The notes under the pieces: generated by a model
What the model was told of the DNA's origin: nothing
The model's input: the letters and a program-made list of their open reading frames with translations, nothing else
Databases searched by the model: none
Made by a program: the position numbers and the translations under genes
Shown here: positions 1 through 64,000 of the stretch, one piece after another
Numbering within the stretch: position 1 is the stretch's first letter
How the letters are laid out: each line of letters begins with the position of its first letter
Origin: an uncultured Clostridia bacterium
GTDB taxonomy: Bacteria > Bacillota > Clostridia > Oscillospirales > Acutalibacteraceae
Length of the DNA: 64,000 bases
Reading direction: 5' to 3'
Assembly: GCA_947572385.1 (NCBI GenBank)
Contig: CANPBX010000001.1
Location: 62,001 to 126,000, forward strand

Positions 1-272
1 AACACCAGCAGGGGCATATCAAGCCCCTCCCCCAGGGAGATCAGCTTGTAGTGCTTTTTGCGCCTGCGCCTGCGTCTCTCCGGCTCCCGCCGCTCCTCCG
101 AAGGCCTGTTCCCCGGCACCCGGCGCAGGCCCCTGGCTGTGGAGCCAGCTCTCTGTGCTGCTCCCGAGCCAGCCCTCTGAGTCGCTCCGGACCCAAATCT
201 CTGAGTCGCTCCGGACCCAGCCCTCTGAGCCGCTCCCGAGCCTGCTCTCCCTCGTACCGCTCCTGCGGGCAT
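1..272 (-). CDS. ftsW: FtsW/SpoVE-type lipid II polymerase, N-terminal part (cut by window edge)
   Basis: The open frame runs off the left edge; about 90 codons are visible. It starts at an ATG (272) preceded by a purine-rich GGAAAGGGG site. The first 45 residues are four tandem octapeptides of the form GSGA(T/A)QR(A/F), followed by a very basic stretch (ERRRRRRKKHYK) and then LGEGLDMPLLVF, which resembles the beginning of the first FtsW membrane helix. FtsW/SpoVE proteins are SEDS glycosyltransferases that polymerise lipid II together with a class B PBP. Position right after mraY and the PBP gene fits the mra/dcw order. The identity rests on context and a short helix start; the repeat-bearing cytosolic extension is unusual. 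Confidence 0.7.
   Translation of the reverse strand, partial: MPAGAVRGRAGSGAAQRAGSGATQRFGSGATQRAGSGAAQRAGSTARGLRRVPGNRPSEERREPERRRRRRKKHYKLISLGEGLDMPLLV
147..242 (-). repeat. Four tandem 24-bp repeats inside the ftsW 5' end
   Basis: Four consecutive 24-bp units keep the reading frame and encode GSGAAQRA, GSGATQRF, GSGATQRA and GSGAAQRA. The units differ at a few positions, so they are not a perfect recent duplication. The peptide is glycine/serine/alanine-rich with one arginine per unit and would sit in the cytoplasm. Confidence 0.85.
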
Positions 273-327
273 GAAAGCACCCCTTTCCTTTTGAAAGTAA
301 TATACCCATAATACCTATTCTGTCCAG

Positions 328-1329
328 TCAGATGCCGTACAATACAGCCAGCACCGCCAGAATCCCGCCGATAACGGTAATGCCGCCGAAGACCCCGCAT
401 ATCTTATACTCGCTCCAGCCGCACATCTCGAAGTGGTGGTGTATGGGGGACATCTTGAAGAGCCGCTTGCCCCCTGTGCGCTTAAAATAAGTGACCTGTA
501 TCACAACTGAGAGTATCTCCCCCCAGTATATGAGCCCCGCCGGCAGGAGCAGCACGGGCATATCCAGGCCGAAGGCCAGGGCCCCCGCCATGCCCCCCAG
601 GAACAGGGAGCCGGTGTCGCCCATGAACACCTTTGCCGGGTGGAAGTTCCACAGAAGGAACCCAAGGCAGGCTGCCGCCGAAGCCGTCCCCAGGGCAGTC
701 ATTCCCGCCATGGACAGGTGTGCCGCGCAGACGGTGAGGGCCACAAAGACCACCATTGTCACGGAGGCGTTCAGGCCGTCGATGCCGTCGGTGAAGTTCA
801 CGGCGTTTGTAAGGCCCACTATCAGTATTGCCGCCAAGGGGTAGTACATCAGCCCCAGGTCCACAGGGCCTATAAAGGGGATCGTAGTGGTGGTGTCCTC
901 CCCGGAGAGCCTCATGGACAGCAGGTAGGCCCCGGCCACCAGGAACTGCAGCACCAGCTTCTGCTTTTCTGTGAGCCCCAGGTTGCGCTTTTTCACTATG
1001 CCGATATAGTCGTCCATAAAGCCGATGGCCCCGTAGCCCAGCGCCATTGCAAGGCCCCCGAAGACCCTCATGAGCATGAGCGGAGTCTCAAAGCCCTGCT
1101 GGATATACCATAGCGGCACGCATATGAGCACCGCCGCCGTAGTGCCGGCGATGAACATTATCCCCCCCATCGTGGGGGTGCCCTGCTTCTTCTTGTGCCA
1201 TTTCGGGCCTATCTCCCGGATAGTCTGCCCGAACTTCAGCCTGTGGAGCAGCGGTATCACCCACCAGCCCAGCACCGCTGTGATCCCGAAGCCTGCCGCC
1301 GCCGTTACCAGGAACCATGTACTGTTCAT
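328..1329 (-). CDS. mraY: Phospho-N-acetylmuramoyl-pentapeptide-transferase (MraY)
   Basis: MraY transfers phospho-MurNAc-pentapeptide from UDP to undecaprenyl phosphate, giving lipid I, in the cytoplasmic membrane. The 333-residue product has about ten hydrophobic helices and the family landmarks: an N-terminal block with GPKWHKKKQGTPTMGG, the acidic MDDYIGIVKKRN loop, NFTDGIDGLN, and the cytosolic PIHHHFEMCGW loop that binds substrate. The length is normal for the family. It starts at ATG 1329 behind GGAGGAAG. It follows the PBP gene by 29 bp and precedes ftsW by 55 bp, so it belongs to the mra operon. Confidence 0.97.
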   Translation of the reverse strand: MNSTWFLVTAAAGFGITAVLGWWVIPLLHRLKFGQTIREIGPKWHKKKQGTPTMGGIMFIAGTTAAVLICVPLWYIQQGFETPLMLMRVFGGLAMALGYGAIGFMDDYIGIVKKRNLGLTEKQKLVLQFLVAGAYLLSMRLSGEDTTTTIPFIGPVDLGLMYYPLAAILIVGLTNAVNFTDGIDGLNASVTMVVFVALTVCAAHLSMAGMTALGTASAAACLGFLLWNFHPAKVFMGDTGSLFLGGMAGALAFGLDMPVLLLPAGLIYWGEILSVVIQVTYFKRTGGKRLFKMSPIHHHFEMCGWSEYKICGVFGGITVIGGILAVLAVLYGI

Positions 1330-1358
1330 TTTGCGCTTCCTCCTCAGTTTCCCCTTTT

Positions 1359-3668
1359 TTATTCTGCTATGGTAACAGATGTGTCCGTGCTAAGGTTGCT
1401 TGCGAAGGTCAGGGTTATCACCGTGCCCTTCTTCACCTTCTCCCCGGCGGGTATGCCCTGCATCATTACCCTGGTGTCCCCATCCCGGTTGCCGTTTACA
1501 GTTATCTGCAGGTCGTTTATATGGGCCTCATAGCTGGCGTTTATCAGATCCATCTGGAAGAAGTCCGGCACCTCCACCATGACCTCGTTCACATTATAGC
1601 CGGTGGTGAACATCACGACCTTGCCATCCTGGGGCACTGTCGTGCCGCCCTCGGGTATCTGCTCGGTTATCTTATACTCGTCCCAGCCCTCTTCGTCGTC
1701 GCCGTTGCCCTCTATGTCGTACTCAAGGCCGGCCTCCCTTATGGCTTCCACGGCCTCCCTTATGGTCATGCCCACCACGTTGGGGGCGGCGGTGTCCCTG
1801 TGCTCGTTGTACTCGTCCTCGTCGTACATGACCTCGACCCCCAGGTAGGGCAGCAGCTCCTGCATGATAGCCGAGAAGATCGGCCCGGCTATGGCGTTCC
1901 CGGCGGTATAGCCGCCGTTGGAGCTGGCGTCCGGCTCGTCGAAGAACACCAGCAGGGCGTACCTGGGGTCCTCGGCCGGGGCGAAGCCGCAGTACGAGGC
2001 GATATAGGTCATCTTCGCGTTGGGGTCCTCCAGCAGGTCCTCGTTATGCTTATCCACCTTCTCCGAGGTGCCTGTCTTGCCGCATATCCTGTAGCCGGAC
2101 ACATAGCCGCCCCTGGCGGTGCCCGAGGCCACGTTCTGCCTTAAAATATCGCATATGGTGGCGCTGGTGTCCTCGGATATCACCTGCCGCCTGTAGCTGC
2201 AGTCGGCGTTCCTTACGATATTGCCGTCCTCGTCCACTATCCTGTCCACCACATGGGGCCTCACCAGATACCCGCCGTTCGCCACGGCGGCGCTGGCGGT
2301 TATCATCTGTATGGGGGTGATGGAGAAGTTCTGCCCGAAGGCCTCCACCACCAGCTCCACCTCGCCCATATTGTCCACGCTGTGCAATATGCTCCTTCCC
2401 TCCCCGGGCAGGTCTATGCCGGTCTTATCCGCCAGGCCGAAGGCCTCCCTATAGCGGCAGAAAAGGTCCGGGCCCAGCTCCCTGCCTATGTGCATGAACC
2501 ATGGGTTGCAGGAGTTGCAGAGCCCCTCCCTGAAGGTGGTGGTGCCGTGCCCGCTATGGTTCCAGCAGTGTATTGGGTCCTTCACCCCCGGCAGCTTCTC
2601 CCCGCCCGTGCAGGTATACTGGCTGTCCTCGGTTATCAGCCCCTCCTCTATGCCCATCGAGCCCACGCACATCTTGTACACCGAGCCCGGGTAGTAGAGG
2701 TCCGAGACCCCCTTGTTCCTCCACTGGACGTTCAGGGCCTCCCTCCTGACCTCCACCCGCTCGTCCCCCTCCGGCGCCGACTCCACCTGCTCCAGAAGGT
2801 TCTGGTCGAGTATGGTAAAGGGGTCGTTGGGGTCGTAGTAGGGGTATGTCGCAAGGCCCAGGATGCCCCCGGTGTCCACGTCCATCATGACCGCGACGGC
2901 GCCGTTTTTTATCCAGAACTTCTCTATGCCCTCCTTAAGGTACTTCTCAAGGACGCTCTGCACTGTCTCGTCGATGGTGAGCACCAGGTCATAGCCGTTC
3001 TCGGCCTCCACTATCTGCTCATACTCAAAGGGCATATCCGTGCCGAAGGCGTTTTTCGCGGCTATCAGCCTGCCAGCGCTCCCCGAGAGCTCCTCCTCGT
3101 AGTAGAGCTCCAGGCCCTCCAGCCCCTGGCTGTCGTCCCCGGTGAAGCCCAGGATATTGGAGGCGACGGTGCCGTAGGGGTAGTACCTTTTATAGTCGGC
3201 TATAAGCCTTATGCCGTTGCCTATCTTGTTGTCGTTCATAAACTGGGTTATCCTGTCCCTGACCTCTGTCTCCACCTTGCGGGCTATAACGTCGTAGTAT
3301 GAGCCCACCTCCCCGGTGCGCTCATAGAGCTCGGCGGCGTCAAGGCCCAGTATCTCCGAAAGGCCGTTTGCCACCTTCCTTCTCAGGCTGTCGTCCTCTG
3401 CAAGGTAGTGGGGCTCCAGCACCACCGTCCACACCGAAGCGCTCTGGGCCAGGACCTTTGTGCCAGTGGCGTCGTAGATGGTGCCCCGCATGGCGGGCAG
3501 GCCCGTGCTCCTAAGGCTCTGCTCCATGGCCTTGGCGCTGAGCTCCTCGCCGTTTATGAGCTGCCAGTGTACAAGGCTCAACGCCGCCGCGCCGAAGCCC
3601 ACTATCAGCAGCCCGCACATGAGCCCCAATGCCTTCCTTCTTATTTTTTCAGCTGTGCCCTTTGCCAT
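1359..3668 (-). CDS. Class B penicillin-binding protein with PASTA domains (FtsI/SpoVD type)
   Basis: A 769-residue division or sporulation transpeptidase that cross-links peptidoglycan stems and normally pairs with FtsW/SpoVE. One membrane anchor lies at about residues 13-35, then a PBP dimer domain beginning near RGTIYDATG (about 61). The transpeptidase domain has SVYK (catalytic Ser329), SCN (386-388) and KTGTS (Lys531). The C-terminal quarter holds two PASTA-like domains (about 625-690 and 695-755). The start has a strong GGAGGAG site. Whether it is the vegetative FtsI or the sporulation SpoVD cannot be decided, because this is the only class B PBP in the window. A 146-bp gap with no recognisable gene separates it from ftsL upstream. 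Confidence 0.93.
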   Translation of the reverse strand: MAKGTAEKIRRKALGLMCGLLIVGFGAAALSLVHWQLINGEELSAKAMEQSLRSTGLPAMRGTIYDATGTKVLAQSASVWTVVLEPHYLAEDDSLRRKVANGLSEILGLDAAELYERTGEVGSYYDVIARKVETEVRDRITQFMNDNKIGNGIRLIADYKRYYPYGTVASNILGFTGDDSQGLEGLELYYEEELSGSAGRLIAAKNAFGTDMPFEYEQIVEAENGYDLVLTIDETVQSVLEKYLKEGIEKFWIKNGAVAVMMDVDTGGILGLATYPYYDPNDPFTILDQNLLEQVESAPEGDERVEVRREALNVQWRNKGVSDLYYPGSVYKMCVGSMGIEEGLITEDSQYTCTGGEKLPGVKDPIHCWNHSGHGTTTFREGLCNSCNPWFMHIGRELGPDLFCRYREAFGLADKTGIDLPGEGRSILHSVDNMGEVELVVEAFGQNFSITPIQMITASAAVANGGYLVRPHVVDRIVDEDGNIVRNADCSYRRQVISEDTSATICDILRQNVASGTARGGYVSGYRICGKTGTSEKVDKHNEDLLEDPNAKMTYIASYCGFAPAEDPRYALLVFFDEPDASSNGGYTAGNAIAGPIFSAIMQELLPYLGVEVMYDEDEYNEHRDTAAPNVVGMTIREAVEAIREAGLEYDIEGNGDDEEGWDEYKITEQIPEGGTTVPQDGKVVMFTTGYNVNEVMVEVPDFFQMDLINASYEAHINDLQITVNGNRDGDTRVMMQGIPAGEKVKKGTVITLTFASNLSTDTSVTIAE

Positions 3669-3814
3669 ACACTCTCCTCCGAAAGCTTTTTATAAAAATG
3701 AGAGCCAAGATCGGGATTGGCCCTCGATGTTTCATTTTTATTCTTTACCCGGCGGGGTTATTACTGCCGGGGGTCCTGGGGAGGCCCCGGGGTCCACCGG
3801 GACCCCTCCTTCCA

Positions 3815-4381
3815 TCAGGCAAACCATTCCCTTACCGCCGCTATGGCCCTGTCGAGCCAGGAGCCCTCCCCGACCTCCTGGACCACCGTGCCACGGTCCT
3901 GCTGGGCCACGTGCAGGTACACCACCTGGGACCCTGTGACCTTCCCCATGCCCAGCTGCTCCGTGGCGTAGCGCTCGACCTCCGCGTCGGACATCTTCTG
4001 GGCCGCCTGCATGGTGAGCTGGACCTCCAGGCTCTCTGCCTCCTCCAGGTCCTTCTTGGCCTCGTTTATCCTCTCGGTCAGCTCGGTCAGCTGCACCTCG
4101 CTGTACACCGCCGTCATCACCGCCGAGAATATCAGCCCGAAGCACAGCCACGCCGCCGCCATGCGCATAAGGTTCCGCTTTGGCCTGTGCCTCTGCCTGG
4201 GCTCGCCCTCAGGCTCCCTCTCCGGAAGCTCGACGACCTTCGGCTCCGGCTCAGCCTGGGGCAGCTCCACGGGCTGGTACGCGTGGCTGCCCCCTGTCCC
4301 GTAGACGGCCCCGCCGTGCCCCTGTGCTGTATCCCTGTCCTCAAAATACGAAAGATCGTATGCCTCAGCCCTGTTCGCCAT
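3815..4381 (-). CDS. ftsL: FtsL/DivIC-like septum protein
   Basis: This 188-residue protein has the topology of FtsL/DivIC. A long charged cytosolic tail (1-70) is followed by one transmembrane helix (about 72-93) and an extracytoplasmic heptad-rich coiled coil (about 94-130, TELTERINEAKKDLEEAESL). FtsL bridges FtsW/FtsI to the divisome. The sequence is too diverged for recognition by motif, so the call rests on topology and on position between rsmH and the PBP gene, where ftsL always sits. The acidic, proline-rich cytosolic tail is longer than in Bacillus FtsL. Confidence 0.8.
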   Translation of the reverse strand: MANRAEAYDLSYFEDRDTAQGHGGAVYGTGGSHAYQPVELPQAEPEPKVVELPEREPEGEPRQRHRPKRNLMRMAAAWLCFGLIFSAVMTAVYSEVQLTELTERINEAKKDLEEAESLEVQLTMQAAQKMSDAEVERYATEQLGMGKVTGSQVVYLHVAQQDRGTVVQEVGEGSWLDRAIAAVREWFA

Positions 4382-4438
4382 TTACTCGTCCTCCCCGGCC
4401 GGCCCCTTTGGCCTGCCTGATTTTTTCTCTCCCAAAAG

Positions 4439-5368
4439 TTACAGCTTTTCCAAAACCCTGAGCCTTGCGCTCCGGGCCCTGGGATTTTCCCTCAGCTCCT
4501 CCTCTGACGGAGCTATCCCCCTGCGGTGCACGAGCTTCCCCCCCGGCTTCTTCCCGCACACGCAGACCGGGAAGTCCGGCGGGCAGGTACACCCCCTGCA
4601 ATACTCCGCCATCCTGCGCTTTACTATCCTGTCCTCCAGGGAGTGGAAGGTTATCACCGCGAGCCTCCCCCCGGGCCTCAGGAGCTTCAGGGCGCTGTCC
4701 AGCCCCTGCTCCAGAGCCTCGAGCTCGCCGTTCACCGCTATCCTCAGCGCCTGGAAGGTCCTCCTCGCCGGGTGCCCCTCGCCGCGCCTTACCGCCGCGG
4801 GCACCGACTCCTTTATTATCTGTGCAAGCTGTCCGGTGGTCTCTATCGGGCCCTCCCCCCGGGCCCGGACGATCCCCTCGGCTATCCTCCTTGCGCTCCT
4901 GTCCTCTCCGAGCTTAAATATCAGCTCACCCAGCTCCCGGCTCCCAAGGCCGTTCACAAGGTCAAAGGCGCTCTGCCCCTCCTGGCTCATGCGCATATCC
5001 AGGGGGGCGTCGTGGTGGTAGGAAAACCCCCGCTCCGGCGTGTCCAGCTGGTGGGAGGACACCCCTATGTCAAGGAGCACCCCGTCGGCCCCGCTTATCC
5101 CCAGCTCCAGGAGGAGCTCCCCCATCCGGGAGAAGTTCCCCCTCACAGCCGTGAAGTTCGGGAAGCCCCCCAGCCGCTCCCCTGCGGCCCGTATGGCGTC
5201 CGGGTCCTGGTCTATGCCCACGAGCCTGCCGGAGCCGTCCAGGGCCTCCAGTATGGCCCGGGAGTGCCCGCCGCCCCCCAGAGTGCCGTCTATATATGTC
5301 CCCCCCGGCACTATGTTCAGCGACTCTATCGTCTCCCTGAAGAGGACGGGCTTATGCTCAAAATCCAT
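4439..5368 (-). CDS. rsmH: 16S rRNA (cytosine-1402-N4)-methyltransferase RsmH (MraW)
   Basis: RsmH methylates N4 of C1402 in the 16S rRNA decoding centre. The 309-residue product begins HKPVLFRETIESL and carries the SAM-binding GTLGGGGHSRAIL block (about 28-40), a DIGVSSHQLD motif and the C-terminal HSLEDRIVKRRM signature. A CRGCTCPPDFPVC cysteine cluster near the C terminus is common in Firmicutes RsmH. It is the second gene of the mra operon, 56 bp after mraZ. The ATG at 5368 has only a weak GGGGGGCGGA ribosome site. Confidence 0.96.
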   Translation of the reverse strand: MDFEHKPVLFRETIESLNIVPGGTYIDGTLGGGGHSRAILEALDGSGRLVGIDQDPDAIRAAGERLGGFPNFTAVRGNFSRMGELLLELGISGADGVLLDIGVSSHQLDTPERGFSYHHDAPLDMRMSQEGQSAFDLVNGLGSRELGELIFKLGEDRSARRIAEGIVRARGEGPIETTGQLAQIIKESVPAAVRRGEGHPARRTFQALRIAVNGELEALEQGLDSALKLLRPGGRLAVITFHSLEDRIVKRRMAEYCRGCTCPPDFPVCVCGKKPGGKLVHRRGIAPSEEELRENPRARSARLRVLEKL

Positions 5369-5424
5369 TGCAGTCCGCCCCCCCTTGTGCTAAAATAAGC
5401 TTATACGCTGGATACGCCGGGGCC

Positions 5425-5844
5425 TTACAGCGTCAGCAGGTTCATCAGCTCCTCGATATCCGCCGGGTCCTGGGCGTCGTTATAGGCCTTCCAGCGCCCG
5501 GTGTCCCAGAGCTCCGCCCTGGTGGACTCCCCCACCAGCGTCACGTCCTTAGTGAGCCCGGCGTAGCTCCTGAGCTGCTCGGGGATCAGTATCCTCCCCT
5601 GCTTGTCCGGCTCCACCTCGGCCGCCTGGCCGAAGGTCTTCCGGAGAAGGAGCTTTGCCTGCTGGGGCGGCAGGGCCTTTATCTTCTCCGTGGCTATCTG
5701 TATCTGCTCCTCGGAGAGGAGGTTCAGGCAGCCGTCCGTGCCGATCATCACATAGAAGCGCTCGCCCAGCTCCTCGCGGAAGCGGGAGGGGACCGTCACC
5801 CGGCCCTTCGGGTCCATGCTGTGCTGATATTCACCTGTCAGCAT
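5425..5844 (-). CDS. mraZ: MraZ, transcriptional regulator of the mra cluster
   Basis: MraZ is a ring-forming DNA-binding protein that controls its own division/cell-wall operon. The product starts MLTGEYQHSMDPKGRVTVPSRF and contains two SpoVT/AbrB-like halves, each with its own PKGRV or KQGRI motif, over 139 residues. A longer frame starting at a GTG 27 bp upstream exists, but that GTG is part of the operator repeats. ATG 5844, preceded by GGGGAGG, matches the family N terminus. It is the first gene of the operon, and its promoter and three putative MraZ boxes are directly upstream. Confidence 0.95.
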   Translation of the reverse strand: MLTGEYQHSMDPKGRVTVPSRFREELGERFYVMIGTDGCLNLLSEEQIQIATEKIKALPPQQAKLLLRKTFGQAAEVEPDKQGRILIPEQLRSYAGLTKDVTLVGESTRAELWDTGRWKAYNDAQDPADIEELMNLLTL

Positions 5845-5855
5845 GGACCCCGCCT

Positions 5856-5881
5856 CCCCACTTTGCCCCACTTTGCCCCAC
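5856..5881 (-). promoter_or_regulatory. MraZ boxes: three GTGGGG repeats at 10-bp period
   Basis: Reading the minus strand, GTGGGG occurs three times exactly 10 bp apart (two CAAA spacers), between the -10 element and the ATG of mraZ. Direct TGGG(N) repeats with 5-bp gaps are the known MraZ target. The last copy overlaps the ribosome binding site, so binding could block both transcription and translation. Confidence 0.88.
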
Positions 5882-5893
5882 TTGGGTGCTATT

Positions 5894-5922
5894 ATTATAC
5901 CTTATCCCCCACCTGATTGCAA
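5894..5922 (-). promoter_or_regulatory. mra operon promoter
   Basis: TTGCAA and TATAAT are separated by 17 bp on the minus strand. The predicted start point (about 5887) lies just before the MraZ boxes. Confidence 0.85.
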
Positions 5923-5989
5923 CCGCAAAATCTTGTTCCCCTGTGGCGCCGAAAACCTCGAACGTGCCTTCGGCCCTATTTTGTGGGAA

Positions 5990-6023
5990 CAAAAATTCCC
6001 CTCGCTCCATTTAGCAAGGGGAA
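5990..6023 (-). terminator. Intrinsic terminator of the uvrC/rsmD/coaD strand
   Basis: On the minus strand a TTCCCCTTGCT/AGCGAGGGGAA stem is followed by TTTTTG. It lies just after the 6070-6549 gene and ahead of the mra promoter, and so separates the two units. Confidence 0.75.
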
Positions 6024-6069
6024 AATTATCACTATTAGCGATCTGGCTGTTCTACACAAAATATCCTGC

Positions 6070-6549
6070 CTACATTTGTGAATTTCTCTGAGAGTTCTTG
6101 ATATTCTGCCTGGTTTTGCGGAGCTCGGTGAGGCTTTCGGACAGGGACTCGTCCGTGCGGCGCATTATCTCCTCCACATACTCGTTGCAGGCCTTCCTGG
6201 TCTCCCTGGACTGGGTCTGGGCCTGGGCCAGCACCTCGTTTGCCCGCTGCTGGGCCTTCAGGACCACCTCCTCCTGGCTCACAAGGGACTTTGCCCGCTC
6301 CTCGGCGGCCTGGATGATGCTGTCCGCCTGGCGCCTGGCCTCGTTTATGATCTGCCCGTGGTCGGCGACTATGCGCTTTGCCTCGCTTATCTCCTGGGGG
6401 AACACGTCCCGGATATCGTCAAGGATGTCCCGTATCTCCTCGCTGTCCACCAGCACCTTCCCGGAGGATAGGGGCATTTTCCAGCCCTTCTCAAGGGCGT
6501 CGTACATTTCGTCTATCAGGTCTTCGATGGTCGCTTGATTATTGCTCAT
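6070..6549 (-). CDS. Coiled-coil protein of unknown function (ATPase subunit/DivIVA-like architecture)
   Basis: A 159-residue, highly charged and almost entirely helical protein with no membrane segment. Residues about 55-150 form a long coiled coil (ISEAKRIVADHGQIINEARR and ADSIIQAAEERAK), similar in style to V-type ATPase H/E subunits or F-type b subunits. Such genes are often auto-annotated as ATPase in Clostridia, but no catalytic motif is present. It ends a probable operon with coaD (40 bp upstream) and is followed by a terminator. Its place next to the division cluster and the DivIVA-like look suggest a cytoskeletal or septum-related role, but that is only inference. Confidence 0.75.
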   Translation of the reverse strand: MSNNQATIEDLIDEMYDALEKGWKMPLSSGKVLVDSEEIRDILDDIRDVFPQEISEAKRIVADHGQIINEARRQADSIIQAAEERAKSLVSQEEVVLKAQQRANEVLAQAQTQSRETRKACNEYVEEIMRRTDESLSESLTELRKTRQNIKNSQRNSQM

Positions 6550-6589
6550 TCTGCTCCGTTTCCTTTCCCGGCATTCTAGCTCAAGGCCC

Positions 6590-7093
6590 TTACCGCCTTG
6601 AGCAGAGCCTTTCGCTTATAGCGTCCAGTATGCACCCCGGCACAAAATGGGAGATATCCCCCCCGAACCCCGCCACCTGCTTCACCATCGAGGAGCTCAA
6701 AAACATATGCTCCGCGCTGGTGGACAGGAATATGGTCTCCAGGGAGGGGTTCAGCTTCTTGTTGGTCAGGGCCTGCTGGAACTCATACTCAAAGTCCGTC
6801 AGGGCCCTCAGGCCCTTCACCACCACCGCCGCGCCCTTTTCCCTGGCGTAGTCCGCGAGCAGGCCCTCCACCCGGTCGCACTCCACATTGGAGAGCCCCG
6901 CGGCCCCTATGGCCTTGGAGAGCATTTCAATGCGCTCCTCCACGGTGAAGCTGTAGCGCTTGTCCGGGTTTACCGGCACAGCCACTATTATCCGACTGAA
7001 AATTTTGCTGGCCCGGCTTATGATATCCAGGTGCCCAAGGGTCACCGGGTCAAAGCTGCCCGGACAGATGGCTGTGGTAATATGGCAGCTCAT
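6590..7093 (-). CDS. coaD: Pantetheine-phosphate adenylyltransferase (CoaD)
   Basis: CoaD catalyses the penultimate step of coenzyme A synthesis: 4'-phosphopantetheine plus ATP gives dephospho-CoA and pyrophosphate. The 167-residue product shows the nucleotidyltransferase pattern GSFDPVTLGHLDII with the (T/H)xGH signature, RYSFTVEERIEML, and the C-terminal LSSSMVKQVA substrate loop (the ISSTxVR equivalent). Its ATG overlaps the rsmD stop by 4 bp. The rsmD-coaD pairing is widespread in bacteria. Confidence 0.96.
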   Translation of the reverse strand: MSCHITTAICPGSFDPVTLGHLDIISRASKIFSRIIVAVPVNPDKRYSFTVEERIEMLSKAIGAAGLSNVECDRVEGLLADYAREKGAAVVVKGLRALTDFEYEFQQALTNKKLNPSLETIFLSTSAEHMFLSSSMVKQVAGFGGDISHFVPGCILDAISERLCSRR

Positions 7094-7653
7094 GTCTCCC
7101 CGCTCCTCTGCTGTTTCTCACCGGCCCTGTACGCCGTCACCGACGTCCTGCCGTACTTATACACCTTGGCCTTAAAAAACTCCCCCGCCCTCTCAGGCAG
7201 CTCCTCCCGGCTGCCGTGCTCGCAGAGCATCACTCCCCCCGGGGACATCCGAAGGGCCGTGAGCTCCAGGGCCCGCTCCATAAGGCCCTCACCGTAGGGC
7301 GGGTCTATAAAGGCCACGTCGAAGGAGTCCCGCCCGGCCTTTAAAAAGCCCGCGAAGTCCGACGCCGCCACCTTTGCCCTGCCGCCGAAGCCTGCCGCCG
7401 CGATGTTTTTCTCTATCACCCTCAGGGACTCACGGCTGCTGTCTACGAATACGGCTTCTCTGGCCCCGCGGCTCAATGCCTCCAGGCCCATCTGGCCGGA
7501 GCCCGCGAACAGGTCCAGGAACCTGCGGCCCTCTATGCCGAACTGCAATATATTGAAGACGGACTCCTTTACCATATTGGTGGTGGGCCGCACCCCGGCC
7601 CCCTCCGGGGACAGGAGCTTCCTGCCCCGGCGCTCTCCTGCTATGATCCGCAT
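7090..7653 (-). CDS. rsmD: 16S rRNA (guanine-966-N2)-methyltransferase RsmD
   Basis: RsmD methylates G966 of 16S rRNA during small-subunit assembly. The product (187 residues from ATG 7653) begins MRIIAGERRGRKL, the family start. It contains RPTTNMVKESVFNIL, the SAM-binding FLDLFAGSGQMGLEALSRGA and the catalytic DPPY motif. An upstream GTG would add 16 residues, but these would be encoded by a dispersed repeat element, so ATG 7653 is preferred. It is translationally coupled to coaD. Confidence 0.95.
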   Translation of the reverse strand: MRIIAGERRGRKLLSPEGAGVRPTTNMVKESVFNILQFGIEGRRFLDLFAGSGQMGLEALSRGAREAVFVDSSRESLRVIEKNIAAAGFGGRAKVAASDFAGFLKAGRDSFDVAFIDPPYGEGLMERALELTALRMSPGGVMLCEHGSREELPERAGEFFKAKVYKYGRTSVTAYRAGEKQQRSGET

Positions 7654-7674
7654 GTTCTGCTCCCTTATAAGGTC

Positions 7675-7725
7675 CTGGGGCGCTGCCCCAGACCCTGCCA
7701 CCTTTGAAAAGGTGGACGAAACTTT
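7675..7725 (+). repeat. Composite palindromic repeat, copy A
   Basis: Two adjacent perfect hairpins: CTGGGGC-GCT-GCCCCAG (7675-7691) and CCACCTTT-GA-AAAGGTGG (7698-7715), joined by ACCCTG and followed by ACGAAACTTT. A near-identical copy lies at 38960-39010, and more diverged ones at 21110 and 22705. Confidence 0.85.
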
Positions 7726-7758
7726 CTCACGTTATTATGCCATTTTTTACTGCAAATG

Positions 7759-9609
7759 TCAACTGTTTTCCCCATGAAAATAGTCGTAGACCCTCTTGGC
7801 CGAGGGCTTGTTCATGCCGGGGGCCCTCTCCAGCTCCGAGAGCTCCGCCTCGCCTACCGCCGCGACTGTCTTGAAATGCTTTAAAAGAGCCTTTGCCCTC
7901 TGGGGGCCTACGCCCTCTATTGAGAGCAGGGTGCTGGATATGGCGGACTTCTTCCGCTGCTGCCTGTGGTAGCCGATGGCGAACCTGTGCACCTCGTCCT
8001 GTATGGTGGAGAGCAGGGTGAATGCCTTCCTGGTGGAGGTTATCGATATCTCCCCGCCGCTTTGGGCTATGGCCCGGGTCCTGTGCTTGTCGTCCTTCAC
8101 AAGGCCGTATAGTGGCACCTCTATGCCCATCTCCTCCAGGACCGGCTGCACCGCGTTCACATGCCCCCGGCCCCCGTCCAGCAGGATAAGGTCCGGCAGC
8201 CGCCCGAAGCCGGTGCCGTCCCCCTCGGCCTGCTTCGCCCTGTACTCCCCGAAGCGCCTGCCTATGACCTCCCGCATGGAGCCGTAGTCGTCCTGGCCCT
8301 CCACGGTCTTTATCTTGAAGCGCCTGTACGCGGACTTCAAGGGCCTGCCGTTTTCAAAGGCCACCATCCCCGCCACGTTCTCGCCCCCCTGCAGGTTCGA
8401 GATGTCATAGCACTCGATATAGGCCGGGGACTTCTCAAGGCCCAAAAGCCTGCGCAGCTCGTCCAGGGCCGAGGCGTCCCGCCCCTGGAGCCCCGACCTC
8501 TGGGCCAGATACTCGGCGGCGTTAGTATGGCACATATCGCACAGGCGCTTCTGGCTCCCCTTCTGGGGCACGTTTATCTTCACCGCCTTCCCCCGCCTGT
8601 CCGTCAGCCACCTTGCCACGAGCTCCTTCTCGTCGCACTCGCCGTCCAGGGTCACCACCGGGGGTATCCTGTCCCGCATGGCGTAATACTGGCGCAGGAA
8701 CCCGGAGCGCGCCTCAGGGTCCGGCTCGGTGCCCTCGGTGAGGAAGCTCTCCCTGTCGGTGAGCTTGCCACCTGTGAACCTGAACACCTCAAAGGCCGTC
8801 TGGCTCTCCCCCTGGGCCAGGGCGAAAACGTCCTGCTCCAGCACGGAGCTCTCCACCACCTTCTGCCTGTCCCGAAGCTTATTTATGGCGTTTATCCTGT
8901 CCCGGAGCCTTGCCGCCAGCTCAAAGTCCAGCTCCTCAGCCGCCTGCTCCATCCTCCTTGTGAGCTCCCGCACAGAGGTGCTGCTGCCCCCCTTCACAAA
9001 GTCCAGGGCCTGCAAAAACGCCTCGTTATAGTCATCATTGCTCACCTTCCCCCGGCAAGGGGCGCAGCACTGGTCTATATAGAAGTTAAGGCAGGGCCTG
9101 TCCTTCCCAATGTCCCTTGGGAACTTCCTGTTGCAGTCCGGCAGCCTGAATATCTTCCTTGCAGCGTCCACCGTCTCCCTGATTGACCAGAAGCTGAGAT
9201 AGGGCCCTATATACTTCGCCTCATCATCATCCTTCTGGAGCACCGCCGAGAGCCTGGGCCAGTCCCCGCCGCTGACCTTTATATAGCAGTACCCCTTGTC
9301 GTCCTTCAGCAAGATGTTGTACTTAGGCTGGTTCTGCTTTATAAGGCTGCTCTCCAGCACCAGCGCCTCAAACTCGCTGTCGGTGAGTATATACTCGAAA
9401 TAGTCCACATTAGACACCATCCTGCGCACCTTGGCGTCATGATTCCTCTCCGACCCGAAATACTGGCTGACCCTGTTCTTCAGGGCCTTTGCCTTTCCTA
9501 TATATATTATCTCCCCGGACCTATCGTGCATGATATACACCCCCGGGGTCAAAGGCAGCTGCATGGCCTTAGCCCTGAGCTCCCGCCGCTTCTCCTCTCT
9601 CTCGTCCAT
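7759..9609 (-). CDS. uvrC: Excinuclease ABC subunit C (UvrC)
   Basis: UvrC makes the two incisions around damaged bases in nucleotide excision repair. The product has an N-terminal GIY-YIG nuclease (GVYIMHDRSGEIIYIGKAK), a central UVR UvrB-binding motif (ELTRRMEQAAEELDFELAAR), a cysteine-containing DRPCLNFYIDQCCAPC block, the RNase H-like endonuclease with LLDGGRGHVNAV, and C-terminal helix-hairpin-helix motifs (IEGVGPQRAKALLKHF). At about 616 residues it is full length. ATG 9609 is chosen because the upstream GTG sits directly on its own Shine-Dalgarno, whereas the ATG has GGAGAGG at normal distance. It lies downstream of the HPr terminator. Confidence 0.96.
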   Translation of the reverse strand: MDEREEKRRELRAKAMQLPLTPGVYIMHDRSGEIIYIGKAKALKNRVSQYFGSERNHDAKVRRMVSNVDYFEYILTDSEFEALVLESSLIKQNQPKYNILLKDDKGYCYIKVSGGDWPRLSAVLQKDDDEAKYIGPYLSFWSIRETVDAARKIFRLPDCNRKFPRDIGKDRPCLNFYIDQCCAPCRGKVSNDDYNEAFLQALDFVKGGSSTSVRELTRRMEQAAEELDFELAARLRDRINAINKLRDRQKVVESSVLEQDVFALAQGESQTAFEVFRFTGGKLTDRESFLTEGTEPDPEARSGFLRQYYAMRDRIPPVVTLDGECDEKELVARWLTDRRGKAVKINVPQKGSQKRLCDMCHTNAAEYLAQRSGLQGRDASALDELRRLLGLEKSPAYIECYDISNLQGGENVAGMVAFENGRPLKSAYRRFKIKTVEGQDDYGSMREVIGRRFGEYRAKQAEGDGTGFGRLPDLILLDGGRGHVNAVQPVLEEMGIEVPLYGLVKDDKHRTRAIAQSGGEISITSTRKAFTLLSTIQDEVHRFAIGYHRQQRKKSAISSTLLSIEGVGPQRAKALLKHFKTVAAVGEAELSELERAPGMNKPSAKRVYDYFHGENS

Positions 9610-9633
9610 GGCTGTCACCTCTCCATACTAAAG

Positions 9634-9659
9634 AAAAAGCACCGCAATTCCTGCGGTGC
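9634..9659 (-). terminator. Terminator after the HPr gene
   Basis: On the minus strand the stem GCACCGCA/TGCGGTGC with a 5-nt loop is followed by TTTTTCTTT. It lies 17 bp past the HPr stop and ahead of uvrC. Confidence 0.9.
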
Positions 9660-9675
9660 CCAATTTCTCAGAGCC

Positions 9676-9945
9676 TTACTCGGCGAACCCGGAATTTACC
9701 AGGGCTACCAGGGCGTCCACGGCCTCCTGTTCGTCGGTGCCGTCGGCGATGATACGGATGCTCACTCCGCCAACTATCCCCAAGCTCAACACGCCAAGCA
9801 GGGATTTGGCGTTTACCCTCCGCTCCTCTTTCTCTACCCAGATAGAAGACTTGAACTCATTAGCCTTCTGGATAAAGAAAGTGGCGGGGCGGGCGTGAAG
9901 ACCTACCTGATTCTGAACCAGAACTTCCTTTGCGCACATGTACAT
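9676..9945 (-). CDS. ptsH: HPr family phosphocarrier protein
   Basis: HPr carries phosphate from enzyme I to sugar-specific EII proteins, and in Firmicutes also serves as the CcpA co-regulator when serine-phosphorylated. The 89-residue product has the active-site VGLHARPA (His17 in this numbering), and NAKSLLGVLSLGI containing the HPr-kinase serine (Ser48). Two ATGs (9945 and 9939) are possible; the first has AGGAG at 5 bp. It is a stand-alone unit with its own promoter, a roughly 127-nt leader and a terminator. No enzyme I gene is in the window, so a Crh-like regulatory role is also possible. Confidence 0.93.
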   Translation of the reverse strand: MYMCAKEVLVQNQVGLHARPATFFIQKANEFKSSIWVEKEERRVNAKSLLGVLSLGIVGGVSIRIIADGTDEQEAVDALVALVNSGFAE

Positions 9946-10027
9946 TCACTCTCCTACAGAATTTTGAAATTGGACCCCAAAGACTTTTGTTTTACTGCTT
10001 TCGTGGCTTCCAGAGCCCTCGAGCGTC

Positions 10028-10058
10028 CACGGACCACCTCATACGGGCCGGTCCATGG
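10028..10058 (-). promoter_or_regulatory. Hairpin in the HPr mRNA leader
   Basis: On the minus strand CCATGGACC pairs with GGTCCGTGG (9 bp, one G-U) around a 14-nt loop, about 15 nt after the predicted transcription start. The function is unknown. No known riboswitch was recognised. Confidence 0.45.
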
Positions 10059-10078
10059 AGCCCTCACAAACTATGCTA

Positions 10079-10107
10079 ATTATACCCACATTTTTTCCCG
10101 CCGTCAA
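10079..10107 (-). promoter_or_regulatory. HPr promoter
   Basis: TTGACG and TATAAT with a 17-bp spacer on the minus strand. The predicted start is near 10072. Confidence 0.85.
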
Positions 10108-10199
10108 CAAGTTTAGCGCATTTTTGGGCAGATGAACAAGGAAAAATTTATATTCAATCTCTGACTGTACAGTTTAAACAAATATTTTGAAACTTTTTT

Positions 10200-10898
10200 T
10201 CAGTGTAATTTATTTAAATAGTCCTCGTACAAGTCAGGACGGTTCTGCTTCGTGACGAGCACCGACTGCTCCCTGCGCCACCTTTCAATGTTCCCGTGGT
10301 GCCCCGAGAGCAGCACTGAGGGAGCCTCCCGGCCCCTCCAGACCACAGGTCTTGTGTACTGCGGGTACTCCAAAAGCCCCTTATAGTGGCTCTCCTCCTG
10401 AAAGCAGGCGTCCTCAGACAGCACCCCCGGCAGCATACGGCTCACCGCGTCCGTGAGTATCATCGCGGGCAGCTCCCCGCCGGTGAGCACATAATCCCCG
10501 ATGGAAATTTCTTCCACCCCGTACTCCTCCAGCACCCGCTGGTCCACCCCCTCATAGTGCCCGCACAGGAGCGCCAGCCCCGGCAGTGCCGAGAGCTCCC
10601 TTGCCTTCTGCTGGTCCAGCACCCGGCCCCTCGGGGACAGATACACTATATATGGCATATAGCCCAGGTGCTCACAGAGGGCGTCCAGGCCCCGGGCAAA
10701 GGGCTCGGCGGCCAGGAGCATGCCCTTCCCACCCCCGAACACCGTGTCGTCCACCCGGCCCCTTCTGTCCGGGGAGAAGCTCCTGAGCTGGTGGCAGCAG
10801 ACCTGTAAAAGCCCCCGCCGCCTGGCCCTGCCCACAATGCTGTTTTCCAGCACCATCGGGAACATCTCCGGGAACAGGGTGAAGATATCTATGCGCAT
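10200..10898 (-). CDS. trmD: tRNA (guanine-37-N1)-methyltransferase TrmD
   Basis: TrmD methylates G37 of tRNAs reading CNN codons, preventing +1 frameshifts. The product begins [13 protein letters not shown] and contains the trefoil-knot SAM site [17 protein letters not shown] and [17 protein letters not shown], with a normal length of 232 residues. Its ATG overlaps the rimM stop (TGATG), which indicates translational coupling. It is the last gene of the ylxM-ffh-rpsP-khpA-rimM-trmD operon. In many relatives rplS follows, but here the next element is the HPr promoter region. Confidence 0.97.
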
Positions 10899-11419
10899 CA
10901 GGCCTCCTCACCGCCCCCGTCGAAAATGCCCGGGATCGGCAGCAGCTCTATCACGCCGGACTCGATATCCGTGCGCTTTATCATATGCTCCACCGCCGGG
11001 AACAGGTACTCCCTGCCGCCGTCTGTGATCCGGTAGACATCGTTCGCCGGGGCGGGGATCACCTCTGCGATAGTGCCGTAGGACTGCCCGGTCTCGCCGT
11101 CTATGGCTCTGAGGCCTATCAGGTCCTCCAGGAAGTAGCGGCCTTCGGGGAGGGCGATGTCGTCGCGGTTCAAATATAGTATCCTGCCCCGGAGCCTGTC
11201 CGCCTGCTCTACGGTGCTGACGGACCTTAGGGTCAATAGCAGGCGGCCCTTATGCTCGCGGCTGCTTATCAGGCCAATGGGCCGGGTGCCGTCGGGGTCG
11301 TAGTATAGCTCGCCGAGGCTTGATATCACGGAGGGGGAGTCGGCCCAGACCTCCATTACCAGCTCGCCCCGGATCCCGTGGGTGCGGGTTATTTTTCCTG
11401 CTTCTAGGTATTGTTTCAT
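10898..11419 (-). CDS. rimM: Ribosome maturation factor RimM
   Basis: RimM binds S19 and helps process the 16S rRNA head domain. The 173-residue product from ATG 11419 starts [20 protein letters not shown], the family N-terminal motif. Its RimM N-domain is followed by a C-terminal PRC-barrel with [17 protein letters not shown] and [17 protein letters not shown]. The frame stays open upstream to a TTG, which would add 42 Lys/Glu/Gln-rich residues translated from a 36-bp tandem repeat. The last repeat supplies the Shine-Dalgarno AGAGGA seven bases before ATG 11419, so the short form is preferred. Confidence 0.94.
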
Positions 11420-11426
11420 TTTTTGT

Positions 11427-11520
11427 TCCTCTGCTTTTGGTCCTCTGGTTTTCTGGTTTTGGTCCTCTGGTTTCGTTCCTCTGCTTTTTTGCTTTTGGTC
11501 CTCTGGTTTCTGGTTTTTCT
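11427..11520 (-). repeat. 36-bp tandem repeat carrying five Shine-Dalgarno-like cores, upstream of rimM
   Basis: On the minus strand the core AGAGGA recurs at alternating 14- and 22-bp spacing (plus-strand TCCTCT at 11427, 11441, 11463, 11477 and 11499). This makes about 2.5 copies of an imperfect 36-bp unit. The copy nearest rimM is its ribosome binding site. The region is almost pure A/G/C on the minus strand, with very few T residues. Confidence 0.85.
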
Positions 11521-11524
11521 TATC

Positions 11525-11605
11525 GGGGCTTCGCCCCTCTCCCAAGAGGAACTTTTTGTAAAAAGTTCCTCTTGACTCCTCAAAAACTTTTTTCGCTTCG
11601 CGCCC
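11525..11605. repeat. Composite palindromic repeat, diverged copy
   Basis: GGGGC-TTC-GCCCC (11525-11537), then a perfect 14-bp inverted repeat AAGAGGAACTTTTT/AAAAAGTTCCTCTT with a 2-nt loop (11544-11573), then GACTCCTCAAAAACTTTTTTCGC. The second half is closely matched at 54384-54432. Confidence 0.75.
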
Positions 11606-11611
11606 TGCAAC

Positions 11612-11633
11612 AAAAAAGGGCGCTCCTGCGCCC
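11612..11633 (-). terminator. Terminator/attenuator between khpA and rimM
   Basis: The GGGCGC/GCGCCC stem with a 4-nt loop is followed by TTTTTT on the minus strand, 9 bp past khpA. It would make rimM-trmD expression lower than rpsP-khpA. Confidence 0.8.
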
Positions 11634-11641
11634 TTATACTG

Positions 11642-11872
11642 TCACTCGATCTCGACCATCACCTTCATATCATTCCGGGTAGCGGCCGCGCGCATGACCA
11701 CCCTTATGGCCTTGGCAATACGCCCCTGCTTCCCTATGACCCTTCCCATGTCCTCCTCCGCTACATGCAGACGGTACACGGTCACGCCGTTCTCATTCTC
11801 CTCGGCGGTCACGCTGACCTCCTCCGGCCGCTCCACCAGCCCCGAGGCTATAGCCTTCAAAAGCTCCTGCAA
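11642..11872 (-). CDS. khpA: KH-domain RNA-binding protein KhpA (YlqC)
   Basis: KhpA is a small single-KH-domain RNA chaperone that works with KhpB/EloR and influences cell elongation in Gram-positive bacteria. The 76-residue product has the KH signature GRVIGKQGRIAKAIRVVMRA with the GxxG loop (GKQG). There is no ATG in the frame. The start is a TTG, giving (M)QELLKAIASGLVERPEEV, preceded by GGGGGAGAAGGAG. The TTG start may limit its translation. It lies between rpsP and rimM, its conserved location in Firmicutes. Confidence 0.93.
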   Translation of the reverse strand: MQELLKAIASGLVERPEEVSVTAEENENGVTVYRLHVAEEDMGRVIGKQGRIAKAIRVVMRAAATRNDMKVMVEIE

Positions 11873-11921
11873 CTCCTTCTCCCCCCTCTCGTTCCTGTAT
11901 CTGCCCTAAGGCCCTGGTTTC

Positions 11922-12164
11922 TCAGATAACGCCGTGCTTCTTGAACAGCTCCCTCACTGTATCCGTGGGCTGCGCCCCGTCCTCGATCCACTTCTTTGCC
12001 TTCTCCGGGTCGACCTTCACCACGCTGGGCTCCTCCATGGGGTTATAGTACCCGATCTCCTCGATGAAGCGCCCGTCCCTGGGGAACCTGGAGTCCGCCA
12101 CCACGATACGGTAAAAGGGATTCTTCTTAGCGCCCATGCGGCGCAGCCTGATCTTTACTGCCAT
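11922..12164 (-). CDS. rpsP: 30S ribosomal protein S16
   Basis: S16 is an early-binding small-subunit protein. The 80-residue product starts [31 protein letters not shown], the family N terminus, and is full length. ATG 12164 is preceded by GGAGG at 8 bp; the frame extends five codons upstream into that site, so the longer start is rejected. It precedes khpA by 49 bp. Confidence 0.97.
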
Positions 12165-12220
12165 TTTAACTACCTCCAAAAAAATTTATGTTAATTGTAT
12201 AATAAAGCACATTAGTGCGT

Positions 12221-12454
12221 TTATTCCCTCGGTAAGCTCTCATAGGCCCCAAGGCTCTCAATTACGCCAACCTCCGGCCCCAGCTTCTCCCCGGTCACGA
12301 TGCCGCCGCGCTCTATGCTCCTCATGCACCGGTCAAAGCTGTCCGCCACGGGGAAGTTCACCGCCGCCGGCGGCGGCGAGACCCCGGCCAGGGCCTGGAC
12401 CCGAATAGCCTGCCCTCGTCTATCCCTTCGGGACAGCTGGTAAAACCCTGTCCC
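12221..12454 (-). other. Open 77-codon stretch directly downstream of and in frame with ffh (possible gene remnant)
   Basis: After the ffh stop (TAG) the same frame stays open for 77 codons to a TAA. Its second half reads like ordinary protein (NFPVADSFDRCMRSIERGG, then VTGEKLGPEVGVIESLGAYE) with GC-rich third positions. There is no ribosome site at the only internal ATG, so it is unlikely to be translated alone. I do not recognise the sequence. It may be the 3' end of a decayed gene or chance. A small AATAAA-GCAC/GTGC-TTTATT hairpin follows it, before rpsP. Confidence 0.35.
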
Positions 12455-13798
12455 CTAGAACGGCATACCAGGCATACCGCCGCCCATCCCCTTGAGCTTC
12501 CTTTTGCCCTTCCTGCCGCCGAACTGCTTCACGAGCTTCTGGGTCTGCCTGAACTGATTGAGGAGCCTGTTCACGTCCTCCACCCTCTGGCCGCAGCCCG
12601 CCGCTATCCTCTTCTTCCTGCTGGCGTTCAGCTCATCCGGGTGGGCGCGCTCGTAGGGGGTCATCGAGAGTATTATAGCCGCCGTGCGGTCCATTATCCT
12701 GTCGTCGATGTCCACGTCGTCCAGCTTGTTTCCCACCCCGGGCAGCTTCTGCAGAATGCCCTTTATGGGCCCCATCTTCTTCACCTGCTGGAACTGCTCG
12801 AGCATATCGTTCAGGTCCAGCTTATTGTTCATCATCCGCTGGGCGGTCTTTGCCGCGGCCTTCTCGTCAAGCCTTGATTCGGCCTCCTCGATAAGGCTCA
12901 GCACGTCGCCCATGCCCAGTATCCTGCTGGCCATCCTGTCCGGGTGGAACACCTCAAGGCCCTCCAGCTTCTCCCCGGAGCCCGCGAACTTGATGGGCTT
13001 GCCGGTGACCGCCTTTATGGACAGCGCCGCGCCGCCCCTGGTGTCGCCGTCCAGCTTTGTGAGTATCACCCCGGTGATGTCTAAGAGCTCGTCGAAGGCC
13101 TTCGCCACGTTCACCGACTCCTGGCCTATCATGGCGTCCACCACCAGCAGCACGTCCGTGGGGTTTACCGCTTCCTTCATCCTTCTGAGCTCGTCCATAA
13201 GCTCCTCGTCTATCTGCAGGCGTCCGGCGGTGTCTATCAGCAGGTAGTCGTGCCCGTAGTCCTTTGCGTGCCGCACGGCCTCCCTCGCCGTCTCCACCGG
13301 GTCCCCGGAGCCCCGCTCGAACACAGGGGCCCCGGCCTTCCCGCCCATCACCTGCAGCTGCTTTATAGCCGCCGGGCGGTACACGTCGCAGGCCGCAAGC
13401 AGGGGCCTATGGCCCTGGCTTTTCAGCATATAGGCAAGCTTCGCCGCGTGGGTGGTCTTGCCCGCGCCCTGCAAGCCGCACAGCATTATCACCGCCGGGG
13501 GATGGGCCGGGCTCCTGAGCCGCTCCTCGCTGCCTCCCATTAGGGAGGTCAGCTCCTCATTGACTATCTTGACCACCATCTGGGCCGGGGTCAGGCTCTC
13601 CATGACCTCCTCGCCTATGGCGCGCTCCGTTATCTTCCCGGTGAGCTCCTTTGCCACCCTATAGTTCACGTCCGCTTCCAGCAGGGCAAGCCGGACTTCC
13701 CTCATCGCGTCCTTTACGTCGCCTTCAGTGAGCCTGCCCTTGCTCCTGAGCTTTTTGAAAGAATTACTGAGCTTTTCCGCTAAGCCTTCAAATGCCAT
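12455..13798 (-). CDS. ffh: Signal recognition particle protein Ffh
   Basis: Ffh is the SRP GTPase that binds 4.5S/6S-like RNA and targets nascent membrane proteins to FtsY. The product (about 447 residues) begins MAFEGLAEKLSNSFKKLRSKG. It has the N domain, G domain motifs GLQGAGKTTHAAKLA, DTAGRLQIDEELMDEL and TKLDGDTRGGAALS, and a methionine-rich M domain ending MGGGMPGMPF. A GTG six bases upstream is an alternative start with closer Shine-Dalgarno spacing; the ATG matches family N termini. The GAGGAG site overlaps the ylxM stop. Confidence 0.97.
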   Translation of the reverse strand: MAFEGLAEKLSNSFKKLRSKGRLTEGDVKDAMREVRLALLEADVNYRVAKELTGKITERAIGEEVMESLTPAQMVVKIVNEELTSLMGGSEERLRSPAHPPAVIMLCGLQGAGKTTHAAKLAYMLKSQGHRPLLAACDVYRPAAIKQLQVMGGKAGAPVFERGSGDPVETAREAVRHAKDYGHDYLLIDTAGRLQIDEELMDELRRMKEAVNPTDVLLVVDAMIGQESVNVAKAFDELLDITGVILTKLDGDTRGGAALSIKAVTGKPIKFAGSGEKLEGLEVFHPDRMASRILGMGDVLSLIEEAESRLDEKAAAKTAQRMMNNKLDLNDMLEQFQQVKKMGPIKGILQKLPGVGNKLDDVDIDDRIMDRTAAIILSMTPYERAHPDELNASRKKRIAAGCGQRVEDVNRLLNQFRQTQKLVKQFGGRKGKRKLKGMGGGMPGMPF

Positions 13799-13806
13799 TG
13801 CCACGA

Positions 13807-14169
13807 CTACTCCTCGTCCGAGATTTTCTTCGCCAGCCCGATTATCTCCCGGGCGCTCCTGTCGATCCCATCTATATCCCCGGCGTTCAGATCCTGTATC
13901 TCAAGGGCGCAGTCGCATATCTCGGCAAGCGCCTCCTGTACCTCCCGGAACCTCCTTGCAAGCCCCAGCTTCTCCTCCATCTCAACAAGCTGCTCCTTGG
14001 ACCTCTTTATGGAGTCCCTCACGCCCTGCCTGCTTATACCCCGCTCCTCGCCTATCTCAGCCAGGGACATATCCTGGTTATAGTATTCGTCAAGGGTCTC
14101 ACGCTGGGTATCGGTGAGCATCTCTCCGTAAAAGTCCAGCAGCACCGATATCCTCAGGTCCTTGGGCAT
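13807..14169 (-). CDS. ylxM: YlxM-family DNA-binding protein (SRP operon)
   Basis: A 120-residue protein with a sigma-70 region 4-like helix-turn-helix (LSLAEIGEERGISRQGVRDSIKRSK type, about 34-57) followed by a coiled-coil tail. YlxM proteins sit next to ffh throughout Firmicutes and stimulate or modulate the SRP pathway. The product starts MPKDLRISVLLDFYGEMLT, typical of the family. It is the first gene of the operon. Its consensus promoter is at 14254-14282, and a palindrome lies in the leader. Confidence 0.93.
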   Translation of the reverse strand: MPKDLRISVLLDFYGEMLTDTQRETLDEYYNQDMSLAEIGEERGISRQGVRDSIKRSKEQLVEMEEKLGLARRFREVQEALAEICDCALEIQDLNAGDIDGIDRSAREIIGLAKKISDEE

Positions 14170-14224
14170 CCGGGCTATCCTTCCTTTCTCCTCCCGCCCC
14201 CTCAGGCGGCCCCTTCTTCATCTC

Positions 14225-14245
14225 TGTAAAGGGATTCTCTTTACA
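14225..14245 (-). promoter_or_regulatory. Inverted repeat at the start of the ylxM-ffh transcript
   Basis: TGTAAAG and CTTTACA are separated by 7 nt, immediately after the predicted start (about 14247). It could be an operator or a 5' stabilising hairpin; nothing in the sequence decides. Confidence 0.5.
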
Positions 14246-14253
14246 CCTTAGGG

Positions 14254-14282
14254 ATTATACACCATTTTACGCCGTTTGTCAA
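14254..14282 (-). promoter_or_regulatory. ylxM-ffh operon promoter
   Basis: Perfect TTGACA and TATAAT with a 17-bp spacer on the minus strand. Confidence 0.92.
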
Positions 14283-14400
14283 CATAAAATCGCTGCCTCG
14301 GGAAACGTCTTTGCAAAATTCCCAGCCGGATGTATACGGGGCGGGGCTGCACCACAAGAGTTTACCGCCCCTCTCCCCAGGGCCCGCCCAAAGACCGGCC

Positions 14401-15351
14401 CTACAGCTCCAGCCCCTGGTAGCTCTCCTCCAGTATGCCGCAGGACTCGCTGAACTTCTCCCGCTCCTCTTCGGTGAGCCCCAGCTCGAGCACCCGGTCC
14501 ACGCCGTTGCGGTTCACGACGCAGGGCACCCCGGCATAGACCCCCCTCTGGCCGTACTCCCCCCAGAGCCTCGCGGACACGGTCAGCACCGAGTTCTCGT
14601 CCGAGAGCACCGCCCGGGCTATGCGCACCATCGCCATGCCTATGCCGTAATAGGTGGCCTTCTTCGCCTCGATTATGCGCTGGGCCGCGTCCCGCACTTC
14701 ATCGCTCAGCCTCTGCACCTCTGAAAGCTGGTACCTGCCCCCGGACTGCCCGCACACGTCTATCACAGGCTTTGTGGCTATCATGGCCTGGCTCCAGGGG
14801 ACGAACTCGCTGTCCCCGTGCTCGCCGATGACATAGGCGTGCATGTTCCTGGGGTCAACGGCGAAGTATTCCCCCAGAAGGTACCTGAGCCTTGCGGTGT
14901 CAAGGGTGGTCCCGGTGCCGAAGACCCTCTTTGGGTTGAAGCCCGAGAGCTCGAAGGTCACCCTGGTCATGACGTCCACAGGGTTCGTGGCCACCAGGAA
15001 GACCCCGCCGAAGCCCGAGCGCACCACCGGCTCTATGATAGACTGGAACACCCCGGTATTGCGCTTTAGCAGCTCCAGCCTGGACTCCCCGGGCTTCTGC
15101 CCCACGCCCGCGGATATCACCACCATGTCCGCGTCCGAGCAGTCCGAGTATTCCCCCGCGTATATCTTCATGCTGCTGCCGGCGAAGGCCAGGCCATGGT
15201 TCAGGTCCATAGCCTCTCCCATGGCCCGCTTCCTGTCCACGTCCACCAGCACCAGCGTGTCGCAGAGCCCCCTGTTGAGGGCCGAATAGGCAAAGCTCAT
15301 CCCCACCATCCCGGTGCCCACCAGGACTATCTTACGTTTGCTACCGCACAT
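14401..15351 (-). CDS. ldh: L-lactate dehydrogenase
   Basis: Reduces pyruvate to L-lactate with NADH, regenerating NAD+ in fermentation. The 316-residue product has the Rossmann start KIVLVGTGMVGMSFAY, the VDVDRKRAMGEAMDL NAD-site acid, the GESRLELLKRN active-site loop arginine, LVATNPVDVMT, and the catalytic histidine in GEHGDSEFVPWS. These identify LDH rather than malate dehydrogenase. It is 65 bp downstream of ruvX with no clear terminator between, so it may be co-transcribed with the pyr unit or have its own weak promoter. Confidence 0.95.
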   Translation of the reverse strand: MCGSKRKIVLVGTGMVGMSFAYSALNRGLCDTLVLVDVDRKRAMGEAMDLNHGLAFAGSSMKIYAGEYSDCSDADMVVISAGVGQKPGESRLELLKRNTGVFQSIIEPVVRSGFGGVFLVATNPVDVMTRVTFELSGFNPKRVFGTGTTLDTARLRYLLGEYFAVDPRNMHAYVIGEHGDSEFVPWSQAMIATKPVIDVCGQSGGRYQLSEVQRLSDEVRDAAQRIIEAKKATYYGIGMAMVRIARAVLSDENSVLTVSARLWGEYGQRGVYAGVPCVVNRNGVDRVLELGLTEEEREKFSESCGILEESYQGLEL

Positions 15352-15416
15352 ATCAACACACCTTTCCGTCTGCTCATTTTTTTGATAGCTCGATCGCGGC
15401 CGTCATATCGCTATCG

Positions 15417-15866
15417 TCATATAGTATGCCCAAAAGGCCGGCCTTCTTCCCTGTGGTTCCTCCTGTACTGCAGAAAGTCCTCAAGTATCACCACCGCCGC
15501 CACCGCGTCCACCACGGCCTTCCTCCTTTTGCCCCGGGTATTGGTCTCGTTCAGATACCCGTGGGCGGTAATGGTGGTGCCCCGCTCGTCCACGAACCGC
15601 ACCGGCAGGGAGGCGAGCCCCCCTATCTCCGCCCCCATTTCCCGGGCAAACCTGGCGCTCTCCCCCTCGGAGCCGTCCATGTTCCGGGGGAGCCCCACCG
15701 CCAGCAGCTCCGCGCCAGCTTCCTTTGCCTGCCGGGCTATCTCCCGGCAGAGCTTCTCCGGGTCCCGCTGGCATATCACCTTCAGGGGGCTTGCCAGCAG
15801 CTCGTTTTTGTCACAGACCGAGAGCCCTGTCCGGGCGCGGCCCAGGTCTATCCCCAGGATTATCAT
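15417..15866 (-). CDS. ruvX: RuvX/YqgF-family Holliday junction resolvase-like nuclease
   Basis: YqgF/RuvX is an RNase H-fold nuclease involved in pre-16S rRNA 5' end processing and perhaps junction resolution. The 149-residue product begins MIILGIDLGRARTGLSVCD (first catalytic Asp), with LAVGLPRNMDGSEGE, and RFVDERGTTITAHGYL (catalytic Glu region) and a C-terminal DAVAAVVILEDFL. Its start overlaps the upstream phosphatase stop by 4 bp. Confidence 0.93.
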   Translation of the reverse strand: MIILGIDLGRARTGLSVCDKNELLASPLKVICQRDPEKLCREIARQAKEAGAELLAVGLPRNMDGSEGESARFAREMGAEIGGLASLPVRFVDERGTTITAHGYLNETNTRGKRRKAVVDAVAAVVILEDFLQYRRNHREEGRPFGHTI

Positions 15867-16540
15867 ACCGGCTCGCCCCCCCTGAATGCCTCAAAGGAGA
15901 ACCTGGTGGGGGGCCTGCGCATATCCTTTGGCAGGTGCGAAAGGTCGTTCGTGCTCTCAAAGCGCAGCCTGCCGCCCTGGGCTATCACCGTGCTCACCCC
16001 GGTATTCCCAAATACCTCGCTCTTTCTTATGCCCTTCGGCTCGCCGTACTGTATCCGGGCATAGAGGTTCCGAAGGACCCCGCCGTGGGTGGTCACCACC
16101 ACGGTCCTGCCCGGGTTCTCCGCGATCGCCCTGTCAAGGGCGGCGTTCACCCGGTCGTACACCTGCCCCATGGTCTCGCCGCCGGGGAACTCGCAGAGGT
16201 CCGGGGACTTGTCCCATTTTTCGGCGGTCTCCGGGTAGTTCAGCGCCAGCTCCTTCAGGGAGCGGTCCTCAAGCTCCCCAACGTCCATCTCGATAAAGCC
16301 CGGCTCGTCCACCACCTCTATGCCATTATGGTACCTGGCGATGGCCTGGGCGGTCAGCCGCGCCCTTTTAAGGGGGCTGGTGTATATCACGTCGATGGGC
16401 TCGTTGCGAAAGCGCAGCCCCAATAATTCCAGCTGCTTCTCCCCCGCGGGGCTTATGTCCGCGTCATACTGCCCCTGGAACTTGTGCTCGATGTTCCCCA
16501 TGGACTGGCAGTGCCTGATAAGATAGATCTTTGTCACCAC
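15863..16540 (-). CDS. Histidine phosphatase family protein (phosphoglycerate mutase-like)
   Basis: A 225-residue cytosolic member of the histidine phosphatase superfamily. The phospho-acceptor is in LIRHCQSMGN (His10), with SPLKRARLTAQAIA, a catalytic Glu in EMDVGELEDRS, and the second His in VVTTHGGVLRNL. The family RHG signature is RHC here, which occurs in some bacterial branches. The substrate cannot be predicted; relatives act on phosphosugars, alpha-ribazole phosphate or nucleotides. It overlaps pyrD (7 bp) and ruvX (4 bp), forming a tight operon. Confidence 0.88.
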   Translation of the reverse strand: MVTKIYLIRHCQSMGNIEHKFQGQYDADISPAGEKQLELLGLRFRNEPIDVIYTSPLKRARLTAQAIARYHNGIEVVDEPGFIEMDVGELEDRSLKELALNYPETAEKWDKSPDLCEFPGGETMGQVYDRVNAALDRAIAENPGRTVVVTTHGGVLRNLYARIQYGEPKGIRKSEVFGNTGVSTVIAQGGRLRFESTNDLSHLPKDMRRPPTRFSFEAFRGGEPV

Positions 16541-17445
16541 GGCCGCACACCCCCCGTAAGCTCTGATAGGGACTTCACGCCGTTTTTATCCATGAACTCA
16601 AGAAGCCCGTCCCGTATCTTTATGGGCGCGTAGGGGTCCGTAAATATGGCCGTGCCCACCTGTATGGCGCTGGCCCCGGCCAGGAGCATCTCCACCGCGT
16701 CCTGCCAGGTGGATATCCCCCCAAGGCCCACAACAGGCAGCTTCACCCTCTGTGACACCTGCCAGACCATGCGTATCGCCACCGGCAGCACCGCCGGGCC
16801 CGAGAGCCCCCCGGTATTGTTGCGGATGATCGGGCGGCGGGAGTTGATGTCTATGCGCATACCCGTCAGGGTGTTGATAAGGGAGAGAGCGTCCGCCCCG
16901 CCGCTCTCGGCGGCTATAGCCATCTCGGTGATGTCGGTGACGTTTGGGGAGAGCTTCACCATCAGGGGCTTTTTGCACCGGTCCCGCACCGCCCGGGTCA
17001 TGCCCTCAACGCCCTCCTTGGTGACCCCGAACTGCACCCCGCCCTCCTTCACGTTGGGACAGGAGATGTTCAGCTCCACCATGTCCACGGCGGTGTCGTT
17101 GAGGAGCTCCGCCGTCCGGCAGTAGTCCTCGACACTGCTTCCAGCCACGTTGGCGATTATCCTCGTGCCCTGCTTTTCGAGCCAGGGCAGGTCCTCGTTT
17201 ATAAAGTGCTCCACCCCTGGGTTCTGGAGCCCCACGGCGTTGAGCATACCCCCGGGGGTCTCGGCGACCCGGGGCGGCGGGTTGCCGGGGCGCTCATAAA
17301 GGGTGGTGCCCTTGCAGCTTATCCCCCCCAGCTCCGAGAGGGGGTAGAGCTCTGCGTACTCCCGCCCGAAGCCGAAGGTGCCCGAGGCGGCTATTATGGG
17401 GTTTTTGAACTCCACACCGGCTATGTTCACGTTTAAGGCTGCCAT
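16534..17445 (-). CDS. pyrD: Dihydroorotate dehydrogenase B, catalytic subunit (PyrD)
   Basis: Oxidises dihydroorotate to orotate in pyrimidine synthesis, passing electrons through PyrK to NAD+. The 303-residue product begins MAALNVNIAGVEFKNPIIAASGTFGFG. It has the class 1B active-site region NISCPNVKEGG with catalytic Cys, and the FMN phosphate loop VVGLGGISTWQDAVEMLLAGA. ATG 17445 follows GGAGG; a longer frame upstream lies inside pyrK and is rejected. The start is 2 bp after the pyrK stop. Confidence 0.96.
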   Translation of the reverse strand: MAALNVNIAGVEFKNPIIAASGTFGFGREYAELYPLSELGGISCKGTTLYERPGNPPPRVAETPGGMLNAVGLQNPGVEHFINEDLPWLEKQGTRIIANVAGSSVEDYCRTAELLNDTAVDMVELNISCPNVKEGGVQFGVTKEGVEGMTRAVRDRCKKPLMVKLSPNVTDITEMAIAAESGGADALSLINTLTGMRIDINSRRPIIRNNTGGLSGPAVLPVAIRMVWQVSQRVKLPVVGLGGISTWQDAVEMLLAGASAIQVGTAIFTDPYAPIKIRDGLLEFMDKNGVKSLSELTGGVRPW

Positions 17446-17447
17446 AT

Positions 17448-18212
17448 TTATACCTCCTTCACCATGTCCATGGGAAATACCGGGCCGTCCTTGCACACGT
17501 GGCCGAAATACTCCCGGCCGCTCCCGTCTGTAAGGGCCACCGCGCAGCCAAGGCACGCCCCCACCCCGCAGGCCATCCGCTGCTCAAGGGAGAGGTACCC
17601 CGGCACCCCCCTGCTCTCTGCCAGGGCCTTCGCCCCCCGGAGCATTGGCCTGGGCCCGCAGGCCATGAGCACCTGGAAGTCCTCCCCGGCGGCAAGCTCT
17701 GTCACAAGGCCGTGATAGCCGTAGGAGCCGTCGTCTGTGGCTATGAGCACCTTCGCCCCGGTATTTTTAAAGTCCTCCTCAAGTATTGCCAGCTCCTTAT
17801 TGCGGAAGCCCAGCACGGCCACGGCCGTCTCTCCCAGCTCCTTCGCGGCGGCCAGCAGGGGGGGCGCGCCTATACCGCCGCCCATCAAGAGGGTGCGTTT
17901 TGTCCTGTCAAGGGGGAAGCCCTTGCCCAGTGGGGCCAGTATGTCGATATCGTCCCCGGGCCTATACCGGGAAAGCTTTTCAGTGCCCTCCCCCCGGACC
18001 TGGAACACGAAGCGCAGGGTGCCTGACGCTTTGTCTATGCCGCATATGGATATGGGGCGGCGCAGGGTGTGTCCGGGGACCAGTATCTGGGCGAACTGCC
18101 CGGGGACGGCTTTGGCGGCAAGCTCCGGGCAGTTTAGGGTGAAGTCGAATATGCCGGGGGCCAGCTCCCGGGCCGAGAGAAGCCTTGCGGGGCGGGAATC
18201 GTAGGATTTCAT
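17448..18212 (-). CDS. pyrK: Dihydroorotate dehydrogenase B, electron-transfer subunit (PyrK)
   Basis: PyrK carries FAD and a [2Fe-2S] cluster and links PyrD to NAD+. The 254-residue product shows an FAD-binding barrel (PGQFAQILVPG and RRPISICG), an NAD-binding domain with LLMGGGIGAPPLLA, and the C-terminal cluster ligands MACGVGACLGCAV plus a late Cys in GHVCKDGP. It heads the pyrK-pyrD-phosphatase-ruvX unit, with its promoter 30-60 bp upstream. No PyrR-type attenuator is evident, since the predicted leader is only about 23 nt. Confidence 0.96.
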   Translation of the reverse strand: MKSYDSRPARLLSARELAPGIFDFTLNCPELAAKAVPGQFAQILVPGHTLRRPISICGIDKASGTLRFVFQVRGEGTEKLSRYRPGDDIDILAPLGKGFPLDRTKRTLLMGGGIGAPPLLAAAKELGETAVAVLGFRNKELAILEEDFKNTGAKVLIATDDGSYGYHGLVTELAAGEDFQVLMACGPRPMLRGAKALAESRGVPGYLSLEQRMACGVGACLGCAVALTDGSGREYFGHVCKDGPVFPMDMVKEV

Positions 18213-18241
18213 TGGGACGCTCCTTTTTTTCAGTTTGCTAC

Positions 18242-18270
18242 ATTATAGCAAAAACCGCGCTGTCTGGCAA
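18242..18270 (-). promoter_or_regulatory. pyrK-pyrD promoter
   Basis: TTGCCA and TATAAT with a 17-bp spacer on the minus strand. It is divergent from the toxin promoter at 18327. Confidence 0.85.
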
Positions 18271-18326
18271 GCCCAAAAAGCACGGCCCGGCGGGAAACCG
18301 GCTCTGTATGCGCAGGGAGAAAGCCC

Positions 18327-18354
18327 TTGCATTTTGGGAAATATCTGGTATTAT
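18327..18354 (+). promoter_or_regulatory. Promoter of the small toxin-like gene
   Basis: TTGCAT and TATTAT with a 16-bp spacer on the plus strand. The predicted start at about 18361 gives a leader of about 195 nt with several short hairpins (for example CAGAGGG/CCCTCTG close to the gene), typical of type I toxin mRNAs. Confidence 0.65.
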
Positions 18355-18554
18355 GTCAGTAAGGAGTCCGTCAGGAAAATGGTGGACGGTTGGTGGATAT
18401 TGGCTTTGCCAAATCCCGGAGATTTCCCTTGGCTACGAAGTAGCCGCCCCCGCTGCGCGGACTACCGGGAAACTCCGCCCTCAGCAGAGGGACTGGACCC
18501 TCTGATAACATAGAAACCCGAAAGGGAATCTACTGGAAAAAGGAGGGCGTACTT

Positions 18555-18662
18555 ATGAGCGTGCCTATAGGTGATGTCCTAGGGATAATGGCTACGTTGA
18601 TTATCGGTTTTATCAACGTCATAGTCCTTCTCCTGATGGCACTGATAGACGCAAAAAAGTAA
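18555..18662 (+). CDS. Putative holin-like type I toxin, 35 residues
   Basis: A small open frame starting at ATG 18555, with a strong AGGAGG eight bases upstream and a hairpin terminator immediately after its stop. The peptide is MSVPIGDVLG..., then one hydrophobic helix (about residues 8-30, rich in I, L, V and M), and ends DAKK. This length and layout match the clostridial and bacillar holin-like toxin peptides of type I toxin-antitoxin loci. A consensus promoter on the opposite strand points into its 3' end, as expected for an antisense-RNA antitoxin. Its function is inferred; it could also be a harmless small membrane protein. Confidence 0.65.
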   Translation: MSVPIGDVLGIMATLIIGFINVIVLLLMALIDAKK

Positions 18663-18747
18663 CCGTTCCGGACCGGGGAACGGTTACTTTGATAATATAG
18701 AACTTAACTCGGGCCAGCCGTCGACCGGCGGGCTCCGCTTTTTTTCT
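18653..18747 (-). ncRNA. Candidate antisense RNA antitoxin
   Basis: From the consensus promoter at 18754-18782, transcription would start near 18747 and run leftward. It would stop at the shared hairpin, which on this strand is followed by TTTTTT (18653-18658). The RNA of about 95 nt would be complementary to the 3' end of the toxin mRNA, including its terminator. This convergent, 3'-overlapping design is that of TxpA/RatA-type systems. No expression evidence exists here. Confidence 0.55.
18659..18690. terminator. Bidirectional terminator of toxin mRNA and antisense RNA
   Basis: The GTAACCGTTCC/GGAACGGTTAC stem has TTT on the plus side and TTTTTT on the minus side. Confidence 0.85.
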
Positions 18748-18753
18748 GTCTTT

Positions 18754-18782
18754 ATTATAGACCATTCCGGCCCGTTTGTCAA
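18754..18782 (-). promoter_or_regulatory. Antisense RNA promoter
   Basis: Perfect TTGACA and TATAAT with a 17-bp spacer on the minus strand, with no protein-coding start following it before the terminator at 18659-18687. Confidence 0.85.
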
Positions 18783-18802
18783 GCCGCATCGCGCCCTTTG
18801 GA

Positions 18803-19225
18803 CTATCTCTCTGTCTGCTCGGTCATGATGCCCCACCGTATGCCGAACCTGTCCACGAAGACCACCCGGCAGGAGCTGTAGGGCGTGGCCTCCATGGGGT
18901 ATATGGCGCGGCTCCCCTCCTTCATCACCTCATACGCCCGCTGTACCTCCTCCTTTGTGTCCATCATCACAGTCAGGAAGTTGGAATAGCAGGTCTCAAA
19001 CTCTATGTCGATATGGTCCGCCATGATGATCCGCTCCCCGCCCAGCAGCAGCTCGGAGTGGTAGATATACTCCCTCTGGCCCTCTTTCAGCTGCGGGTTA
19101 TACTCCGGGTCGTCCGCCTCGCCGTATGTTATCAGGCAGTTTATCCTGCCGCCAAAGGCCTTTTCATAGGTATATATGGCCTCCCGGCAGTTCCCTCCGA
19201 AATTTATCGTGGGCACAAGCTTCAT
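18803..19225 (-). CDS. VOC/glyoxalase superfamily protein (PhnB-like)
   Basis: A 140-residue protein with the PhnB/YdhR-like VOC layout: PTINFGGNCREAIYTYEKAFGG at the start, SELLLGGERIIMAD in the middle and the closing DRFGIRWGIM. PhnB-like VOC proteins are of largely unknown function; some bind metal or modify antibiotics. Its start overlaps the stop of the upstream cyclase-like gene by 4 bp, so the two are co-translated and likely act together under the WYL regulator encoded just upstream. Confidence 0.85.
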   Translation of the reverse strand: MKLVPTINFGGNCREAIYTYEKAFGGRINCLITYGEADDPEYNPQLKEGQREYIYHSELLLGGERIIMADHIDIEFETCYSNFLTVMMDTKEEVQRAYEVMKEGSRAIYPMEATPYSSCRVVFVDRFGIRWGIMTEQTER

Positions 19226-20130
19226 TTCGGTCCTCCCCCATTAAAGGCCAGGTAGAACCCCAGCTTCTCCATAGTCACCTTTGGACGCCACCAGTCCCTT
19301 GCCTGCTTATACTCCTGCTCATAGGGGGTGTACCACTGCCAGGTGATGTCGAACCCGCCGTCCTCCATCTGGAGCTTATCTATAGCGGCAAGGTCGGCCT
19401 TTACCAATTCCTCGACGCCCTCGGGCACATAGGGGCTCTCCCCGTGGAAGAAGGCCGAGGGCCCCGCCACGTACTCCACGCCGTACTTCTCAGGCTCCCT
19501 GCACACCGCCAGCCCCACGGCCCGCTTCACGGCCTCCCGGGCCTTGTCAAGGTCGATAACGTCCGTAACGCCGCAGAGCTCCATCATCCTGTGGGCCAGC
19601 ATAAAGCACTGGACCTCATGGCTGTCAGCCTCCTCTACAGTCTCAAGCCACCGGAAGGCCTCCCGCGCCAGCCCCCTCCAGCGCTCCCCGCCGTCCACAC
19701 AGCAGAGGAACGCCGCCAGGGACACCGTGGGGTTGAAGCCCTCGCCCTCATTGTCCCCTGGCTCCCACCATATGGCGTGGGGGTGCTCCAGGTTCGAGGG
19801 CACCGTACCCGCCCAGCGCTGCTTCTCCGGGATAAAGCCGTCCCCGCTTTTCAGCCAGCGCGCAATGCCCGCGGTCACGTCAGCGGCTTCCTTGAGCGCG
19901 CCGGTCTCGCACAGGCAGATAAGCGCGGCGTTGGTGGTGATGGGGGTGGAGTTGGGGTTCCAGTTGTCCGGCTCAAGAGCGTTCCCGAAGCCGCCGTCGG
20001 GGTTCTGAAACTTCTTCAGCTCCTCTATGACCGCCTGCTTCGGCCCGCCCTCGAACACCGCCCTGTACCAGGCCAGCTCCAGGGGCCGGGCGCTGCTGAT
20101 GATAAATTGCTTTGCTTTCTGTATGTCCAT
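19222..20130 (-). CDS. Prenyltransferase/squalene-oxidase-repeat-like protein, function unknown
   Basis: A 302-residue soluble protein with an alpha-toroid flavour: QNPDGGFGNALEPD near residue 42, which is the QW-type repeat of terpenoid cyclases and prenyltransferases, and a second LQMEDGGFDITWQWYTPY near the C terminus. No DXDD or other catalytic motif was found, so catalysis is doubtful. GGAGG precedes ATG 20130. Upstream is a palindrome and a -10 (TATAAT at 20160-20165) but a poor -35, as expected for a regulated promoter. It is the first gene of a two-gene unit with the VOC protein. Confidence 0.75.
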   Translation of the reverse strand: MDIQKAKQFIISSARPLELAWYRAVFEGGPKQAVIEELKKFQNPDGGFGNALEPDNWNPNSTPITTNAALICLCETGALKEAADVTAGIARWLKSGDGFIPEKQRWAGTVPSNLEHPHAIWWEPGDNEGEGFNPTVSLAAFLCCVDGGERWRGLAREAFRWLETVEEADSHEVQCFMLAHRMMELCGVTDVIDLDKAREAVKRAVGLAVCREPEKYGVEYVAGPSAFFHGESPYVPEGVEELVKADLAAIDKLQMEDGGFDITWQWYTPYEQEYKQARDWWRPKVTMEKLGFYLAFNGGGPK

Positions 20131-20173
20131 ACCTTACCTCCTGTCGGATGTTTTCCCCCATTATACCCCTGCG

Positions 20174-20197
20174 AACATGACAGCAGTATGTCATGTT
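20174..20197. promoter_or_regulatory. Perfect palindromic operator between WYL regulator and its likely target unit
   Basis: AACATGACA and TGTCATGTT are exact inverted 9-bp arms around 6 bp. The palindrome overlaps the regulator's stop codon and ends about 9 bp before the TATAAT (20160-20165) of the 20130 gene, covering its -35 position. It is a strong candidate for the binding site of the neighbouring WYL protein. Confidence 0.7.
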
Positions 20198-21093
20198 TCC
20201 CCATACATATCAAGAATTTTTCTGCCCATCCTCAAGAGCTCCTCCCTGACCTCTGGAGGGCCTATAAGCTCAGCGTCCCCACGAAAGCACAGCAGCCAGC
20301 TGACGGCGCTGTCAAGATTGGTAAAGTCTATCCTCGCCCTGCACCTCCCGTCTGGCTCCACCGTAAAGCAGCCCTCGCCGTACTCCTCCACTAAGCGCCA
20401 CTTGTATTCCGGGGGCGCCAGCACCTCCACCCGGTAATTCCCGGGGAATACCCGCTCGTCCGAGAGGTCCGGGTATGGGGCCTCCCGGGGCGCGAAGCCC
20501 TCCTTCAGGGTGAGCCCGGTCATGCGGTTCAGCTTAAATAGCCGGTAGTCCTCCCGATCTAGGCAGTACCCCCACACGTACCAGCTCCCCCATCTGAACA
20601 CGATATAGTAGGGCTCAACGGTCCGCCTGCTCTCCCCGCCCGGGGCATAGTAGCAAAAGCCCGCAAGCCTCGATCCGCCGATGGCCTCCTGCAGGAGCCC
20701 CAGCTTTTCAGACAGCGGCCCCTTGTACCAGGAGGACAGGTCTATGAGCAGGGAGCCCTCCCGGGCCATGAGCTCCGGGCCCGCCAGCTTCTCCATCAGC
20801 TGGGAGTACCTGTTGGTGCCGCTGACGCTGTCAAGGCTCCGGAGCCCCGCTAGAATTGCCTGCATGTCTCCGGAGGTGAGCAGGGCCTTGTCGACCCTGT
20901 AGCCGCTCATGATGGACAGCCCTCCCCCCGCGCCCTGGGCGGTGCTGATGGGGATACCCGCCCGGCAGAGGGCTTCGATGTCACGGCTGATGGTGCGGCG
21001 GGAGACCTCGAAAGTCGCAGCGAGAAAAGGCGCTGTGACCTTTTCCCGCTGAAGCAGTATGGATAGTATTCCTATTAGTCTGTCGATCTTCAT
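20191..21093 (-). CDS. WYL-domain transcriptional regulator (YafY/DeoR type)
   Basis: A 300-residue regulator. Residues 1-60 form a DeoR-like winged helix-turn-helix (LIGILSILLQREKVTAPFLA, then FEVSRRTISRDIEALC). The centre is a WYL ligand-binding domain (GFCYYAPGGESRRTVEPYYIVFRWGSWYVWGYC) and the C terminus a WCX extension. Such proteins sense a small ligand or nucleic acid and repress or activate adjacent genes. AAGGTGACAC precedes its ATG. The palindrome at its 3' end and the tandem cyclase-like/VOC genes suggest a local regulon. Confidence 0.92.
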   Translation of the reverse strand: MKIDRLIGILSILLQREKVTAPFLAATFEVSRRTISRDIEALCRAGIPISTAQGAGGGLSIMSGYRVDKALLTSGDMQAILAGLRSLDSVSGTNRYSQLMEKLAGPELMAREGSLLIDLSSWYKGPLSEKLGLLQEAIGGSRLAGFCYYAPGGESRRTVEPYYIVFRWGSWYVWGYCLDREDYRLFKLNRMTGLTLKEGFAPREAPYPDLSDERVFPGNYRVEVLAPPEYKWRLVEEYGEGCFTVEPDGRCRARIDFTNLDSAVSWLLCFRGDAELIGPPEVREELLRMGRKILDMYGET

Positions 21094-21109
21094 GTGTCAC
21101 CTTTTTTCA

Positions 21110-21196
21110 GAGCTTCGCTCTGAGTCAAGGGCTTGGGGCGCTGCCCCAAACCCCGCCAGGCGCCGGGCGCGCCTGGACCGCGTTTCGCTTCGCGCG
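21110..21196 (+). repeat. Composite palindromic repeat, copy B
   Basis: GAG-CTTCG-CTC, then TTGGGGC-GCT-GCCCCAA (21133-21149), ACCCCG, then CCAGGCGC...GCGCCTGG and ACCGCGTTTCGCTTCGCG. It has the same order of hairpins as copies A and D, with different but still paired stem bases. It lies between abgB and the WYL gene. Confidence 0.8.
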
Positions 21197-21214
21197 CTCT
21201 CCCATAGCATTCTG

Positions 21215-22660
21215 CTATAGCATTTCTTCCACGGGCACCGGCACTGCGTCCGGCTCTATCGGACAGTCGTAGCCCTTCGCCGCCATCACCTTGAACTCCG
21301 CCCTGGCCTTCTCCAAAAGCTCCGGCCTGGTGATAAGGTCGATGGCTGTCCCCGCCAGCACCTTCGCCGCGTACATCAGCCCCTTATGGGCTATGCCGGT
21401 CTTCCCCCCGCTCACGTTCTGCCAGCTATGCCCCGGTGAATGGGCGGTCCAGGTGGCGGTGCTTATCTGGGCGGTGGGCGTCTGCCAGCTCACGTCCCCC
21501 ACGTCGGTGGAGCCCGGCTCCTGGCTGGTGCTGTGGAAGAACGGGCACAGGAAGTCGTTCAAGGGCGCGCTGCCATTGTCCGACAGCTCCGACACCCTCC
21601 TGCGGACCTCCTGGTCGTACTTCGCCCCGATCCCCGGCAGCTCGCCGTCATTCGGGCAGGTGGCGTCCAGCTTGGCGGCAAAGTCCCGCTCCTCCTTGGT
21701 GTACTCCGGCAGGGGTATCTCCTCCATATTCGCGTACAGCGCCCGCTCCAGCGCCTCGTTGGGCAGCAGGTCAGCCGTGCCGTCAATGAACCTCCTCTTA
21801 AAGGAAGTGCCGGTCATCAGCGCCGCGCCCTTAGCTATATCGTCTACCCGCGCCAGCAGCTTCTTATTGTTGGGCACATTATTCGACCGCACCATATAGA
21901 GGACAGTTGCCTTGCTCTGCACAACATTCGGGGATATCCCCCCGGTATTGGTGATGGCGTAGTGCAGGCAGTCGGTATTGGGGATATGCTCCCTCAAAAA
22001 CTGCACCCCTATGTTCATCAGCTCCACCGCGTCCAGGGCGCTCCTCCCCTGATGGGGGTTCCCCGCCGCGTGGGCGGCTGTGCCGTTGAAGGTGTATTCC
22101 ACCTGCATACTGGTGTTGTTGGTGCCGGAGAATATCTCGTTTGCCGTGCCAGGATGCCAGGTCAGCGCCGCGTCCAGGGAGTAGAACAGCCCCTCCCGGG
22201 CCATGAACGCCTTGCCCGCGCCGCCCTCCTCACCGGGGCAGCCGTAGTATATCACCGTGCCGCTCTCCCCTGTAGCCGCCAGGTACTCCTTTACCGCCCA
22301 GGCCGCCGCCAGGCTCCCTGCCCCCAGCATATGGTGCCCGCAGCCGTGGCCCGAGCCCCCCTGGACCTCCTCGCAGGGGGATAGCTCCCCGGCCTTCTGG
22401 CTCAGCCCCGCAAGGGCGTCATACTCCCCAAGGATACCTATCACCGGCTTCCCGCTGCCGAACCTCCCCGAGAAGGCCGTTTCTATCCCCGCCACGCCGT
22501 GCTCCACTTCAAAGCCCAGCTCCGAGAGGGTCCTCTCGTAGAGCTTCGCCGCGTTGTGCTCAGACAGGGACAGCTCCGGGTCCCCCCATATCTTGTCCGA
22601 TACCTCTATGAATATGTCCTGCTTTTCGTCCAGTAGCTTGTATATGTCATTCTTAGTCAT
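21215..22660 (-). CDS. abgB: M20-family amidohydrolase, AbgB-like (p-aminobenzoyl-glutamate hydrolase subunit B type)
   Basis: A 481-residue M20 metallo-amidohydrolase. Metal-binding motifs include GILGEYDALAGL, GSGHGCGHHMLGAG, YYGCPGEEGGAGKA, and WHPGTANEIF; the dimerisation domain follows. Overall closeness is to AbgB, which cleaves p-aminobenzoyl-glutamate, though substrates of clostridial members may be other N-acyl amino acids or dipeptides. It lies downstream of a complete amino-acid ABC transporter (119 bp after the ATPase, with a repeat element between), suggesting import and hydrolysis of an N-acylated amino acid. No AbgA partner is present. Confidence 0.87.
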   Translation of the reverse strand: MTKNDIYKLLDEKQDIFIEVSDKIWGDPELSLSEHNAAKLYERTLSELGFEVEHGVAGIETAFSGRFGSGKPVIGILGEYDALAGLSQKAGELSPCEEVQGGSGHGCGHHMLGAGSLAAAWAVKEYLAATGESGTVIYYGCPGEEGGAGKAFMAREGLFYSLDAALTWHPGTANEIFSGTNNTSMQVEYTFNGTAAHAAGNPHQGRSALDAVELMNIGVQFLREHIPNTDCLHYAITNTGGISPNVVQSKATVLYMVRSNNVPNNKKLLARVDDIAKGAALMTGTSFKRRFIDGTADLLPNEALERALYANMEEIPLPEYTKEERDFAAKLDATCPNDGELPGIGAKYDQEVRRRVSELSDNGSAPLNDFLCPFFHSTSQEPGSTDVGDVSWQTPTAQISTATWTAHSPGHSWQNVSGGKTGIAHKGLMYAAKVLAGTAIDLITRPELLEKARAEFKVMAAKGYDCPIEPDAVPVPVEEML

Positions 22661-22704
22661 ACTCTAAGTTCCTTTCTTGATCACATTTACGGCCTCCGGC
22701 GGCC

Positions 22705-22771
22705 GAGTTCACGGAGTGAACTCAAGGGCTCCGCCCCCAAGACCCCCGCCAGCGTAAGGCCCGCTGGACCG
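22705..22771 (+). repeat. Composite palindromic repeat, copy C
   Basis: GAGTTCAC-GGA-GTGAACTC, then GGGC-TCC-GCCC, ACCCCCG, then CCAGCG...CGCTGGACC. It has the same architecture as copy B, in the gap between the ABC ATPase gene and abgB. Confidence 0.75.
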
Positions 22772-22779
22772 GCCTCCTT

Positions 22780-23520
22780 TTACAGCACCTTCCCCAGGAA
22801 ATCCTGCAAACGCGGGTTCTTCGGCGCGCTGAACAGCTCCTCCGGCGCACCCGACTCCATTATCACCCCGTCGGCCATAAAGAGCACCCGGTCTGAAACC
22901 TCTCTTGCAAACCCCATCTCGTGGGTGACTATCACGCTGGTCATGCCGGTCTCCACCAGCCCCTTTATGACCTCCAGCACCTCCCCCACCATCTCAGGGT
23001 CCAGGGCGCTGGTGGGCTCGTCAAAGAGCATCACGTCCGGCTCCATGGCAAGGGCCCGGACTATGGCGAGCCGCTGCTTCTGCCCGCCGGAGAGCTTCCC
23101 GGGCATGACCTCCGCCTTGTCCGCAAGGCCAACCCGCTCCAGCAGCTCCATGGCCTTTTTATCCGCGTCCCCCTCGCTCATGCCCTTTACAAGGGTGGGC
23201 GCAAGGGTGATGTTCCTTTTCACGCTCAGGTGCGGGAACACGTTGAAGTGCTGGAACACCATGCCCATCTTCTGCCTGTGCAGGTCGATGTCCACCTTCT
23301 TCCCGGTTATCTCCACCCCCTCGAAGAATATCTGCCCCTGCTCCGGGGCCTCAAGCAGGTTCAGGCACCGCAGGAAGGTGCTCTTGCCGCCCCCCGAGGG
23401 GCCTATCACCGACACCACCTCGCCGGAGCGTATGGTCTCCGACACGCCCTTCAGGACCTGCAATTTGCCAAAGCTCTTGTGAAGGTCCACCGTCTTTATA
23501 AGCTCAGTCCGCTGTTCCAC
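22780..23520 (-). CDS. Polar amino-acid ABC transporter ATP-binding protein (GlnQ type)
   Basis: A 246-residue ATPase powering amino-acid import. Walker [17 protein letters not shown]-loop, signature [16 protein letters not shown], Walker [16 protein letters not shown], and the switch histidine in IVTHEMGFA are all present. [14 protein letters not shown] is characteristic of the GlnQ/PAAT family. Its start lies inside the 3' end of the permease gene (17-bp overlap). Confidence 0.96.
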
Positions 23521-24193
23521 GCGCCATCCTCCTCTCGAATGCCGCCACGACCTTGCTCAGGGGGAAGGTCAGGCAGAGATATATCACGCCCACGATGATG
23601 AGGGCCTCGAACCTTAAATACGTGGCCCCGCCCACTAAGAGGTACGAGGTCATCAGGTCCCCCAGGAAGAAGGTGGACGCGAGAGAGGTCTCCTTTAGCA
23701 TCATGATGAACTCGTTGCCCAGGGCCGGCAGAATATTCCTCACCGCCTGGGGCAGCACTATCCTTGTCATAGCCTGCCGCCCGGAGAGCCCAAGGCTCCT
23801 TGCCGCCTCGGTCTGCCCCTTGTCCACGGCCTGTATGCCCGCCCTTATCACCTCGGACACATAGGCCGAGGAGTTTATGCACAGGGCCAGGGCCACCCAC
23901 ATAAAGGGCGTAAGCGGCAAAAAGGAGAACACGTTCGAGAGCACGAAATAGAATATGTAGAGCTGCAGTAATATTGGCGTGCCCCTTATCACCTCTATAT
24001 ATACCCCGATCATGAACCTCACGGCCTTGAACCTGCACATCTTCGCCATGGCTACCAGCGTCCCCAGGATCACCCCGAACAGCACCGCTATGGCTGTCAG
24101 CTTCAGGGTGTTCGCAACGCCCTCCAGCAAAAACACCTGCCAATACTGCTGCAAGAGCTTCACTATATTCGGCACTATCTGTGATAGATCCAT
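23504..24193 (-). CDS. Polar amino-acid ABC transporter permease
   Basis: A 229-residue membrane protein with about five helices and the HisM/GlnP family features [39 protein letters not shown], and the EAA loop [23 protein letters not shown] single permease gene implies a homodimer. GGAGGGAG precedes ATG 24193. A GC-rich hairpin sits in the 131-bp gap behind the binding-protein gene. Confidence 0.95.
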
Positions 24194-24278
24194 TCCCCTG
24201 CTCCCTCCAAAGATATTTGTGTTTTATCTTTTTATTTTATAGTATGATAGTAATAGTATGATAGATAGCCCGTCATGA

Positions 24279-24307
24279 CAGTACCCGCCCGTTCTGCCGG
24301 GCGGGTA
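24279..24307. terminator. Strong hairpin between binding-protein and permease genes
   Basis: GTACCCGCCCG/CGGGCGGGTAC with a 6-nt loop and no good U-run on either side. It more likely stabilises or processes the mRNA than terminates it, and would favour binding-protein over permease expression. Confidence 0.55.
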
Positions 24308-24324
24308 CGCGGTCTGGCTATTTA

Positions 24325-25209
24325 TCACTCCGACTCGAGCTGGGAGGACCCGTCCTCGGCCCCGTCCTCCCCGGAGGATGACTCATCCTCAATGGTGACC
24401 TCCTGGGCGGTGGCGCTCATGGCCATCTCCTTGGCCTCGTCGTACCACTCTCCGTAGACCCCGGAGTCGTAGGCCTTTTTCAGTATGTCGTTGACCTGTT
24501 TCGTCAGGTCGTCGTTGCCCTTTTTCATGACGATGACGTTGGCTGTGTACTTGTCGTCCACCTCGAACTGGAAGCCGGAAAGGGCCACGTCCGGGTCGTT
24601 GGACATGAACACGTCGGCCTGGCCCTTCGCCACGGCCATCGCGTCAAAGTCGCCCTTCTTGAGCTGCAGGAGGGCCGTGCCCAGGTCACCCACCACCACT
24701 ATCTCGCAGCCGGGAAGCTGCTCCTGGCAGAGGGACTCCTGGAGGGAGCTGGTCTGGGCGCCCACCTTCACGCCGTTAAAGTCCCCGGCAGAGGTGTACT
24801 TGCCCTCGTCCTCCTTGCGGACTATCACCACCTGGTCGCTCTCGTTGTCCCCTGGGTAGTAGAAATCCGAGAGGTTGAAGCCGTCCTCGCGGTCCTGCTT
24901 CCAGGAGAAGCCGGATATAGCCATGTCAACGGTGCCCATGCTCACAGCCGTGGTGCAGGCGTCGAAGCTCATGGGCATTATCTCCAGCTCCATGCCCATC
25001 TCCTCGGCAATATACCTTGCCAGCATCATGTCAAAGCCCACATACTGCTCCTGGCCCTGCTTGCTGGTGTCCACAAAGGCCATGGGCGCAAAGTCCGGGC
25101 TCGTTGCCACCTTCAGCTTTTCGCCCTTCTTCCCTTCCCCGCAGGCCGCTGCCGCCGTCACAATAAGGCATAGGGCCAGCAGGAGGGCTAAAATCTTCTT
25201 CAGCTTCAT
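24325..25209 (-). CDS. Amino-acid ABC transporter substrate-binding lipoprotein
   Basis: A 294-residue type 3 solute-binding protein. The signal peptide (MKLKKILALLLALCLIVTAA) ends in a lipobox with Cys at about residue 23, followed by KLKVATSPDFAPMAFVD, DMMLARYIAEEMGMEL, and VDMAISGFSWKQDREDG. ATG 25209 is chosen because it gives a proper signal peptide; the frame extends 25 codons upstream without a ribosome site. The last 23 residues form an acidic serine-rich tail (EDESSSGEDGAEDGSS) not usual for the family. It is the first gene of the transporter operon. Confidence 0.94.
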   Translation of the reverse strand: MKLKKILALLLALCLIVTAAAACGEGKKGEKLKVATSPDFAPMAFVDTSKQGQEQYVGFDMMLARYIAEEMGMELEIMPMSFDACTTAVSMGTVDMAISGFSWKQDREDGFNLSDFYYPGDNESDQVVIVRKEDEGKYTSAGDFNGVKVGAQTSSLQESLCQEQLPGCEIVVVGDLGTALLQLKKGDFDAMAVAKGQADVFMSNDPDVALSGFQFEVDDKYTANVIVMKKGNDDLTKQVNDILKKAYDSGVYGEWYDEAKEMAMSATAQEVTIEDESSSGEDGAEDGSSQLESE

Positions 25210-25249
25210 ATTTACCGCACTTCCTTCTTGAATTTTGTTTTCGTCATAC

Positions 25250-25278
25250 ATTATAACCGCATAAATATACATTGTCAA
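25250..25278 (-). promoter_or_regulatory. ABC transporter operon promoter
   Basis: Perfect TTGACA and TATAAT with a 17-bp spacer on the minus strand. It is divergent from the GH3 promoter. Confidence 0.9.
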
Positions 25279-25356
25279 GGGCAAACTATGAATTTTATTT
25301 CATCCACAGATATTCCCATTCAACGGGTCAGATTTTGTGTATTTTTGTCCGTACCC

Positions 25357-25385
25357 TTGCCTAAACTGTAAATCTCTGGTATAAT
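25357..25385 (+). promoter_or_regulatory. GH3 gene promoter
   Basis: TTGCCT and TATAAT with a 17-bp spacer, about 30 bp before the ribosome site of the GH3 gene. Confidence 0.85.
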
Positions 25386-25421
25386 AGTCTAAACCATGCA
25401 AATCAGAAAGGCGGTAATTTT

Positions 25422-28217
25422 ATGAAAACCTTTGAGCCCGGCGCGTATTCTGCCCTTGCCCGCCGCACTGTAGCCGAGGGCTGCGTGCTCCTTCGCAACG
25501 AGGGCCAGGCCCTGCCCCTTCCCGAGGGGGCGAAAGTAGCTGTCTTCGGGCGCAGCCAGTTCAACTACTATAAGTCCGGCACAGGCTCCGGCGGCCTTGT
25601 GAACACCGGGCATGTGCCGAACATCACCGAGGCCCTTGAAGCTTCCGGCAGAGTCACTGTGGACGGGGAGCTCAAGTCCGTCTATGAGTCCTGGATAGAG
25701 GACCATCCCTTCGACCCCGGGCAGGGCTGGGCCAACGAGCCCTGGTACCAGGAGGAAATGCCCCTCTCCCCCGAGACCGTCTCAGCCGCCGCCCGGGCCA
25801 ACGAGGCCGCTGTTGTAATCCTGGGCCGCACCGCCGGTGAGGACAAGGACAGTTCCGCCGTGGAGGGCAGCTACCTTCCCGCCAAGGCCGAGCTTGACAT
25901 GCTGAAGGCCGTATGCGAAAGCTTCCGCCGGGTAGCCGTGGTGATAAACTCCGGCGGTATCCTGGACATGAAGTGGGTGGAGGAGTATAGGCCCGGGGCC
26001 GTCATGTATGTATGGCAGGGGGGCCAGGAGGGTGGCCTTGCCGCAGCGGACGTGCTCACCGGCATACAGAGTCCCGGCGGCAGGCTCTCGGACACCATCG
26101 CCCGGGACATCAGCGACTACCCCGCCGCCGGAAACTTCGGCAGCGAGAGCCGCAACCTCTACCCTGAGGACGTGTACGTGGGCTACAGGTATTTTGAGAC
26201 CTTCGCCCCGGACAAGGTGCTGTACCCCTTCGGCTTCGGCCTGACGTACACCACTTTCGAGCTCTCAAACCAGTCCGTATCCCTGGGCGATGACGGCAAT
26301 ATCTGGCTCAGCGTCACGGTGGGGAACACCGGCTCCCGCCCGGGACGCGAGGTGGTGCAGGTCTACTGCGAGGCTCCCCAGGGCAAGCTGGGCCAGCCCG
26401 CCCGGTCCCTCTGCCACTTTGCCAAGACCCGTGAGCTGGCCCCCGGCGAGCAGCAGGGCTTCAGCCTCTTCTTCACGCCCAGTGCCCTTGCCAGCTACGA
26501 CGACTCCGGCGTTACCGGGCACAAGTCCGCCTGGATGCTTGAAGGCGGCGAGTATACCTTCTATATAGGCACCGACGTGCGCTCGGCGGAGAAGGTTGGC
26601 TCGGTCACTTTAGAGGAGACCGTGGTAGAGCAGCTTGAGGAAGCCTGCGCCCCCGTGACCCCCTTCGACCGCCTGCGCCCCGGCGCTTCTGAGGGCGGCG
26701 TGTATACTAAAGAGTACGAGCCCGCCCCCCTGCGCACAGTGAATCCCATGGACCGGCGGAACGAGAGGCTCATAAAGGCGGACCCCTGTGCCGGGGACAA
26801 GGGCTATAAGCTCTCGGACGTGGCCGAGGGCAAAGTTACCATGGACGAGTTCTTAGCCCAGCTCACCGACGAGGACCTCTGCTGCATAGTCCGGGGCGAG
26901 GGCATGTGCTCCCCCAAGGTCACCCCCGGCACGGCGGGAGCCTTCGGCGGCGTGACAAAGCGGCTGCTGGACTTCGGCATACCCACCGGCTGCTGCGCCG
27001 ACGGGCCCAGCGGCATACGCATGGACTGCGGCACCCACGCCTTCGCCATGCCCAACGGCACCCTTATGGCCTGCACCTTCGACCCGGAGCTGGTGGGCGA
27101 GCTCTACGAGTACGAGGGGCTGGAGCTTCGGAAGAATAAAGTGGACACCCTCCTGGGCCCCGGCATAAATATACACCGCCACCCCTTAAACGGCAGAAAC
27201 TTTGAATACTTCTCCGAGGACCCCCTGCTCACAGGACGGATGGCCGCCGCCCAGCTCAACGCGATGCACAAGTACGGCGTCACCGGCACCATCAAGCACT
27301 TCGCCTGCAACAGCCAGGAGTTCCACCGCCATGACGTGGAGGCCGTGGTCTCCGAGCGGGCCCTGCGCGAGATATATCTGAAGGCCTTTGAGATAGCCGT
27401 GAAGGAGGGCGGGGCCCGGTCTATCATGACAAGCTATAACCCCATAAACGGCTTCTGGTCCGCCAGCAGCTACGACCTGCTCACCACCATACTCCACGGC
27501 CAGTGGGGCTATAAGGGCATGGTCATGACCGACTGGTGGGCAAAGTCCAACGACGAGGGCAGGGAGGGCGAGCGCACCAACACCGCCGCCATGGTCCGGG
27601 CCCAGAACGACCTATATATGGTGGTGCCCGACTCAGAGAGCAACGCCCTGCACGACAACTCCGCTGAGGGCCTCAGCAGGGGCGCGGTGGACCGCGCGGA
27701 GTTCATCCGCTCGGCGGCGAACATCTGCAATTTCCTCCTGCAGTCCCCCGCTATGCTCCGTATGCGCGGCATAGAGACCGAGCTCGACAAGGCCCTCTCC
27801 GAGGCCCCCTCCCTGGACGACGGGGACAGCGCCGAGATGTTCTATGTACAGGCCGGCGAGGACAATGCCCTGGACCTCGACGCGTCCCTCATCGGCATGA
27901 GCAAGGGGGACAACACCCGCTTCGGAGTGTCCATAAAGGAGCAGGGGCTCTATAAGCTGACCCTCACACTGCGCTCCACGGACCAGAACGACGTGTCCCA
28001 GCTGCCCCTGTCCGTCTTCCAGGACAGGAACCTTCTGGGCACTGCCACCCTTACAGGCGCCCAGCGGGACTGGGAGACCGTGGAGTTCAACGTGATGGGC
28101 TTCTCCGGGAACTTCTACCTGCGGTTCTTCGCCGCCCAGACCGGGCTGGAGCTGAGGTCCGTGACGCTGGAGCTGGTGAAGACCCTCCAGGAGCTGCAGA
28201 AGGAGATGGGACAGTGA
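25422..28217 (+). CDS. Glycoside hydrolase family 3 beta-glucosidase-like enzyme, permuted domain order
   Basis: A 931-residue intracellular glycosidase (no signal peptide). The (alpha/beta)6 domain normally at the C terminus comes first (about 10-240, AVFGRSQFNYYKSGTG), then a fibronectin-III-like part (about 280-370). The catalytic TIM-barrel follows (about 455-790, LLGPGINIHRHPLNGRNFEYFSEDP in pieces, KHFACNSQE and YKGMVMTDWW), with Asp704 the expected nucleophile. This circularly permuted order is known from ruminococcal GH3 enzymes. Residues about 800-920 form an extra beta-rich, carbohydrate-binding-like domain. Likely substrates are beta-glucosides or xylosides from plant glycans. It has its own promoter. 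Confidence 0.92.
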   Translation: MKTFEPGAYSALARRTVAEGCVLLRNEGQALPLPEGAKVAVFGRSQFNYYKSGTGSGGLVNTGHVPNITEALEASGRVTVDGELKSVYESWIEDHPFDPGQGWANEPWYQEEMPLSPETVSAAARANEAAVVILGRTAGEDKDSSAVEGSYLPAKAELDMLKAVCESFRRVAVVINSGGILDMKWVEEYRPGAVMYVWQGGQEGGLAAADVLTGIQSPGGRLSDTIARDISDYPAAGNFGSESRNLYPEDVYVGYRYFETFAPDKVLYPFGFGLTYTTFELSNQSVSLGDDGNIWLSVTVGNTGSRPGREVVQVYCEAPQGKLGQPARSLCHFAKTRELAPGEQQGFSLFFTPSALASYDDSGVTGHKSAWMLEGGEYTFYIGTDVRSAEKVGSVTLEETVVEQLEEACAPVTPFDRLRPGASEGGVYTKEYEPAPLRTVNPMDRRNERLIKADPCAGDKGYKLSDVAEGKVTMDEFLAQLTDEDLCCIVRGEGMCSPKVTPGTAGAFGGVTKRLLDFGIPTGCCADGPSGIRMDCGTHAFAMPNGTLMACTFDPELVGELYEYEGLELRKNKVDTLLGPGINIHRHPLNGRNFEYFSEDPLLTGRMAAAQLNAMHKYGVTGTIKHFACNSQEFHRHDVEAVVSERALREIYLKAFEIAVKEGGARSIMTSYNPINGFWSASSYDLLTTILHGQWGYKGMVMTDWWAKSNDEGREGERTNTAAMVRAQNDLYMVVPDSESNALHDNSAEGLSRGAVDRAEFIRSAANICNFLLQSPAMLRMRGIETELDKALSEAPSLDDGDSAEMFYVQAGEDNALDLDASLIGMSKGDNTRFGVSIKEQGLYKLTLTLRSTDQNDVSQLPLSVFQDRNLLGTATLTGAQRDWETVEFNVMGFSGNFYLRFFAAQTGLELRSVTLELVKTLQELQKEMGQ

Positions 28218-28251
28218 GCGAGCAGGAAATGCTCCGCCCGATCCAGGGCCT

Positions 28252-28416
28252 TAGGGCTTGTTTGAAAAATCGAAAACGTCGTCTTTTTTGCCATAAGAGG
28301 CCACTTTCTACGTCGAAAATCCTCGTCAATCGCGAGATTGCCTTGCGGTTTTCTCCTTGAAATTGTCCCCTTCTGGCCAAAAATTCGTCATTTCCTCTAT
28401 TTTCAAACAAGCCCTA
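28252..28416. mobile_element. MITE-like element, 161 bp with 15-bp inverted ends and TA flanks
   Basis: GGGCTTGTTTGAAAA at 28254 is exactly inverted at 28400-28414, and each end is flanked by TA, consistent with a TA target duplication as made by IS630/mariner-type transposases. There is no transposase inside. The interior translates on the minus strand to a short Arg/Phe-rich peptide (ending WQKRRRFRFFKQA), probably spurious. It sits between the GH3 gene and the SCIFF promoter. Confidence 0.75.
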
Positions 28417-28438
28417 GTAATGAACAGAAGCGGGACTC

Positions 28439-28467
28439 TTGACAACCCCCCGCCCTTGTGCTAAAAT
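28439..28467 (+). promoter_or_regulatory. scfA promoter
   Basis: TTGACA and TAAAAT with a 17-bp spacer, 22 bp past the MITE-like element. Confidence 0.85.
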
Positions 28468-28500
28468 ATAAAAAAAATCATGTGAACGGAGGGAAACCCC

Positions 28501-28650
28501 ATGGATTTGATCAAGACCCTGAACACCCGCGACCTCTGCGAGAGCGCCAGGAACGGCGGCTGCGGCGAGTGCCAGACCTCCTGCCAGTCCGCCTGCAAGA
28601 CCAGCTGCGGGATCGCGAACCAGGAGTGTGAAAACAAAACCGAGGAGTGA
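28501..28650 (+). CDS. scfA: SCIFF ribosomal peptide precursor (six cysteines in forty-five residues)
   Basis: A 49-residue precursor of a sactipeptide/ranthipeptide-type RiPP conserved across Clostridia. The core GGCGECQTSCQSACKTSCGIA matches the SCIFF consensus; cysteines are at 21, 24, 28, 32, 36 and 43, plus an additional Cys13 in the leader part (RDLCESA). Cysteine sulfurs are expected to be linked to downstream residues, such as the threonines, by the radical-SAM maturase encoded next. GGAGGG precedes the ATG. A terminator between scfA and scfB should make the precursor mRNA abundant. The mature product's role is unknown. Confidence 0.96.
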   Translation: MDLIKTLNTRDLCESARNGGCGECQTSCQSACKTSCGIANQECENKTEE

Positions 28651-28666
28651 CCGCCCCCAGGTTTCG

Positions 28667-28695
28667 GTGCCGCCCTGACCGGCGGCACTTTTTTT
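28667..28695 (+). terminator. Terminator/attenuator between scfA and scfB
   Basis: GTGCCGCC/GGCGGCAC with a 6-nt loop followed by seven T residues. No new promoter is obvious before scfB, so scfB probably depends on read-through. Confidence 0.9.
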
Positions 28696-28725
28696 ATGCT
28701 GACATATTTTAGGGAGGACTGACCC

Positions 28726-30111
28726 ATGGTACACCAATACAAGCTCGGCGGCTATAACATAGTTCTGGACACCTGCTCAGGCTCTGTCCACGTGGTGGAC
28801 GAGGCGGCTTATGACATGATCTCAATGTACAAGGAGCTCCCCCGGGAGAAGATAGTCTCAGGTATCCTTGACAAATACAGCCATAGGAAGGAGCTTACCG
28901 AGCCTGAGATACTGTCATGCCTAGACCAGATCTCAGCTCTGGAGCAGGCCGGGAAGCTCTTCACCCCCGACAGCTATGAGCCCATGGCCGGGGACCTCAA
29001 GGCCCGCGGCGGCAGCGTTGTCAAGGCCCTCTGCCTCCACGTGGCCCACACCTGCAACCTCAACTGCTCCTACTGCTTTGCAAGCCAGGGGAAGTTCCAC
29101 GGGGAGCGGGCACTTATGAGCTATGAGGTGGGCAGGCGCGCCCTGGACTTCCTCATCGAGAGCTCCGGCAGCCGCAGGAACCTGGAGGTGGACCTCTTCG
29201 GCGGCGAGCCCCTGATGAACTGGCAGGTGGTGAAGCAGCTTGTCAAATACGCGCGCTCCGTGGAGGGGAAGGCCGGCAAGAATTTCCGCTTCACCCTCAC
29301 CACGAACGGTATGCTCATAGACGATGATGTTATCGATTTTTGCAATAAGGAGATGTCAAACGTTGTCCTCAGCCTGGACGGCAGGAAGGAAGTAAATGAC
29401 CGTTTCCGGGTAGACCGCCAGGGCCGGGGGAGCTTCGACACCATTGTCCCCAAGTTCCAGAAGCTTGTCAAAAGCAGAAACGGCAAACAGTACTATATGC
29501 GCGGCACCTTCACCCACCATAACCCCGACTTCCTGGAGGACGTCAAGGCCATGCTGGACCTGGGCTTCACCGAGCTCAGCATGGAGCCGGTGGTCTGCGC
29601 CCCGGACGACCCCTCGGCACTGACAGACTCTGACAGGAAAATTGTCATAGAGCAGTACGAGAAGCTTGCGGAGCTAATGCTCCAGCGCAGGAAATCCGGC
29701 AAGCCCTTCACCTTCTACCACTATATGATCGATCTGGAGGGCGGCCCCTGTATATATAAGCGGATCTCCGGCTGCGGCTCCGGCACCGAGTACATGGCCG
29801 TCACCCCCTGGGGCGATCTGTACCCCTGCCACCAGTTCGTGGGTGATGAGAAATATAAGCTGGGGAATGTCTTTGACGGCGTGACAGAGCCTGCCATCCA
29901 GGAGGAGTTCCGGGCCTGCAACGCCTACTCCCGCCCGGGCTGCGCGGACTGCTGGGCCAAGCTCTACTGCTCGGGGGGTTGCGCCGCCAACTCCTACCAC
30001 GCCACCGGCAGTATCGGCGGCATTTACGAGGCCGGCTGCGAGCTGTTCCGCAAGCGCATGGAGTGCGCCATCATGCTCAAGGCCGCAGAAGCCGGGCTCG
30101 AAAACCCATGA
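28726..30111 (+). CDS. scfB: SCIFF radical-SAM maturase (thioether-forming)
   Basis: A 461-residue radical-SAM peptide maturase. An N-terminal RiPP-recognition-like region (1-95, VHQYKLGGYNIVLDTCSGSVHVVD) is followed by the [4Fe-4S] SAM site CNLNCSYC (Cys110, 114 and 117) and FGGEPLMNWQVV. A C-terminal SPASM region with many cysteines (GCADCWAKLYCSGGCAANSY, and a final GCELFRKRMEC) holds auxiliary clusters. Known SCIFF maturases such as CteB form Cys-to-Thr thioether links in ScfA. GGGAGG precedes the ATG. It overlaps the next gene by ATGA. Confidence 0.96.
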   Translation: MVHQYKLGGYNIVLDTCSGSVHVVDEAAYDMISMYKELPREKIVSGILDKYSHRKELTEPEILSCLDQISALEQAGKLFTPDSYEPMAGDLKARGGSVVKALCLHVAHTCNLNCSYCFASQGKFHGERALMSYEVGRRALDFLIESSGSRRNLEVDLFGGEPLMNWQVVKQLVKYARSVEGKAGKNFRFTLTTNGMLIDDDVIDFCNKEMSNVVLSLDGRKEVNDRFRVDRQGRGSFDTIVPKFQKLVKSRNGKQYYMRGTFTHHNPDFLEDVKAMLDLGFTELSMEPVVCAPDDPSALTDSDRKIVIEQYEKLAELMLQRRKSGKPFTFYHYMIDLEGGPCIYKRISGCGSGTEYMAVTPWGDLYPCHQFVGDEKYKLGNVFDGVTEPAIQEEFRACNAYSRPGCADCWAKLYCSGGCAANSYHATGSIGGIYEAGCELFRKRMECAIMLKAAEAGLENP

Positions 30112-31454
30112 CCACGCCGATCCACGATCTTGTCAGGCGTTACGCGGGCTCAAACCCCTCCCGCCTCCATATGCCGGGGCATAAGGGGGCAAGCTTCCTG
30201 GGCTGCGAGCCCTGGGATATCACCGAGATAGACGGCGCCGACGACCTGTACGACCCCCAGGGTATCATCCGGGAAAGCCAGTCAAACGCTGCCAGGCTCT
30301 TTGGCTCCGCCGCCACGCTCTACTCCACCGAGGGCTCCTCCCAGTGCATACGCGCCATGCTCTACCTGACCCTTATGGCCCGCGCCGGGGGTCCTGCGTC
30401 CCGCCCGCTGATACTGGCCGGGCGCAACGCGCACAAGGCATTCCTCACCGCCGCCGCGCTCCTTGACCTTGATGTGTGCTGGCTCTACCCGCAGAGCGCC
30501 CGCTACAGCTTATGCCGGTGCGATATACCCCCCGCATATCTTGACGATATGCTCACCCAGCACCCCGGCGCGGCCGCCGTCTACCTCACCAGCCCCGACT
30601 ACCTGGGCAACACAGCCGACATCAGGTCCCTGGCCGAGGTGTCGCGCCGCCACCATGTACCCCTCCTCGTCGACAACGCCCACGGAGCCTATCTGCGCTT
30701 CCTCAGCCCCTCCCTCCACCCCCTGGACCTCGGCGCGGACCTCTGCTGTGACAGCGCGCACAAGACCCTCCCTGTCCTCACGGGAGGCGCCTACCTGCAT
30801 ATTTCGCGCCGCCTGCCGCCGGTCTATGCCAGCAATGCCTGTCAGGCCATGTCAATGTTCGGCTCCACCAGCCCCTCATACCTGATACTCCAGTCATTAG
30901 ATCTATGCAACCTATATCTTGACAGGGATTACCCGCAAAAGCTGGCTGAGGCTATCCAGCATTTGACAGCTTTAAAGTCAAACCTCTCACAGGAAAACTG
31001 GCGGTTCGCCGGTGACGAGCCCCTGAAGCTGACGATCTCCACCCTCCCCAGCGGCTATACCGGGCCCCAGCTCGCCGGCCTCCTGCAGTCCCGGGGCATC
31101 CACCCCGAGTACGCTGACCCCGGCTACCTGGTGCTCATGCCCTCCCCCGAGACCCCTCCGAAGGCTCTGGCGCGCCTGGAGTCCGCGCTGGCCGGGCTCC
31201 CCCAGCTCCCCCCCGGCCCCGCCGCGCCCCCGGCCTTCCAGCCTCCCCAGCGCCGCCTTACCATCCGCCAGGCCCTCCTTTCCCCCAGCGAAAGGCTGTC
31301 GCTCTCAGACTCGATCGGGCGCACCCTCACCGGCCTATCAGTAAGCTGTCCACCCGCCGTAGCTCCCGCCGTACCGGGCGAGGTCTTGACAGAAGCCATT
31401 GCCGAGGTCTACCGTTATTACGGCGTGGAAACCGTGTCCGTAGTGAAAAATTGA
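30108..31454 (+). CDS. PLP-dependent Orn/Lys/Arg decarboxylase-like protein coupled to scfB
   Basis: A 448-residue fold-type I PLP protein of the Orn/Lys/Arg decarboxylase major-domain family (YaaO-like). Landmarks are RLHMPGHKG near residue 20, DDLYDPQGIIRESQ, LLVDNAHGAYLRF (PLP Asp), and the Schiff-base lysine in SAHKTLPVLTGGAYLH. A shortened C-terminal domain follows. ATG 30108 overlaps the scfB stop (ATGA); a longer frame lies inside scfB and is rejected. Usually such genes neighbour tmk. Here coupling to a RiPP maturase suggests either polyamine synthesis by chance placement or a role in the SCIFF pathway. Substrate unknown. Confidence 0.85.
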   Translation: MTTPIHDLVRRYAGSNPSRLHMPGHKGASFLGCEPWDITEIDGADDLYDPQGIIRESQSNAARLFGSAATLYSTEGSSQCIRAMLYLTLMARAGGPASRPLILAGRNAHKAFLTAAALLDLDVCWLYPQSARYSLCRCDIPPAYLDDMLTQHPGAAAVYLTSPDYLGNTADIRSLAEVSRRHHVPLLVDNAHGAYLRFLSPSLHPLDLGADLCCDSAHKTLPVLTGGAYLHISRRLPPVYASNACQAMSMFGSTSPSYLILQSLDLCNLYLDRDYPQKLAEAIQHLTALKSNLSQENWRFAGDEPLKLTISTLPSGYTGPQLAGLLQSRGIHPEYADPGYLVLMPSPETPPKALARLESALAGLPQLPPGPAAPPAFQPPQRRLTIRQALLSPSERLSLSDSIGRTLTGLSVSCPPAVAPAVPGEVLTEAIAEVYRYYGVETVSVVKN

Positions 31455-31485
31455 AGGGCCCCCGGGACTATCCCGCGGGCCCTTT
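31455..31485. terminator. Bidirectional terminator between convergent genes
   Basis: AGGGCCC-C-CGGGA pairs with TCCCG-C-GGGCCCT (one C/C mismatch), followed by TTT on the plus strand. It serves the scf unit and the opposing GH31 gene. Confidence 0.75.
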
Positions 31486-31490
31486 CAGCA

Positions 31491-33755
31491 TCAAACTGTA
31501 AAGTCCTGCACTCCCGGGGCGATCTCAAAACAGCGCCCGCCGTCCGGATCATGCAGCATGATATTCAGTCCATTGACATTCCCCTCAAAGTGGAAGCTGA
31601 CTTTTCCTGCCATATTCTTGGCAGCAGCCGTCAGGAATTTCTCACCCTTCATGTCCAATACTTCACACTGTGCCTCATCATTAAGCTCAAAAACATGCAG
31701 AGTCAGGCCCTTTGAATAGTCATATTCCACAGTGGAACTCTCCGCGCCCACCGGAAGCATCGTGTTCTCCCGCACCATCAGCGGCAGGCTCATGAAATCG
31801 TGTACCTCATGCACCCAGCGCCCGCCGGTCACGGGCTCCCCGCTGAGCAGGTTCGTCCACCGGCCTTCCGGCAGGTAATAATCCACATCGCCCTCCTTGG
31901 TGAACACCGGAGCCACCAGCAGGCTCTCTCCCAACATATACTGCCTGTCCAGATCCCCGCACGCAATATCCTGCGGGAACTCCAGCACCATCGCCCGCAT
32001 CATCGGCACGCCGGTCCTATGGGCCTCCACCGCCTTTGAGTACAGATACGGCATGAGGGAGCACTTCAGCTTGGTGAACTTCCGCACCACGTCCACGGAC
32101 TCCTCGTCAAAGAGCCAGGGCACCCGGTAGGAGCCCGAGCCGTGGAGCCTTGAGTGGGTGGACAACAGCCCGAAGGCCGCCCAGCGCTTGTACACGTCCG
32201 CCGGGGCCGTGCCCTCGAACCCGCTGATGTCGTGGCTCCAGAAGCCAAAGCCCGAGCAGGTCAAAGACAGCCCCGCCCGCAGGGATTCGCTCATGGATAG
32301 GTAGTTCGAGGAGCAGTCGCCCCCCCAGTGTACCGGGAACCTCTGGCCCCCGGCGGTGGCGCTGCGGGCGAACAGGCAGGCTTCGTTTTTGCCCTTATAC
32401 TCCTCCAAGAGCTCAAAGACGCATTTATTATACAGGTACGTATAATAATTATGCATAAGCTCCGGGTCGCTGCCGTCGTAGTACACACAGTCGGTGGGTA
32501 TGCGTTCGCCGAAATCGGTCTTGAAGCAGTCCACCCCCATGTCAAGCAAATTCCGCAGCTTGTCCTGGTACCACCTCCAGGCCCCGGGGTTGGTGAAGTC
32601 CACTATGCCCATCCCCGCCTGCCAGAGGTCCCACTGCCACACGTCGCCGTTGGGGCGCTTGAGAAGGTAGCCGTGCTCCATGGCCTCCTTAAAAAGCGGC
32701 GATCTCTGGCCGATATAGGAGTTTATCCACACGCATATTTTAAGGCCTCGCTCCTTTAAACGCTTCAGCATACCCGGGGCGTCCCTGAACATCTTGGGGT
32801 CAAAGGTGAAGTTGCACCACTCGTTCTCCGCCATCCAGTAGCAGTCGAAGTGGAATACCCCCAGGGGAATGTCCCTTTCAGCCATGCCGTTCACAAACTC
32901 GTTGACGGTGTCCTCGTCGTAGTTTGTGGTAAATGAAGTCGACAGCCACAGCCCGAAGGTCCAGGCGGGGGGCAGCGCCGGGCGGCCGGTGAGAGCCGTA
33001 TAATTGTGCAGCACAGTCTTGGGGTCCCCGCCGCCGATCAGCATGAAGTCCAGCTTCTCCCCCGGCACCGAGAACTGGGCCCTTGTCACCACCTCTGAAC
33101 ACAGCTCATAGCTCACCGGCCCCGAGGAGTTCACAAACACGCCGTAGCCCCGGTTGGTCAGGTAGAAGGGGATATTCTTATAGGATATCTCCGAGCAGGT
33201 GCCGCCGTCCTCCTGCCAGAGGTCCACCACCTGGCCGTTCTTCACAAAGGGGGTGAACCGCTCGCCCAGGCCGTATATCTTCTCCCCGATGTCCAGGTCC
33301 AGCTGGGCGCGCATAAAGGGTCCCTCGGGGGTCTGCATATAGCTTATCATGCTGTGGCCGAACTTGTCGCCCACGTTTGTCAGCTTCTTACCTTTGTAAT
33401 AGTATGTGAAGCTGGCGGGGCTCCTGGTTATCACAAGGCTCGTGTCCCCGCTCTTAACCGTTATGCCCCCCTCGAACTTCTCGGTCTCAAGGGGAGTTTC
33501 CCGAATGTCCAGCTCGAACTCCGGGACCCTTTTCGCGCTGCCCATAAAGTGCCAGGCTTCGGTCCTTATGATGTCCGGCCCCGGGGAGCTTATTATAATC
33601 TCCAGCACCGGCCCGCCCATGCCCCGCTCGTCCTGGGGATAGGGCACGCTGTAGAGATAAATATGGCCGTCCTCTGCTCTTATCTCCCGTATCTGCACGC
33701 AGTCAAAATTTTCAACGCCCGGCTTATTCAGCCAGTAGCCTCTGGTAAACTTCAT
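31491..33755 (-). CDS. yicI: Glycoside hydrolase family 31 alpha-xylosidase (YicI-like)
   Basis: A 754-residue cytosolic enzyme close to YicI, which removes alpha-xylose from xyloglucan oligosaccharides such as isoprimeverose. It begins MKFTRGYWLNKPG; catalytic landmarks are GVFHFDCYWMAENEW, the nucleophile Asp in CFKTDFGERIPTD, and the acid/base Asp in HWGGDCSSNY; SHDISGFEG follows. The length is normal. It follows the metallo-hydrolase gene by 27 bp with AAAGGAG before the ATG, so the pair is probably one operon. With the GH3 enzyme it suggests intracellular breakdown of hemicellulose oligosaccharides. Confidence 0.94.
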   Translation of the reverse strand: MKFTRGYWLNKPGVENFDCVQIREIRAEDGHIYLYSVPYPQDERGMGGPVLEIIISSPGPDIIRTEAWHFMGSAKRVPEFELDIRETPLETEKFEGGITVKSGDTSLVITRSPASFTYYYKGKKLTNVGDKFGHSMISYMQTPEGPFMRAQLDLDIGEKIYGLGERFTPFVKNGQVVDLWQEDGGTCSEISYKNIPFYLTNRGYGVFVNSSGPVSYELCSEVVTRAQFSVPGEKLDFMLIGGGDPKTVLHNYTALTGRPALPPAWTFGLWLSTSFTTNYDEDTVNEFVNGMAERDIPLGVFHFDCYWMAENEWCNFTFDPKMFRDAPGMLKRLKERGLKICVWINSYIGQRSPLFKEAMEHGYLLKRPNGDVWQWDLWQAGMGIVDFTNPGAWRWYQDKLRNLLDMGVDCFKTDFGERIPTDCVYYDGSDPELMHNYYTYLYNKCVFELLEEYKGKNEACLFARSATAGGQRFPVHWGGDCSSNYLSMSESLRAGLSLTCSGFGFWSHDISGFEGTAPADVYKRWAAFGLLSTHSRLHGSGSYRVPWLFDEESVDVVRKFTKLKCSLMPYLYSKAVEAHRTGVPMMRAMVLEFPQDIACGDLDRQYMLGESLLVAPVFTKEGDVDYYLPEGRWTNLLSGEPVTGGRWVHEVHDFMSLPLMVRENTMLPVGAESSTVEYDYSKGLTLHVFELNDEAQCEVLDMKGEKFLTAAAKNMAGKVSFHFEGNVNGLNIMLHDPDGGRCFEIAPGVQDFTV

Positions 33756-33782
33756 CGCTCTGCTCCTTTATTATTAGAAAAT

Positions 33783-34619
33783 TCAGAATTCCACTTCAAG
33801 TCCGTCATAAGAGGTCAAAAAGCCCCTCTCCCGGGCGGCGGGCTCCATCTCGTCATACCCGGCCCCGCCCCCGTTATGGGAAAAGTGGTTCACCACGTGT
33901 ACGCAGCCCTCTCCTATGGCCCCCAGCTCCCGGAGCATATCCCGGAGCTTTATGTCCGCGTTAAGGCCCATATGGTTGCGCTCGCCGTGCTCCAAAAGGC
34001 CGTTGGTGCAGTCGTAGGAAACAAGGCTGAACTTTATCCCGCTCCTTTTGATGTACTCCAGGCTCTCCCCCGGCAGCAGGCCGGTGTCGTGGGCGTAGAG
34101 CATAGCCTTCCCCTCCGGGTCCTCAAGGGCGTACACCACCGACTCCGGCGCGCCGTGGTCGGCTTTAAGGGCCGTGACCCTATAGCCCTCCGCCTCGAAG
34201 GGCTCGAAGGGGCGTATCTCGTGAAGGCACAGCCCGCCCTCTTTAATTATCTGCTCCAGGTCCTCGCACTGGGCCTTTACCATCTCAAGGACCGCCCCTG
34301 TGCCGTACAGGTCAAAGGGCCGCTCCTTGCCGTGGGCGGCGTAGCTTATCAGGCACCAGAGGTCGCCGGGGTAGAGGTGGTCGCTGTGGCAGTGGGTGAT
34401 AATGCAGGAGCTTATATCATAGAGCCTCAGCCCCTCTCTCAGCGCGTGCAGATATGTGTCCGCCGGGAAGTCTATAAGCAGCCGCCCGTCCAAAAGGGCC
34501 TGGCTGCGGGTGCGCACATTCCTGCCGCCCTTTTCCCTGGCCCGCTCGCAGACCCCGCACCGGCAGAAGGGCGCGGGCACGGCCTCCGCCGCCGCGGTGC
34601 CCAGATATTTCAGTTTCAT
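33783..34619 (-). CDS. MBL-fold metallo-hydrolase (PhnP-like)
   Basis: A 278-residue metallo-beta-lactamase-fold protein. It starts MKLKYLGTAAAEAVPAPFCRCGVC with a PhnP-like zinc-structural cysteine cluster (Cys19, 21 and 24), has HCHSDH (76-81) and further ligands in AHDTG and NHFSHN. PhnP hydrolyses cyclic ribose phosphates, but no phosphonate genes are here. Given the GH31 partner, a cyclic sugar phosphate or lactone substrate is possible. It has a promoter just upstream. Confidence 0.86.
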   Translation of the reverse strand: MKLKYLGTAAAEAVPAPFCRCGVCERAREKGGRNVRTRSQALLDGRLLIDFPADTYLHALREGLRLYDISSCIITHCHSDHLYPGDLWCLISYAAHGKERPFDLYGTGAVLEMVKAQCEDLEQIIKEGGLCLHEIRPFEPFEAEGYRVTALKADHGAPESVVYALEDPEGKAMLYAHDTGLLPGESLEYIKRSGIKFSLVSYDCTNGLLEHGERNHMGLNADIKLRDMLRELGAIGEGCVHVVNHFSHNGGGAGYDEMEPAARERGFLTSYDGLEVEF

Positions 34620-34656
34620 GGTGTTTGCTCCTTTCTATGTTCAGAGTCTTTGCATA

Positions 34657-34685
34657 ATTGTACTATAGAATTTGGGGAATAGCAA
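34657..34685 (-). promoter_or_regulatory. Promoter of the metallo-hydrolase/GH31 unit
   Basis: TTGCTA and TACAAT with a 17-bp spacer on the minus strand. Confidence 0.7.
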
Positions 34686-34699
34686 GCGGGTAAGTGAAA

Positions 34700-34736
34700 T
34701 AAAAGAGGCCTGTACCCATGGGAGCGGGTACAGGCC
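34700..34736 (-). terminator. groESL terminator
   Basis: GGCCTGTACCC/GGGTACAGGCC with an 8-nt loop, followed by TCTTTTATTT on the minus strand. Confidence 0.88.
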
Positions 34737-34762
34737 CTGACATATCCTAAACGCTTAACTTA

Positions 34763-36403
<1,641 letters not shown>

Positions 36404-36428
36404 CTATTTATATATAGTATCGATCTCT

Positions 36429-36713
36429 TTACTCAACAACAGCCAGGATATCGCTCTGCTTGACGATGGTGTACTCCTCCCCGTCGACCTTCACCTCTGT
36501 GCCGCTGTACTTTGCGGAGATGACCCTGTCGCCCTCTTTGAGGTACATCTTGATCTCCTTGCCGTCCACCTCCCCGCCGGGGCCCACCGCGACTACCCTT
36601 GCGATCTGGGGCTTCTCGACGGACTTTGCCGCCAGCACTATGCCGCTCTTCGTGGTCTCCTCCGCGTCCTCAGTCTTGATTAGCACCCTGTCCAAAAGTG
36701 GCTTGATCTTCAT
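36429..36713 (-). CDS. groES: 10-kDa co-chaperonin GroES
   Basis: The heptameric lid of GroEL. The 94-residue product starts MKIKPLLDRVLIK; the mobile loop EETTKSGIVLAAKSVEKPQ and the AKYSGTEVKVDGEEYTIVK C-terminal part are typical. ATG 36713 fits the family. A GTG nine bases upstream has better spacing from AAAGGA and would add three residues, so the exact start is uncertain. Confidence 0.96.
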   Translation of the reverse strand: MKIKPLLDRVLIKTEDAEETTKSGIVLAAKSVEKPQIARVVAVGPGGEVDGKEIKMYLKEGDRVISAKYSGTEVKVDGEEYTIVKQSDILAVVE

Positions 36714-36831
36714 AAAAAACACCGTATCCTTTCTCCCCGGCTATATCTGCGCCCCGGGGGAGCGCTGATCCGCCGGTACAGCCGCCCAAAGCTGACGGCC
36801 CCCGGCAAAAAGAAACAGCTTTTTGTAATTT

Positions 36832-36858
36832 TTAGCACTCGGCTCTCTCAAGTGCTAA
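36832..36858. promoter_or_regulatory. CIRCE operator (HrcA binding site)
   Basis: TTAGCACTC-N9-AAGTGCTAA differs at one base from the consensus TTAGCACTC-N9-GAGTGCTAA. It lies directly after the groES -10 element, the standard arrangement for heat-inducible HrcA repression. Confidence 0.95.
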
Positions 36859-36862
36859 CTAT

Positions 36863-36891
36863 ATTCTAATCACATGGTCAGGAAAAGTCAA
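36863..36891 (-). promoter_or_regulatory. groESL promoter
   Basis: TTGACT and TAGAAT with a 17-bp spacer on the minus strand, followed by CIRCE. Confidence 0.9.
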
Positions 36892-36941
36892 GAGCCTTTT
36901 TCACATTTTTTTACAATTCACAATTCTTTCACATTTTCCCG

Positions 36942-36970
36942 TTGACACGCCACGTGTTATGATATACAAT
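36942..36970 (+). promoter_or_regulatory. Promoter of the secreted-protein gene
   Basis: TTGACA and TACAAT with a 17-bp spacer on the plus strand. A short AGAGAGG-preceded ATG at about 36996 opens a small overlapping frame in the leader that is probably not functional. Confidence 0.8.
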
Positions 36971-37044
36971 TTTTAGAATAACAGAGAGGTAATAAATGCT
37001 TTTGCACCGCACTTTTGTAAAAAACGAAATGGAGTTGAAACCAC

Positions 37045-37595
37045 ATGAAAAAAGCCCTTTCGTTAATGTTAGCACTGATTCTCACAGTATGCAGTATCAA
37101 TTTGCAGGCTTATGCTGAAACTTCCGGTTCAGACGTTGCCGCGCGGGTAGAACAACTGAGGAACGACCCGGTTATTCAGGAGATGCTAGAAAAGTATGCC
37201 CCCGACCCCGATAGATGGTGGGATTGGTACAATGATTTGCCTCTTGAAGATGAGGATGTTGTAAGCAAGATTTATGTTTTGGAATGGATAGAGTATTTCG
37301 CATTGATGCCAGAAGATGAACGCCTTTATGTCAACTACGATCCACTTCTTTTCGCTGGCACCGAGCATGATGATTCCCATACTTCCATAGACGAATATGA
37401 TATACCGTCATATGGTGTCGTGCTTACCCCTGATGGAGGGGGTTTCTTCCGACAGGAGGTTACGAACATGCTTACGACGAAGATTTATGGGATGATCCAG
37501 TACGTGAAAAAGCTAATTGCTATGCTTACGCCATGAATTGTTATTCACGTTACGGTGACCCCATGTATGTTATAGGCTATTCTTCATCAGGCTAA
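37045..37595 (+). pseudogene. Secreted protein of unknown function, frameshifted at a G5 run
   Basis: The frame from ATG 37045 encodes a signal peptide (MKKALSLMLALILTVCSINLQAYA) and a soluble acidic domain, then stops at 37536 after 163 residues. From the GGGGG run at 37438-37442 a second frame continues with clearly protein-like sequence (GFLPTGGYEHAYDEDLWDD, then ANCYAYAMNCYSRYG) to a TAA at 37595. One extra G would join them into a 183-residue protein. The NCYAYA motif recalls the start of papain/CHAP-like domains, so the gene may be truncated at its 3' end too. The region is clearly richer in A+T than its neighbours, which hints at foreign origin. No homolog recognised. Confidence 0.65.
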
Positions 37596-37620
37596 TTCCA
37601 CCTTCCTTTATAAAAAACAC

Positions 37621-37649
37621 TTGCATTTTCTCAGAAACTGTGCTATCAT
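37621..37649 (+). promoter_or_regulatory. rpsT promoter
   Basis: TTGCAT and TATCAT with a 17-bp spacer. Confidence 0.75.
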
Positions 37650-37686
37650 AGCAGGTAGTATGACGATGGGTAAGGAGGTGTCACGA

Positions 37687-37947
37687 TTGCCAAACATCAG
37701 ATCCGCAAAAAAGCGCGTTAAGGTCATCGCCACGAAGACCCTGCAGAACAGGGCCATTAATTCCGCTCTGAAGACTCAGCTCAAGAAGGCCAATTCAGCC
37801 ATCGACAGCAACGCCGCTGACAAGGAGGCCGCTGTCCGCGCCGCCTTCAAGAAGATCGACCAGGCCGCTGCTAAGGGCATAATTCATAAGAATAGCGCCG
37901 CCCATAAAAAGTCCGCTCTGGACAAGAAGCTTCGCGCTGGGGCGTGA
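37687..37947 (+). CDS. rpsT: 30S ribosomal protein S20
   Basis: S20 binds 16S rRNA early in assembly. The product reads (M)PNIRSAKKRVKVIATKTLQNRA and is rich in Lys and Ala over 86 residues, as is typical. The start is a TTG at 37687 with AAGGAGGTG six bases upstream, reminiscent of the rare start codon that mediates S20 autoregulation in Escherichia coli. The longer upstream frame contains the promoter and is rejected. It is monocistronic, between a promoter and a terminator. Confidence 0.96.
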   Translation: MPNIRSAKKRVKVIATKTLQNRAINSALKTQLKKANSAIDSNAADKEAAVRAAFKKIDQAAAKGIIHKNSAAHKKSALDKKLRAGA

Positions 37948-37966
37948 CCGGTCCCGCCGGTTTGGA

Positions 37967-38005
37967 GGCTTGGCTGCCCGCTTGAGGGTGCCGGGCCTTT
38001 TTTCT
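37967..38005 (+). terminator. rpsT terminator
   Basis: A GC-rich imperfect stem (GGCTTGGC-TGCCC with GGG-TGCC-GGGCC, including G-U pairs) followed by a run of T residues. Confidence 0.7.
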
Positions 38006-38027
38006 TTTGCTTTTTACAAGATCTGTC

Positions 38028-38056
38028 TTGACTTTTCCCACAAACTTGGTTATTAT
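38028..38056 (+). promoter_or_regulatory. Promoter of the 49-residue membrane protein gene
   Basis: TTGACT and TATTAT with a 17-bp spacer. Confidence 0.7.
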
Positions 38057-38093
38057 AATAGTTACAACGTATCTCATTTTGGAGGTGTCCGCT

Positions 38094-38243
38094 ATGAAAA
38101 AAGGGACCAAGCTCGCGCTTTTTATCGGCCTTATCTCTGCCATAGCAGCCGTCGCGGCCTCAGTCGCGGCTCTGCTCATGTATCTCGACCACAAAAAGGA
38201 CGAGGAGGAGCTGGAGCACTACCTGGACTGCTCTATTCAGTGA
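38094..38243 (+). CDS. Small single-pass membrane protein of unknown function (49 residues)
   Basis: ATG 38094 follows GGAGGT at 7 bp and a good promoter. The peptide starts MKKGTKLALF, has one alanine/valine-rich transmembrane helix (about 6-30), and ends in a charged tail DHKKDEEELEHYLDCSIQ with a single cysteine. The tidy promoter and ribosome site argue that it is expressed. A longer frame starting at 38007 would include the promoter and is rejected. I do not recognise a family. Confidence 0.75.
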   Translation: MKKGTKLALFIGLISAIAAVAASVAALLMYLDHKKDEEELEHYLDCSIQ

Positions 38244-38338
38244 CCCTTTGAAAATCCGTCGGCCCTTTTAGGGGCTTGCTTTCTTGTTGGGAAACTCGGT
38301 GCTTCCCCCTCCTCCCTGTATTCTGAGAGGAGTATTCT

Positions 38339-38956
38339 ATGCTGGACAAAAATGGATTTGACCTCTGGGCCGATGGCTACGATAAAGCCGTTGGCCTTTC
38401 AGACGACTCTGATACCTACCCCTTCGCGGGCTACAGGCAGGTATTGGCTCTGATTTACAGCCGCTGCCTTAGCCGCGGTATGCCAACCGTCCTTGATATC
38501 GGCTTTGGGACCGGCACCCTTACCTCTAAGCTGTATGACGCGGGCTGCCGGATTTACGGCCAGGATTTTTCACCCAAAATGCTTGCCGCAGCCCAGGCTA
38601 AAATGCCCGATGCCAAGCTGTATTGCGGGGATTTTACCCAGGGGCTGCACCCGGAGTTTGCCTCCCGGCGTTACGATTTTATTGTGTCCACCTATGCCCT
38701 GCACCATCTCAGCGACTCCCAAAAGCTCCCCTTTTTAGCTAAAATTTTGGAGCTTCTTGAGCCCGGGGGAGAGCTTCTGATAGGTGATGTTGCTTTTGGC
38801 AGCCGGGCGCAGCTGGAGGAGTGCCGTACCCAGGTGGGGGACGGCTGGGATGATGAGGAGTTCTATTTTGTTTGTGATGAGCTTGCCCGGGACTTGCCTG
38901 GGTTATGGTTTCAGCGGGTGTCTTATTGTAGTGGGGTGGTTGGATTTTGTAATTAG
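38339..38956 (+). CDS. Class I SAM-dependent methyltransferase
   Basis: A 205-residue soluble methyltransferase, YrrT-like in length and motifs: FDLWADGYDKAVG at the N terminus, motif I VLDIGFGTGTLTSKLYD, motif II YGQDFSPKMLAAA, and FIVSTYALHHLSD. The substrate is not predictable. YrrT of Bacillus is linked to sulfur amino-acid recycling, but no such genes are nearby. AGAGGAG lies before ATG 38339. It ends into a palindromic repeat and a terminator shared with spoVAE. Confidence 0.88.
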   Translation: MLDKNGFDLWADGYDKAVGLSDDSDTYPFAGYRQVLALIYSRCLSRGMPTVLDIGFGTGTLTSKLYDAGCRIYGQDFSPKMLAAAQAKMPDAKLYCGDFTQGLHPEFASRRYDFIVSTYALHHLSDSQKLPFLAKILELLEPGGELLIGDVAFGSRAQLEECRTQVGDGWDDEEFYFVCDELARDLPGLWFQRVSYCSGVVGFCN

Positions 38957-38959
38957 GTC

Positions 38960-39010
38960 GTGGGGCGCTGCCCCACACCCTGCCACCTTTGTAAAGGTGG
39001 ACGAAACTTT
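38960..39010 (+). repeat. Composite palindromic repeat, copy D
   Basis: GTGGGGC-GCT-GCCCCAC (38960-38976), ACCCTG, CCACCTTT-GT-AAAGGTGG (38983-39000) and ACGAAACTTT. It is nearly identical to copy A at 7675 but with a G-C outer pair in place of C-G. Confidence 0.88.
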
Positions 39011-39017
39011 TGAGTTA

Positions 39018-39046
39018 AAAAGCCTCCGGGGGTTCCGGAGGCTTTT
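39018..39046. terminator. Bidirectional terminator (methyltransferase / spoVAE)
   Basis: AAGCCTCCGG/CCGGAGGCTT with a 5-nt loop and T- and A-tracts on both sides. Confidence 0.88.
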
Positions 39047-39047
39047 G

Positions 39048-39404
39048 CTATGATTTGTCCCGGGGCTTTGCAACAAGGGCGGCAAGGTACCCGAAGAATA
39101 CTGCCGCGGTGGTCCCTGCGGCCCCAGCGGTCAGGCCGCCGGTGAATATGCCAAGGAAGCCCTGCTCCACCACTGCCCTTCGGACGCCCTCGGAGAGTGC
39201 CCATCCGAACCCGCACAGGGGCACTGTCGCCCCCGCGCCCGCAAAGTCCACCAGCGGTGTGTAAACTCCCAGCGCCCCCAGAAGCACGCCGACTGTGACA
39301 TATGTCACCATTATCCTGGCGGGGGTCAGCTTTGTCAGGTCTATCAGCAGCTGGCCCGCAAGGCATATGAGCCCGCCCACCCAAAACGCGTTGAAATACT
39401 CCAT
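39048..39404 (-). CDS. spoVAE: Stage V sporulation protein AE (SpoVAE)
   Basis: SpoVAE is part of the SpoVA channel moving calcium-dipicolinate into and out of the forespore. The 118-residue membrane protein begins MEYFNAFWVGGLICLAGQLL and contains DLTKLTPARIMVTYVTVG and PLVDFAGAGATVPLCGFG, both family hallmarks. It shows the organism or a recent ancestor forms endospores. SpoVAC and SpoVAD, usual neighbours, are absent here; it instead ends the glmS-HAD unit, 24 bp after the HAD gene. A sporulation sigma promoter could not be identified. Confidence 0.93.
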   Translation of the reverse strand: MEYFNAFWVGGLICLAGQLLIDLTKLTPARIMVTYVTVGVLLGALGVYTPLVDFAGAGATVPLCGFGWALSEGVRRAVVEQGFLGIFTGGLTAGAAGTTAAVFFGYLAALVAKPRDKS

Positions 39405-39428
39405 ATACGCCCTCCTTTGAGAGTATCT

Positions 39429-40232
39429 TCACCCGTTTTGCCGCAAATATTCCCCTATCTCACCCACATTTTCCGCGATCACATCGGGCTTTATTTCAGA
39501 ATTTTCCAGCATATCAACTGTGGTCTCCCCGCTCAGCACCAGCACCGACGCCGCCTCAGAGCCCTCTGTCACGGCAATGTCTGTATAGAGCCTGTCCCCT
39601 ATGAACGCGATCTCCTGGGCCTGCCTTGCGCACACATCCAATATATACTGCAAAGTGTGCCTCGAGGGCTTTCCGAAAAACTCGCACTGCACCCCTGTCG
39701 ACGCCCTCACCAGCGCCGCTATGGACCCGCAGTCCGGCACGGCTCCGCCCTCCACCGGGCAGTTCCAGTCGGGGTTCACCCCGAAGACCTCTGCCCCGTT
39801 CCTGATGAAATGGCAGGCTTTGGCAAGCTTGTCATAGGTCAGGCTGGTGTCGAAGCCCAGGACCACATAGTCCGGCCCACGGTCGTCAAGCTCGACTCCC
39901 TCCCGCCTGAAATCCTCCAGCAGCGGCTCCGTGCCCACCACATAGGCCCTTTTCCCCGGACGGTTTTCCCGGAGCCAGCGAAGTATCACGTGGTTTGAGA
40001 TAAGCATTTTCTCCGGCGGCACATCTATGCCCATCCTGTGCAGCTTAGCTAAATATGCCTCCCGATCTTTCGAGCTGTTATTGGTAAAGAAGCAAAGGTC
40101 CCGCCCGGACTCCTTAACTGCACTCAGAAAGTCCCTGGTGTACGGAAACAGCCTGTCACCAAGATATATGGTGCCGTCCATATCCAAAACAAATAATTTG
40201 ACAGCTTTCAGACGCTCTATCCGGCCTTTCAT
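39429..40232 (-). CDS. HAD-IIA family hydrolase (NagD-like sugar/nucleotide phosphatase)
   Basis: A 267-residue HAD phosphatase with nucleophile motif LFVLDMDGTIYLGD, motif II FFTNNSS, a C2a cap, and motif III/IV GVNPDWNCPVEGG and FIGDRLYTDIAV. NagD-type enzymes dephosphorylate UMP, GMP or sugar phosphates. ATG 40232 is used; the frame opens five codons upstream at a GTG that overlaps the GGAGG site. It is 20 bp after glmS, and a link to amino-sugar phosphate metabolism is plausible since nagD-like genes often accompany such genes. Confidence 0.92.
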   Translation of the reverse strand: MKGRIERLKAVKLFVLDMDGTIYLGDRLFPYTRDFLSAVKESGRDLCFFTNNSSKDREAYLAKLHRMGIDVPPEKMLISNHVILRWLRENRPGKRAYVVGTEPLLEDFRREGVELDDRGPDYVVLGFDTSLTYDKLAKACHFIRNGAEVFGVNPDWNCPVEGGAVPDCGSIAALVRASTGVQCEFFGKPSRHTLQYILDVCARQAQEIAFIGDRLYTDIAVTEGSEAASVLVLSGETTVDMLENSEIKPDVIAENVGEIGEYLRQNG

Positions 40233-40252
40233 ACATCCTCCACACACATACT

Positions 40253-42082
40253 TTATTCCACTGTTACAGATTTTGCCAGATTTCTAGGCTTATCTATGTC
40301 GCAGCCCTTCATGGACGCCACATAGTACGCGAATAGCTGCAGGGGCAGTATGCTCATTGAGGGCAGCATGAAGTCCGGCACCTTCGGCACGCAGAAATGC
40401 CAGTCCGCGACCCCCTTCATCTCCTGTGCGAACTCCTCCGTGCAGAGCCCCAGCACCACCGCGCCCCGGGCCTTCACCTCCCGGATATTCGCCGCCATCT
40501 TCCCGAACAGCCGCCCGCAGGTGCATATCGCCACCACCAGCGTGCCCTCCTCGATCAGGGAGATCGGCCCATGCTTCAGCTCCCCGCCGGTGTACGCCTC
40601 AGAATGGATATATGATATTTCCTTCAGCTTCAGCGACGCCTCCAGGGACGCGGCATAGTCCACGTTCCGGCCTATGAAGTAAATATCCTTCGCGTTGAAA
40701 TGCCGGGAGGCAAAATGCTGTATGGTCTCCCTGTCCTCCAGGCACCTGCCCGCCAGCTCAGGCAGCCTTTCGAGCGCCCCGACGCTCTCCGCAAGCTCCG
40801 CCTCCGTCATGGCCCCCAGCTCCCGGGCCATGTGCAGGGCTATCAGGTATATGACGGCAAGCTGGGTGCTGTAGGCCTTGGTGGAGGCCACGGCTATCTC
40901 CGGCCCCGCCCAGGTGTAGAGCACATCGTCGGCTTCGCTGGCAATGGTGCTGCCCACCACATTCACGATAGCCAGGGTCCTGGCCCCCTGCCGCTTCGCC
41001 TCCCGCAGGGCCGCAAGGGTGTCGGCGGTCTCACCGGACTGGCTTATTATGATCACCAGGGTCTTATCGTCCAGGATCGGCTCACGGTACCTGAACTCCG
41101 AGGCCACATCCGTCTCGATGGGCATTCTCAGGAGCTTCTCAAAGGCATATTTTGCCACAGCCCCCACGTGATACGAGGTCCCGCAGGCCACAATGAATAT
41201 CCGGCTGATATTCTCTATATCAGCCTTTGCCAGCTTCAGGTCGTCCAGGACTATCCGCCCGTCCTTTATCCTGGGCGAAATGGTTTTGCTCAAAGCCTCC
41301 GGCTGCTCGCAGATCTCCTTCATCATGAAGTGCTCATAGCCGCCCTTCTCGGCGGCGGCCATGTCCCACTCCACCGTCTCCACCGGCTTCTCAACCGGCT
41401 CCAGCTCCCTGTCGAAGAACTCCGCCCCCTCCCGGGTGAGCACGGCTATCTCCCGGTCCTTCAGGCGCACCACCCTTCTGGTATGGGCCAGAATCGCCGT
41501 CACATCCGAGGCTATAAAATTCTGCCCATCCGAGAGGCCGACTATCAGCGGGCTGTCCTTCCTCACGGCGAACACCTTATCCGGGCAGTCCGCGCAGATT
41601 ATCCCCAGGGCATAGCTGCCCTGCACCCGCTCGGTCACCTGGCGTATCGCCTCCGGCACGTCCCCCCGGTAGTAGTGCTCCAGCATTTGGGCCACCACCT
41701 CCGTGTCCGTGTCGGAGACGAACTCCACCCCCCGGCGGATCAAATGCTCCTTTAGCTGCATATAGTTCTCTATAATGCCGTTATGGACCACGGCGAAGAG
41801 CCCGCCGTCGCTGACCTGTGGATGGGAGTTCACGTCAGAGGGCGCGCCGTGGGTGGCCCAGCGGGTGTGCCCGATGCCCACAGTGCCGGGGAGCTTCCCG
41901 CCCCCGTCCAGTATCCCCTCCAAAACCGAGAGCCGCCCCTTGGCCTTCACCACGTGCATACCGCTCTCGTTATAGACCGCCACCCCCGCCGAGTCGTACC
42001 CCCGGTACTCCAGCTTTGAGAGCCCCTCCAGCAGCACCGGCGCCGCCTGGCTGTCTCCGATATAACCAACTATCCCGCACAT
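40253..42082 (-). CDS. glmS: Glutamine-fructose-6-phosphate aminotransferase (GlmS)
   Basis: Makes glucosamine-6-phosphate from fructose-6-phosphate and glutamine, the entry to peptidoglycan precursors. The 609-residue product has the Ntn glutaminase start MCGIVGYIG (Cys2 nucleophile) with HTRWATHG, and two SIS sugar-isomerase domains (CGTSYHVGAVAKY and SQSGETADTLAALR) ending KPRNLAKSVTVE. The leader between purA and glmS is only 65 bp, too short for a glmS ribozyme, so feedback here must differ from Bacillus. Confidence 0.97.
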   Translation of the reverse strand: MCGIVGYIGDSQAAPVLLEGLSKLEYRGYDSAGVAVYNESGMHVVKAKGRLSVLEGILDGGGKLPGTVGIGHTRWATHGAPSDVNSHPQVSDGGLFAVVHNGIIENYMQLKEHLIRRGVEFVSDTDTEVVAQMLEHYYRGDVPEAIRQVTERVQGSYALGIICADCPDKVFAVRKDSPLIVGLSDGQNFIASDVTAILAHTRRVVRLKDREIAVLTREGAEFFDRELEPVEKPVETVEWDMAAAEKGGYEHFMMKEICEQPEALSKTISPRIKDGRIVLDDLKLAKADIENISRIFIVACGTSYHVGAVAKYAFEKLLRMPIETDVASEFRYREPILDDKTLVIIISQSGETADTLAALREAKRQGARTLAIVNVVGSTIASEADDVLYTWAGPEIAVASTKAYSTQLAVIYLIALHMARELGAMTEAELAESVGALERLPELAGRCLEDRETIQHFASRHFNAKDIYFIGRNVDYAASLEASLKLKEISYIHSEAYTGGELKHGPISLIEEGTLVVAICTCGRLFGKMAANIREVKARGAVVLGLCTEEFAQEMKGVADWHFCVPKVPDFMLPSMSILPLQLFAYYVASMKGCDIDKPRNLAKSVTVE

Positions 42083-42147
42083 AATAATTCCTCCCTAAAA
42101 TCAGGAAAACAGCCCGGAACCAGACTGTTTCCCCTTTTTTTCTAGCC

Positions 42148-43428
42148 TTACCTGTACATGATATCCTCTCTGGCAGGTCCGTTGGACACCATAGTGACCG
42201 GCACCCCCAGATGCTTTTCCGCAAACTCCACGTATCTTTTTGCGTTCTCCGGCAGGTCCTCATACCTCCTGATGCCCTTGATATCGCACTTCCAGCCGGG
42301 AAGCTTCTCCAATATGGGCTTGCAGCGCTTGAGCTTCGCCGTGGGCGGGAAGCTGTCTACGCGCTTGCCGTCCAGCTCATAGGCCACGCAGACGGGTATC
42401 TCGTCAAGGTACCCTAAAGCGTCCAGCACCGTGAATGCCACATCTGTAGCTCCCTGGACCATGCAGCCGTACCTTGCCGCCACTAGATCCAGCCAGCCCA
42501 CCTGGCGGGGCCTGCCGGTGGTAGCGCCGTACTCGCCCTTGTCGCCGCCGCGCTTTCTGAGCTCCTCGGCCTCGTCCCCGAAGATCTCCGAGACGAACTC
42601 CCCCGCGCCCACGGCGCTGGAATACGCCTTTACCACGCAGTATATCTTTTCAATGGCGTAGGGGGGTATTCCGCCCGCGCCCACCGCTCCGAAGCCCGCC
42701 AGGGGTGACGAGGAGGTGGTCATGGGGTATATGCCCATGTCCGGGTCCCGCAGGGAGCCCAGCTGGCCCTCCAGTAGTATGGTCCTGCCCTCTTTTACGG
42801 CGTTATACAGAAGGGTGGTGGTGTCCGCAACATATGGGGCCACTATCTCCTTATACTCCATGAGCTTATTATAGATGTCGTCCCTATTGAGGGGGTCCCG
42901 GTGGTAGAGCTCAGCATAGAGCACATTTTTAAGGCCCAGCACGTGGTCGATGCGCTCGTACAGGGCGTCCTTATCGTCAAAAAGGTCGCTTATCTGGAAG
43001 CCTATTTTAGCATATTTGTCTGAGTAGAAGGGGGCTATGCCGGACTTTGTGGAGCCGAAGGCCTTGTCTGCAAGCCTAGCCTCCTCAAGGCCGTCCAGCT
43101 CCTTATGGTAGGGCATGAGCACCTGGCAGCGGTCTGAGATCAGTATCCTGGGCTCGGGCACGCCGCCGTCCCTTATATACTGCATCTCCTTGACGAAATT
43201 CTCCACCGAGAACGCTACGCCGTTGCCGATGATATTGGTGATATTCTGCCGGAAAACACCCGAAGGGAGCTGGTGCAGGGCGAACCTGCCGTACTCGTTT
43301 ATTATGGTGTGCCCCGCGTTGGAGCCCCCTTGAAAGCGGATGACTATGTCGGAATCCTCAGCCAGCACGTCGGTTATCTTGCCCTTACCCTCGTCGCCCC
43401 AGCAGGCTCCTACGATTGCTTTAACCAT
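42148..43428 (-). CDS. purA: Adenylosuccinate synthetase (PurA)
   Basis: Condenses IMP and aspartate with GTP to adenylosuccinate on the AMP branch. The 426-residue product has the P-loop GACWGDEGKGKITD, GGSNAGHTI, HQLPSGVF, and RPRQVGWLDLVAARYG. It is co-directional with purB upstream (through the GNAT gene) and glmS downstream, giving an AMP-synthesis plus amino-sugar unit. The 37-bp gap to the GNAT gene is AT-rich. Confidence 0.97.
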   Translation of the reverse strand: MVKAIVGACWGDEGKGKITDVLAEDSDIVIRFQGGSNAGHTIINEYGRFALHQLPSGVFRQNITNIIGNGVAFSVENFVKEMQYIRDGGVPEPRILISDRCQVLMPYHKELDGLEEARLADKAFGSTKSGIAPFYSDKYAKIGFQISDLFDDKDALYERIDHVLGLKNVLYAELYHRDPLNRDDIYNKLMEYKEIVAPYVADTTTLLYNAVKEGRTILLEGQLGSLRDPDMGIYPMTTSSSPLAGFGAVGAGGIPPYAIEKIYCVVKAYSSAVGAGEFVSEIFGDEAEELRKRGGDKGEYGATTGRPRQVGWLDLVAARYGCMVQGATDVAFTVLDALGYLDEIPVCVAYELDGKRVDSFPPTAKLKRCKPILEKLPGWKCDIKGIRRYEDLPENAKRYVEFAEKHLGVPVTMVSNGPAREDIMYR

Positions 43429-43465
43429 ATTATCTATACCTCTTTATAACTATTACTTTTTATTA

Positions 43466-43969
43466 TTACTTTATTATACTTAAATATAACAGGCCGTTAT
43501 CTTCACGGACTATCCGAAACCCGGCGGCCAGGTGTATCTTCAGCGCGGCTTCCCGGGTGGGTTCAAAGCAGTTGGTTACCTCTTTTGCCCCCATCTCGCG
43601 GAAGGCGTGGTCCAGCAGAAGCCGTATACCCTCTCGGGAGCAGCCCCTGCCCCGCTGCGCGCTGTGGAGCACTATGCCCATTTCGTACACGCCCGGGCCC
43701 GTGGTCTCATGCAGGCTCACCTCGCCCACAAACTCCCCGCTCTCTGTATCTTTCAAGTAAGCGTAGAACCTCTCCGGCTCCGCGCCCACCCACCGGGCGT
43801 ACCAGCCGTCCCAATCCCCCCGGGGAAAGTCTATGCAGCCGGTGTCGTTATGATACCCGGGAAAGCCCAGGTCACAGCCCGCGTTATAGCTCATGGTCTC
43901 CGGGTCCGATAAAAGCCTTTGACGGAATCCCAGCTCCGAAAGCTCCGGCACGTGCAATGCTAAACTCAT
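43466..43969 (-). CDS. GNAT-family N-acetyltransferase (RimJ/RimL-like)
   Basis: A 167-residue acetyltransferase. It begins MSLALHVPELSELGFRQRLLSDPETMSY and has motif A GIVLHSAQRGRGCSREGIRLLLDHAF for acetyl-CoA pyrophosphate binding, with FEPTREAALKIHLAAGFRIV. Its ATG shares one base with the purB stop, so translation is coupled to purB. The substrate is unknown; placement between purB and purA is unusual and may only reflect a shared promoter. Confidence 0.87.
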   Translation of the reverse strand: MSLALHVPELSELGFRQRLLSDPETMSYNAGCDLGFPGYHNDTGCIDFPRGDWDGWYARWVGAEPERFYAYLKDTESGEFVGEVSLHETTGPGVYEMGIVLHSAQRGRGCSREGIRLLLDHAFREMGAKEVTNCFEPTREAALKIHLAAGFRIVREDNGLLYLSIIK

Positions 43970-45405
43970 CAGACAGTTACCTCCGCTTCGCTTGTTTTTG
44001 TGTCCCTGTACCGCTCCAGGACCGGCCCCAGCACCTCGTCTAAGAACTCCCGAGTCTGCTCCGGGGCCCGGCCCACGTACTTTTCGGGCTTCAGTATTTC
44101 TTTCAGCTCCTCCAGGGTCACCCCGAACATGGGGTCCCCGGCGATGCGCTCCAAAAGGTCGTTCTCGCCCCCCTGCTCCTTTATCACCTTCCCCGCCGCC
44201 ATGGAGTGCACCCGTATCGCCTCGTGGAGCTGCTGCCTGTCGCCGCCGCGCTTCACCGCGTCCATCATGATGTTCTCCGTGGCCATGAAGGGCAGCTCCT
44301 TCAAAAGGTGCTGCTCTATCACCTTGGGGTAGACCACTAAGCCGTCGGCCACGTTGGCGTACAAGGTCAGTATTCCGTCCACGGCAAGGAACGCCTCGGG
44401 CACAGAGAGCCGCTTGTTGGCCGAGTCATCCAGAGTCCGCTCGAACCACTGGCCCGCCTCGGTCAGGGCCGGGTTTAAGGCGTCCACCACCACATATCTT
44501 GAGAGGGACGCGATACGCTCGGTGCGCATGGGGTTGCGCTTGTAGGCCATGGCGCTGGAGCCTATCTGCCCCTTCTCAAAGGGCTCCTCTACTTCTTTAA
44601 GGTGCTGTAGGAGCCGTATGTCGTTGCTGAACTTCGCCGCGCTCTGTGCTATACCCGACAAAATGTTCAGCATTTGACTGTCAAGCTTGCGTGAATACGT
44701 CTGCCCCGACACGGCGAAGCACTCGCCGTACCCCAGCTTTTCTGCAATTTTTTTGTCCAGCTCCTTCACTTTTTGGTGGTTTCCCTCAAAAAGCTCCAGG
44801 AAACTGGCCTGGGTGCCGGTGGTGCCCTTTGACCCCAGCAGCTTCGCCTTTGAAAGCTGGTGCTCCACGTCCTCCAGGTCCAGAAGCAGGTCCTGTATCC
44901 ACAGGGCCGCCCGCTTTCCCACGGTGGTGGGCTGGGCGGGCTGGAAGTGGGTGAACGCCAGAGTCGGCAGGCCGGCGTACTCCCCGGCAAATTTAGCTAG
45001 CACCCGAAGCACCGCCACCAGCTTGTCCCGGATAAGCTTTAGGGCCTCGGTCATAATAATTATGTCCGTATTGTCCCCCACATAGCAGGAGGTGGCCCCA
45101 AGATGTATTATCCCCGCCGCCCCCGGGCACTGCTTCCCATAGGCGTACACGTGGCTCATCACGTCGTGGCGGACCTCTTTTTCCCGCGCCTCGGCCACCT
45201 CGTAGTTTATGTCCTCCGCGTGGCTCTTCAGCTCCTCCACCTGCTCCGCTGTCACCGGCAGGCCCAGCTCATGCTCGGCCTCGGCCAGGGCTATCCACAG
45301 CCTGCGCCAGGTGCGGAACTTCATGTCCGGGGAAAAAAGGTATTTCATCTCCTTCCCCGCGTACCTTGCGGACAGGGGGGACTCGTACACGTCTCTATGG
45401 CTCAT
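43969..45405 (-). CDS. purB: Adenylosuccinate lyase (PurB)
   Basis: Cleaves SAICAR and adenylosuccinate in purine synthesis. The 478-residue product carries the fumarase/aspartase-superfamily signature GSSAMAYKRNPMRTE and LGATSCYVGDNTD with the catalytic residues; LPTLAFTHFQPAQPTT is also typical. It is a member of the longer eukaryote-like PurB group. It heads the purB-GNAT-purA-glmS-HAD-spoVAE gene string, with a promoter at 45452-45480. Confidence 0.96.
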   Translation of the reverse strand: MSHRDVYESPLSARYAGKEMKYLFSPDMKFRTWRRLWIALAEAEHELGLPVTAEQVEELKSHAEDINYEVAEAREKEVRHDVMSHVYAYGKQCPGAAGIIHLGATSCYVGDNTDIIIMTEALKLIRDKLVAVLRVLAKFAGEYAGLPTLAFTHFQPAQPTTVGKRAALWIQDLLLDLEDVEHQLSKAKLLGSKGTTGTQASFLELFEGNHQKVKELDKKIAEKLGYGECFAVSGQTYSRKLDSQMLNILSGIAQSAAKFSNDIRLLQHLKEVEEPFEKGQIGSSAMAYKRNPMRTERIASLSRYVVVDALNPALTEAGQWFERTLDDSANKRLSVPEAFLAVDGILTLYANVADGLVVYPKVIEQHLLKELPFMATENIMMDAVKRGGDRQQLHEAIRVHSMAAGKVIKEQGGENDLLERIAGDPMFGVTLEELKEILKPEKYVGRAPEQTREFLDEVLGPVLERYRDTKTSEAEVTV

Positions 45406-45451
45406 TGGCAGGTCGCTCCTTCCAAAACTGGTTTTTTACCCATACGCTGTT

Positions 45452-45480
45452 ATTTTATTACAACCGGCCGCCGCTGTCAA
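45452..45480 (-). promoter_or_regulatory. purB promoter
   Basis: TTGACA and TAAAAT with a 17-bp spacer on the minus strand. No PurR box or purine riboswitch was seen in the short leader. Confidence 0.85.
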
Positions 45481-45563
45481 GCCGCTTTCGCCCTGTTCAC
45501 GGTTTTTTTGCATTTTCCACGGACCCTTTTTGTAAGTCTACGGATTTTTTCTCAAAATACCCC

Positions 45564-45592
45564 TTGTAAAATCCAGAGAACTATGGTAATAT
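45564..45592 (+). promoter_or_regulatory. gdhA promoter
   Basis: TTGTAA and TAATAT with a 17-bp spacer on the plus strand. Confidence 0.7.
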
Positions 45593-45614
45593 AGAAACAG
45601 ATTTTGCAGGATAG

Positions 45615-46979
<1,365 letters not shown>

Positions 46980-47005
46980 TAGCGCAAAACGCTGCCGAGA
47001 ACTAT

Positions 47006-47130
47006 TTACGCGGGCAAGCCGACATTGCCCTTCGGGCAAGTCGCAGAGTTTCGCATAGCGAAACTCTTGGGCGTATAGGCACCTTGTGGGGGTGGAGGGG
47101 GCAAAGCCCCATCCCCGCCGGAGGCCATAA
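47006..47130. repeat. Palindrome-rich stretch after gdhA
   Basis: Contains TTGCCC-TTC-GGGCAA, GAGTTTCGC-AT-A-GCGAAACTC and GGGGGC-AAA-GCCCC followed by ATCCCCGCC. The last part resembles the GGGGC...GCCCC AxACCCCGCC core of the composite repeats. No gene was found in the 243 bp between gdhA and the DUF6440 gene. Confidence 0.55.
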
Positions 47131-47177
47131 ATGTACAAAAAAGGCCGGCAGGCCCTATTCGGGACGCAGTCCCGGCA

Positions 47178-47214
47178 CAAAAAATACCGCCACTTCCGGG
47201 TGGCGGTATTTCTA
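47178..47214. terminator. Bidirectional terminator (gdhA / DUF6440 gene)
   Basis: AAATACCGCCAC/GTGGCGGTATTT with a 6-nt loop; TTTTTTG follows on the minus strand and TTTCT on the plus strand. Confidence 0.9.
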
Positions 47215-47222
47215 TACGTTCA

Positions 47223-47387
47223 TCACCCCTGGGCAACGACAGGCTTGCCGTCCTTATCCAGCAGCGGGGTCAGGCCCCCGGCGTACCCGTCCTTGTGGAA
47301 CAGGTAGAGGACGCCGGTCTCCTTGTCCTTCCAGACCTCCGTAACGGTCAGCTTGCCCTGGCTTGAAACTTTTTCAAAGCGATCCAT
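47223..47387 (-). CDS. DUF6440 family small protein (54 residues)
   Basis: ATG 47387 is preceded by GGGAGATG and a consensus promoter, and its stop is followed by a terminator, so it is a complete single-gene unit. The peptide begins MDRFEKVSSQGKLTVTEVWK and contains KETGVLYLFHKDGYAGGLTPLLDKDGKP (in pieces), which matches my recollection of the DUF6440 consensus, a small predicted beta-rich protein of unknown function common in Clostridia and their phages. No signal peptide or membrane segment. Confidence 0.85.
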   Translation of the reverse strand: MDRFEKVSSQGKLTVTEVWKDKETGVLYLFHKDGYAGGLTPLLDKDGKPVVAQG

Positions 47388-47421
47388 TTTTTCATCTCCC
47401 ATCCTATTTTTCTTCTATACA

Positions 47422-47450
47422 ATTATATCACAAGGTATTTTATCTGTCAA
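47422..47450 (-). promoter_or_regulatory. Promoter of the DUF6440 gene
   Basis: Perfect TTGACA and TATAAT with a 17-bp spacer on the minus strand, back-to-back with the EIIC promoter (-35 elements 11 bp apart). Confidence 0.9.
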
Positions 47451-47461
47451 GCAATTTGCCC

Positions 47462-47489
47462 TTGACAAATCCGCTATGATCAGTATAAT
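47462..47489 (+). promoter_or_regulatory. Promoter of the EIIC-like transporter gene
   Basis: TTGACA and TATAAT with a 16-bp spacer on the plus strand. Confidence 0.85.
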
Positions 47490-47495
47490 AGTACC

Positions 47496-47719
47496 GAAAC
47501 CCAACACGGCCCGGACAGGGCGGGAACCGTCACAGCCAAGCGGGACGACCATCAGGCCGGAAAGCCTCCGGCGGCGCTCTTCCAAGGCGAAGCGGCTGTC
47601 CTGCCCGGGCAACATAGTCAATATAGATCTTCCGTGTACATTTTGCCGATGGGGCGCTCCGTGGCGGACCCCCGGCGGCGCTCCTTTCGGCCAGGCTTTT
47701 ATCGAAAGGAGAACCTATT
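47496..47719 (+). promoter_or_regulatory. Long structured mRNA leader of the EIIC-like gene
   Basis: About 224 nt of GC-rich leader with nested pairings: ACACGG with CCGTGT as an outer stem, GGGCGGG...ACAGCC with GGCTGT-CCTGCCC, and an inner GCCGGA/TCCGGC hairpin. There is no open frame with a ribosome site. The leader is much longer than others in the window. It could be a riboswitch or attenuator, but I do not recognise a known class, and no clear terminator hairpin precedes the gene. Confidence 0.45.
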
Positions 47720-48802
47720 TTGGCAAAGGAACTAAACCAAAGCCCCGCCCCAGCCACAGTTTGGGAGCGGGTGAAAAAGTACGTGCAGCTCTACCTTGTG
47801 GACGCCATGAGCGCCATGGCCCAGGGCCTGTTCGCGTCCCTTTTAGTGGGCACCATAATCTCCACACTTGGCACCCAGTTTGACCTGCCGGTCTTAGTTG
47901 AGGTGGGCAATTTCGCAAAGTCCATGTCCGGCCCGGCAATGGCCGTGGCCATCGGCTACGCGTTGAAAGCGCCGCCCCTGGTGCTCTTCTCCCTGACGGC
48001 TGTGGGCGCCGCGGCAAACTCCCTGGGCGGGGGCGGGGGCCCTCTGGCGGTGCTGATAATGGCCATCGCCGCCGCCCAGCTGGGCAAGCTGGTCAGCAAG
48101 AAGACCCCCGTTGATATCCTGGTGACCCCCCTTGTCACCCTCGGCAGCGGCACGGCCCTGGCGTACCTGATAGCCCCGGCGGTGGGCTCCGTGGCCACGG
48201 CCTTCGGCCAGCTCATCAAGGACGCTACCGTATTGCAGCCCTTCTGGATGGGCATTATCGTCTCGGTGCTGGTGGGCATAGCCCTTACCCTGCCCATCTC
48301 CTCCGCGGCCCTCTGCGCGGCCTTCGGGCTCACAGGGCTTGCAGGCGGCGCGGCAGTGGCCGGGTGCTGCGCCCAGATGGTGGGCTTCGCGGTGATAAGC
48401 TTCAGGGAGAACCGCTGGGGTGGCCTTGTGGCCCAGGGCCTGGGCACCTCCATGCTGCAGGTGCCCAACATCGTCAAAAACCCCCGCATATGGATAGCCC
48501 CCACCCTGGCCTCGGCGGTCACCGGGCCCCTTGCCACCTGCCTGTTCCGCTTGGAGATGAACGACCCCTCCGGCGGCGTGGCCTCTGGCATGGGCACCTG
48601 CGGGCTCGTGGGACAGATAGGCGTATATTCCGGCTGGGTCAACGATGTTTCCACCGGGGCAAAGGCCGGGGTGACCGGCATGGACTGGCTGGGGCTGATA
48701 CTTATCAGCATAGCCCTCCCCGCCATACTGGCCCTGCTGTTCGACCTGGGCCTGCGTAAGCTTGGCTGGGTAAAGCCGGGCGATATGAAGCTCGATATTT
48801 AA
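47720..48802 (+). CDS. PTS EIIC-like membrane transporter (PTS_EIIC_2 family)
   Basis: A 360-residue membrane protein with about ten helices, belonging to the stand-alone EIIC-like family (PF13303 type). Features include VDAMSAMAQGLFASLLVGTI, glycine-rich SLGGGGGPLAVLIM, and PISSAALCAAFGLTGLAGGAAVAGCCAQM. No EIIA or EIIB domain is attached or nearby, so whether it phosphorylates its substrate is unknown. The start is a TTG at 47720 with AAAGGAG eight bases upstream. Confidence 0.87.
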   Translation: MAKELNQSPAPATVWERVKKYVQLYLVDAMSAMAQGLFASLLVGTIISTLGTQFDLPVLVEVGNFAKSMSGPAMAVAIGYALKAPPLVLFSLTAVGAAANSLGGGGGPLAVLIMAIAAAQLGKLVSKKTPVDILVTPLVTLGSGTALAYLIAPAVGSVATAFGQLIKDATVLQPFWMGIIVSVLVGIALTLPISSAALCAAFGLTGLAGGAAVAGCCAQMVGFAVISFRENRWGGLVAQGLGTSMLQVPNIVKNPRIWIAPTLASAVTGPLATCLFRLEMNDPSGGVASGMGTCGLVGQIGVYSGWVNDVSTGAKAGVTGMDWLGLILISIALPAILALLFDLGLRKLGWVKPGDMKLDI

Positions 48803-48823
48803 AAGCAGTCCAATAACATCAAG

Positions 48824-48855
48824 AAGAGTCCACCCGGCCGGGTGGACTCTTACTT
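48824..48855. terminator. Bidirectional terminator (EIIC-like / rlmH)
   Basis: AAGAGTCCACCC/GGGTGGACTCTT with a 4-nt loop; it overlaps the rlmH stop codon. Confidence 0.8.
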
Positions 48856-49320
48856 ATGGTAGGGCGCGCCCCGCAGGATCTGCAGCCCGCGGTATATCTG
48901 CTCGCAGAGCATGACCCTGGCAAGCTGGTGCGGGAAGGTCATAGGCGACATGGATATGCCCGCCCCCAGGGCCTTCACCGAGTCCGACAGCCCGTAGGAG
49001 CTGCCGATCACAAAGCTCACCGCCCCCGGCGACTGCATGGCCCCCGACAGCAGCCTGCTCAGCCCCACCGAGTCCAGCTGCCTGCCCTCTATGCACAAGG
49101 GGACTACCATGCCCTCCAGCTTCGGTATCACCGCCCCCGCCTCGCGCTCCAGGGCCGCCGATATCTCCCCCTTACTAGGCGAGCTCCCCAGCCGCGCCTC
49201 AGGCAGCTCCGCCAGCTCAAACCTGCACAGGGCCGACAGGCGCTTCTCATATTCCCTCACCGCCGCCCGCCAATGCTCCTCCTTGAGCTTGCCCAGGCAT
49301 ACGATCTTCACTCCAAGCAT
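48850..49320 (-). CDS. rlmH: 23S rRNA (pseudouridine-1915-N3)-methyltransferase RlmH
   Basis: RlmH, a SPOUT-fold enzyme, methylates pseudouridine 1915 in helix 69 of assembled ribosomes. The 156-residue product begins MLGVKIVCLGKLKEEHW and ends with the SAM-knot motif SFVIGSSYGLSDSVKA, MTFPHQLARVMLCEQIYR and GAPYHK. It follows walJ by 8 bp; the walJ-rlmH neighbourhood is common in Firmicutes. Confidence 0.97.
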   Translation of the reverse strand: MLGVKIVCLGKLKEEHWRAAVREYEKRLSALCRFELAELPEARLGSSPSKGEISAALEREAGAVIPKLEGMVVPLCIEGRQLDSVGLSRLLSGAMQSPGAVSFVIGSSYGLSDSVKALGAGISMSPMTFPHQLARVMLCEQIYRGLQILRGAPYHK

Positions 49321-49328
49321 AGGCCCTC

Positions 49329-50111
49329 CTAAAAGATGACTGTATGGCTATCGGTGTTCTCGGGCATGGCTACCTGCAATATAAAGTCAACGTCGCTCAC
49401 ATAGCCCTCCCGGGCAAGGGCGGCTAGGGATGCCTCATAGGCGAGCTTGGGGGTATTGTTGGTATCGCTCAAATGGGCCAGCATGAACCGGCGCACTCCG
49501 CTCTTTAAGAGCTCCGGCAAGGCCCCCGCGCAGGCGGCATTGGAGAGGTGCCCTCTGTCGGAGAGTATGCGGCGCTTGAGGTAGTAGGGGTACGGCCCGC
49601 TACGCAGCATTTCAACGTCATGGTTCGACTCTATCACCACCATATCACAGCCAAGCAGGTTCTCCTTCACTTCCTCCGAGAGATAGCCCAGGTCCGTGGC
49701 GAAGCAGAGGTCCCTGCCGTCGCCGGTATGTATGCGGTAGCCTGTGGGCTGAAGGCAGTCGTGGGAGGTGGGGAAGGGCCGCACCTCCATCCCGGCTATC
49801 TCGGCCCCCCCGCCGATGTCAATGAGCTCCACGCCGCCGAGGCTGTCCCCAATGGCCCTGAGGGTCCCCGCCGAGCCGTACACCGGCAGGCCGTACTTCT
49901 TTGCGAACACCCTCAGCCCGCTCACATGGTCGCTGTGCTCGTGGGTGACAAGTATCCCCCCTATCGCCAGCGGGTCTATGCCGCAGAGCTTCATTCGCCC
50001 GTCAAGCCTTCGGGCGCTGACCCCAGCGTCGATGAGCACCCCGGCGCTCCGGGAGCCCAGGTATGAGCTGTTCCCGGAGCTCCCCGAGAACAGCGGGCAG
50101 AACCTTGCCAT
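49329..50111 (-). CDS. walJ: MBL-fold hydrolase WalJ/YycJ
   Basis: A 260-residue metallo-beta-lactamase-fold protein of the YycJ group, linked in Firmicutes to cell-wall homeostasis and DNA-repair coordination. It begins MARFCPLFSGSSGNSSYLG, has HEHSDH (57-62), ATDLGYL and the HLSDTNNTP C-terminal ligands. ATG 50111 follows GGGGAGGGG; the upstream in-frame start is rejected. No walRK genes are nearby, but rlmH is next, as in Bacillus. Confidence 0.92.
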   Translation of the reverse strand: MARFCPLFSGSSGNSSYLGSRSAGVLIDAGVSARRLDGRMKLCGIDPLAIGGILVTHEHSDHVSGLRVFAKKYGLPVYGSAGTLRAIGDSLGGVELIDIGGGAEIAGMEVRPFPTSHDCLQPTGYRIHTGDGRDLCFATDLGYLSEEVKENLLGCDMVVIESNHDVEMLRSGPYPYYLKRRILSDRGHLSNAACAGALPELLKSGVRRFMLAHLSDTNNTPKLAYEASLAALAREGYVSDVDFILQVAMPENTDSHTVIF

Positions 50112-50203
50112 ATGTACCCCTCCCCATAAGATCACCCCGCCGTAGGCAGGGTGCGGATATTCTAGTCAGCCGGGCGGGCGGGCCCCCCACCCGGCACGTA
50201 AAG

Positions 50204-50249
50204 CCGGCCTGCCGGGAGCCCTTCCCGCGCCAGGACAGGGGCAGGCCGG
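50204..50249 (-). terminator. Hairpin after murA
   Basis: CCGGCCTGCC and GGCAGGCCGG form a 10-bp stem around a 26-nt loop, followed on the minus strand by CTTTAC. The U-run is weak. Confidence 0.5.
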
Positions 50250-50263
50250 TCTTCCGATCTCCC

Positions 50264-51556
50264 CTATCCGATCTGGTACATGGCCCGGTCGGGGGCCTTC
50301 TCCAGGTATATGTCAGCGCCCAGGCTCGCCAGCTTATCCACGATATTCTCATAGCCCCGCTCGATGAACCTGATATTCTCCACCTGGGTCACGCCGTCGC
50401 ACATGAGCCCGGCCAGCACCATGGCTACCCCGGCCCGCAGATCCAAGGCCCGCACGGGAGCCCCCTTGAGCACCGGCACGCCCTCCACCACCGCGAGGCT
50501 CCCCTCTACGGTGATCTTCGCGCCCATCTTCCGAAGCTCGTCCACGTACTTGAAGCGCCCGCCGCTGTAAATGCTCTCGGTCACCATGCTGATACCCCCC
50601 GCCGCAGAGAGCAGGGTGGTTATCTGGGGCTGCATATCCGTGGGGAAGCCCGGGTGCGGGAGGGTCTTCACGTTGCACTTCCTGAGCTGCCTGTCGCAGG
50701 TGACCCGCACAGTGTCGTCGCCCTCCTCCACGTGTACGCCCATCTCCACCAGCTTTGCGGAAATAGAGGCCAGGTGCTGGGGGGTGACATTGCGCACGGT
50801 GATATCCCCGTGGGTGGCGGCGGCAGCCATCATATAGGTCCCGGCCTCTATCTGGTCGGGTATGATCGCGTAGCAGACGCCCCGCAGCTGCTGGACGCCG
50901 TGTATCTTGATGGTGTCGGTGCCCGCCCCGCGCACGTCGGCGCCCATGGTGTTCAGGAAATTGGCAAGGTCCACCACGTGGGGCTCCCTTGCGGCGTTCT
51001 CAATAACAGTCACGCCCCGGGCCTTCACCGCCGTGAGCATGATGTTTATGGTGGCCCCCACGGAAACCACGTCCAAATATATATGCGCCCCGAACAGGTC
51101 ATTGGGCGCCGTGACGGAGATCATGCCGCCGTTGTCCAGGCTGTGCTCACAGCCCAGAGCCTCGAAGCCCTTTAAATGCTGGTCAATGGGCCGCACGCCG
51201 AAGTCACAGCCCCCCGGCAGCGGCACCAGTGCCTGCCTGCACCGTCCCAGCAGCGCCCCGATAAAGTAGTAGGAGCCCCGCATACCGCGGGCCACGTCCG
51301 CGCTGACAATATGGGTGCTGATGGGCCTTGGGTCTATATCAATAGTATGCCTGTCCGGGTAGCTCACCACCGCGCCCATCTCCTCCAGGATATAGGCGGC
51401 GTTCTTCACGTCGGAAATATCCGGCAGGTTTTCAATGCGGCAGGGGGAGTCGGACAGTATTACCGCAGGCAGTATGGCTACCGCGGCATTTTTAGCGCCA
51501 TTTATTACGACCTCACCGCAAAGGCGGTGGCCTCCATGAATCACGTATTTATTCAA
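50264..51556 (-). CDS. murA: UDP-N-acetylglucosamine 1-carboxyvinyltransferase (MurA)
   Basis: Catalyses the first committed step of peptidoglycan synthesis and is the fosfomycin target. The 430-residue product has GEVVINGAKNAAVAILPA (the KN active-site pair) and the PEP-binding loop PGGCDFGVRPIDQH. The catalytic cysteine is retained, so fosfomycin sensitivity is expected, unlike the Cys-to-Asp forms. FIERGYENIVDKL closes the family pattern. Promoter at 51645-51673. Confidence 0.95.
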   Translation of the reverse strand: MNKYVIHGGHRLCGEVVINGAKNAAVAILPAVILSDSPCRIENLPDISDVKNAAYILEEMGAVVSYPDRHTIDIDPRPISTHIVSADVARGMRGSYYFIGALLGRCRQALVPLPGGCDFGVRPIDQHLKGFEALGCEHSLDNGGMISVTAPNDLFGAHIYLDVVSVGATINIMLTAVKARGVTVIENAAREPHVVDLANFLNTMGADVRGAGTDTIKIHGVQQLRGVCYAIIPDQIEAGTYMMAAAATHGDITVRNVTPQHLASISAKLVEMGVHVEEGDDTVRVTCDRQLRKCNVKTLPHPGFPTDMQPQITTLLSAAGGISMVTESIYSGGRFKYVDELRKMGAKITVEGSLAVVEGVPVLKGAPVRALDLRAGVAMVLAGLMCDGVTQVENIRFIERGYENIVDKLASLGADIYLEKAPDRAMYQIG

Positions 51557-51644
51557 ATTTCCACTTCCTATAGGGCTTGTAAAGGCCGCATACGGCCCTT
51601 TGCCCGGGATTTTTCATCTGCAAATATTATGGGAGCTTATGCTA

Positions 51645-51673
51645 ATGATAATACATTCCCGGGCAAAAGTCAA
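51645..51673 (-). promoter_or_regulatory. murA promoter
   Basis: TTGACT and TATCAT with a 17-bp spacer on the minus strand. The leader is about 80 nt. Confidence 0.75.
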
Positions 51674-51719
51674 TCCCTGGAGAGCAAGATGTGCCTAAAT
51701 GTGAATTTTCTGTAAATTT

Positions 51720-52205
51720 TTACAGGATTCGACCATTGCTGTACAGGGTGAACTCCTCCGGCAGGACAGGCCAGCACTCCTGCATGGGTATGGGGTATAT
51801 CCTGGCACTTTTCACCTCCTCCTCTGTGAGCCACCTATAGCAGTGCTCTGCGCCGTCGCTGTCTGCAAGGCTGAACTCCCCCTCAAGGGCCGGGAGCCGC
51901 TCCCAGTCCAGTTCCCCCAAATAGTACATTGCCAGCTCGTGGACCTGCCGTCCCCCCAGGGGGAAGAAGCTCTCGCACAGCCACAGGGGGCGCGCCAGCC
52001 TGGAGCCGACCCCCAGCTCCTCCCGGACCTCCCGCATAAGGGCCTCCTCCATGGTCTCGTGCAGCTGCACCCGGCCCCCGGGCAGGTAGTGGAACTTCTC
52101 GTCACCCGGGCGGTCGTGTACCCCCAGGAGCCTGCCGCCCCGCTGGATCACAGCCCCCACCCGGAAGTTGAACCGGCCCTCAGCCGTCTTGAAATTGCAG
52201 TCCAT
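51720..52205 (-). CDS. NUDIX hydrolase
   Basis: A 161-residue NUDIX protein. The box reads GGRVQLHETMEEALMREVRE followed by ELG, matching G5xE7REUxEExGU with metal-binding glutamates. The substrate is unknown (nucleotide, sugar-nucleotide or dinucleotide). GGGGAGG precedes ATG 52205. It likely forms an operon with plsY and der upstream; if the plsY frame is corrected, the gap shrinks to 23 bp. Confidence 0.9.
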   Translation of the reverse strand: MDCNFKTAEGRFNFRVGAVIQRGGRLLGVHDRPGDEKFHYLPGGRVQLHETMEEALMREVREELGVGSRLARPLWLCESFFPLGGRQVHELAMYYLGELDWERLPALEGEFSLADSDGAEHCYRWLTEEEVKSARIYPIPMQECWPVLPEEFTLYSNGRIL

Positions 52206-52314
52206 AGACTATGCCTCCCCTATGCGATCTAGCTCTTATACTTGCGTCCCGCGTCCATAGAAACCACAAATGAGGAGGAACCACTGTCCCCCTCATGATC
52301 CCTGCTATGCTTTG

Positions 52315-53019
52315 TCAGCGGGATCTTGTCCCGATAATGGGCTTCTCCTCGCCCCTCATGAGCCTGCCTATATTCGCCCGGTGCTTCACCAGCACCAGCA
52401 CCCCCACGAACAAGCTCACCCCTGTGGCAAACAGCAGGTACTCCAGCCCGCAGAAGCCCCGGCTATAGTCCATGAAAAAGACTATCAGGAAGGTGGACAC
52501 AGGGTACACCGCCGCGCTTGCCACCGAGCACAGGGACATCGTCTTTTTCCAGGCAAAGACCAGGCCGAAGGTAAGTATGACGGCTATGAACACCCGCCAG
52601 TCCGTGAGGAGTATCATCGCCGCCGCGGTCACTATGCCCTTTCCGCCCCGGAAGCCGTAATAGATCGGGAAGATATGCCCCACCACGCAGGCTGTACCGG
52701 CAATGTAGCGGGCGTATCTAAAGAGCTCTGCCCCGGGAGCTATGTCCGTAAAGGCCATAGCCAGCAGGTATAGGGCAAGCTGGCTCAGGAGCACGGCTAT
52801 CACGCACTTTATAAAGTCCCCCGCAAAGGTCAGCAGGGCCGGGAGCCTGCCCACGCTCCTGAGCACGTTCGTCATGCCCGCGTTGCCGCTGCCCTGTTCC
52901 CGGATGTCCCTGCGCTGGACTATCCTGGTGAGGATTATTGCCCAGCTCACTCCCCCCAGCAGATAGCCTATCACCGCTGAAATTATCAGTGCCAGAATGA
53001 ATACAGCCTGCATTGACAT
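52315..53019 (-). CDS. plsY: Glycerol-3-phosphate acyltransferase PlsY
   Basis: Transfers acyl from acyl-phosphate to glycerol-3-phosphate in phospholipid synthesis. The 234-residue membrane protein has the family motifs GSGNAGMTNVLR, a GDFIKC helix, and GHIFPIYYGFRGGKGIVTA. It stops at GEEKPIIGTRSR. From a CCC run (52330-52332; GGG on the coding strand) a second frame remains open for about 33 more codons (GDKIPLTKHSRDHEGDSG onward) to a TAG at 52229. One extra G would give a 263-residue protein ending 23 bp before the NUDIX gene. The enzyme core is intact either way. Confidence 0.93.
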   Translation of the reverse strand: MSMQAVFILALIISAVIGYLLGGVSWAIILTRIVQRRDIREQGSGNAGMTNVLRSVGRLPALLTFAGDFIKCVIAVLLSQLALYLLAMAFTDIAPGAELFRYARYIAGTACVVGHIFPIYYGFRGGKGIVTAAAMILLTDWRVFIAVILTFGLVFAWKKTMSLCSVASAAVYPVSTFLIVFFMDYSRGFCGLEYLLFATGVSLFVGVLVLVKHRANIGRLMRGEEKPIIGTRSR

Positions 53020-53036
53020 GTTTTTCTCCCCCTAGT

Positions 53037-54365
53037 TTATTCTTTCTCGTCCTTCTTGTCCCGAATCATCAGGCGCACCGGCGTGCAGTCCAGCCCGAAG
53101 GTCTCCCGGATACGGTTAATGATGTACCGCTGGTAGGAGTAGTGGAAAAGCTCGTGGTCGTTGCAGAAGCACACGAAGGTGGGCGGCTTGGTAGAGGCCT
53201 GGGTCATATAGTATATCTTCAGGCGGCGCCCCTTGTCCGTGGGCGGCTGTACCCGGTTCACCGCCTGGGCCAGCACATCGTTTAAAGCGCCGGTGGTGAC
53301 CCGCATGGAGTTGCTCATAGCCGCCAGCTTTATAAGCTCAAACATCCTCGAGAGCCGCTGCCCGGTTTTTGCCGAGATGAAGATGATTGGGGCGTAGCTC
53401 ATAAATGAGAAGTCCTCAGCCAGCTTCAGGCGCATTTGGTCCATGGTCTTGTCGTCTTTCTCAACCGCGTCCCACTTATTTACGCAGACTATACAGCCCT
53501 TCCCGGCCTCATGGGCAATGCCCGCCACCTTGGAATCCTGGTCCGTAAAGCCCACGGTGCCGTCTATCAGGATAAGGCACACGTCGGCCCGCTCCACCGC
53601 CATCTCCGCCCGCAGGTTGCTGTAGTATTCCACGGAGTCCTCAACCTTGGACTTTCTTCTAAGTCCCGCCGTGTCAATAAAGGTGAAGGTGCCGTGTTCA
53701 TTTTCGATAGTCATGTCAACGGCGTCCCTTGTGGTCCCCGCCATGTCCGAGACTATGCAGCGGTTTTCCCCGGCAACCCTGTTCACCAGGGAGGACTTGC
53801 CCACGTTGGGCTTGCCTATAACGGCGACCCTGACGATCTCACCGTCCGGCTCCTCCTCCTCCTGCTCCGGCAGGGACTCCATCACCCGGTCCAGCAGGTC
53901 CCCGGTGCCGTGGCCGTGGACCGAGGAGACCATCACCGGGTCCCCCAGCCCCAGGTTGTAGAACTCGTAGAACTCCACCGGCGGCTGTCCCACGCTGTCG
54001 CACTTATTGACGCAGAGCACCACCGGCCTGCCGCTTTTCAGCAGAAGGCTGGCGACCTCCTGGTCCGTGGCGGTGACCCCTGTGCGGATGTCGGTGACGA
54101 ATATAATGGCGCTGGCGGAGTCTATGGCTATCTGGGCCTGCTCCCGCATTTGGGTCAGGAGCACGTCCCGGCTGGCGGGCTCAAGGCCGCCTGTGTCCAC
54201 CAGGGAGAACTGCCGCCCGCACCACTCCGCGTCCCCGAAGATGCGGTCCCTGGTGACCCCGGGGGTGTCCTCAACTATGGACAGCCTTCGCCCTACTATC
54301 TTGTTGAATAAAGTGGATTTGCCTACGTTGGGCCGCCCCACTATGGCTACTATCGGCTTTGGCAT
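53037..54365 (-). CDS. der: Ribosome-assembly GTPase Der (EngA)
   Basis: A double-domain GTPase needed for 50S maturation. The 442-residue product has two complete G domains (GRPNVGKSTLFNKI with DTPGVTRD, and GKPNVGKSSLVNRV with DMAGTTRD, plus NKCD and NKWD) and a C-terminal KH-like domain. ATG 54365 (MPKPIVAIVGRP) follows AAGGTGG; a GTG three codons upstream is less likely. It is 17 bp ahead of plsY. Confidence 0.97.
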   Translation of the reverse strand: MPKPIVAIVGRPNVGKSTLFNKIVGRRLSIVEDTPGVTRDRIFGDAEWCGRQFSLVDTGGLEPASRDVLLTQMREQAQIAIDSASAIIFVTDIRTGVTATDQEVASLLLKSGRPVVLCVNKCDSVGQPPVEFYEFYNLGLGDPVMVSSVHGHGTGDLLDRVMESLPEQEEEEPDGEIVRVAVIGKPNVGKSSLVNRVAGENRCIVSDMAGTTRDAVDMTIENEHGTFTFIDTAGLRRKSKVEDSVEYYSNLRAEMAVERADVCLILIDGTVGFTDQDSKVAGIAHEAGKGCIVCVNKWDAVEKDDKTMDQMRLKLAEDFSFMSYAPIIFISAKTGQRLSRMFELIKLAAMSNSMRVTTGALNDVLAQAVNRVQPPTDKGRRLKIYYMTQASTKPPTFVCFCNDHELFHYSYQRYIINRIRETFGLDCTPVRLMIRDKKDEKE

Positions 54366-54383
54366 TTTTCCCACCTTCTGTCA

Positions 54384-54432
54384 GAAAACTTTTTGGAAAA
54401 AGTTTTCCGACACCTTTCAAAAACTTTTTATC
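54384..54432. repeat. Palindromic repeat before der
   Basis: GAAAACTTTTT-GG-AAAAAGTTTTC followed by CGACACCTTTCAAAAACTTTTTATC. It matches the second half of the 11525-11605 repeat both in layout and in the trailing CAAAAACTTTTT. Confidence 0.7.
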
Positions 54433-54447
54433 TTTCACTTATCATCT

Positions 54448-55815
54448 TTAACTTTTATCCGTTTCCCAGCTTTGGTATTCGTAGGGGTTATGGGATATGG
54501 TTTCGGGATTGCTTTGGTTCAGGAGGGCTGCAAGCAGGTCCGCGCCGGAGCCGCCTACCCTCGCCGCCGGGACCCCAAGGCTTTCCGAGAGCTCCAAAAG
54601 GGTCATGTCGTCCAGGAAGACGTCCTCTCCGGAGCGCAGCATGTTATTTGCGATAAGCACCTGGTCCCCCAGCTCCCGGCCTCTAAGCTGTGCGCAGATA
54701 TCCCGCCCGGTCAGCAGCCCGGTGACGTTTACTGTGCCGCCGAAGAACTCATTTTTTATGGGCACAAGGTCTATGCTTAAATTATGACATCTATCCCGCA
54801 GTACGTCAAGCATTTTATTCAAAAAATCATAGCCGCACTCCCCGGTGGGTATGGTGACGTGCCTGGGGCCCTCCAGCTCCACGTCCCCGGCCTCCTCAAT
54901 GGCCCAGAGGAAGCCGTCCTCCAAATCCCGCAGCATTCCCACGCCGTTCTCTATCTGGGGGAAATCCTCGTAAAACTCCAGGGGCGGCAGCTCCCTCCCC
55001 GAGAGTATATACAGCTCGTCCGAGGCGTATACCGTCCGGGCCCCGCGCTCCTTCTTGCACCGCTCCCCCCAGCTCTCGATCATCTCAAGGGCTGCTCCCG
55101 CGGACTCCCTGTCAAAGGGCTCCAGCGGGTACAGCCCCTCCCTGTACCTTGTAAGGCCCACCGGCACGCAGGCCACGCTCTGCAGGCTCCCCTTCAGCCC
55201 GCAGAGCTCTTTTAGGGTGAAGTCCAGCGCCCCGCCGTCGTTCAGCCCCGGGCAGAGCACTATCTGGCAGTTGAGCTTTATGTCCCCCTGTGCCAGCCTG
55301 TACAGGTGCCGCAGCGACTCCCCGGCAAAACGGTTGTTCATCATCCTGCACCGAAGCTCCCGGTCCATGGTGTGAACGGAGACGTTTATGGGGCTGATGT
55401 GCATTTGCAGAATCCTGTCCACCTCTCGGTCGTCAATATTCGTCAGAGTGATATAGTTCCCGAACAGAAAGCTCAGTCTGTCGTCGTCGTCCTTAAAGTA
55501 CAGCGTCTCCCTCATGCCCTTCGGAAGCTGGTCAATGAAGCAGAACACGCACTTATTCCGGCAGGACCGTTCCCGGTCCATCAAATAGCTCTCAAACTCC
55601 AGCCCCAACTCTGCGTACCGGGGCTTTCTGAGCTCCAGCCGGTACTCCCTGCCGTCCCGCTCCAATATGAGCGCCAGCTCCCGCTCTGTCTCAAAGAAGC
55701 GGTAGTCTAAAATATCCCCTATCTCGTGGCCGTTTATGCTTATCAGCCGGTCCCCGGAGCGTATTCCCGCCCGAAAAGCGCGGCTGCCCGCTTCTACTCC
55801 TTTTATCCGCACCAT
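54448..55815 (-). CDS. DUF512-family radical-SAM protein with PDZ domain
   Basis: A 455-residue protein of the conserved PDZ-radical SAM-DUF512 family, widespread in Firmicutes and cyanobacteria. A PDZ-like domain (1-75, GIRSGDRLISINGHEIGDIL) is followed by a [4Fe-4S] site CRNKCVFC (Cys85, 89 and 92) and the C-terminal DUF512 region with NPYEYQ at the end. Its reaction is unknown. The start ATG 55815 lies one base after the stop of the zincin-like gene; the longer frame overlapping that gene is rejected. It is read away from der's repeat-containing upstream gap. Confidence 0.92.
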   Translation of the reverse strand: MVRIKGVEAGSRAFRAGIRSGDRLISINGHEIGDILDYRFFETERELALILERDGREYRLELRKPRYAELGLEFESYLMDRERSCRNKCVFCFIDQLPKGMRETLYFKDDDDRLSFLFGNYITLTNIDDREVDRILQMHISPINVSVHTMDRELRCRMMNNRFAGESLRHLYRLAQGDIKLNCQIVLCPGLNDGGALDFTLKELCGLKGSLQSVACVPVGLTRYREGLYPLEPFDRESAGAALEMIESWGERCKKERGARTVYASDELYILSGRELPPLEFYEDFPQIENGVGMLRDLEDGFLWAIEEAGDVELEGPRHVTIPTGECGYDFLNKMLDVLRDRCHNLSIDLVPIKNEFFGGTVNVTGLLTGRDICAQLRGRELGDQVLIANNMLRSGEDVFLDDMTLLELSESLGVPAARVGGSGADLLAALLNQSNPETISHNPYEYQSWETDKS

Positions 55816-55816
55816 A

Positions 55817-56620
55817 TCACTCGCACCCCGCGCATCTCTTTGCAAAGCCACTATGTCCCCGGGCGAACTCCCTCTCAAGGCCCTCCATGCCCTCCCGGGC
55901 CCAAATCTCCTCAAGATAGAACATCCCGGCCATGCAGAGGAACTTGTCAAAATATCCCCCGGCCGTGCCCTCATATATCAGCCGCTCCTGTTCACTCTGC
56001 TCTCCACATTCCAGGGCCGCTCTCAGCTTCTCCCTGCTCCTATCCCGCACCTCGCCGTACTGGCTCCAGTCCACCTTGTCAAGCTCCATGCCCCTAAAGG
56101 ACAGCAGGTGGGCAAAGCCCTCGTTAAAGGCCAGGGCGTCAAGGCGGCTCAAATATTCGCCGTGCTCCCCGTCCTCCACCACCTCCGGCGCTCTCAGTGA
56201 GATAAGCGCGTGAGTCAGCTCATGGGTCAGCATATTCTCCGCGGCCTCTTTGATATGCCCCAGGTACGCCGTCCAGCGGAGCATGTCCAGTATGATGGCC
56301 TCGCCCCCCTGTGGGTCCTTGGTGCTTACCGCGTCATAGGGCTCGGGGTAGCCCACTATCAGCAGCAGCTCCACCCCGGCGGTCTGCTCCCGCCATTCGG
56401 GGAACATCAGGTCCCATGCGGCCCTGTTCACCGGGGAGAAGTCCCCGGCACAGTCCAGTACCTGACGGTACACCTCCCTGACCCTCTCCCGCTCCGAGCC
56501 CTCCGGCTCCGCATATGGAGGGTGCCCTCCTCCAAAACACCACTCGTCCCTAAACCTGCCTGTCGGCCCCCCGGCCAGGTACTCCTCCACAATATGGCTG
56601 TCTATGATCACGCGCCGCAC
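55817..56620 (-). CDS. Zincin-like putative metallopeptidase, unknown family
   Basis: A 267-residue soluble protein with a HELTH zinc motif (133-137, consensus HExxH) and a downstream NEGFAH (166-171) whose glutamate could be the third ligand, a gluzincin arrangement. No signal peptide or membrane segment was seen, so it would act inside the cell. GHPPYAEPEG and a tryptophan-rich stretch precede the active site. It is the first gene of a pair with the DUF512 radical-SAM gene (1-bp gap), which suggests they share a pathway, for example processing a modified peptide. That link is inference. Confidence 0.72.
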   Translation of the reverse strand: MRRVIIDSHIVEEYLAGGPTGRFRDEWCFGGGHPPYAEPEGSERERVREVYRQVLDCAGDFSPVNRAAWDLMFPEWREQTAGVELLLIVGYPEPYDAVSTKDPQGGEAIILDMLRWTAYLGHIKEAAENMLTHELTHALISLRAPEVVEDGEHGEYLSRLDALAFNEGFAHLLSFRGMELDKVDWSQYGEVRDRSREKLRAALECGEQSEQERLIYEGTAGGYFDKFLCMAGMFYLEEIWAREGMEGLEREFARGHSGFAKRCAGCE

Positions 56621-56646
56621 CTCCTATAAAGTTTCACCCTTCAAAC

Positions 56647-56680
56647 AAAAAAGGGAGCGCCCAGAACACCCGGCGTTCCC
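56647..56680 (-). terminator. yceD-rpmF terminator
   Basis: GGGAACGCC/GGCGCTCCC with an 10-nt loop, followed by TTTTTTG on the minus strand. Confidence 0.9.
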
Positions 56681-56703
56681 TTCTCGTCGTTACTCAAGGT
56701 CCC

Positions 56704-56889
56704 TTACGCGCCTTTTACTTCGACCACTTTTCGGCTGTTATAGAAACCGCAGTGTGAGCAGACACGGTGGGGAGACTTATACTCGCCGCACTGGGGGCAC
56801 TTCATCAGCGCGGGGGCCTGAAGCTTCCACACGTTGGAGCGCCGCTTGTTCTTGCGGGCACTGGACAGTTTTCTCTTGGGTACCGCCAT
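56704..56889 (-). CDS. rpmF: 50S ribosomal protein L32 (zinc-binding form)
   Basis: L32 of 61 residues beginning [18 protein letters not shown]. Two CxxC pairs (CPQC and CSHC) show the zinc-containing C+ paralog. ATG 56889 follows AAGGAGGTG. It is downstream of yceD by 42 bp, the usual yceD-rpmF pair, although fatty-acid genes that often follow are absent. Confidence 0.97.
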
Positions 56890-56931
56890 TTTCAGCACCT
56901 CCTTAATTTTTATAGATGGTGTTTTTCACAG

Positions 56932-57417
56932 TCAAAGCAGCTGCCTTAAAACCTCTAGCCTTGGGTCCGTCTGCGGAGCCCCGCAGGCGCACATTCCCTC
57001 GTTCCAGTTTTTTCCACAGCTCGGGCATAGCCCCTTGCAGTCCTCCCTGCAGAGGAACTGTCCTGGGCTGTCCATTAAAAGGTCCTCCAGCACCAGGGCG
57101 TCCAGGTCCAGCCGCTCACCGGGCACAGTGATAAACTCAGCCGTGTCCTCCTGGCTTTCACGGACCAGGGTGTGGGAGAACTCCTTGGTATAATCGCGCA
57201 CGACAGGCTCCGCGCACCGGTCGCAGGGCATACTCATGGTATACTCCACCCGGGCGCTCAGCTCCACTGAACCGGCAAAGCCCCTCAGCCGGGCCTCGAC
57301 CCTCACGGGCGCACAAAACGGCTTGGCACCGCCCAATTCCACCCCGGAAAGGTCCAGCTCCACATTTAGACGCTCTAAAGCGTCTGACTGAAACAGCTTT
57401 TTCAGGTCAATTTCCAT
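56932..57417 (-). CDS. yceD: YceD (DUF177) family 23S rRNA accumulation protein
   Basis: A 161-residue DUF177 protein, needed for normal 23S rRNA levels in several bacteria. It has the central MPCDRCAEPV motif with two cysteines, an acidic middle (LDLDALVLEDLLMDSP) and the C-terminal CREDCKGLCPSCGKNWNEGMC cysteine cluster (read in pieces), likely zinc binding. It is first in the yceD-rpmF operon with its own promoter. Confidence 0.93.
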   Translation of the reverse strand: MEIDLKKLFQSDALERLNVELDLSGVELGGAKPFCAPVRVEARLRGFAGSVELSARVEYTMSMPCDRCAEPVVRDYTKEFSHTLVRESQEDTAEFITVPGERLDLDALVLEDLLMDSPGQFLCREDCKGLCPSCGKNWNEGMCACGAPQTDPRLEVLRQLL

Positions 57418-57484
57418 ATCGCATATACCTCTGACAGCTTCACGAAAGCCTCCGGCCTAGAATTGCCGGACTTTCACAAAGTAT

Positions 57485-57513
57485 ATTATAGTTTCCAAAA
57501 TGTGATTTGTCAA
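57485..57513 (-). promoter_or_regulatory. yceD-rpmF promoter
   Basis: Perfect TTGACA and TATAAT with a 17-bp spacer. The leader contains a TCCGGC/GCCGGA hairpin (about 57450-57470). Confidence 0.9.
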
Positions 57514-57516
57514 GAC

Positions 57517-57930
57517 TTATTTCAGCACGCAGTCCATCATAGAGGCGGGTATATCCTCCTCGGCGGCGGAGACCGAGAGAACGATATTGGTGTCGGCGGT
57601 CTCGCTGAGCTTCTTGAGCTCCGCTACCAGGCCCTCTATCTCGGCGGCACCGGTGCCGGTAATCTTCAGGGTGGAGTCCACGAAGATGTCGGTCACATCG
57701 TAGTTTCCTGCGCAGATACCGCAGATGAAGCCCTGCAGGGTCTCCGCGCCCTTGATGTCATAGGCGTCGGAGTCCACCAGGCGGGCGGCGTAGGGGATGT
57801 TGAAGGTCATCTGCTTGCCCTTCTCGATGACCACCACATTGCCGTTGGACTTCTCCAGGGCCACGTTCACCAGCTCAATGAGCTTCTTTGTCTTGCCGGA
57901 ACCTTTTTTTCCTGTTAAAAGAGTAACCAT
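57517..57930 (-). CDS. Small P-loop NTPase-like protein, unknown function
   Basis: A 137-residue protein starting MVTLLTGKKGSGKTKKLIEL with a clear Walker A (GKKGSGKT, 7-14) but only a short remainder; DIFVDS may serve as a Walker B strand. Relatives are auto-annotated as twitching-motility or ATP-binding proteins without evidence. ATG 57930 follows AAGGAGAG; the upstream extension is rejected. It is read from an unidentified promoter between it and pgi. Confidence 0.8.
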   Translation of the reverse strand: MVTLLTGKKGSGKTKKLIELVNVALEKSNGNVVVIEKGKQMTFNIPYAARLVDSDAYDIKGAETLQGFICGICAGNYDVTDIFVDSTLKITGTGAAEIEGLVAELKKLSETADTNIVLSVSAAEEDIPASMMDCVLK

Positions 57931-57999
57931 ATTTAACTCTCCTTTATTTTGTAATATTTTGACAGCCCGCACAGCGGACCGTTTCGTCCCAAAATTTTG

Positions 58000-59346
58000 T
58001 CAGCGCCCGATACGCTCCTCCAGGGCGGCCTTCTGGTCCTCATACCCCGGCTTGCCCAGCAGGGCGAACATATTCTTCTTATAGCTCTCAACGCCGGGCT
58101 GGTCGAAGGGGTTGACCCCCAGCAGGTAGCCGGAGATGGCGCAGGCCTTCTCGAAGAAGTAGATAAGCTGGCCCAGGGTGTCCTCGGAGAAGTCGCTGGC
58201 GTGTATCACCACGTTGGGCACGCCGCCGTCGTTATGGGCCAGCACTGTGCCCTCGAAGGCCTTCTCGTTTATAAAGGCCATGGTGCGGCCCTCAAGGTAG
58301 TTGAGGCCGTCCACGTCGGTGGGGTCCTTCCCAAGGGTGACCTGGTGCTTGGGCTGGTCGATGAGCACCACTGTCTCAAAGAGCTGCCTGCGCCCGTCCT
58401 GGATATACTGTCCAAGGGAGTGCAGGTCCGTGGAGAAGACCACCGAGGCGGGGAGCAGGCCCTTCTGGTCCTTGCCCTCGCTCTCGCCGTAGAGCTGCTT
58501 CCACCACTCGTTCATCATTGCGTAGCAGGGCTCATAGCTCACCATGACCTCTACGGACTTGCCCTTATTATAGAGTATATTGCGGATAGCCGCATACTTA
58601 TAGCAGTCGTTCTCGTCAAGCTCAGTGCTCGTATAGGCCTTCATTGCCTTGCGTGCGCCGCCCATAAGCGCGTCGATATCGCAGCCTGCAACGGCGATGG
58701 GCAGCAGGCCCACGGCTGTGAGCACAGAGAAGCGCCCGCCCACGTCGTCGGGCACAACGAAGGTCTCAAAGCCCTCCTTGTCGGCAAGCTGCTTTAAGGT
58801 GCCCCGGGCCTTATCGGTGGTGCAGAAGATACGCTCCCTTGCGCCCTCCTTGCCGTACTTCTTCTCCAGAAGCTCCCTGAAGACCCTAAAGGCTATGGCG
58901 GGCTCGGTGGTGGTGCCTGACTTTGAAATCATGTTAATGGACACGTCCCTGCCCTCGCAGATTGTCACCAGCTCCTGCAGGGCGGTGGAGCTGATTGAGT
59001 TCCCGGTGAAGTAGATATCCGGGGTGTCCTTTGGCAGGTTATTGTACTTATCCGACTTCAGAAACTCGATAGCAGCCCTCGCCCCCAGATAGGAGCCGCC
59101 GATACCGATGACGATGAACACCTGGGAGTTCTTCTTTATGCGCTCGGCTGCGGACTTGATTCGCGCGAACTCCTCCTTATCGTAGTCCTCAGGCAGGGTG
59201 ACCCATCCTAAGAAGTCGTTGCCCTGGCCCTTGCCAGACATGAGCAGTTCCGAAGCGCACTTTACCTGCGCCCCGATACCCTCGTACTCGTGCTGTGAAA
59301 CAAAGCCTTTTAAATACCTGTCGTCCAGTTTTAGCGGCATTTTCAA
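58000..59346 (-). CDS. pgi: Glucose-6-phosphate isomerase
   Basis: Interconverts glucose-6-phosphate and fructose-6-phosphate, feeding glycolysis and, with GlmS, amino-sugar synthesis. The 448-residue Firmicutes-type enzyme has [34 protein letters not shown], the signature [19 protein letters not shown], and [17 protein letters not shown] with [17 protein letters not shown] precedes the ATG. Promoter at 59411-59439. Confidence 0.97.
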
Positions 59347-59410
59347 AACTCCTTTGCTAGGCCCCGCGGCAAACAGGCCGCTATGGGGCGGTAACTTTTT
59401 TCTAACCTAT

Positions 59411-59439
59411 ATTGTACAATAAGTCTGAGCATTTTGCAA
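59411..59439 (-). promoter_or_regulatory. pgi promoter
   Basis: TTGCAA and TACAAT with a 17-bp spacer on the minus strand. A GGCCTG...GCGGGGCC-type hairpin lies in the leader. Confidence 0.75.
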
Positions 59440-59471
59440 GGCAAGTTTCCGAAGATTGGCTAAAAACTTTT

Positions 59472-60605
59472 TTAAAGGCCAAGAAAGCTATGCAGCAGGT
59501 AGGTAAAGGCCGAGGAAAAGCTTATGGCTGGGACGTCCCCGGCGGCGGTGATATCTACCTTCGCCACCACCTCGCCCCCTGCGGAATAGGTTATCTTCCC
59601 TATAATATCCCCCTTCTTCACCGGGGCCTTCAGCTCCGGCACCCAGCTTATCTGCTCCTCAATCTCCCCCATCGAGGCGGACTCCATGAGTATCTCCGGG
59701 CTCTCCCCGGCCTCTGCCCCCACAGTCTCCTCCATGCCCCCCTTTACAGGCACCAGGGGCAGCTCCGGGCTCTCCGGCACCGTCACCGACCAGCCGCCGA
59801 AGCCGTAGTCCAGAAGAGCCGCGGCGTCCTTGAACCTGTCGTCGGTGCTCCCCGCGCCCAGCACCACCGCAATGAGCCTCAGGCCGTTCCTCTCGGCGGT
59901 AGCGGTTATGCAGCTTCCCGCCTGGGAGGTCGTGCCGGTCTTCAGGCCCGTTATGCCCTGATAGCTGCGTATGAGCTTGTTGGTGTTCACAAGCTGGGTC
60001 GCGCCGTCCCTCACATAGTCTATCCAGGTCAGCGTGTAGTCGGTTATCCTCTCATGCCTTATAAGCTCCCGGCTCATAAGCGCCACGTCATAGGCGCTGG
60101 TAACATGCCCCTCCTCGTCCAGGCCGTTGCAGTTTTTAAATACAGTATCCTCCATGCCCAGCTCCCCGGCCCGCTCGTTCATCCTCTGCACAAAGGACTC
60201 CTCGCTCCCGGCCACGTTCTCAGCCAGCACCACAGCCGCGTCGTTGGCGCTCATTATCACCGTGGCCTTTATCAGATCGTCCACGCTCATGAGCTCCCCC
60301 TCCTTGAGCCAGATATCCGAGCCCCCCATGGACGCCGCGTGGGCCGAGGCCGAGAGCTGGTCCCCAAGAGAGAGCTGGCCGCTCTCCAGAGCGTCGAAGG
60401 TAAGGCACAGGGTCATGACCTTGGTAATGGACGCGCAGGGCCTCACCTCCCGGGAGTTCTTCTCAAAGAGCACCCGCCCGGTCCCAGCCTCCATAAGCAC
60501 AGCCGACGGCGCGGATATCTCGACCCCCTCCCCCCGGGCGTAAAGCCCCGGCAGGAAAATTACTGCCAGCAGCAGGGCCAGCATCAAAGCTACGGTTTTT
60601 TTCAT
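59472..60605 (-). CDS. D-alanyl-D-alanine carboxypeptidase (DacF/DacB-like, peptidase S11)
   Basis: A 377-residue exported low-molecular-weight PBP that trims the terminal D-alanine of peptidoglycan. A signal peptide (1-25) is followed by SITK (Ser59 and Lys62), SAN (119-121) and KTG (222-224) and a C-terminal beta domain. The end has a hydrophobic stretch (SFSSAFTYLLHSFLGL) that may anchor it. ATG 60605 is chosen for its 9-bp spacing to AAGGAG; an ATG six bases upstream is too close. DacF of Bacillus is forespore-specific, which would suit this spore former, but no sigma-F site could be assigned with confidence. Confidence 0.93.
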   Translation of the reverse strand: MKKTVALMLALLLAVIFLPGLYARGEGVEISAPSAVLMEAGTGRVLFEKNSREVRPCASITKVMTLCLTFDALESGQLSLGDQLSASAHAASMGGSDIWLKEGELMSVDDLIKATVIMSANDAAVVLAENVAGSEESFVQRMNERAGELGMEDTVFKNCNGLDEEGHVTSAYDVALMSRELIRHERITDYTLTWIDYVRDGATQLVNTNKLIRSYQGITGLKTGTTSQAGSCITATAERNGLRLIAVVLGAGSTDDRFKDAAALLDYGFGGWSVTVPESPELPLVPVKGGMEETVGAEAGESPEILMESASMGEIEEQISWVPELKAPVKKGDIIGKITYSAGGEVVAKVDITAAGDVPAISFSSAFTYLLHSFLGL

Positions 60606-60862
60606 ATTCATACACTCCTTGCAGGTATGTGATCGGATGGTATAAATATATGCCCGAGCACCCCCATATAATGCAGGAAGTCCCCCGGCGGGGGCCGGAG
60701 GACTTTTGCGTGTGGCAGTCAAGTGTCATTTAGTTAAAAACGCCGTTCTTGTAGCTTCGATATGTGCTGTCCCTGGCGTGGGGTTTGTACTAGCTATTGG
60801 GCATACTTTAGTAATTCCGCAACACTCCGATCGGCACATTGAGTTCGTGCCACAGCTCTGCA
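60606..60862. other. Intergenic region with strong hairpin; possible lost 3' end of the neighbouring gene
   Basis: Holds AAGTCC-c-CCGGC/GCCGG-a-GGACTT (60678-60705), likely a terminator or insulating hairpin with poor U-runs. From 60862 to 60808 a minus-strand frame (TDAELWHELNVPIGVLRNY) lies open beyond the stop of the secreted-protein gene. Confidence 0.45.
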
Positions 60863-61459
60863 TCAGTAGTCTGGGTCATCAAAATAATGAACTATCTCGC
60901 GGGGTACAATCGTCCCCCTTTTTATAGCTTCCATTGCACTTGCAATATTTCTTTTCGCTTCTTCGGCAGCTTTAGGGCGTGGCGGGTCCCAGCCTGGAAA
61001 CATTTCACTAAAGAGAGGAGAGAACTTTATTTCCCTCTTGACCAGATCAGTTGTATAAAGCACAAAATCTGATGATTGAATATCGTTTATCCAGCTGGAA
61101 TTCTCCATCACAATTTCTCTGGCGTCAATGATGTCGTCTCGCTTATCTGCCCCAGCCGCATCAATATCAGAATAGGCCAGCTCAAGAACCCTCGGATCTA
61201 TATCCGATAAGCGAGCCATCTCAGGTGTTTCTCTGGTGACATTCCAGCCTGCATCCTCAAACACTTTCGTCATAATATCTATTTGTGTCTTTGTGCTAAG
61301 CTCGTCCCGATCCATCTCGCTGATTCTTTCATTATATGTCGCCAGAATGACCTCTTTTTCTTTTACGGCTTCGCCAACACCGCCTTCCTCAGCAGAAGCC
61401 GAAACTCCCAGCAGGCAGACCATCAGTGCTACCGTTAGCGCTATAAGATACTTTCTCAT
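60863..61459 (-). CDS. Secreted protein of unknown function
   Basis: A 198-residue protein with a signal peptide (MRKYLIALTVALMVCLLGVSASA) and an acidic, helical, soluble remainder with no recognised domain. ATG 61459 follows GGGAGG at 7 bp; an in-frame ATG 18 bp upstream overlaps that site and is rejected. It has its own consensus promoter with a small palindrome. The gene is more A+T-rich than its surroundings. The product ends HYFDDPDY, but removing one C from a CCC run near the stop would extend it by about 19 residues (QTTDAELWHELNVPIGVLRN), so a late frameshift is possible. Confidence 0.75.
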   Translation of the reverse strand: MRKYLIALTVALMVCLLGVSASAEEGGVGEAVKEKEVILATYNERISEMDRDELSTKTQIDIMTKVFEDAGWNVTRETPEMARLSDIDPRVLELAYSDIDAAGADKRDDIIDAREIVMENSSWINDIQSSDFVLYTTDLVKREIKFSPLFSEMFPGWDPPRPKAAEEAKRNIASAMEAIKRGTIVPREIVHYFDDPDY

Positions 61460-61520
61460 AAAAGTACCTCCCTTCAATAATTTTTACTTATTGATAATTC
61501 CTCCTGCCATACTTTATCAC

Positions 61521-61536
61521 CAATAAGTATTTATTG
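61521..61536. promoter_or_regulatory. Small palindrome downstream of the secreted-protein promoter
   Basis: CAATAA-GTAT-TTATTG lies just after the predicted start. It could be an operator or a 5' hairpin. Confidence 0.35.
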
Positions 61537-61541
61537 ATCAC

Positions 61542-61570
61542 AGTATAACATTGAAGCCATATAATGTCAA
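61542..61570 (-). promoter_or_regulatory. Promoter of the secreted-protein gene
   Basis: TTGACA and TATACT with a 17-bp spacer on the minus strand. Confidence 0.8.
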
Positions 61571-61603
61571 TGGATTTCTTGCAAAACCGTAAGTTTTTAA
61601 CAA

Positions 61604-62065
61604 TTAACCCGCCCGGATCTCCCACCTGACCCCCGCAGGCATCATCCTTTCCACCACCTTGTGGGCCTCGGCCTCCGTGATGCCCAGGTACTCCTGCACA
61701 TATATGACCATCTTCCCTTCCTCAAGGCCTGCGCTCCCCTTTATCCCCGCGGCGTCCAGTATGCCCTGCATATCACTCATGAGCACCGGCCCGCCCCGGC
61801 GGGAGAGGGCGGCGGCAGCGCCGCGCCTGCGGGTTTCAATATCCGCCCAGGAGGACTGCCGCCTGTAGAAGCGCTCCCAGATACCCAGGCGCTCCGGCCC
61901 GGCGGTGGCGGCAAAAATATCCCCCTCCAGCCCTGCAAGGCTCTCCTCGACCGGCCTGAGCCCCGCGCCGTAGGCCTCAAGCTCCTGGTCTATCATTGTG
62001 CCGCCGTCCAGCCTATAGGCCCCCGAGCCGTTCAGTATCTTCCGCATATTCTCAACGCTGTCCAT
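61604..62065 (-). CDS. Phage tail protein, YmfQ/DUF2313 family (gpI-like)
   Basis: A 153-residue baseplate-associated protein of the YmfQ type (PBSX XkdU, Mu gp48-like). Typical features are the N-terminal MRKILNGSGAYRLDGGTMIDQELEAYG and the central LERRFYRR-like WERFYRRQSSWADIETRR. ATG 62065 overlaps the stop of the baseplate J gene (TGATG). It is the last tail gene on this strand; no tail fibre or lysis gene follows before the secreted-protein promoter. Confidence 0.85.
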   Translation of the reverse strand: MDSVENMRKILNGSGAYRLDGGTMIDQELEAYGAGLRPVEESLAGLEGDIFAATAGPERLGIWERFYRRQSSWADIETRRRGAAAALSRRGGPVLMSDMQGILDAAGIKGSAGLEEGKMVIYVQEYLGITEAEAHKVVERMMPAGVRWEIRAG

Positions 62066-63132
62066 CACTTCACCTCCGAGAATACCACCATGCCGGCCGT
62101 CGGCACTATGCCCAGCGTGCCCTCATGGTCCCGGCTGGAGTCAATGAAGGTGACCCTGCCCACGCCCGGCTCCGTGTCCATGATGAGCCGCTGTATGTCC
62201 GCCATATACACGCTCTCCCCCACAGAGCGCTTTCCAAGCCAGGCCTTCACGGCGTTCGTCAGGGAGGCGGTCACGGCGCTGAACTCCACGCCCTCCCGCA
62301 TTTTCAGAGCCGCGCCCACCGCCACTTTCTTTGTCGCCGCGGACTGGGCCACAGCCTGCACGCCAATCGGGCACCTGCCGTTAAGCTTCTCCTGCAGGGC
62401 AGCTACCGCCTCCCCGGAGACAGCCGCCCCGTCTCCCCAGACATAGACCGTCACCACGGAGCCGTCCCCTGAGACCCCCGCCTGGGCCGAGCGCACGCCC
62501 TCGTGCTCCAGGGCTATGCCCTCAAAGTACCCCGGGCTGCCGAAGCCCTCCAGCCTGCCGATACCCTCAAGTATCCGCTTCCTGTAGTCCCCGTCCTGCT
62601 CCGGGTCCGTGCCGCCGGAAAAGGCCTTGGGGTTTGTCACATAATTTATGCCGTTCACTTCACTCACCAGGGTGTTTATATACCCCGCCGCGGCGTTCCC
62701 ACCGCTGCCCCCTGTCACCGCCATAGCCGGGACGGCTGCCGTCACCGACCCCGCGCTCAGCACCGCCTCCTCCGTGGTCTCATACTCCACAGCCTCCCCC
62801 GAGGAAGCGCAGACAGTCCCCTTTGGTATCACCAGGTCAAAGCTCACCGGCACATACCTGGAGAACACCAGGGTGCCCCTCGCCTTCTCGCTGCCCCCGC
62901 GCTTTATGCCCCGCTCCATGCCGTGCATATCCAGCCGCTCACCATCGGCGGTCTGGGGGAAGGCCTGCCGCCACAGCCAGTCCATCCGCGCCTGCAGCCT
63001 GTAGACCTCCCCGGCCATCACCTGCAGCCTGATCCCTATATCCGAAACATCCTCCGGCCTGCTGCCGCTCCTCTCTGCGTACTCCCCTTTCATCCTTTCA
63101 AGTATCTCCTTATAGCTCTCCAAGCTCAACAC
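62065..63132 (-). CDS. Baseplate J/gp47 family phage protein (XkdT-like)
   Basis: A 355-residue wedge protein of contractile phage tails. It contains the family block GERLDMHGMERGIKRGGSEK, then the RGTLVFSRY and IPKGT beta part, the GGSGGNAAAGYIN turn, GGTDPEQDGDYRKRILEGI and PIGVQAVAQ. The order gp25-gpJ-gpI is that of P2/Mu/PBSX baseplates. It overlaps the upstream gene by 23 bp. Confidence 0.93.
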   Translation of the reverse strand: MLSLESYKEILERMKGEYAERSGSRPEDVSDIGIRLQVMAGEVYRLQARMDWLWRQAFPQTADGERLDMHGMERGIKRGGSEKARGTLVFSRYVPVSFDLVIPKGTVCASSGEAVEYETTEEAVLSAGSVTAAVPAMAVTGGSGGNAAAGYINTLVSEVNGINYVTNPKAFSGGTDPEQDGDYRKRILEGIGRLEGFGSPGYFEGIALEHEGVRSAQAGVSGDGSVVTVYVWGDGAAVSGEAVAALQEKLNGRCPIGVQAVAQSAATKKVAVGAALKMREGVEFSAVTASLTNAVKAWLGKRSVGESVYMADIQRLIMDTEPGVGRVTFIDSSRDHEGTLGIVPTAGMVVFSEVK

Positions 63133-63442
63133 TCCCCTCTCCCGCCGGGGCCGACACCCTAAAGCTCATGCCCCCGCCGCTTATAAAAACCTCAGTCACC
63201 CGCACCCCCGGCAGCCACAGCAGCGCCTCGTTCGCCATAGCCAAAGCCCGCTCCGGGGCGTGCTCCTCCTCCCTGTCCAGCAGGTGCAGCCTGCTGCCCA
63301 TGCTCCTGTCGTACGGGAACTCCCCCTGCCTTACCGCCAGGCTCAGCCGCACATAGTTCAGTGTCTCCTCAAGCCCCACAGCCACTGCCGGAAGCCCCCC
63401 GGGCCCCGGCACAAAGCCGCCGTCCTTTACCAGCGTGTCCAA
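63110..63442 (-). CDS. Baseplate protein of the gp25/XkdS (DUF2634) type
   Basis: A 110-residue small baseplate protein. ETLNYVRLSLAVRQGEFPYDRSMGSRLHLL and the ALLWLPGVRVTEVFISGG end fit gp25/W or XkdS-like lysozyme-fold wedge components. Its position immediately before gpJ supports this. Confidence 0.8.
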   Translation of the reverse strand: MDTLVKDGGFVPGPGGLPAVAVGLEETLNYVRLSLAVRQGEFPYDRSMGSRLHLLDREEEHAPERALAMANEALLWLPGVRVTEVFISGGGMSFRVSAPAGEGSVELGEL

Positions 63443-63445
63443 GCT

Positions 63446-63778
63446 CTAACCCCCCTTTGGCTCAAAAGCCTGTCCGTTTATAACCACCCTGCCGTCGTTC
63501 AGAAGGCATATCTCCGCACCGCCCGCCGAGTACAGCCTGGTCTCTCCCGCCTGCAGCCCGCTGTCCGGGGCCCCGGCTACACCAGCGCAGTAGCCGTCCA
63601 GCATTACCGCCTGCTTCCCCGCCTCGGCAACGCTCATGAGTCCGTATGGCAAAAGCTGCTCCGGCTCCTTAAACAGGCTCTCCCCCTGCACTGAGAAGCC
63701 CCCGGCCTCCTCTACCCTGCCGCTGTGCAGCTTCACTCCGCCGCCTTTGAAAAGCTTCCTGGTCAGCCACATTCCCAT
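63446..63778 (-). CDS. Phage baseplate spike-related protein (gpV/XkdR-like)
   Basis: About 110 residues from ATG 63778 (or ATG 63772). The C-terminal half GETRLYSAGGAEICLLNDGRVVINGQ is typical of the beta-helical end of baseplate assembly V or XkdR-like proteins. The N-terminal OB domain of full gpV is missing, so it is a short version or a partner. It stops 3 bp before the gp25-like gene. A longer in-frame upstream stretch overlaps the preceding gene and is rejected. Confidence 0.65.
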   Translation of the reverse strand: MGMWLTRKLFKGGGVKLHSGRVEEAGGFSVQGESLFKEPEQLLPYGLMSVAEAGKQAVMLDGYCAGVAGAPDSGLQAGETRLYSAGGAEICLLNDGRVVINGQAFEPKGG

Positions 63779-64000
63779 TCCCCCTTTCCAGCACCAATCT
63801 TGTCCGCTCGCCGTTCCCGTCCCTGAGGTACGCGCCCCGCCGCACCCGGCAGCCCTCAAACCTGCCAAGCCCCGGCACAGACACGTCCGCCCTCAGCCCC
63901 CTTAACGGCCAGACGCCCCCGGCGCATACCACCGTCAGCAGCCCGCTGCCACTTTTGGCCTCCTCAAGCATTCCCCTGGGGTCACTGCTGCTCTGGGCGC
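63669..64000 (-). CDS. Phage late-control D/XkdQ-like protein, C-terminal part (cut by window edge)
   Basis: The frame is open from the right edge. The visible 110 residues include MLEEAKSGSGLLTVVCAGG and DVSVPGLGRFEGCRVRRGAYL, which fit the C-terminal domain of gpD/XkdQ tail hub proteins. The family-like part ends around RLVLERG (about 63783). The frame then runs on for another 110 bp inside the next gene, an unusually long overlap; one additional G in the GGGGG run near 63783 would instead give a stop within a few codons. The long overlap may reflect a frameshift. Confidence 0.6.
   Translation of the reverse strand, partial: AQSSSDPRGMLEEAKSGSGLLTVVCAGGVWPLRGLRADVSVPGLGRFEGCRVRRGAYLRDGNGERTRLVLERGNGNVADQEAFQRRRSEAAQRQGRGGRGLLSAGGEPV

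What the first reader, a model, noticed from the sequence alone, without database searches (positions are those of the whole stretch)
18327..18782. Complete candidate type I toxin-antitoxin locus between pyrK and a VOC gene
A 35-residue one-helix peptide gene has its own promoter, a long leader, a strong ribosome site and a terminator. A perfect TTGACA-17-TATAAT promoter faces it from the other side and has no protein gene to serve before the shared bidirectional terminator. Together these give a toxin mRNA and a short convergent antisense RNA overlapping at their 3' ends, the layout of TxpA/RatA-type loci. The unit is chromosomal and isolated from phage genes.
Basis: partly seen in the sequence, partly recalled or inferred. 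Interest (0 to 1): 0.8.

Follow-up and report, generated by a model that had tools for sequence, protein, structure and literature searches.

The report
Toxin-antitoxin gene with ring-closed mRNA
A gut bacterium carries a tiny membrane-peptide gene whose messenger RNA can pair its own two ends and is overlapped by a small antisense RNA, a layout like known bacterial toxin-antitoxin pairs, and the end-pairing recurs in many relatives.

Summary
The locus is real and very probably a chromosomal type I toxin-antitoxin module that works like txpA/RatA and bsrG/SR4, in the genus that holds Acutalibacter. Related copies keep the 35-codon frame (no second-position change among 8 of 12 copies compared) and the antisense promoter (36 of 38 sites match 11-12 of 12 letters).

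Correction: the "shared terminator" is mainly the antisense RNA's. The toxin mRNA should run on to about 18746, so the ~95-nt antisense RNA lies wholly inside its 3' end.

Addition: the mRNA's 5' leader pairs with its own 3' UTR (23-26 bp). Over 23 copies 98.7% of 598 cells pair, and G-U outnumbers A-C cells 98 to 4, so selection acts on the mRNA strand. The pairing recurs with other sequences in 28 of 35 modules outside the genus, 9 of 9 in other families and 22 of 32 Hol_Tox loci of the class and phylum; bsrG folds alike. The antisense 5' end is a same-sense copy of the leader, so both can compete for the 3' UTR. The peptide itself does not match Pfam Hol_Tox. Transcription and toxicity are untested.

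The parts
18327..18354 (+). Toxin promoter, TTGCAT-16-TATTAT; predicted start of the mRNA near 18361
   Evidence: Conserved in full-length copies; not listed by the scan
18363..18372 (+). 5' arm of pairing helix P1 in the leader
   Evidence: Pairs with 18727-18736, probability 0.85-1.0; covariation
18381..18394 (+). 5' arm of pairing helix P2 in the leader
   Evidence: Pairs with 18713-18726, one mismatch; covariation
18394..18476 (+). Palindromic repeat inserted in the leader; absent from most copies, found alone elsewhere
18485..18504 (+). Conserved leader hairpin CAGAGGG/CCCTCTG
   Evidence: 138 of 138 cells pair over 23 copies, 4 of 6 pairs with two-sided change (counted on insert-free copies, the window copy not among them)
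18540..18546 (+). Ribosome-binding site AAGGAGG
18555..18662 (+). 35-codon ORF of the candidate toxin, one hydrophobic helix, ends in KK
   Evidence: coding constraint; relatives
18656..18690 (-). 14-bp hairpin; terminator of the antisense RNA (U-run from 18658 to 18653)
18713..18736 (+). 3' arms of helices P2 and P1; also complementary to the antisense 5' end
18711..18745 (+). Predicted terminator of the toxin mRNA (imperfect stem, seven T)
   Evidence: T-run in 32 of 33 copies; weak stem listed
18653..18747 (-). Predicted antisense antitoxin RNA, about 95 nt
18754..18782 (-). Antisense promoter TTGACA-17-TATAAT

Best explanation
A chromosomal type I toxin-antitoxin module that works like txpA/RatA and bsrG/SR4. 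The toxin mRNA starts near 18361, encodes a 35-residue one-helix membrane peptide and ends near 18746. Its extreme 5' end pairs with its 3' UTR and closes it into a ring. A ~95-nt antisense RNA runs from 18747 to about 18653 and is complementary to the whole 3' end of the mRNA; its 5' end is a same-sense copy of the leader, so antitoxin and leader compete for the same 24 nt. Shown by comparison: the frame, the antisense promoter, and end-pairing under selection on the mRNA strand. Inferred: the ring keeps full-length mRNA stable and quiet; the antitoxin displaces the leader and makes a long duplex that RNase III cuts; the peptide harms the membrane when antitoxin runs out.
For: Coding constraint: codon-position differences 91/0/186 over the pairs of 8 copies. 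Antisense promoter 36 of 38 sites at 11-12 of 12, against 2 of 400 random windows. Pairing: 21 of 21 modules with 16-25 bp in the partition function, 19 of 21 better than all 200 shuffles, covariation and strand asymmetry. Independent modules: 39 of 48 at z below -3, 9 of 9; own 3' UTR preferred, mean -49.2 against -35.6 permuted. One related module encodes a Hol_Tox peptide, and the SPBc2 peptide I identify as BsrG (by recall and position) is over the Hol_Tox cut-off with the same ring fold.
Against: No expression or toxicity data. The finding's own peptide has no Hol_Tox match, nor do 6 of 7 genus relatives at E 1 (the seventh is at E 0.47). Predicted Shine-Dalgarno accessibility does not change when the 3' UTR is blocked (0.32 to 0.30 over 21 modules), so a translational switch is not supported. 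Within the genus a leader hardly prefers its own 3' UTR (-48.6 against -47.3, p 0.013). In the phylum set only 12 of 21 pass. Two copies lack the start codon (L038, L039) and one site has lost the ORF, so copies are dispensable.
Confidence: 0.75

Rival explanations
1. An antisense-controlled small membrane peptide that is not a toxin, for example a regulator of a membrane protein or an antibacterial peptide, held down by the same RNA logic.
For: Nothing here shows toxicity; peptides differ widely between modules with the same RNA parts.
Against: Related modules encode Hol_Tox peptides and BsrG, a shown toxin (reviewed in PMC6562991, passages), is over the Hol_Tox cut-off.
Confidence: 0.15
2. 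A mobile repeat with terminal inverted repeats: the leader/3' UTR complementarity is a DNA feature for transposition and the peptide is a passenger.
For: Scattered and tandem copies, up to 22 hits per genome; one site with and one without the module.
Against: 98 G-U against 4 A-C cells: a DNA repeat should show both alike. Both promoters lie outside the repeats and are conserved with them. The frame is constrained.
Confidence: 0.04
3. A par/Fst-type module, in which the antisense RNA pairs with direct repeats at the toxin's start region and shares a bidirectional terminator.
For: Convergent promoters, a 35-residue peptide and a hairpin between them.
Against: par has DNA direct repeats that give complementary RNAs (PMC7472228 passages); here the repeats are inverted, so leader and antitoxin are same-sense, and the antitoxin does not reach the start codon.
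Confidence: 0.02
4. A decayed module: promoters and RNA remain but it is silent or harmless in this strain.
For: The leader carries an 83-nt insertion; other copies in this and a sister genome have lost the start codon.
Against: This copy keeps start, ribosome site, both promoters and 23 leader:3' UTR pairs at probability above 0.5; three other copies carry the same kind of insert in the leader (L002, L019, L030).
Confidence: 0.04

Closest known systems
bsrG/SR4, bsrE/SR5 and txpA/RatA of Bacillus subtilis
   Same: Small hydrophobic peptide; antitoxin RNA complementary to the mRNA's 3' end (PMC6562991 passages). bsrG folds into the same end-paired ring.
   Different: The peptide here is outside Pfam Hol_Tox; the antitoxin is short and, as predicted, nested wholly in the mRNA; the known overlaps are 100-140 bp. 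RNase III dependence untested.
aapA/IsoA of Helicobacter pylori
   Different: There the 3' arm masks the Shine-Dalgarno and trimming activates the mRNA; here the arm pairs with the extreme 5' end, and no masking effect was seen.
par/Fst of pAD1
   Same: Convergent toxin and antitoxin RNAs, short peptide.
   Different: Direct repeats, shared bidirectional terminator and pairing at the start region (PMC7472228 passages) are not met.

Membership tests
Type I TA with 3'-overlapping antisense RNA (txpA/RatA, bsrG/SR4 kind) | Convergent antisense gene complementary to the mRNA's 3' end | tested here: met
   At sequence level only: promoter, terminator, model hits. The RNAs were not observed.
Type I TA with 3'-overlapping antisense RNA (txpA/RatA, bsrG/SR4 kind) | Short hydrophobic coding frame under selection | tested here: met
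   8 of 12 copies compared; 0 second-position differences.
Type I TA with 3'-overlapping antisense RNA (txpA/RatA, bsrG/SR4 kind) | Peptide toxic, antisense RNA neutralises it | not testable with these tools
   Needs expression in a laboratory strain.
Pfam PF16935 Hol_Tox | Peptide scores over the curated cut-off | tested here: not met
   No match for the finding's peptide; a related module's peptide passes at 31.0 against 23.3 bits.
End-paired toxin mRNA (hok, aapA kind) | 5' end pairs with 3' end of the mRNA | tested here: met
End-paired toxin mRNA (hok, aapA kind) | Pairing masks the ribosome site until 3' trimming | tested here: inconclusive
   Mean unpaired probability 0.32 with and 0.30 without the 3' UTR; trimming and kinetics not testable.
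par/Fst | DNA direct repeats that make leader and antitoxin complementary | tested here: not met
   Repeats are inverted; leader pairs with its own 3' UTR.

The most novel reading that the evidence does not exclude
Hol_Tox-linked toxin mRNAs across the phylum share an ancient two-helix ring closure between leader and 3' UTR, and the antitoxin is a same-sense mimic of the leader that acts by competing for the 3' UTR. End-pairing, so far described for Gram-negative toxins, would then be a general control of a common Gram-positive type I family.
Probability: 0.5. Interest if true: 0.7.

Novelty: new member of a known kind. Interest (0 to 1): 0.5.

Why it matters
It adds a large, unannotated set of type I modules in gut Clostridia and a covariation-backed model of the whole transcript. 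If the ring is general, one RNA model would reach loci that protein models miss (59 of 200 family genomes hit by the RNA model), and the role of the ring can be tested directly in bsrG or bsrE of B. subtilis.

Tried and rejected
Direct repeats as in par: rejected, the repeats are inverted. Translational switch by freeing the ribosome site: no change on average. Competing leader helices that pair with the ribosome site were seen in single folds (L023) and not counted over copies. The first hairpin as end of the mRNA: disfavoured. No useful match of the finding's peptide in Pfam (best DUF6476 at E 0.064), NCBIfam, PHROGs or PADLOC; no Rfam match in the window. The Paracoccus hit L076 of the pattern search is judged chance: no module there.

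Rows dropped. peptides: 4 of 12 copies left out (L002, L020 shorter; L038, L039 without ATG); of the 8 used, L018 has lost the stop at the family position; 6 of 44 sites (L004-, L018-, L020+, L029-, L037-, L044+) judged to be leaders read backwards and removed; with them kept, 36 of 44; 48 of the 54 hits tested; dropped L170, L185 (short contig ends), a second L179 hit, and three hits near E 0.01. The 40 places fetched are a choice of mostly the best hits, not all; 36 of 46 loci given (9 weaker class loci and L255 left out), 4 of these without an ORF, 32 tested; two misses (L204, L247) had a wrong ORF picked by the script and stay in the count. By group: class 10 of 11, phylum 12 of 21. Earlier, cruder versions: 10 of 14 Hol_Tox loci at z below -3, windows reaching into the ORF end; no shuffles.

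Limits. Shuffles and swaps do not remove relatedness of copies. The structure counted was drawn from one copy (L037), and L003 and one L029 row are misaligned by one base there. The rows behind the promoter tally and the minus-side T count were partly chosen by those letters, so one search is the fairer count for the promoter.

Full report
Observation. The toxin promoter is poor by consensus and rests on its conservation in copies.

Family. The 464-nt unit matches 17 of 60 related genomes by DNA, all of one genus. A covariance model of the 3' region (33 rows) hits 23 of 29 genus genomes at E 0.01, 16 of 20 good ones, with 7 hits in the own genome and 22 in G017; 59 of 200 genomes of the family at E 0.001; 36 of 147 of the order at E 0.0001 (both sets include genus members). 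In the window its only strong hit is ours (122.5 bits; next 20.6). No hit in viral contigs with the exact pattern, nor by protein in phages and plasmids, where such short queries may simply fail.

Peptides. Close relatives of this peptide occur in four genus genomes. Over all pairs of eight copies, differences by codon position are 91/0/186, with 182 synonymous and 77 other codon differences. Modules with the same RNA parts encode quite different one-helix peptides, many ending in KK. The finding's peptide matches no family. Of nine peptides of related modules, one passes Hol_Tox (31.0 against 23.3 bits) and two come near it. The SPBc2 peptide between yokL and yolA, which I take from recall to be BsrG (the record does not annotate it), passes at 34.5 bits.

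Ends of the two RNAs. After the hairpin 18656-18690 the plus strand has at least 6 T in 8 in 10 of 33 copies; the later T-run passes, on a more lenient measure, in 32 of 33. Changes in that hairpin are A-C rather than G-U on the plus strand (7 to 2), which points, on small numbers, to the minus strand. I conclude that the mRNA normally reaches about 18746. The second terminator's stem is imperfect and its changes also look like minus-strand ones (A-C 7, G-U 0), so some copies may end at either place.

Ring closure. Leader and antisense RNA begin with nearly the same sequence in the same sense, so the leader is complementary to the mRNA's own 3' UTR. The partition function puts 16-25 bp there in 21 of 21 modules and 23 pairs above 0.5 in the window copy. 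The duplex beats all 200 shuffles in 19 of 21. On 23 insert-free copies (the window copy has the insert and is not among them) the 26 pairs hold in 98.7% of 598 cells, against 95.1% in shuffles and 30-49% when slid; 7 pairs change on both sides. RNAalifold finds them unprompted. G-U cells outnumber A-C cells 98 to 4; a DNA inverted repeat should favour neither, so the constraint is on plus-strand RNA. A local leader hairpin that uses the same 5' arm also covaries (95.7% of 161 cells), so the arm may change partners while the RNA is made; that is inference.

Independent tests. In 48 model hits from freshly fetched loci, 39 pair at z below -3: 28 of 35 outside the genus, 11 of 13 inside. All nine order-level loci returned, from six other families, do so. 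Over these 57, a leader's own 3' UTR ranks first in 29 and in the top three in 42; mean energy -49.2 against -35.6 (sd 0.64; lowest of 10,000 permutations -38.3). Among 32 loci found by the Hol_Tox protein model, 22 pass: 10 of 11 in the class, 12 of 21 in the rest of the phylum; own mean -52.9 against -38.4 permuted. bsrG folds into the same ring (ends chosen by me).

Mechanism. Shown: frame, promoter, ring. Inferred: the ring keeps full-length mRNA stable and quiet, and the antitoxin, complementary to the same 24 nt, opens it and makes a duplex for RNase III, as described for txpA/RatA (PMC6562991 passages; PMC3531473 passages). A test of ribosome-site accessibility did not support a translational switch. 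aapA shows that end-pairing can silence a toxin mRNA (PMC6733600 passages).

Known or new. The kind is known; this is a multicopy member with a peptide that no library used here recognises. Section 2.4 of the B. subtilis review (read) sets processing of long mRNAs in Gram-negatives against masking of the ribosome site in B. subtilis and does not mention end-pairing. Searches of the open-access library listed no paper on 5'-3' pairing in Hol_Tox mRNAs; most hits were seen as listings only, and the bsrG probing paper was not read. The review speaks of a 'main helix' of bsrG RNA, which may be this pairing.

Site history. In G022 the same gap between the two flanking genes holds a remnant: both promoter regions and the antisense stretch, without the leader and most of the ORF; in G010 the two genes are about 80 bp apart with no module. 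Gain and loss cannot be told apart.

Noticed in passing
18394-18476; also L055, L052, L064, L015 and leaders of L002, L019, L030: An 83-nt palindromic repeat inserted in the leader. It has 2 matches in the own genome and matches in 6 of 29 genus genomes, some outside any module.
   Followed up: partly
L029 (G018:C68): At least three modules in a row about 420 nt apart, with two different peptide types; the antisense promoter of one abuts the toxin promoter of the next.
   Followed up: no
L038 (G000:C30) and L039 (G010:C21): Sister copies in two genomes have AGG where ATG is expected; in L038 some ring pairs are also broken. Decay or an unusual start.
   Followed up: no
G017 (L189, L191) and G388: 22 and 21 hits of the 3' model in single genomes, several as close pairs.
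   Followed up: no
L091 (G022) and L093 (G010): Same gene pair as in the window with a module remnant and with no module, a natural before/after comparison.
   Followed up: partly
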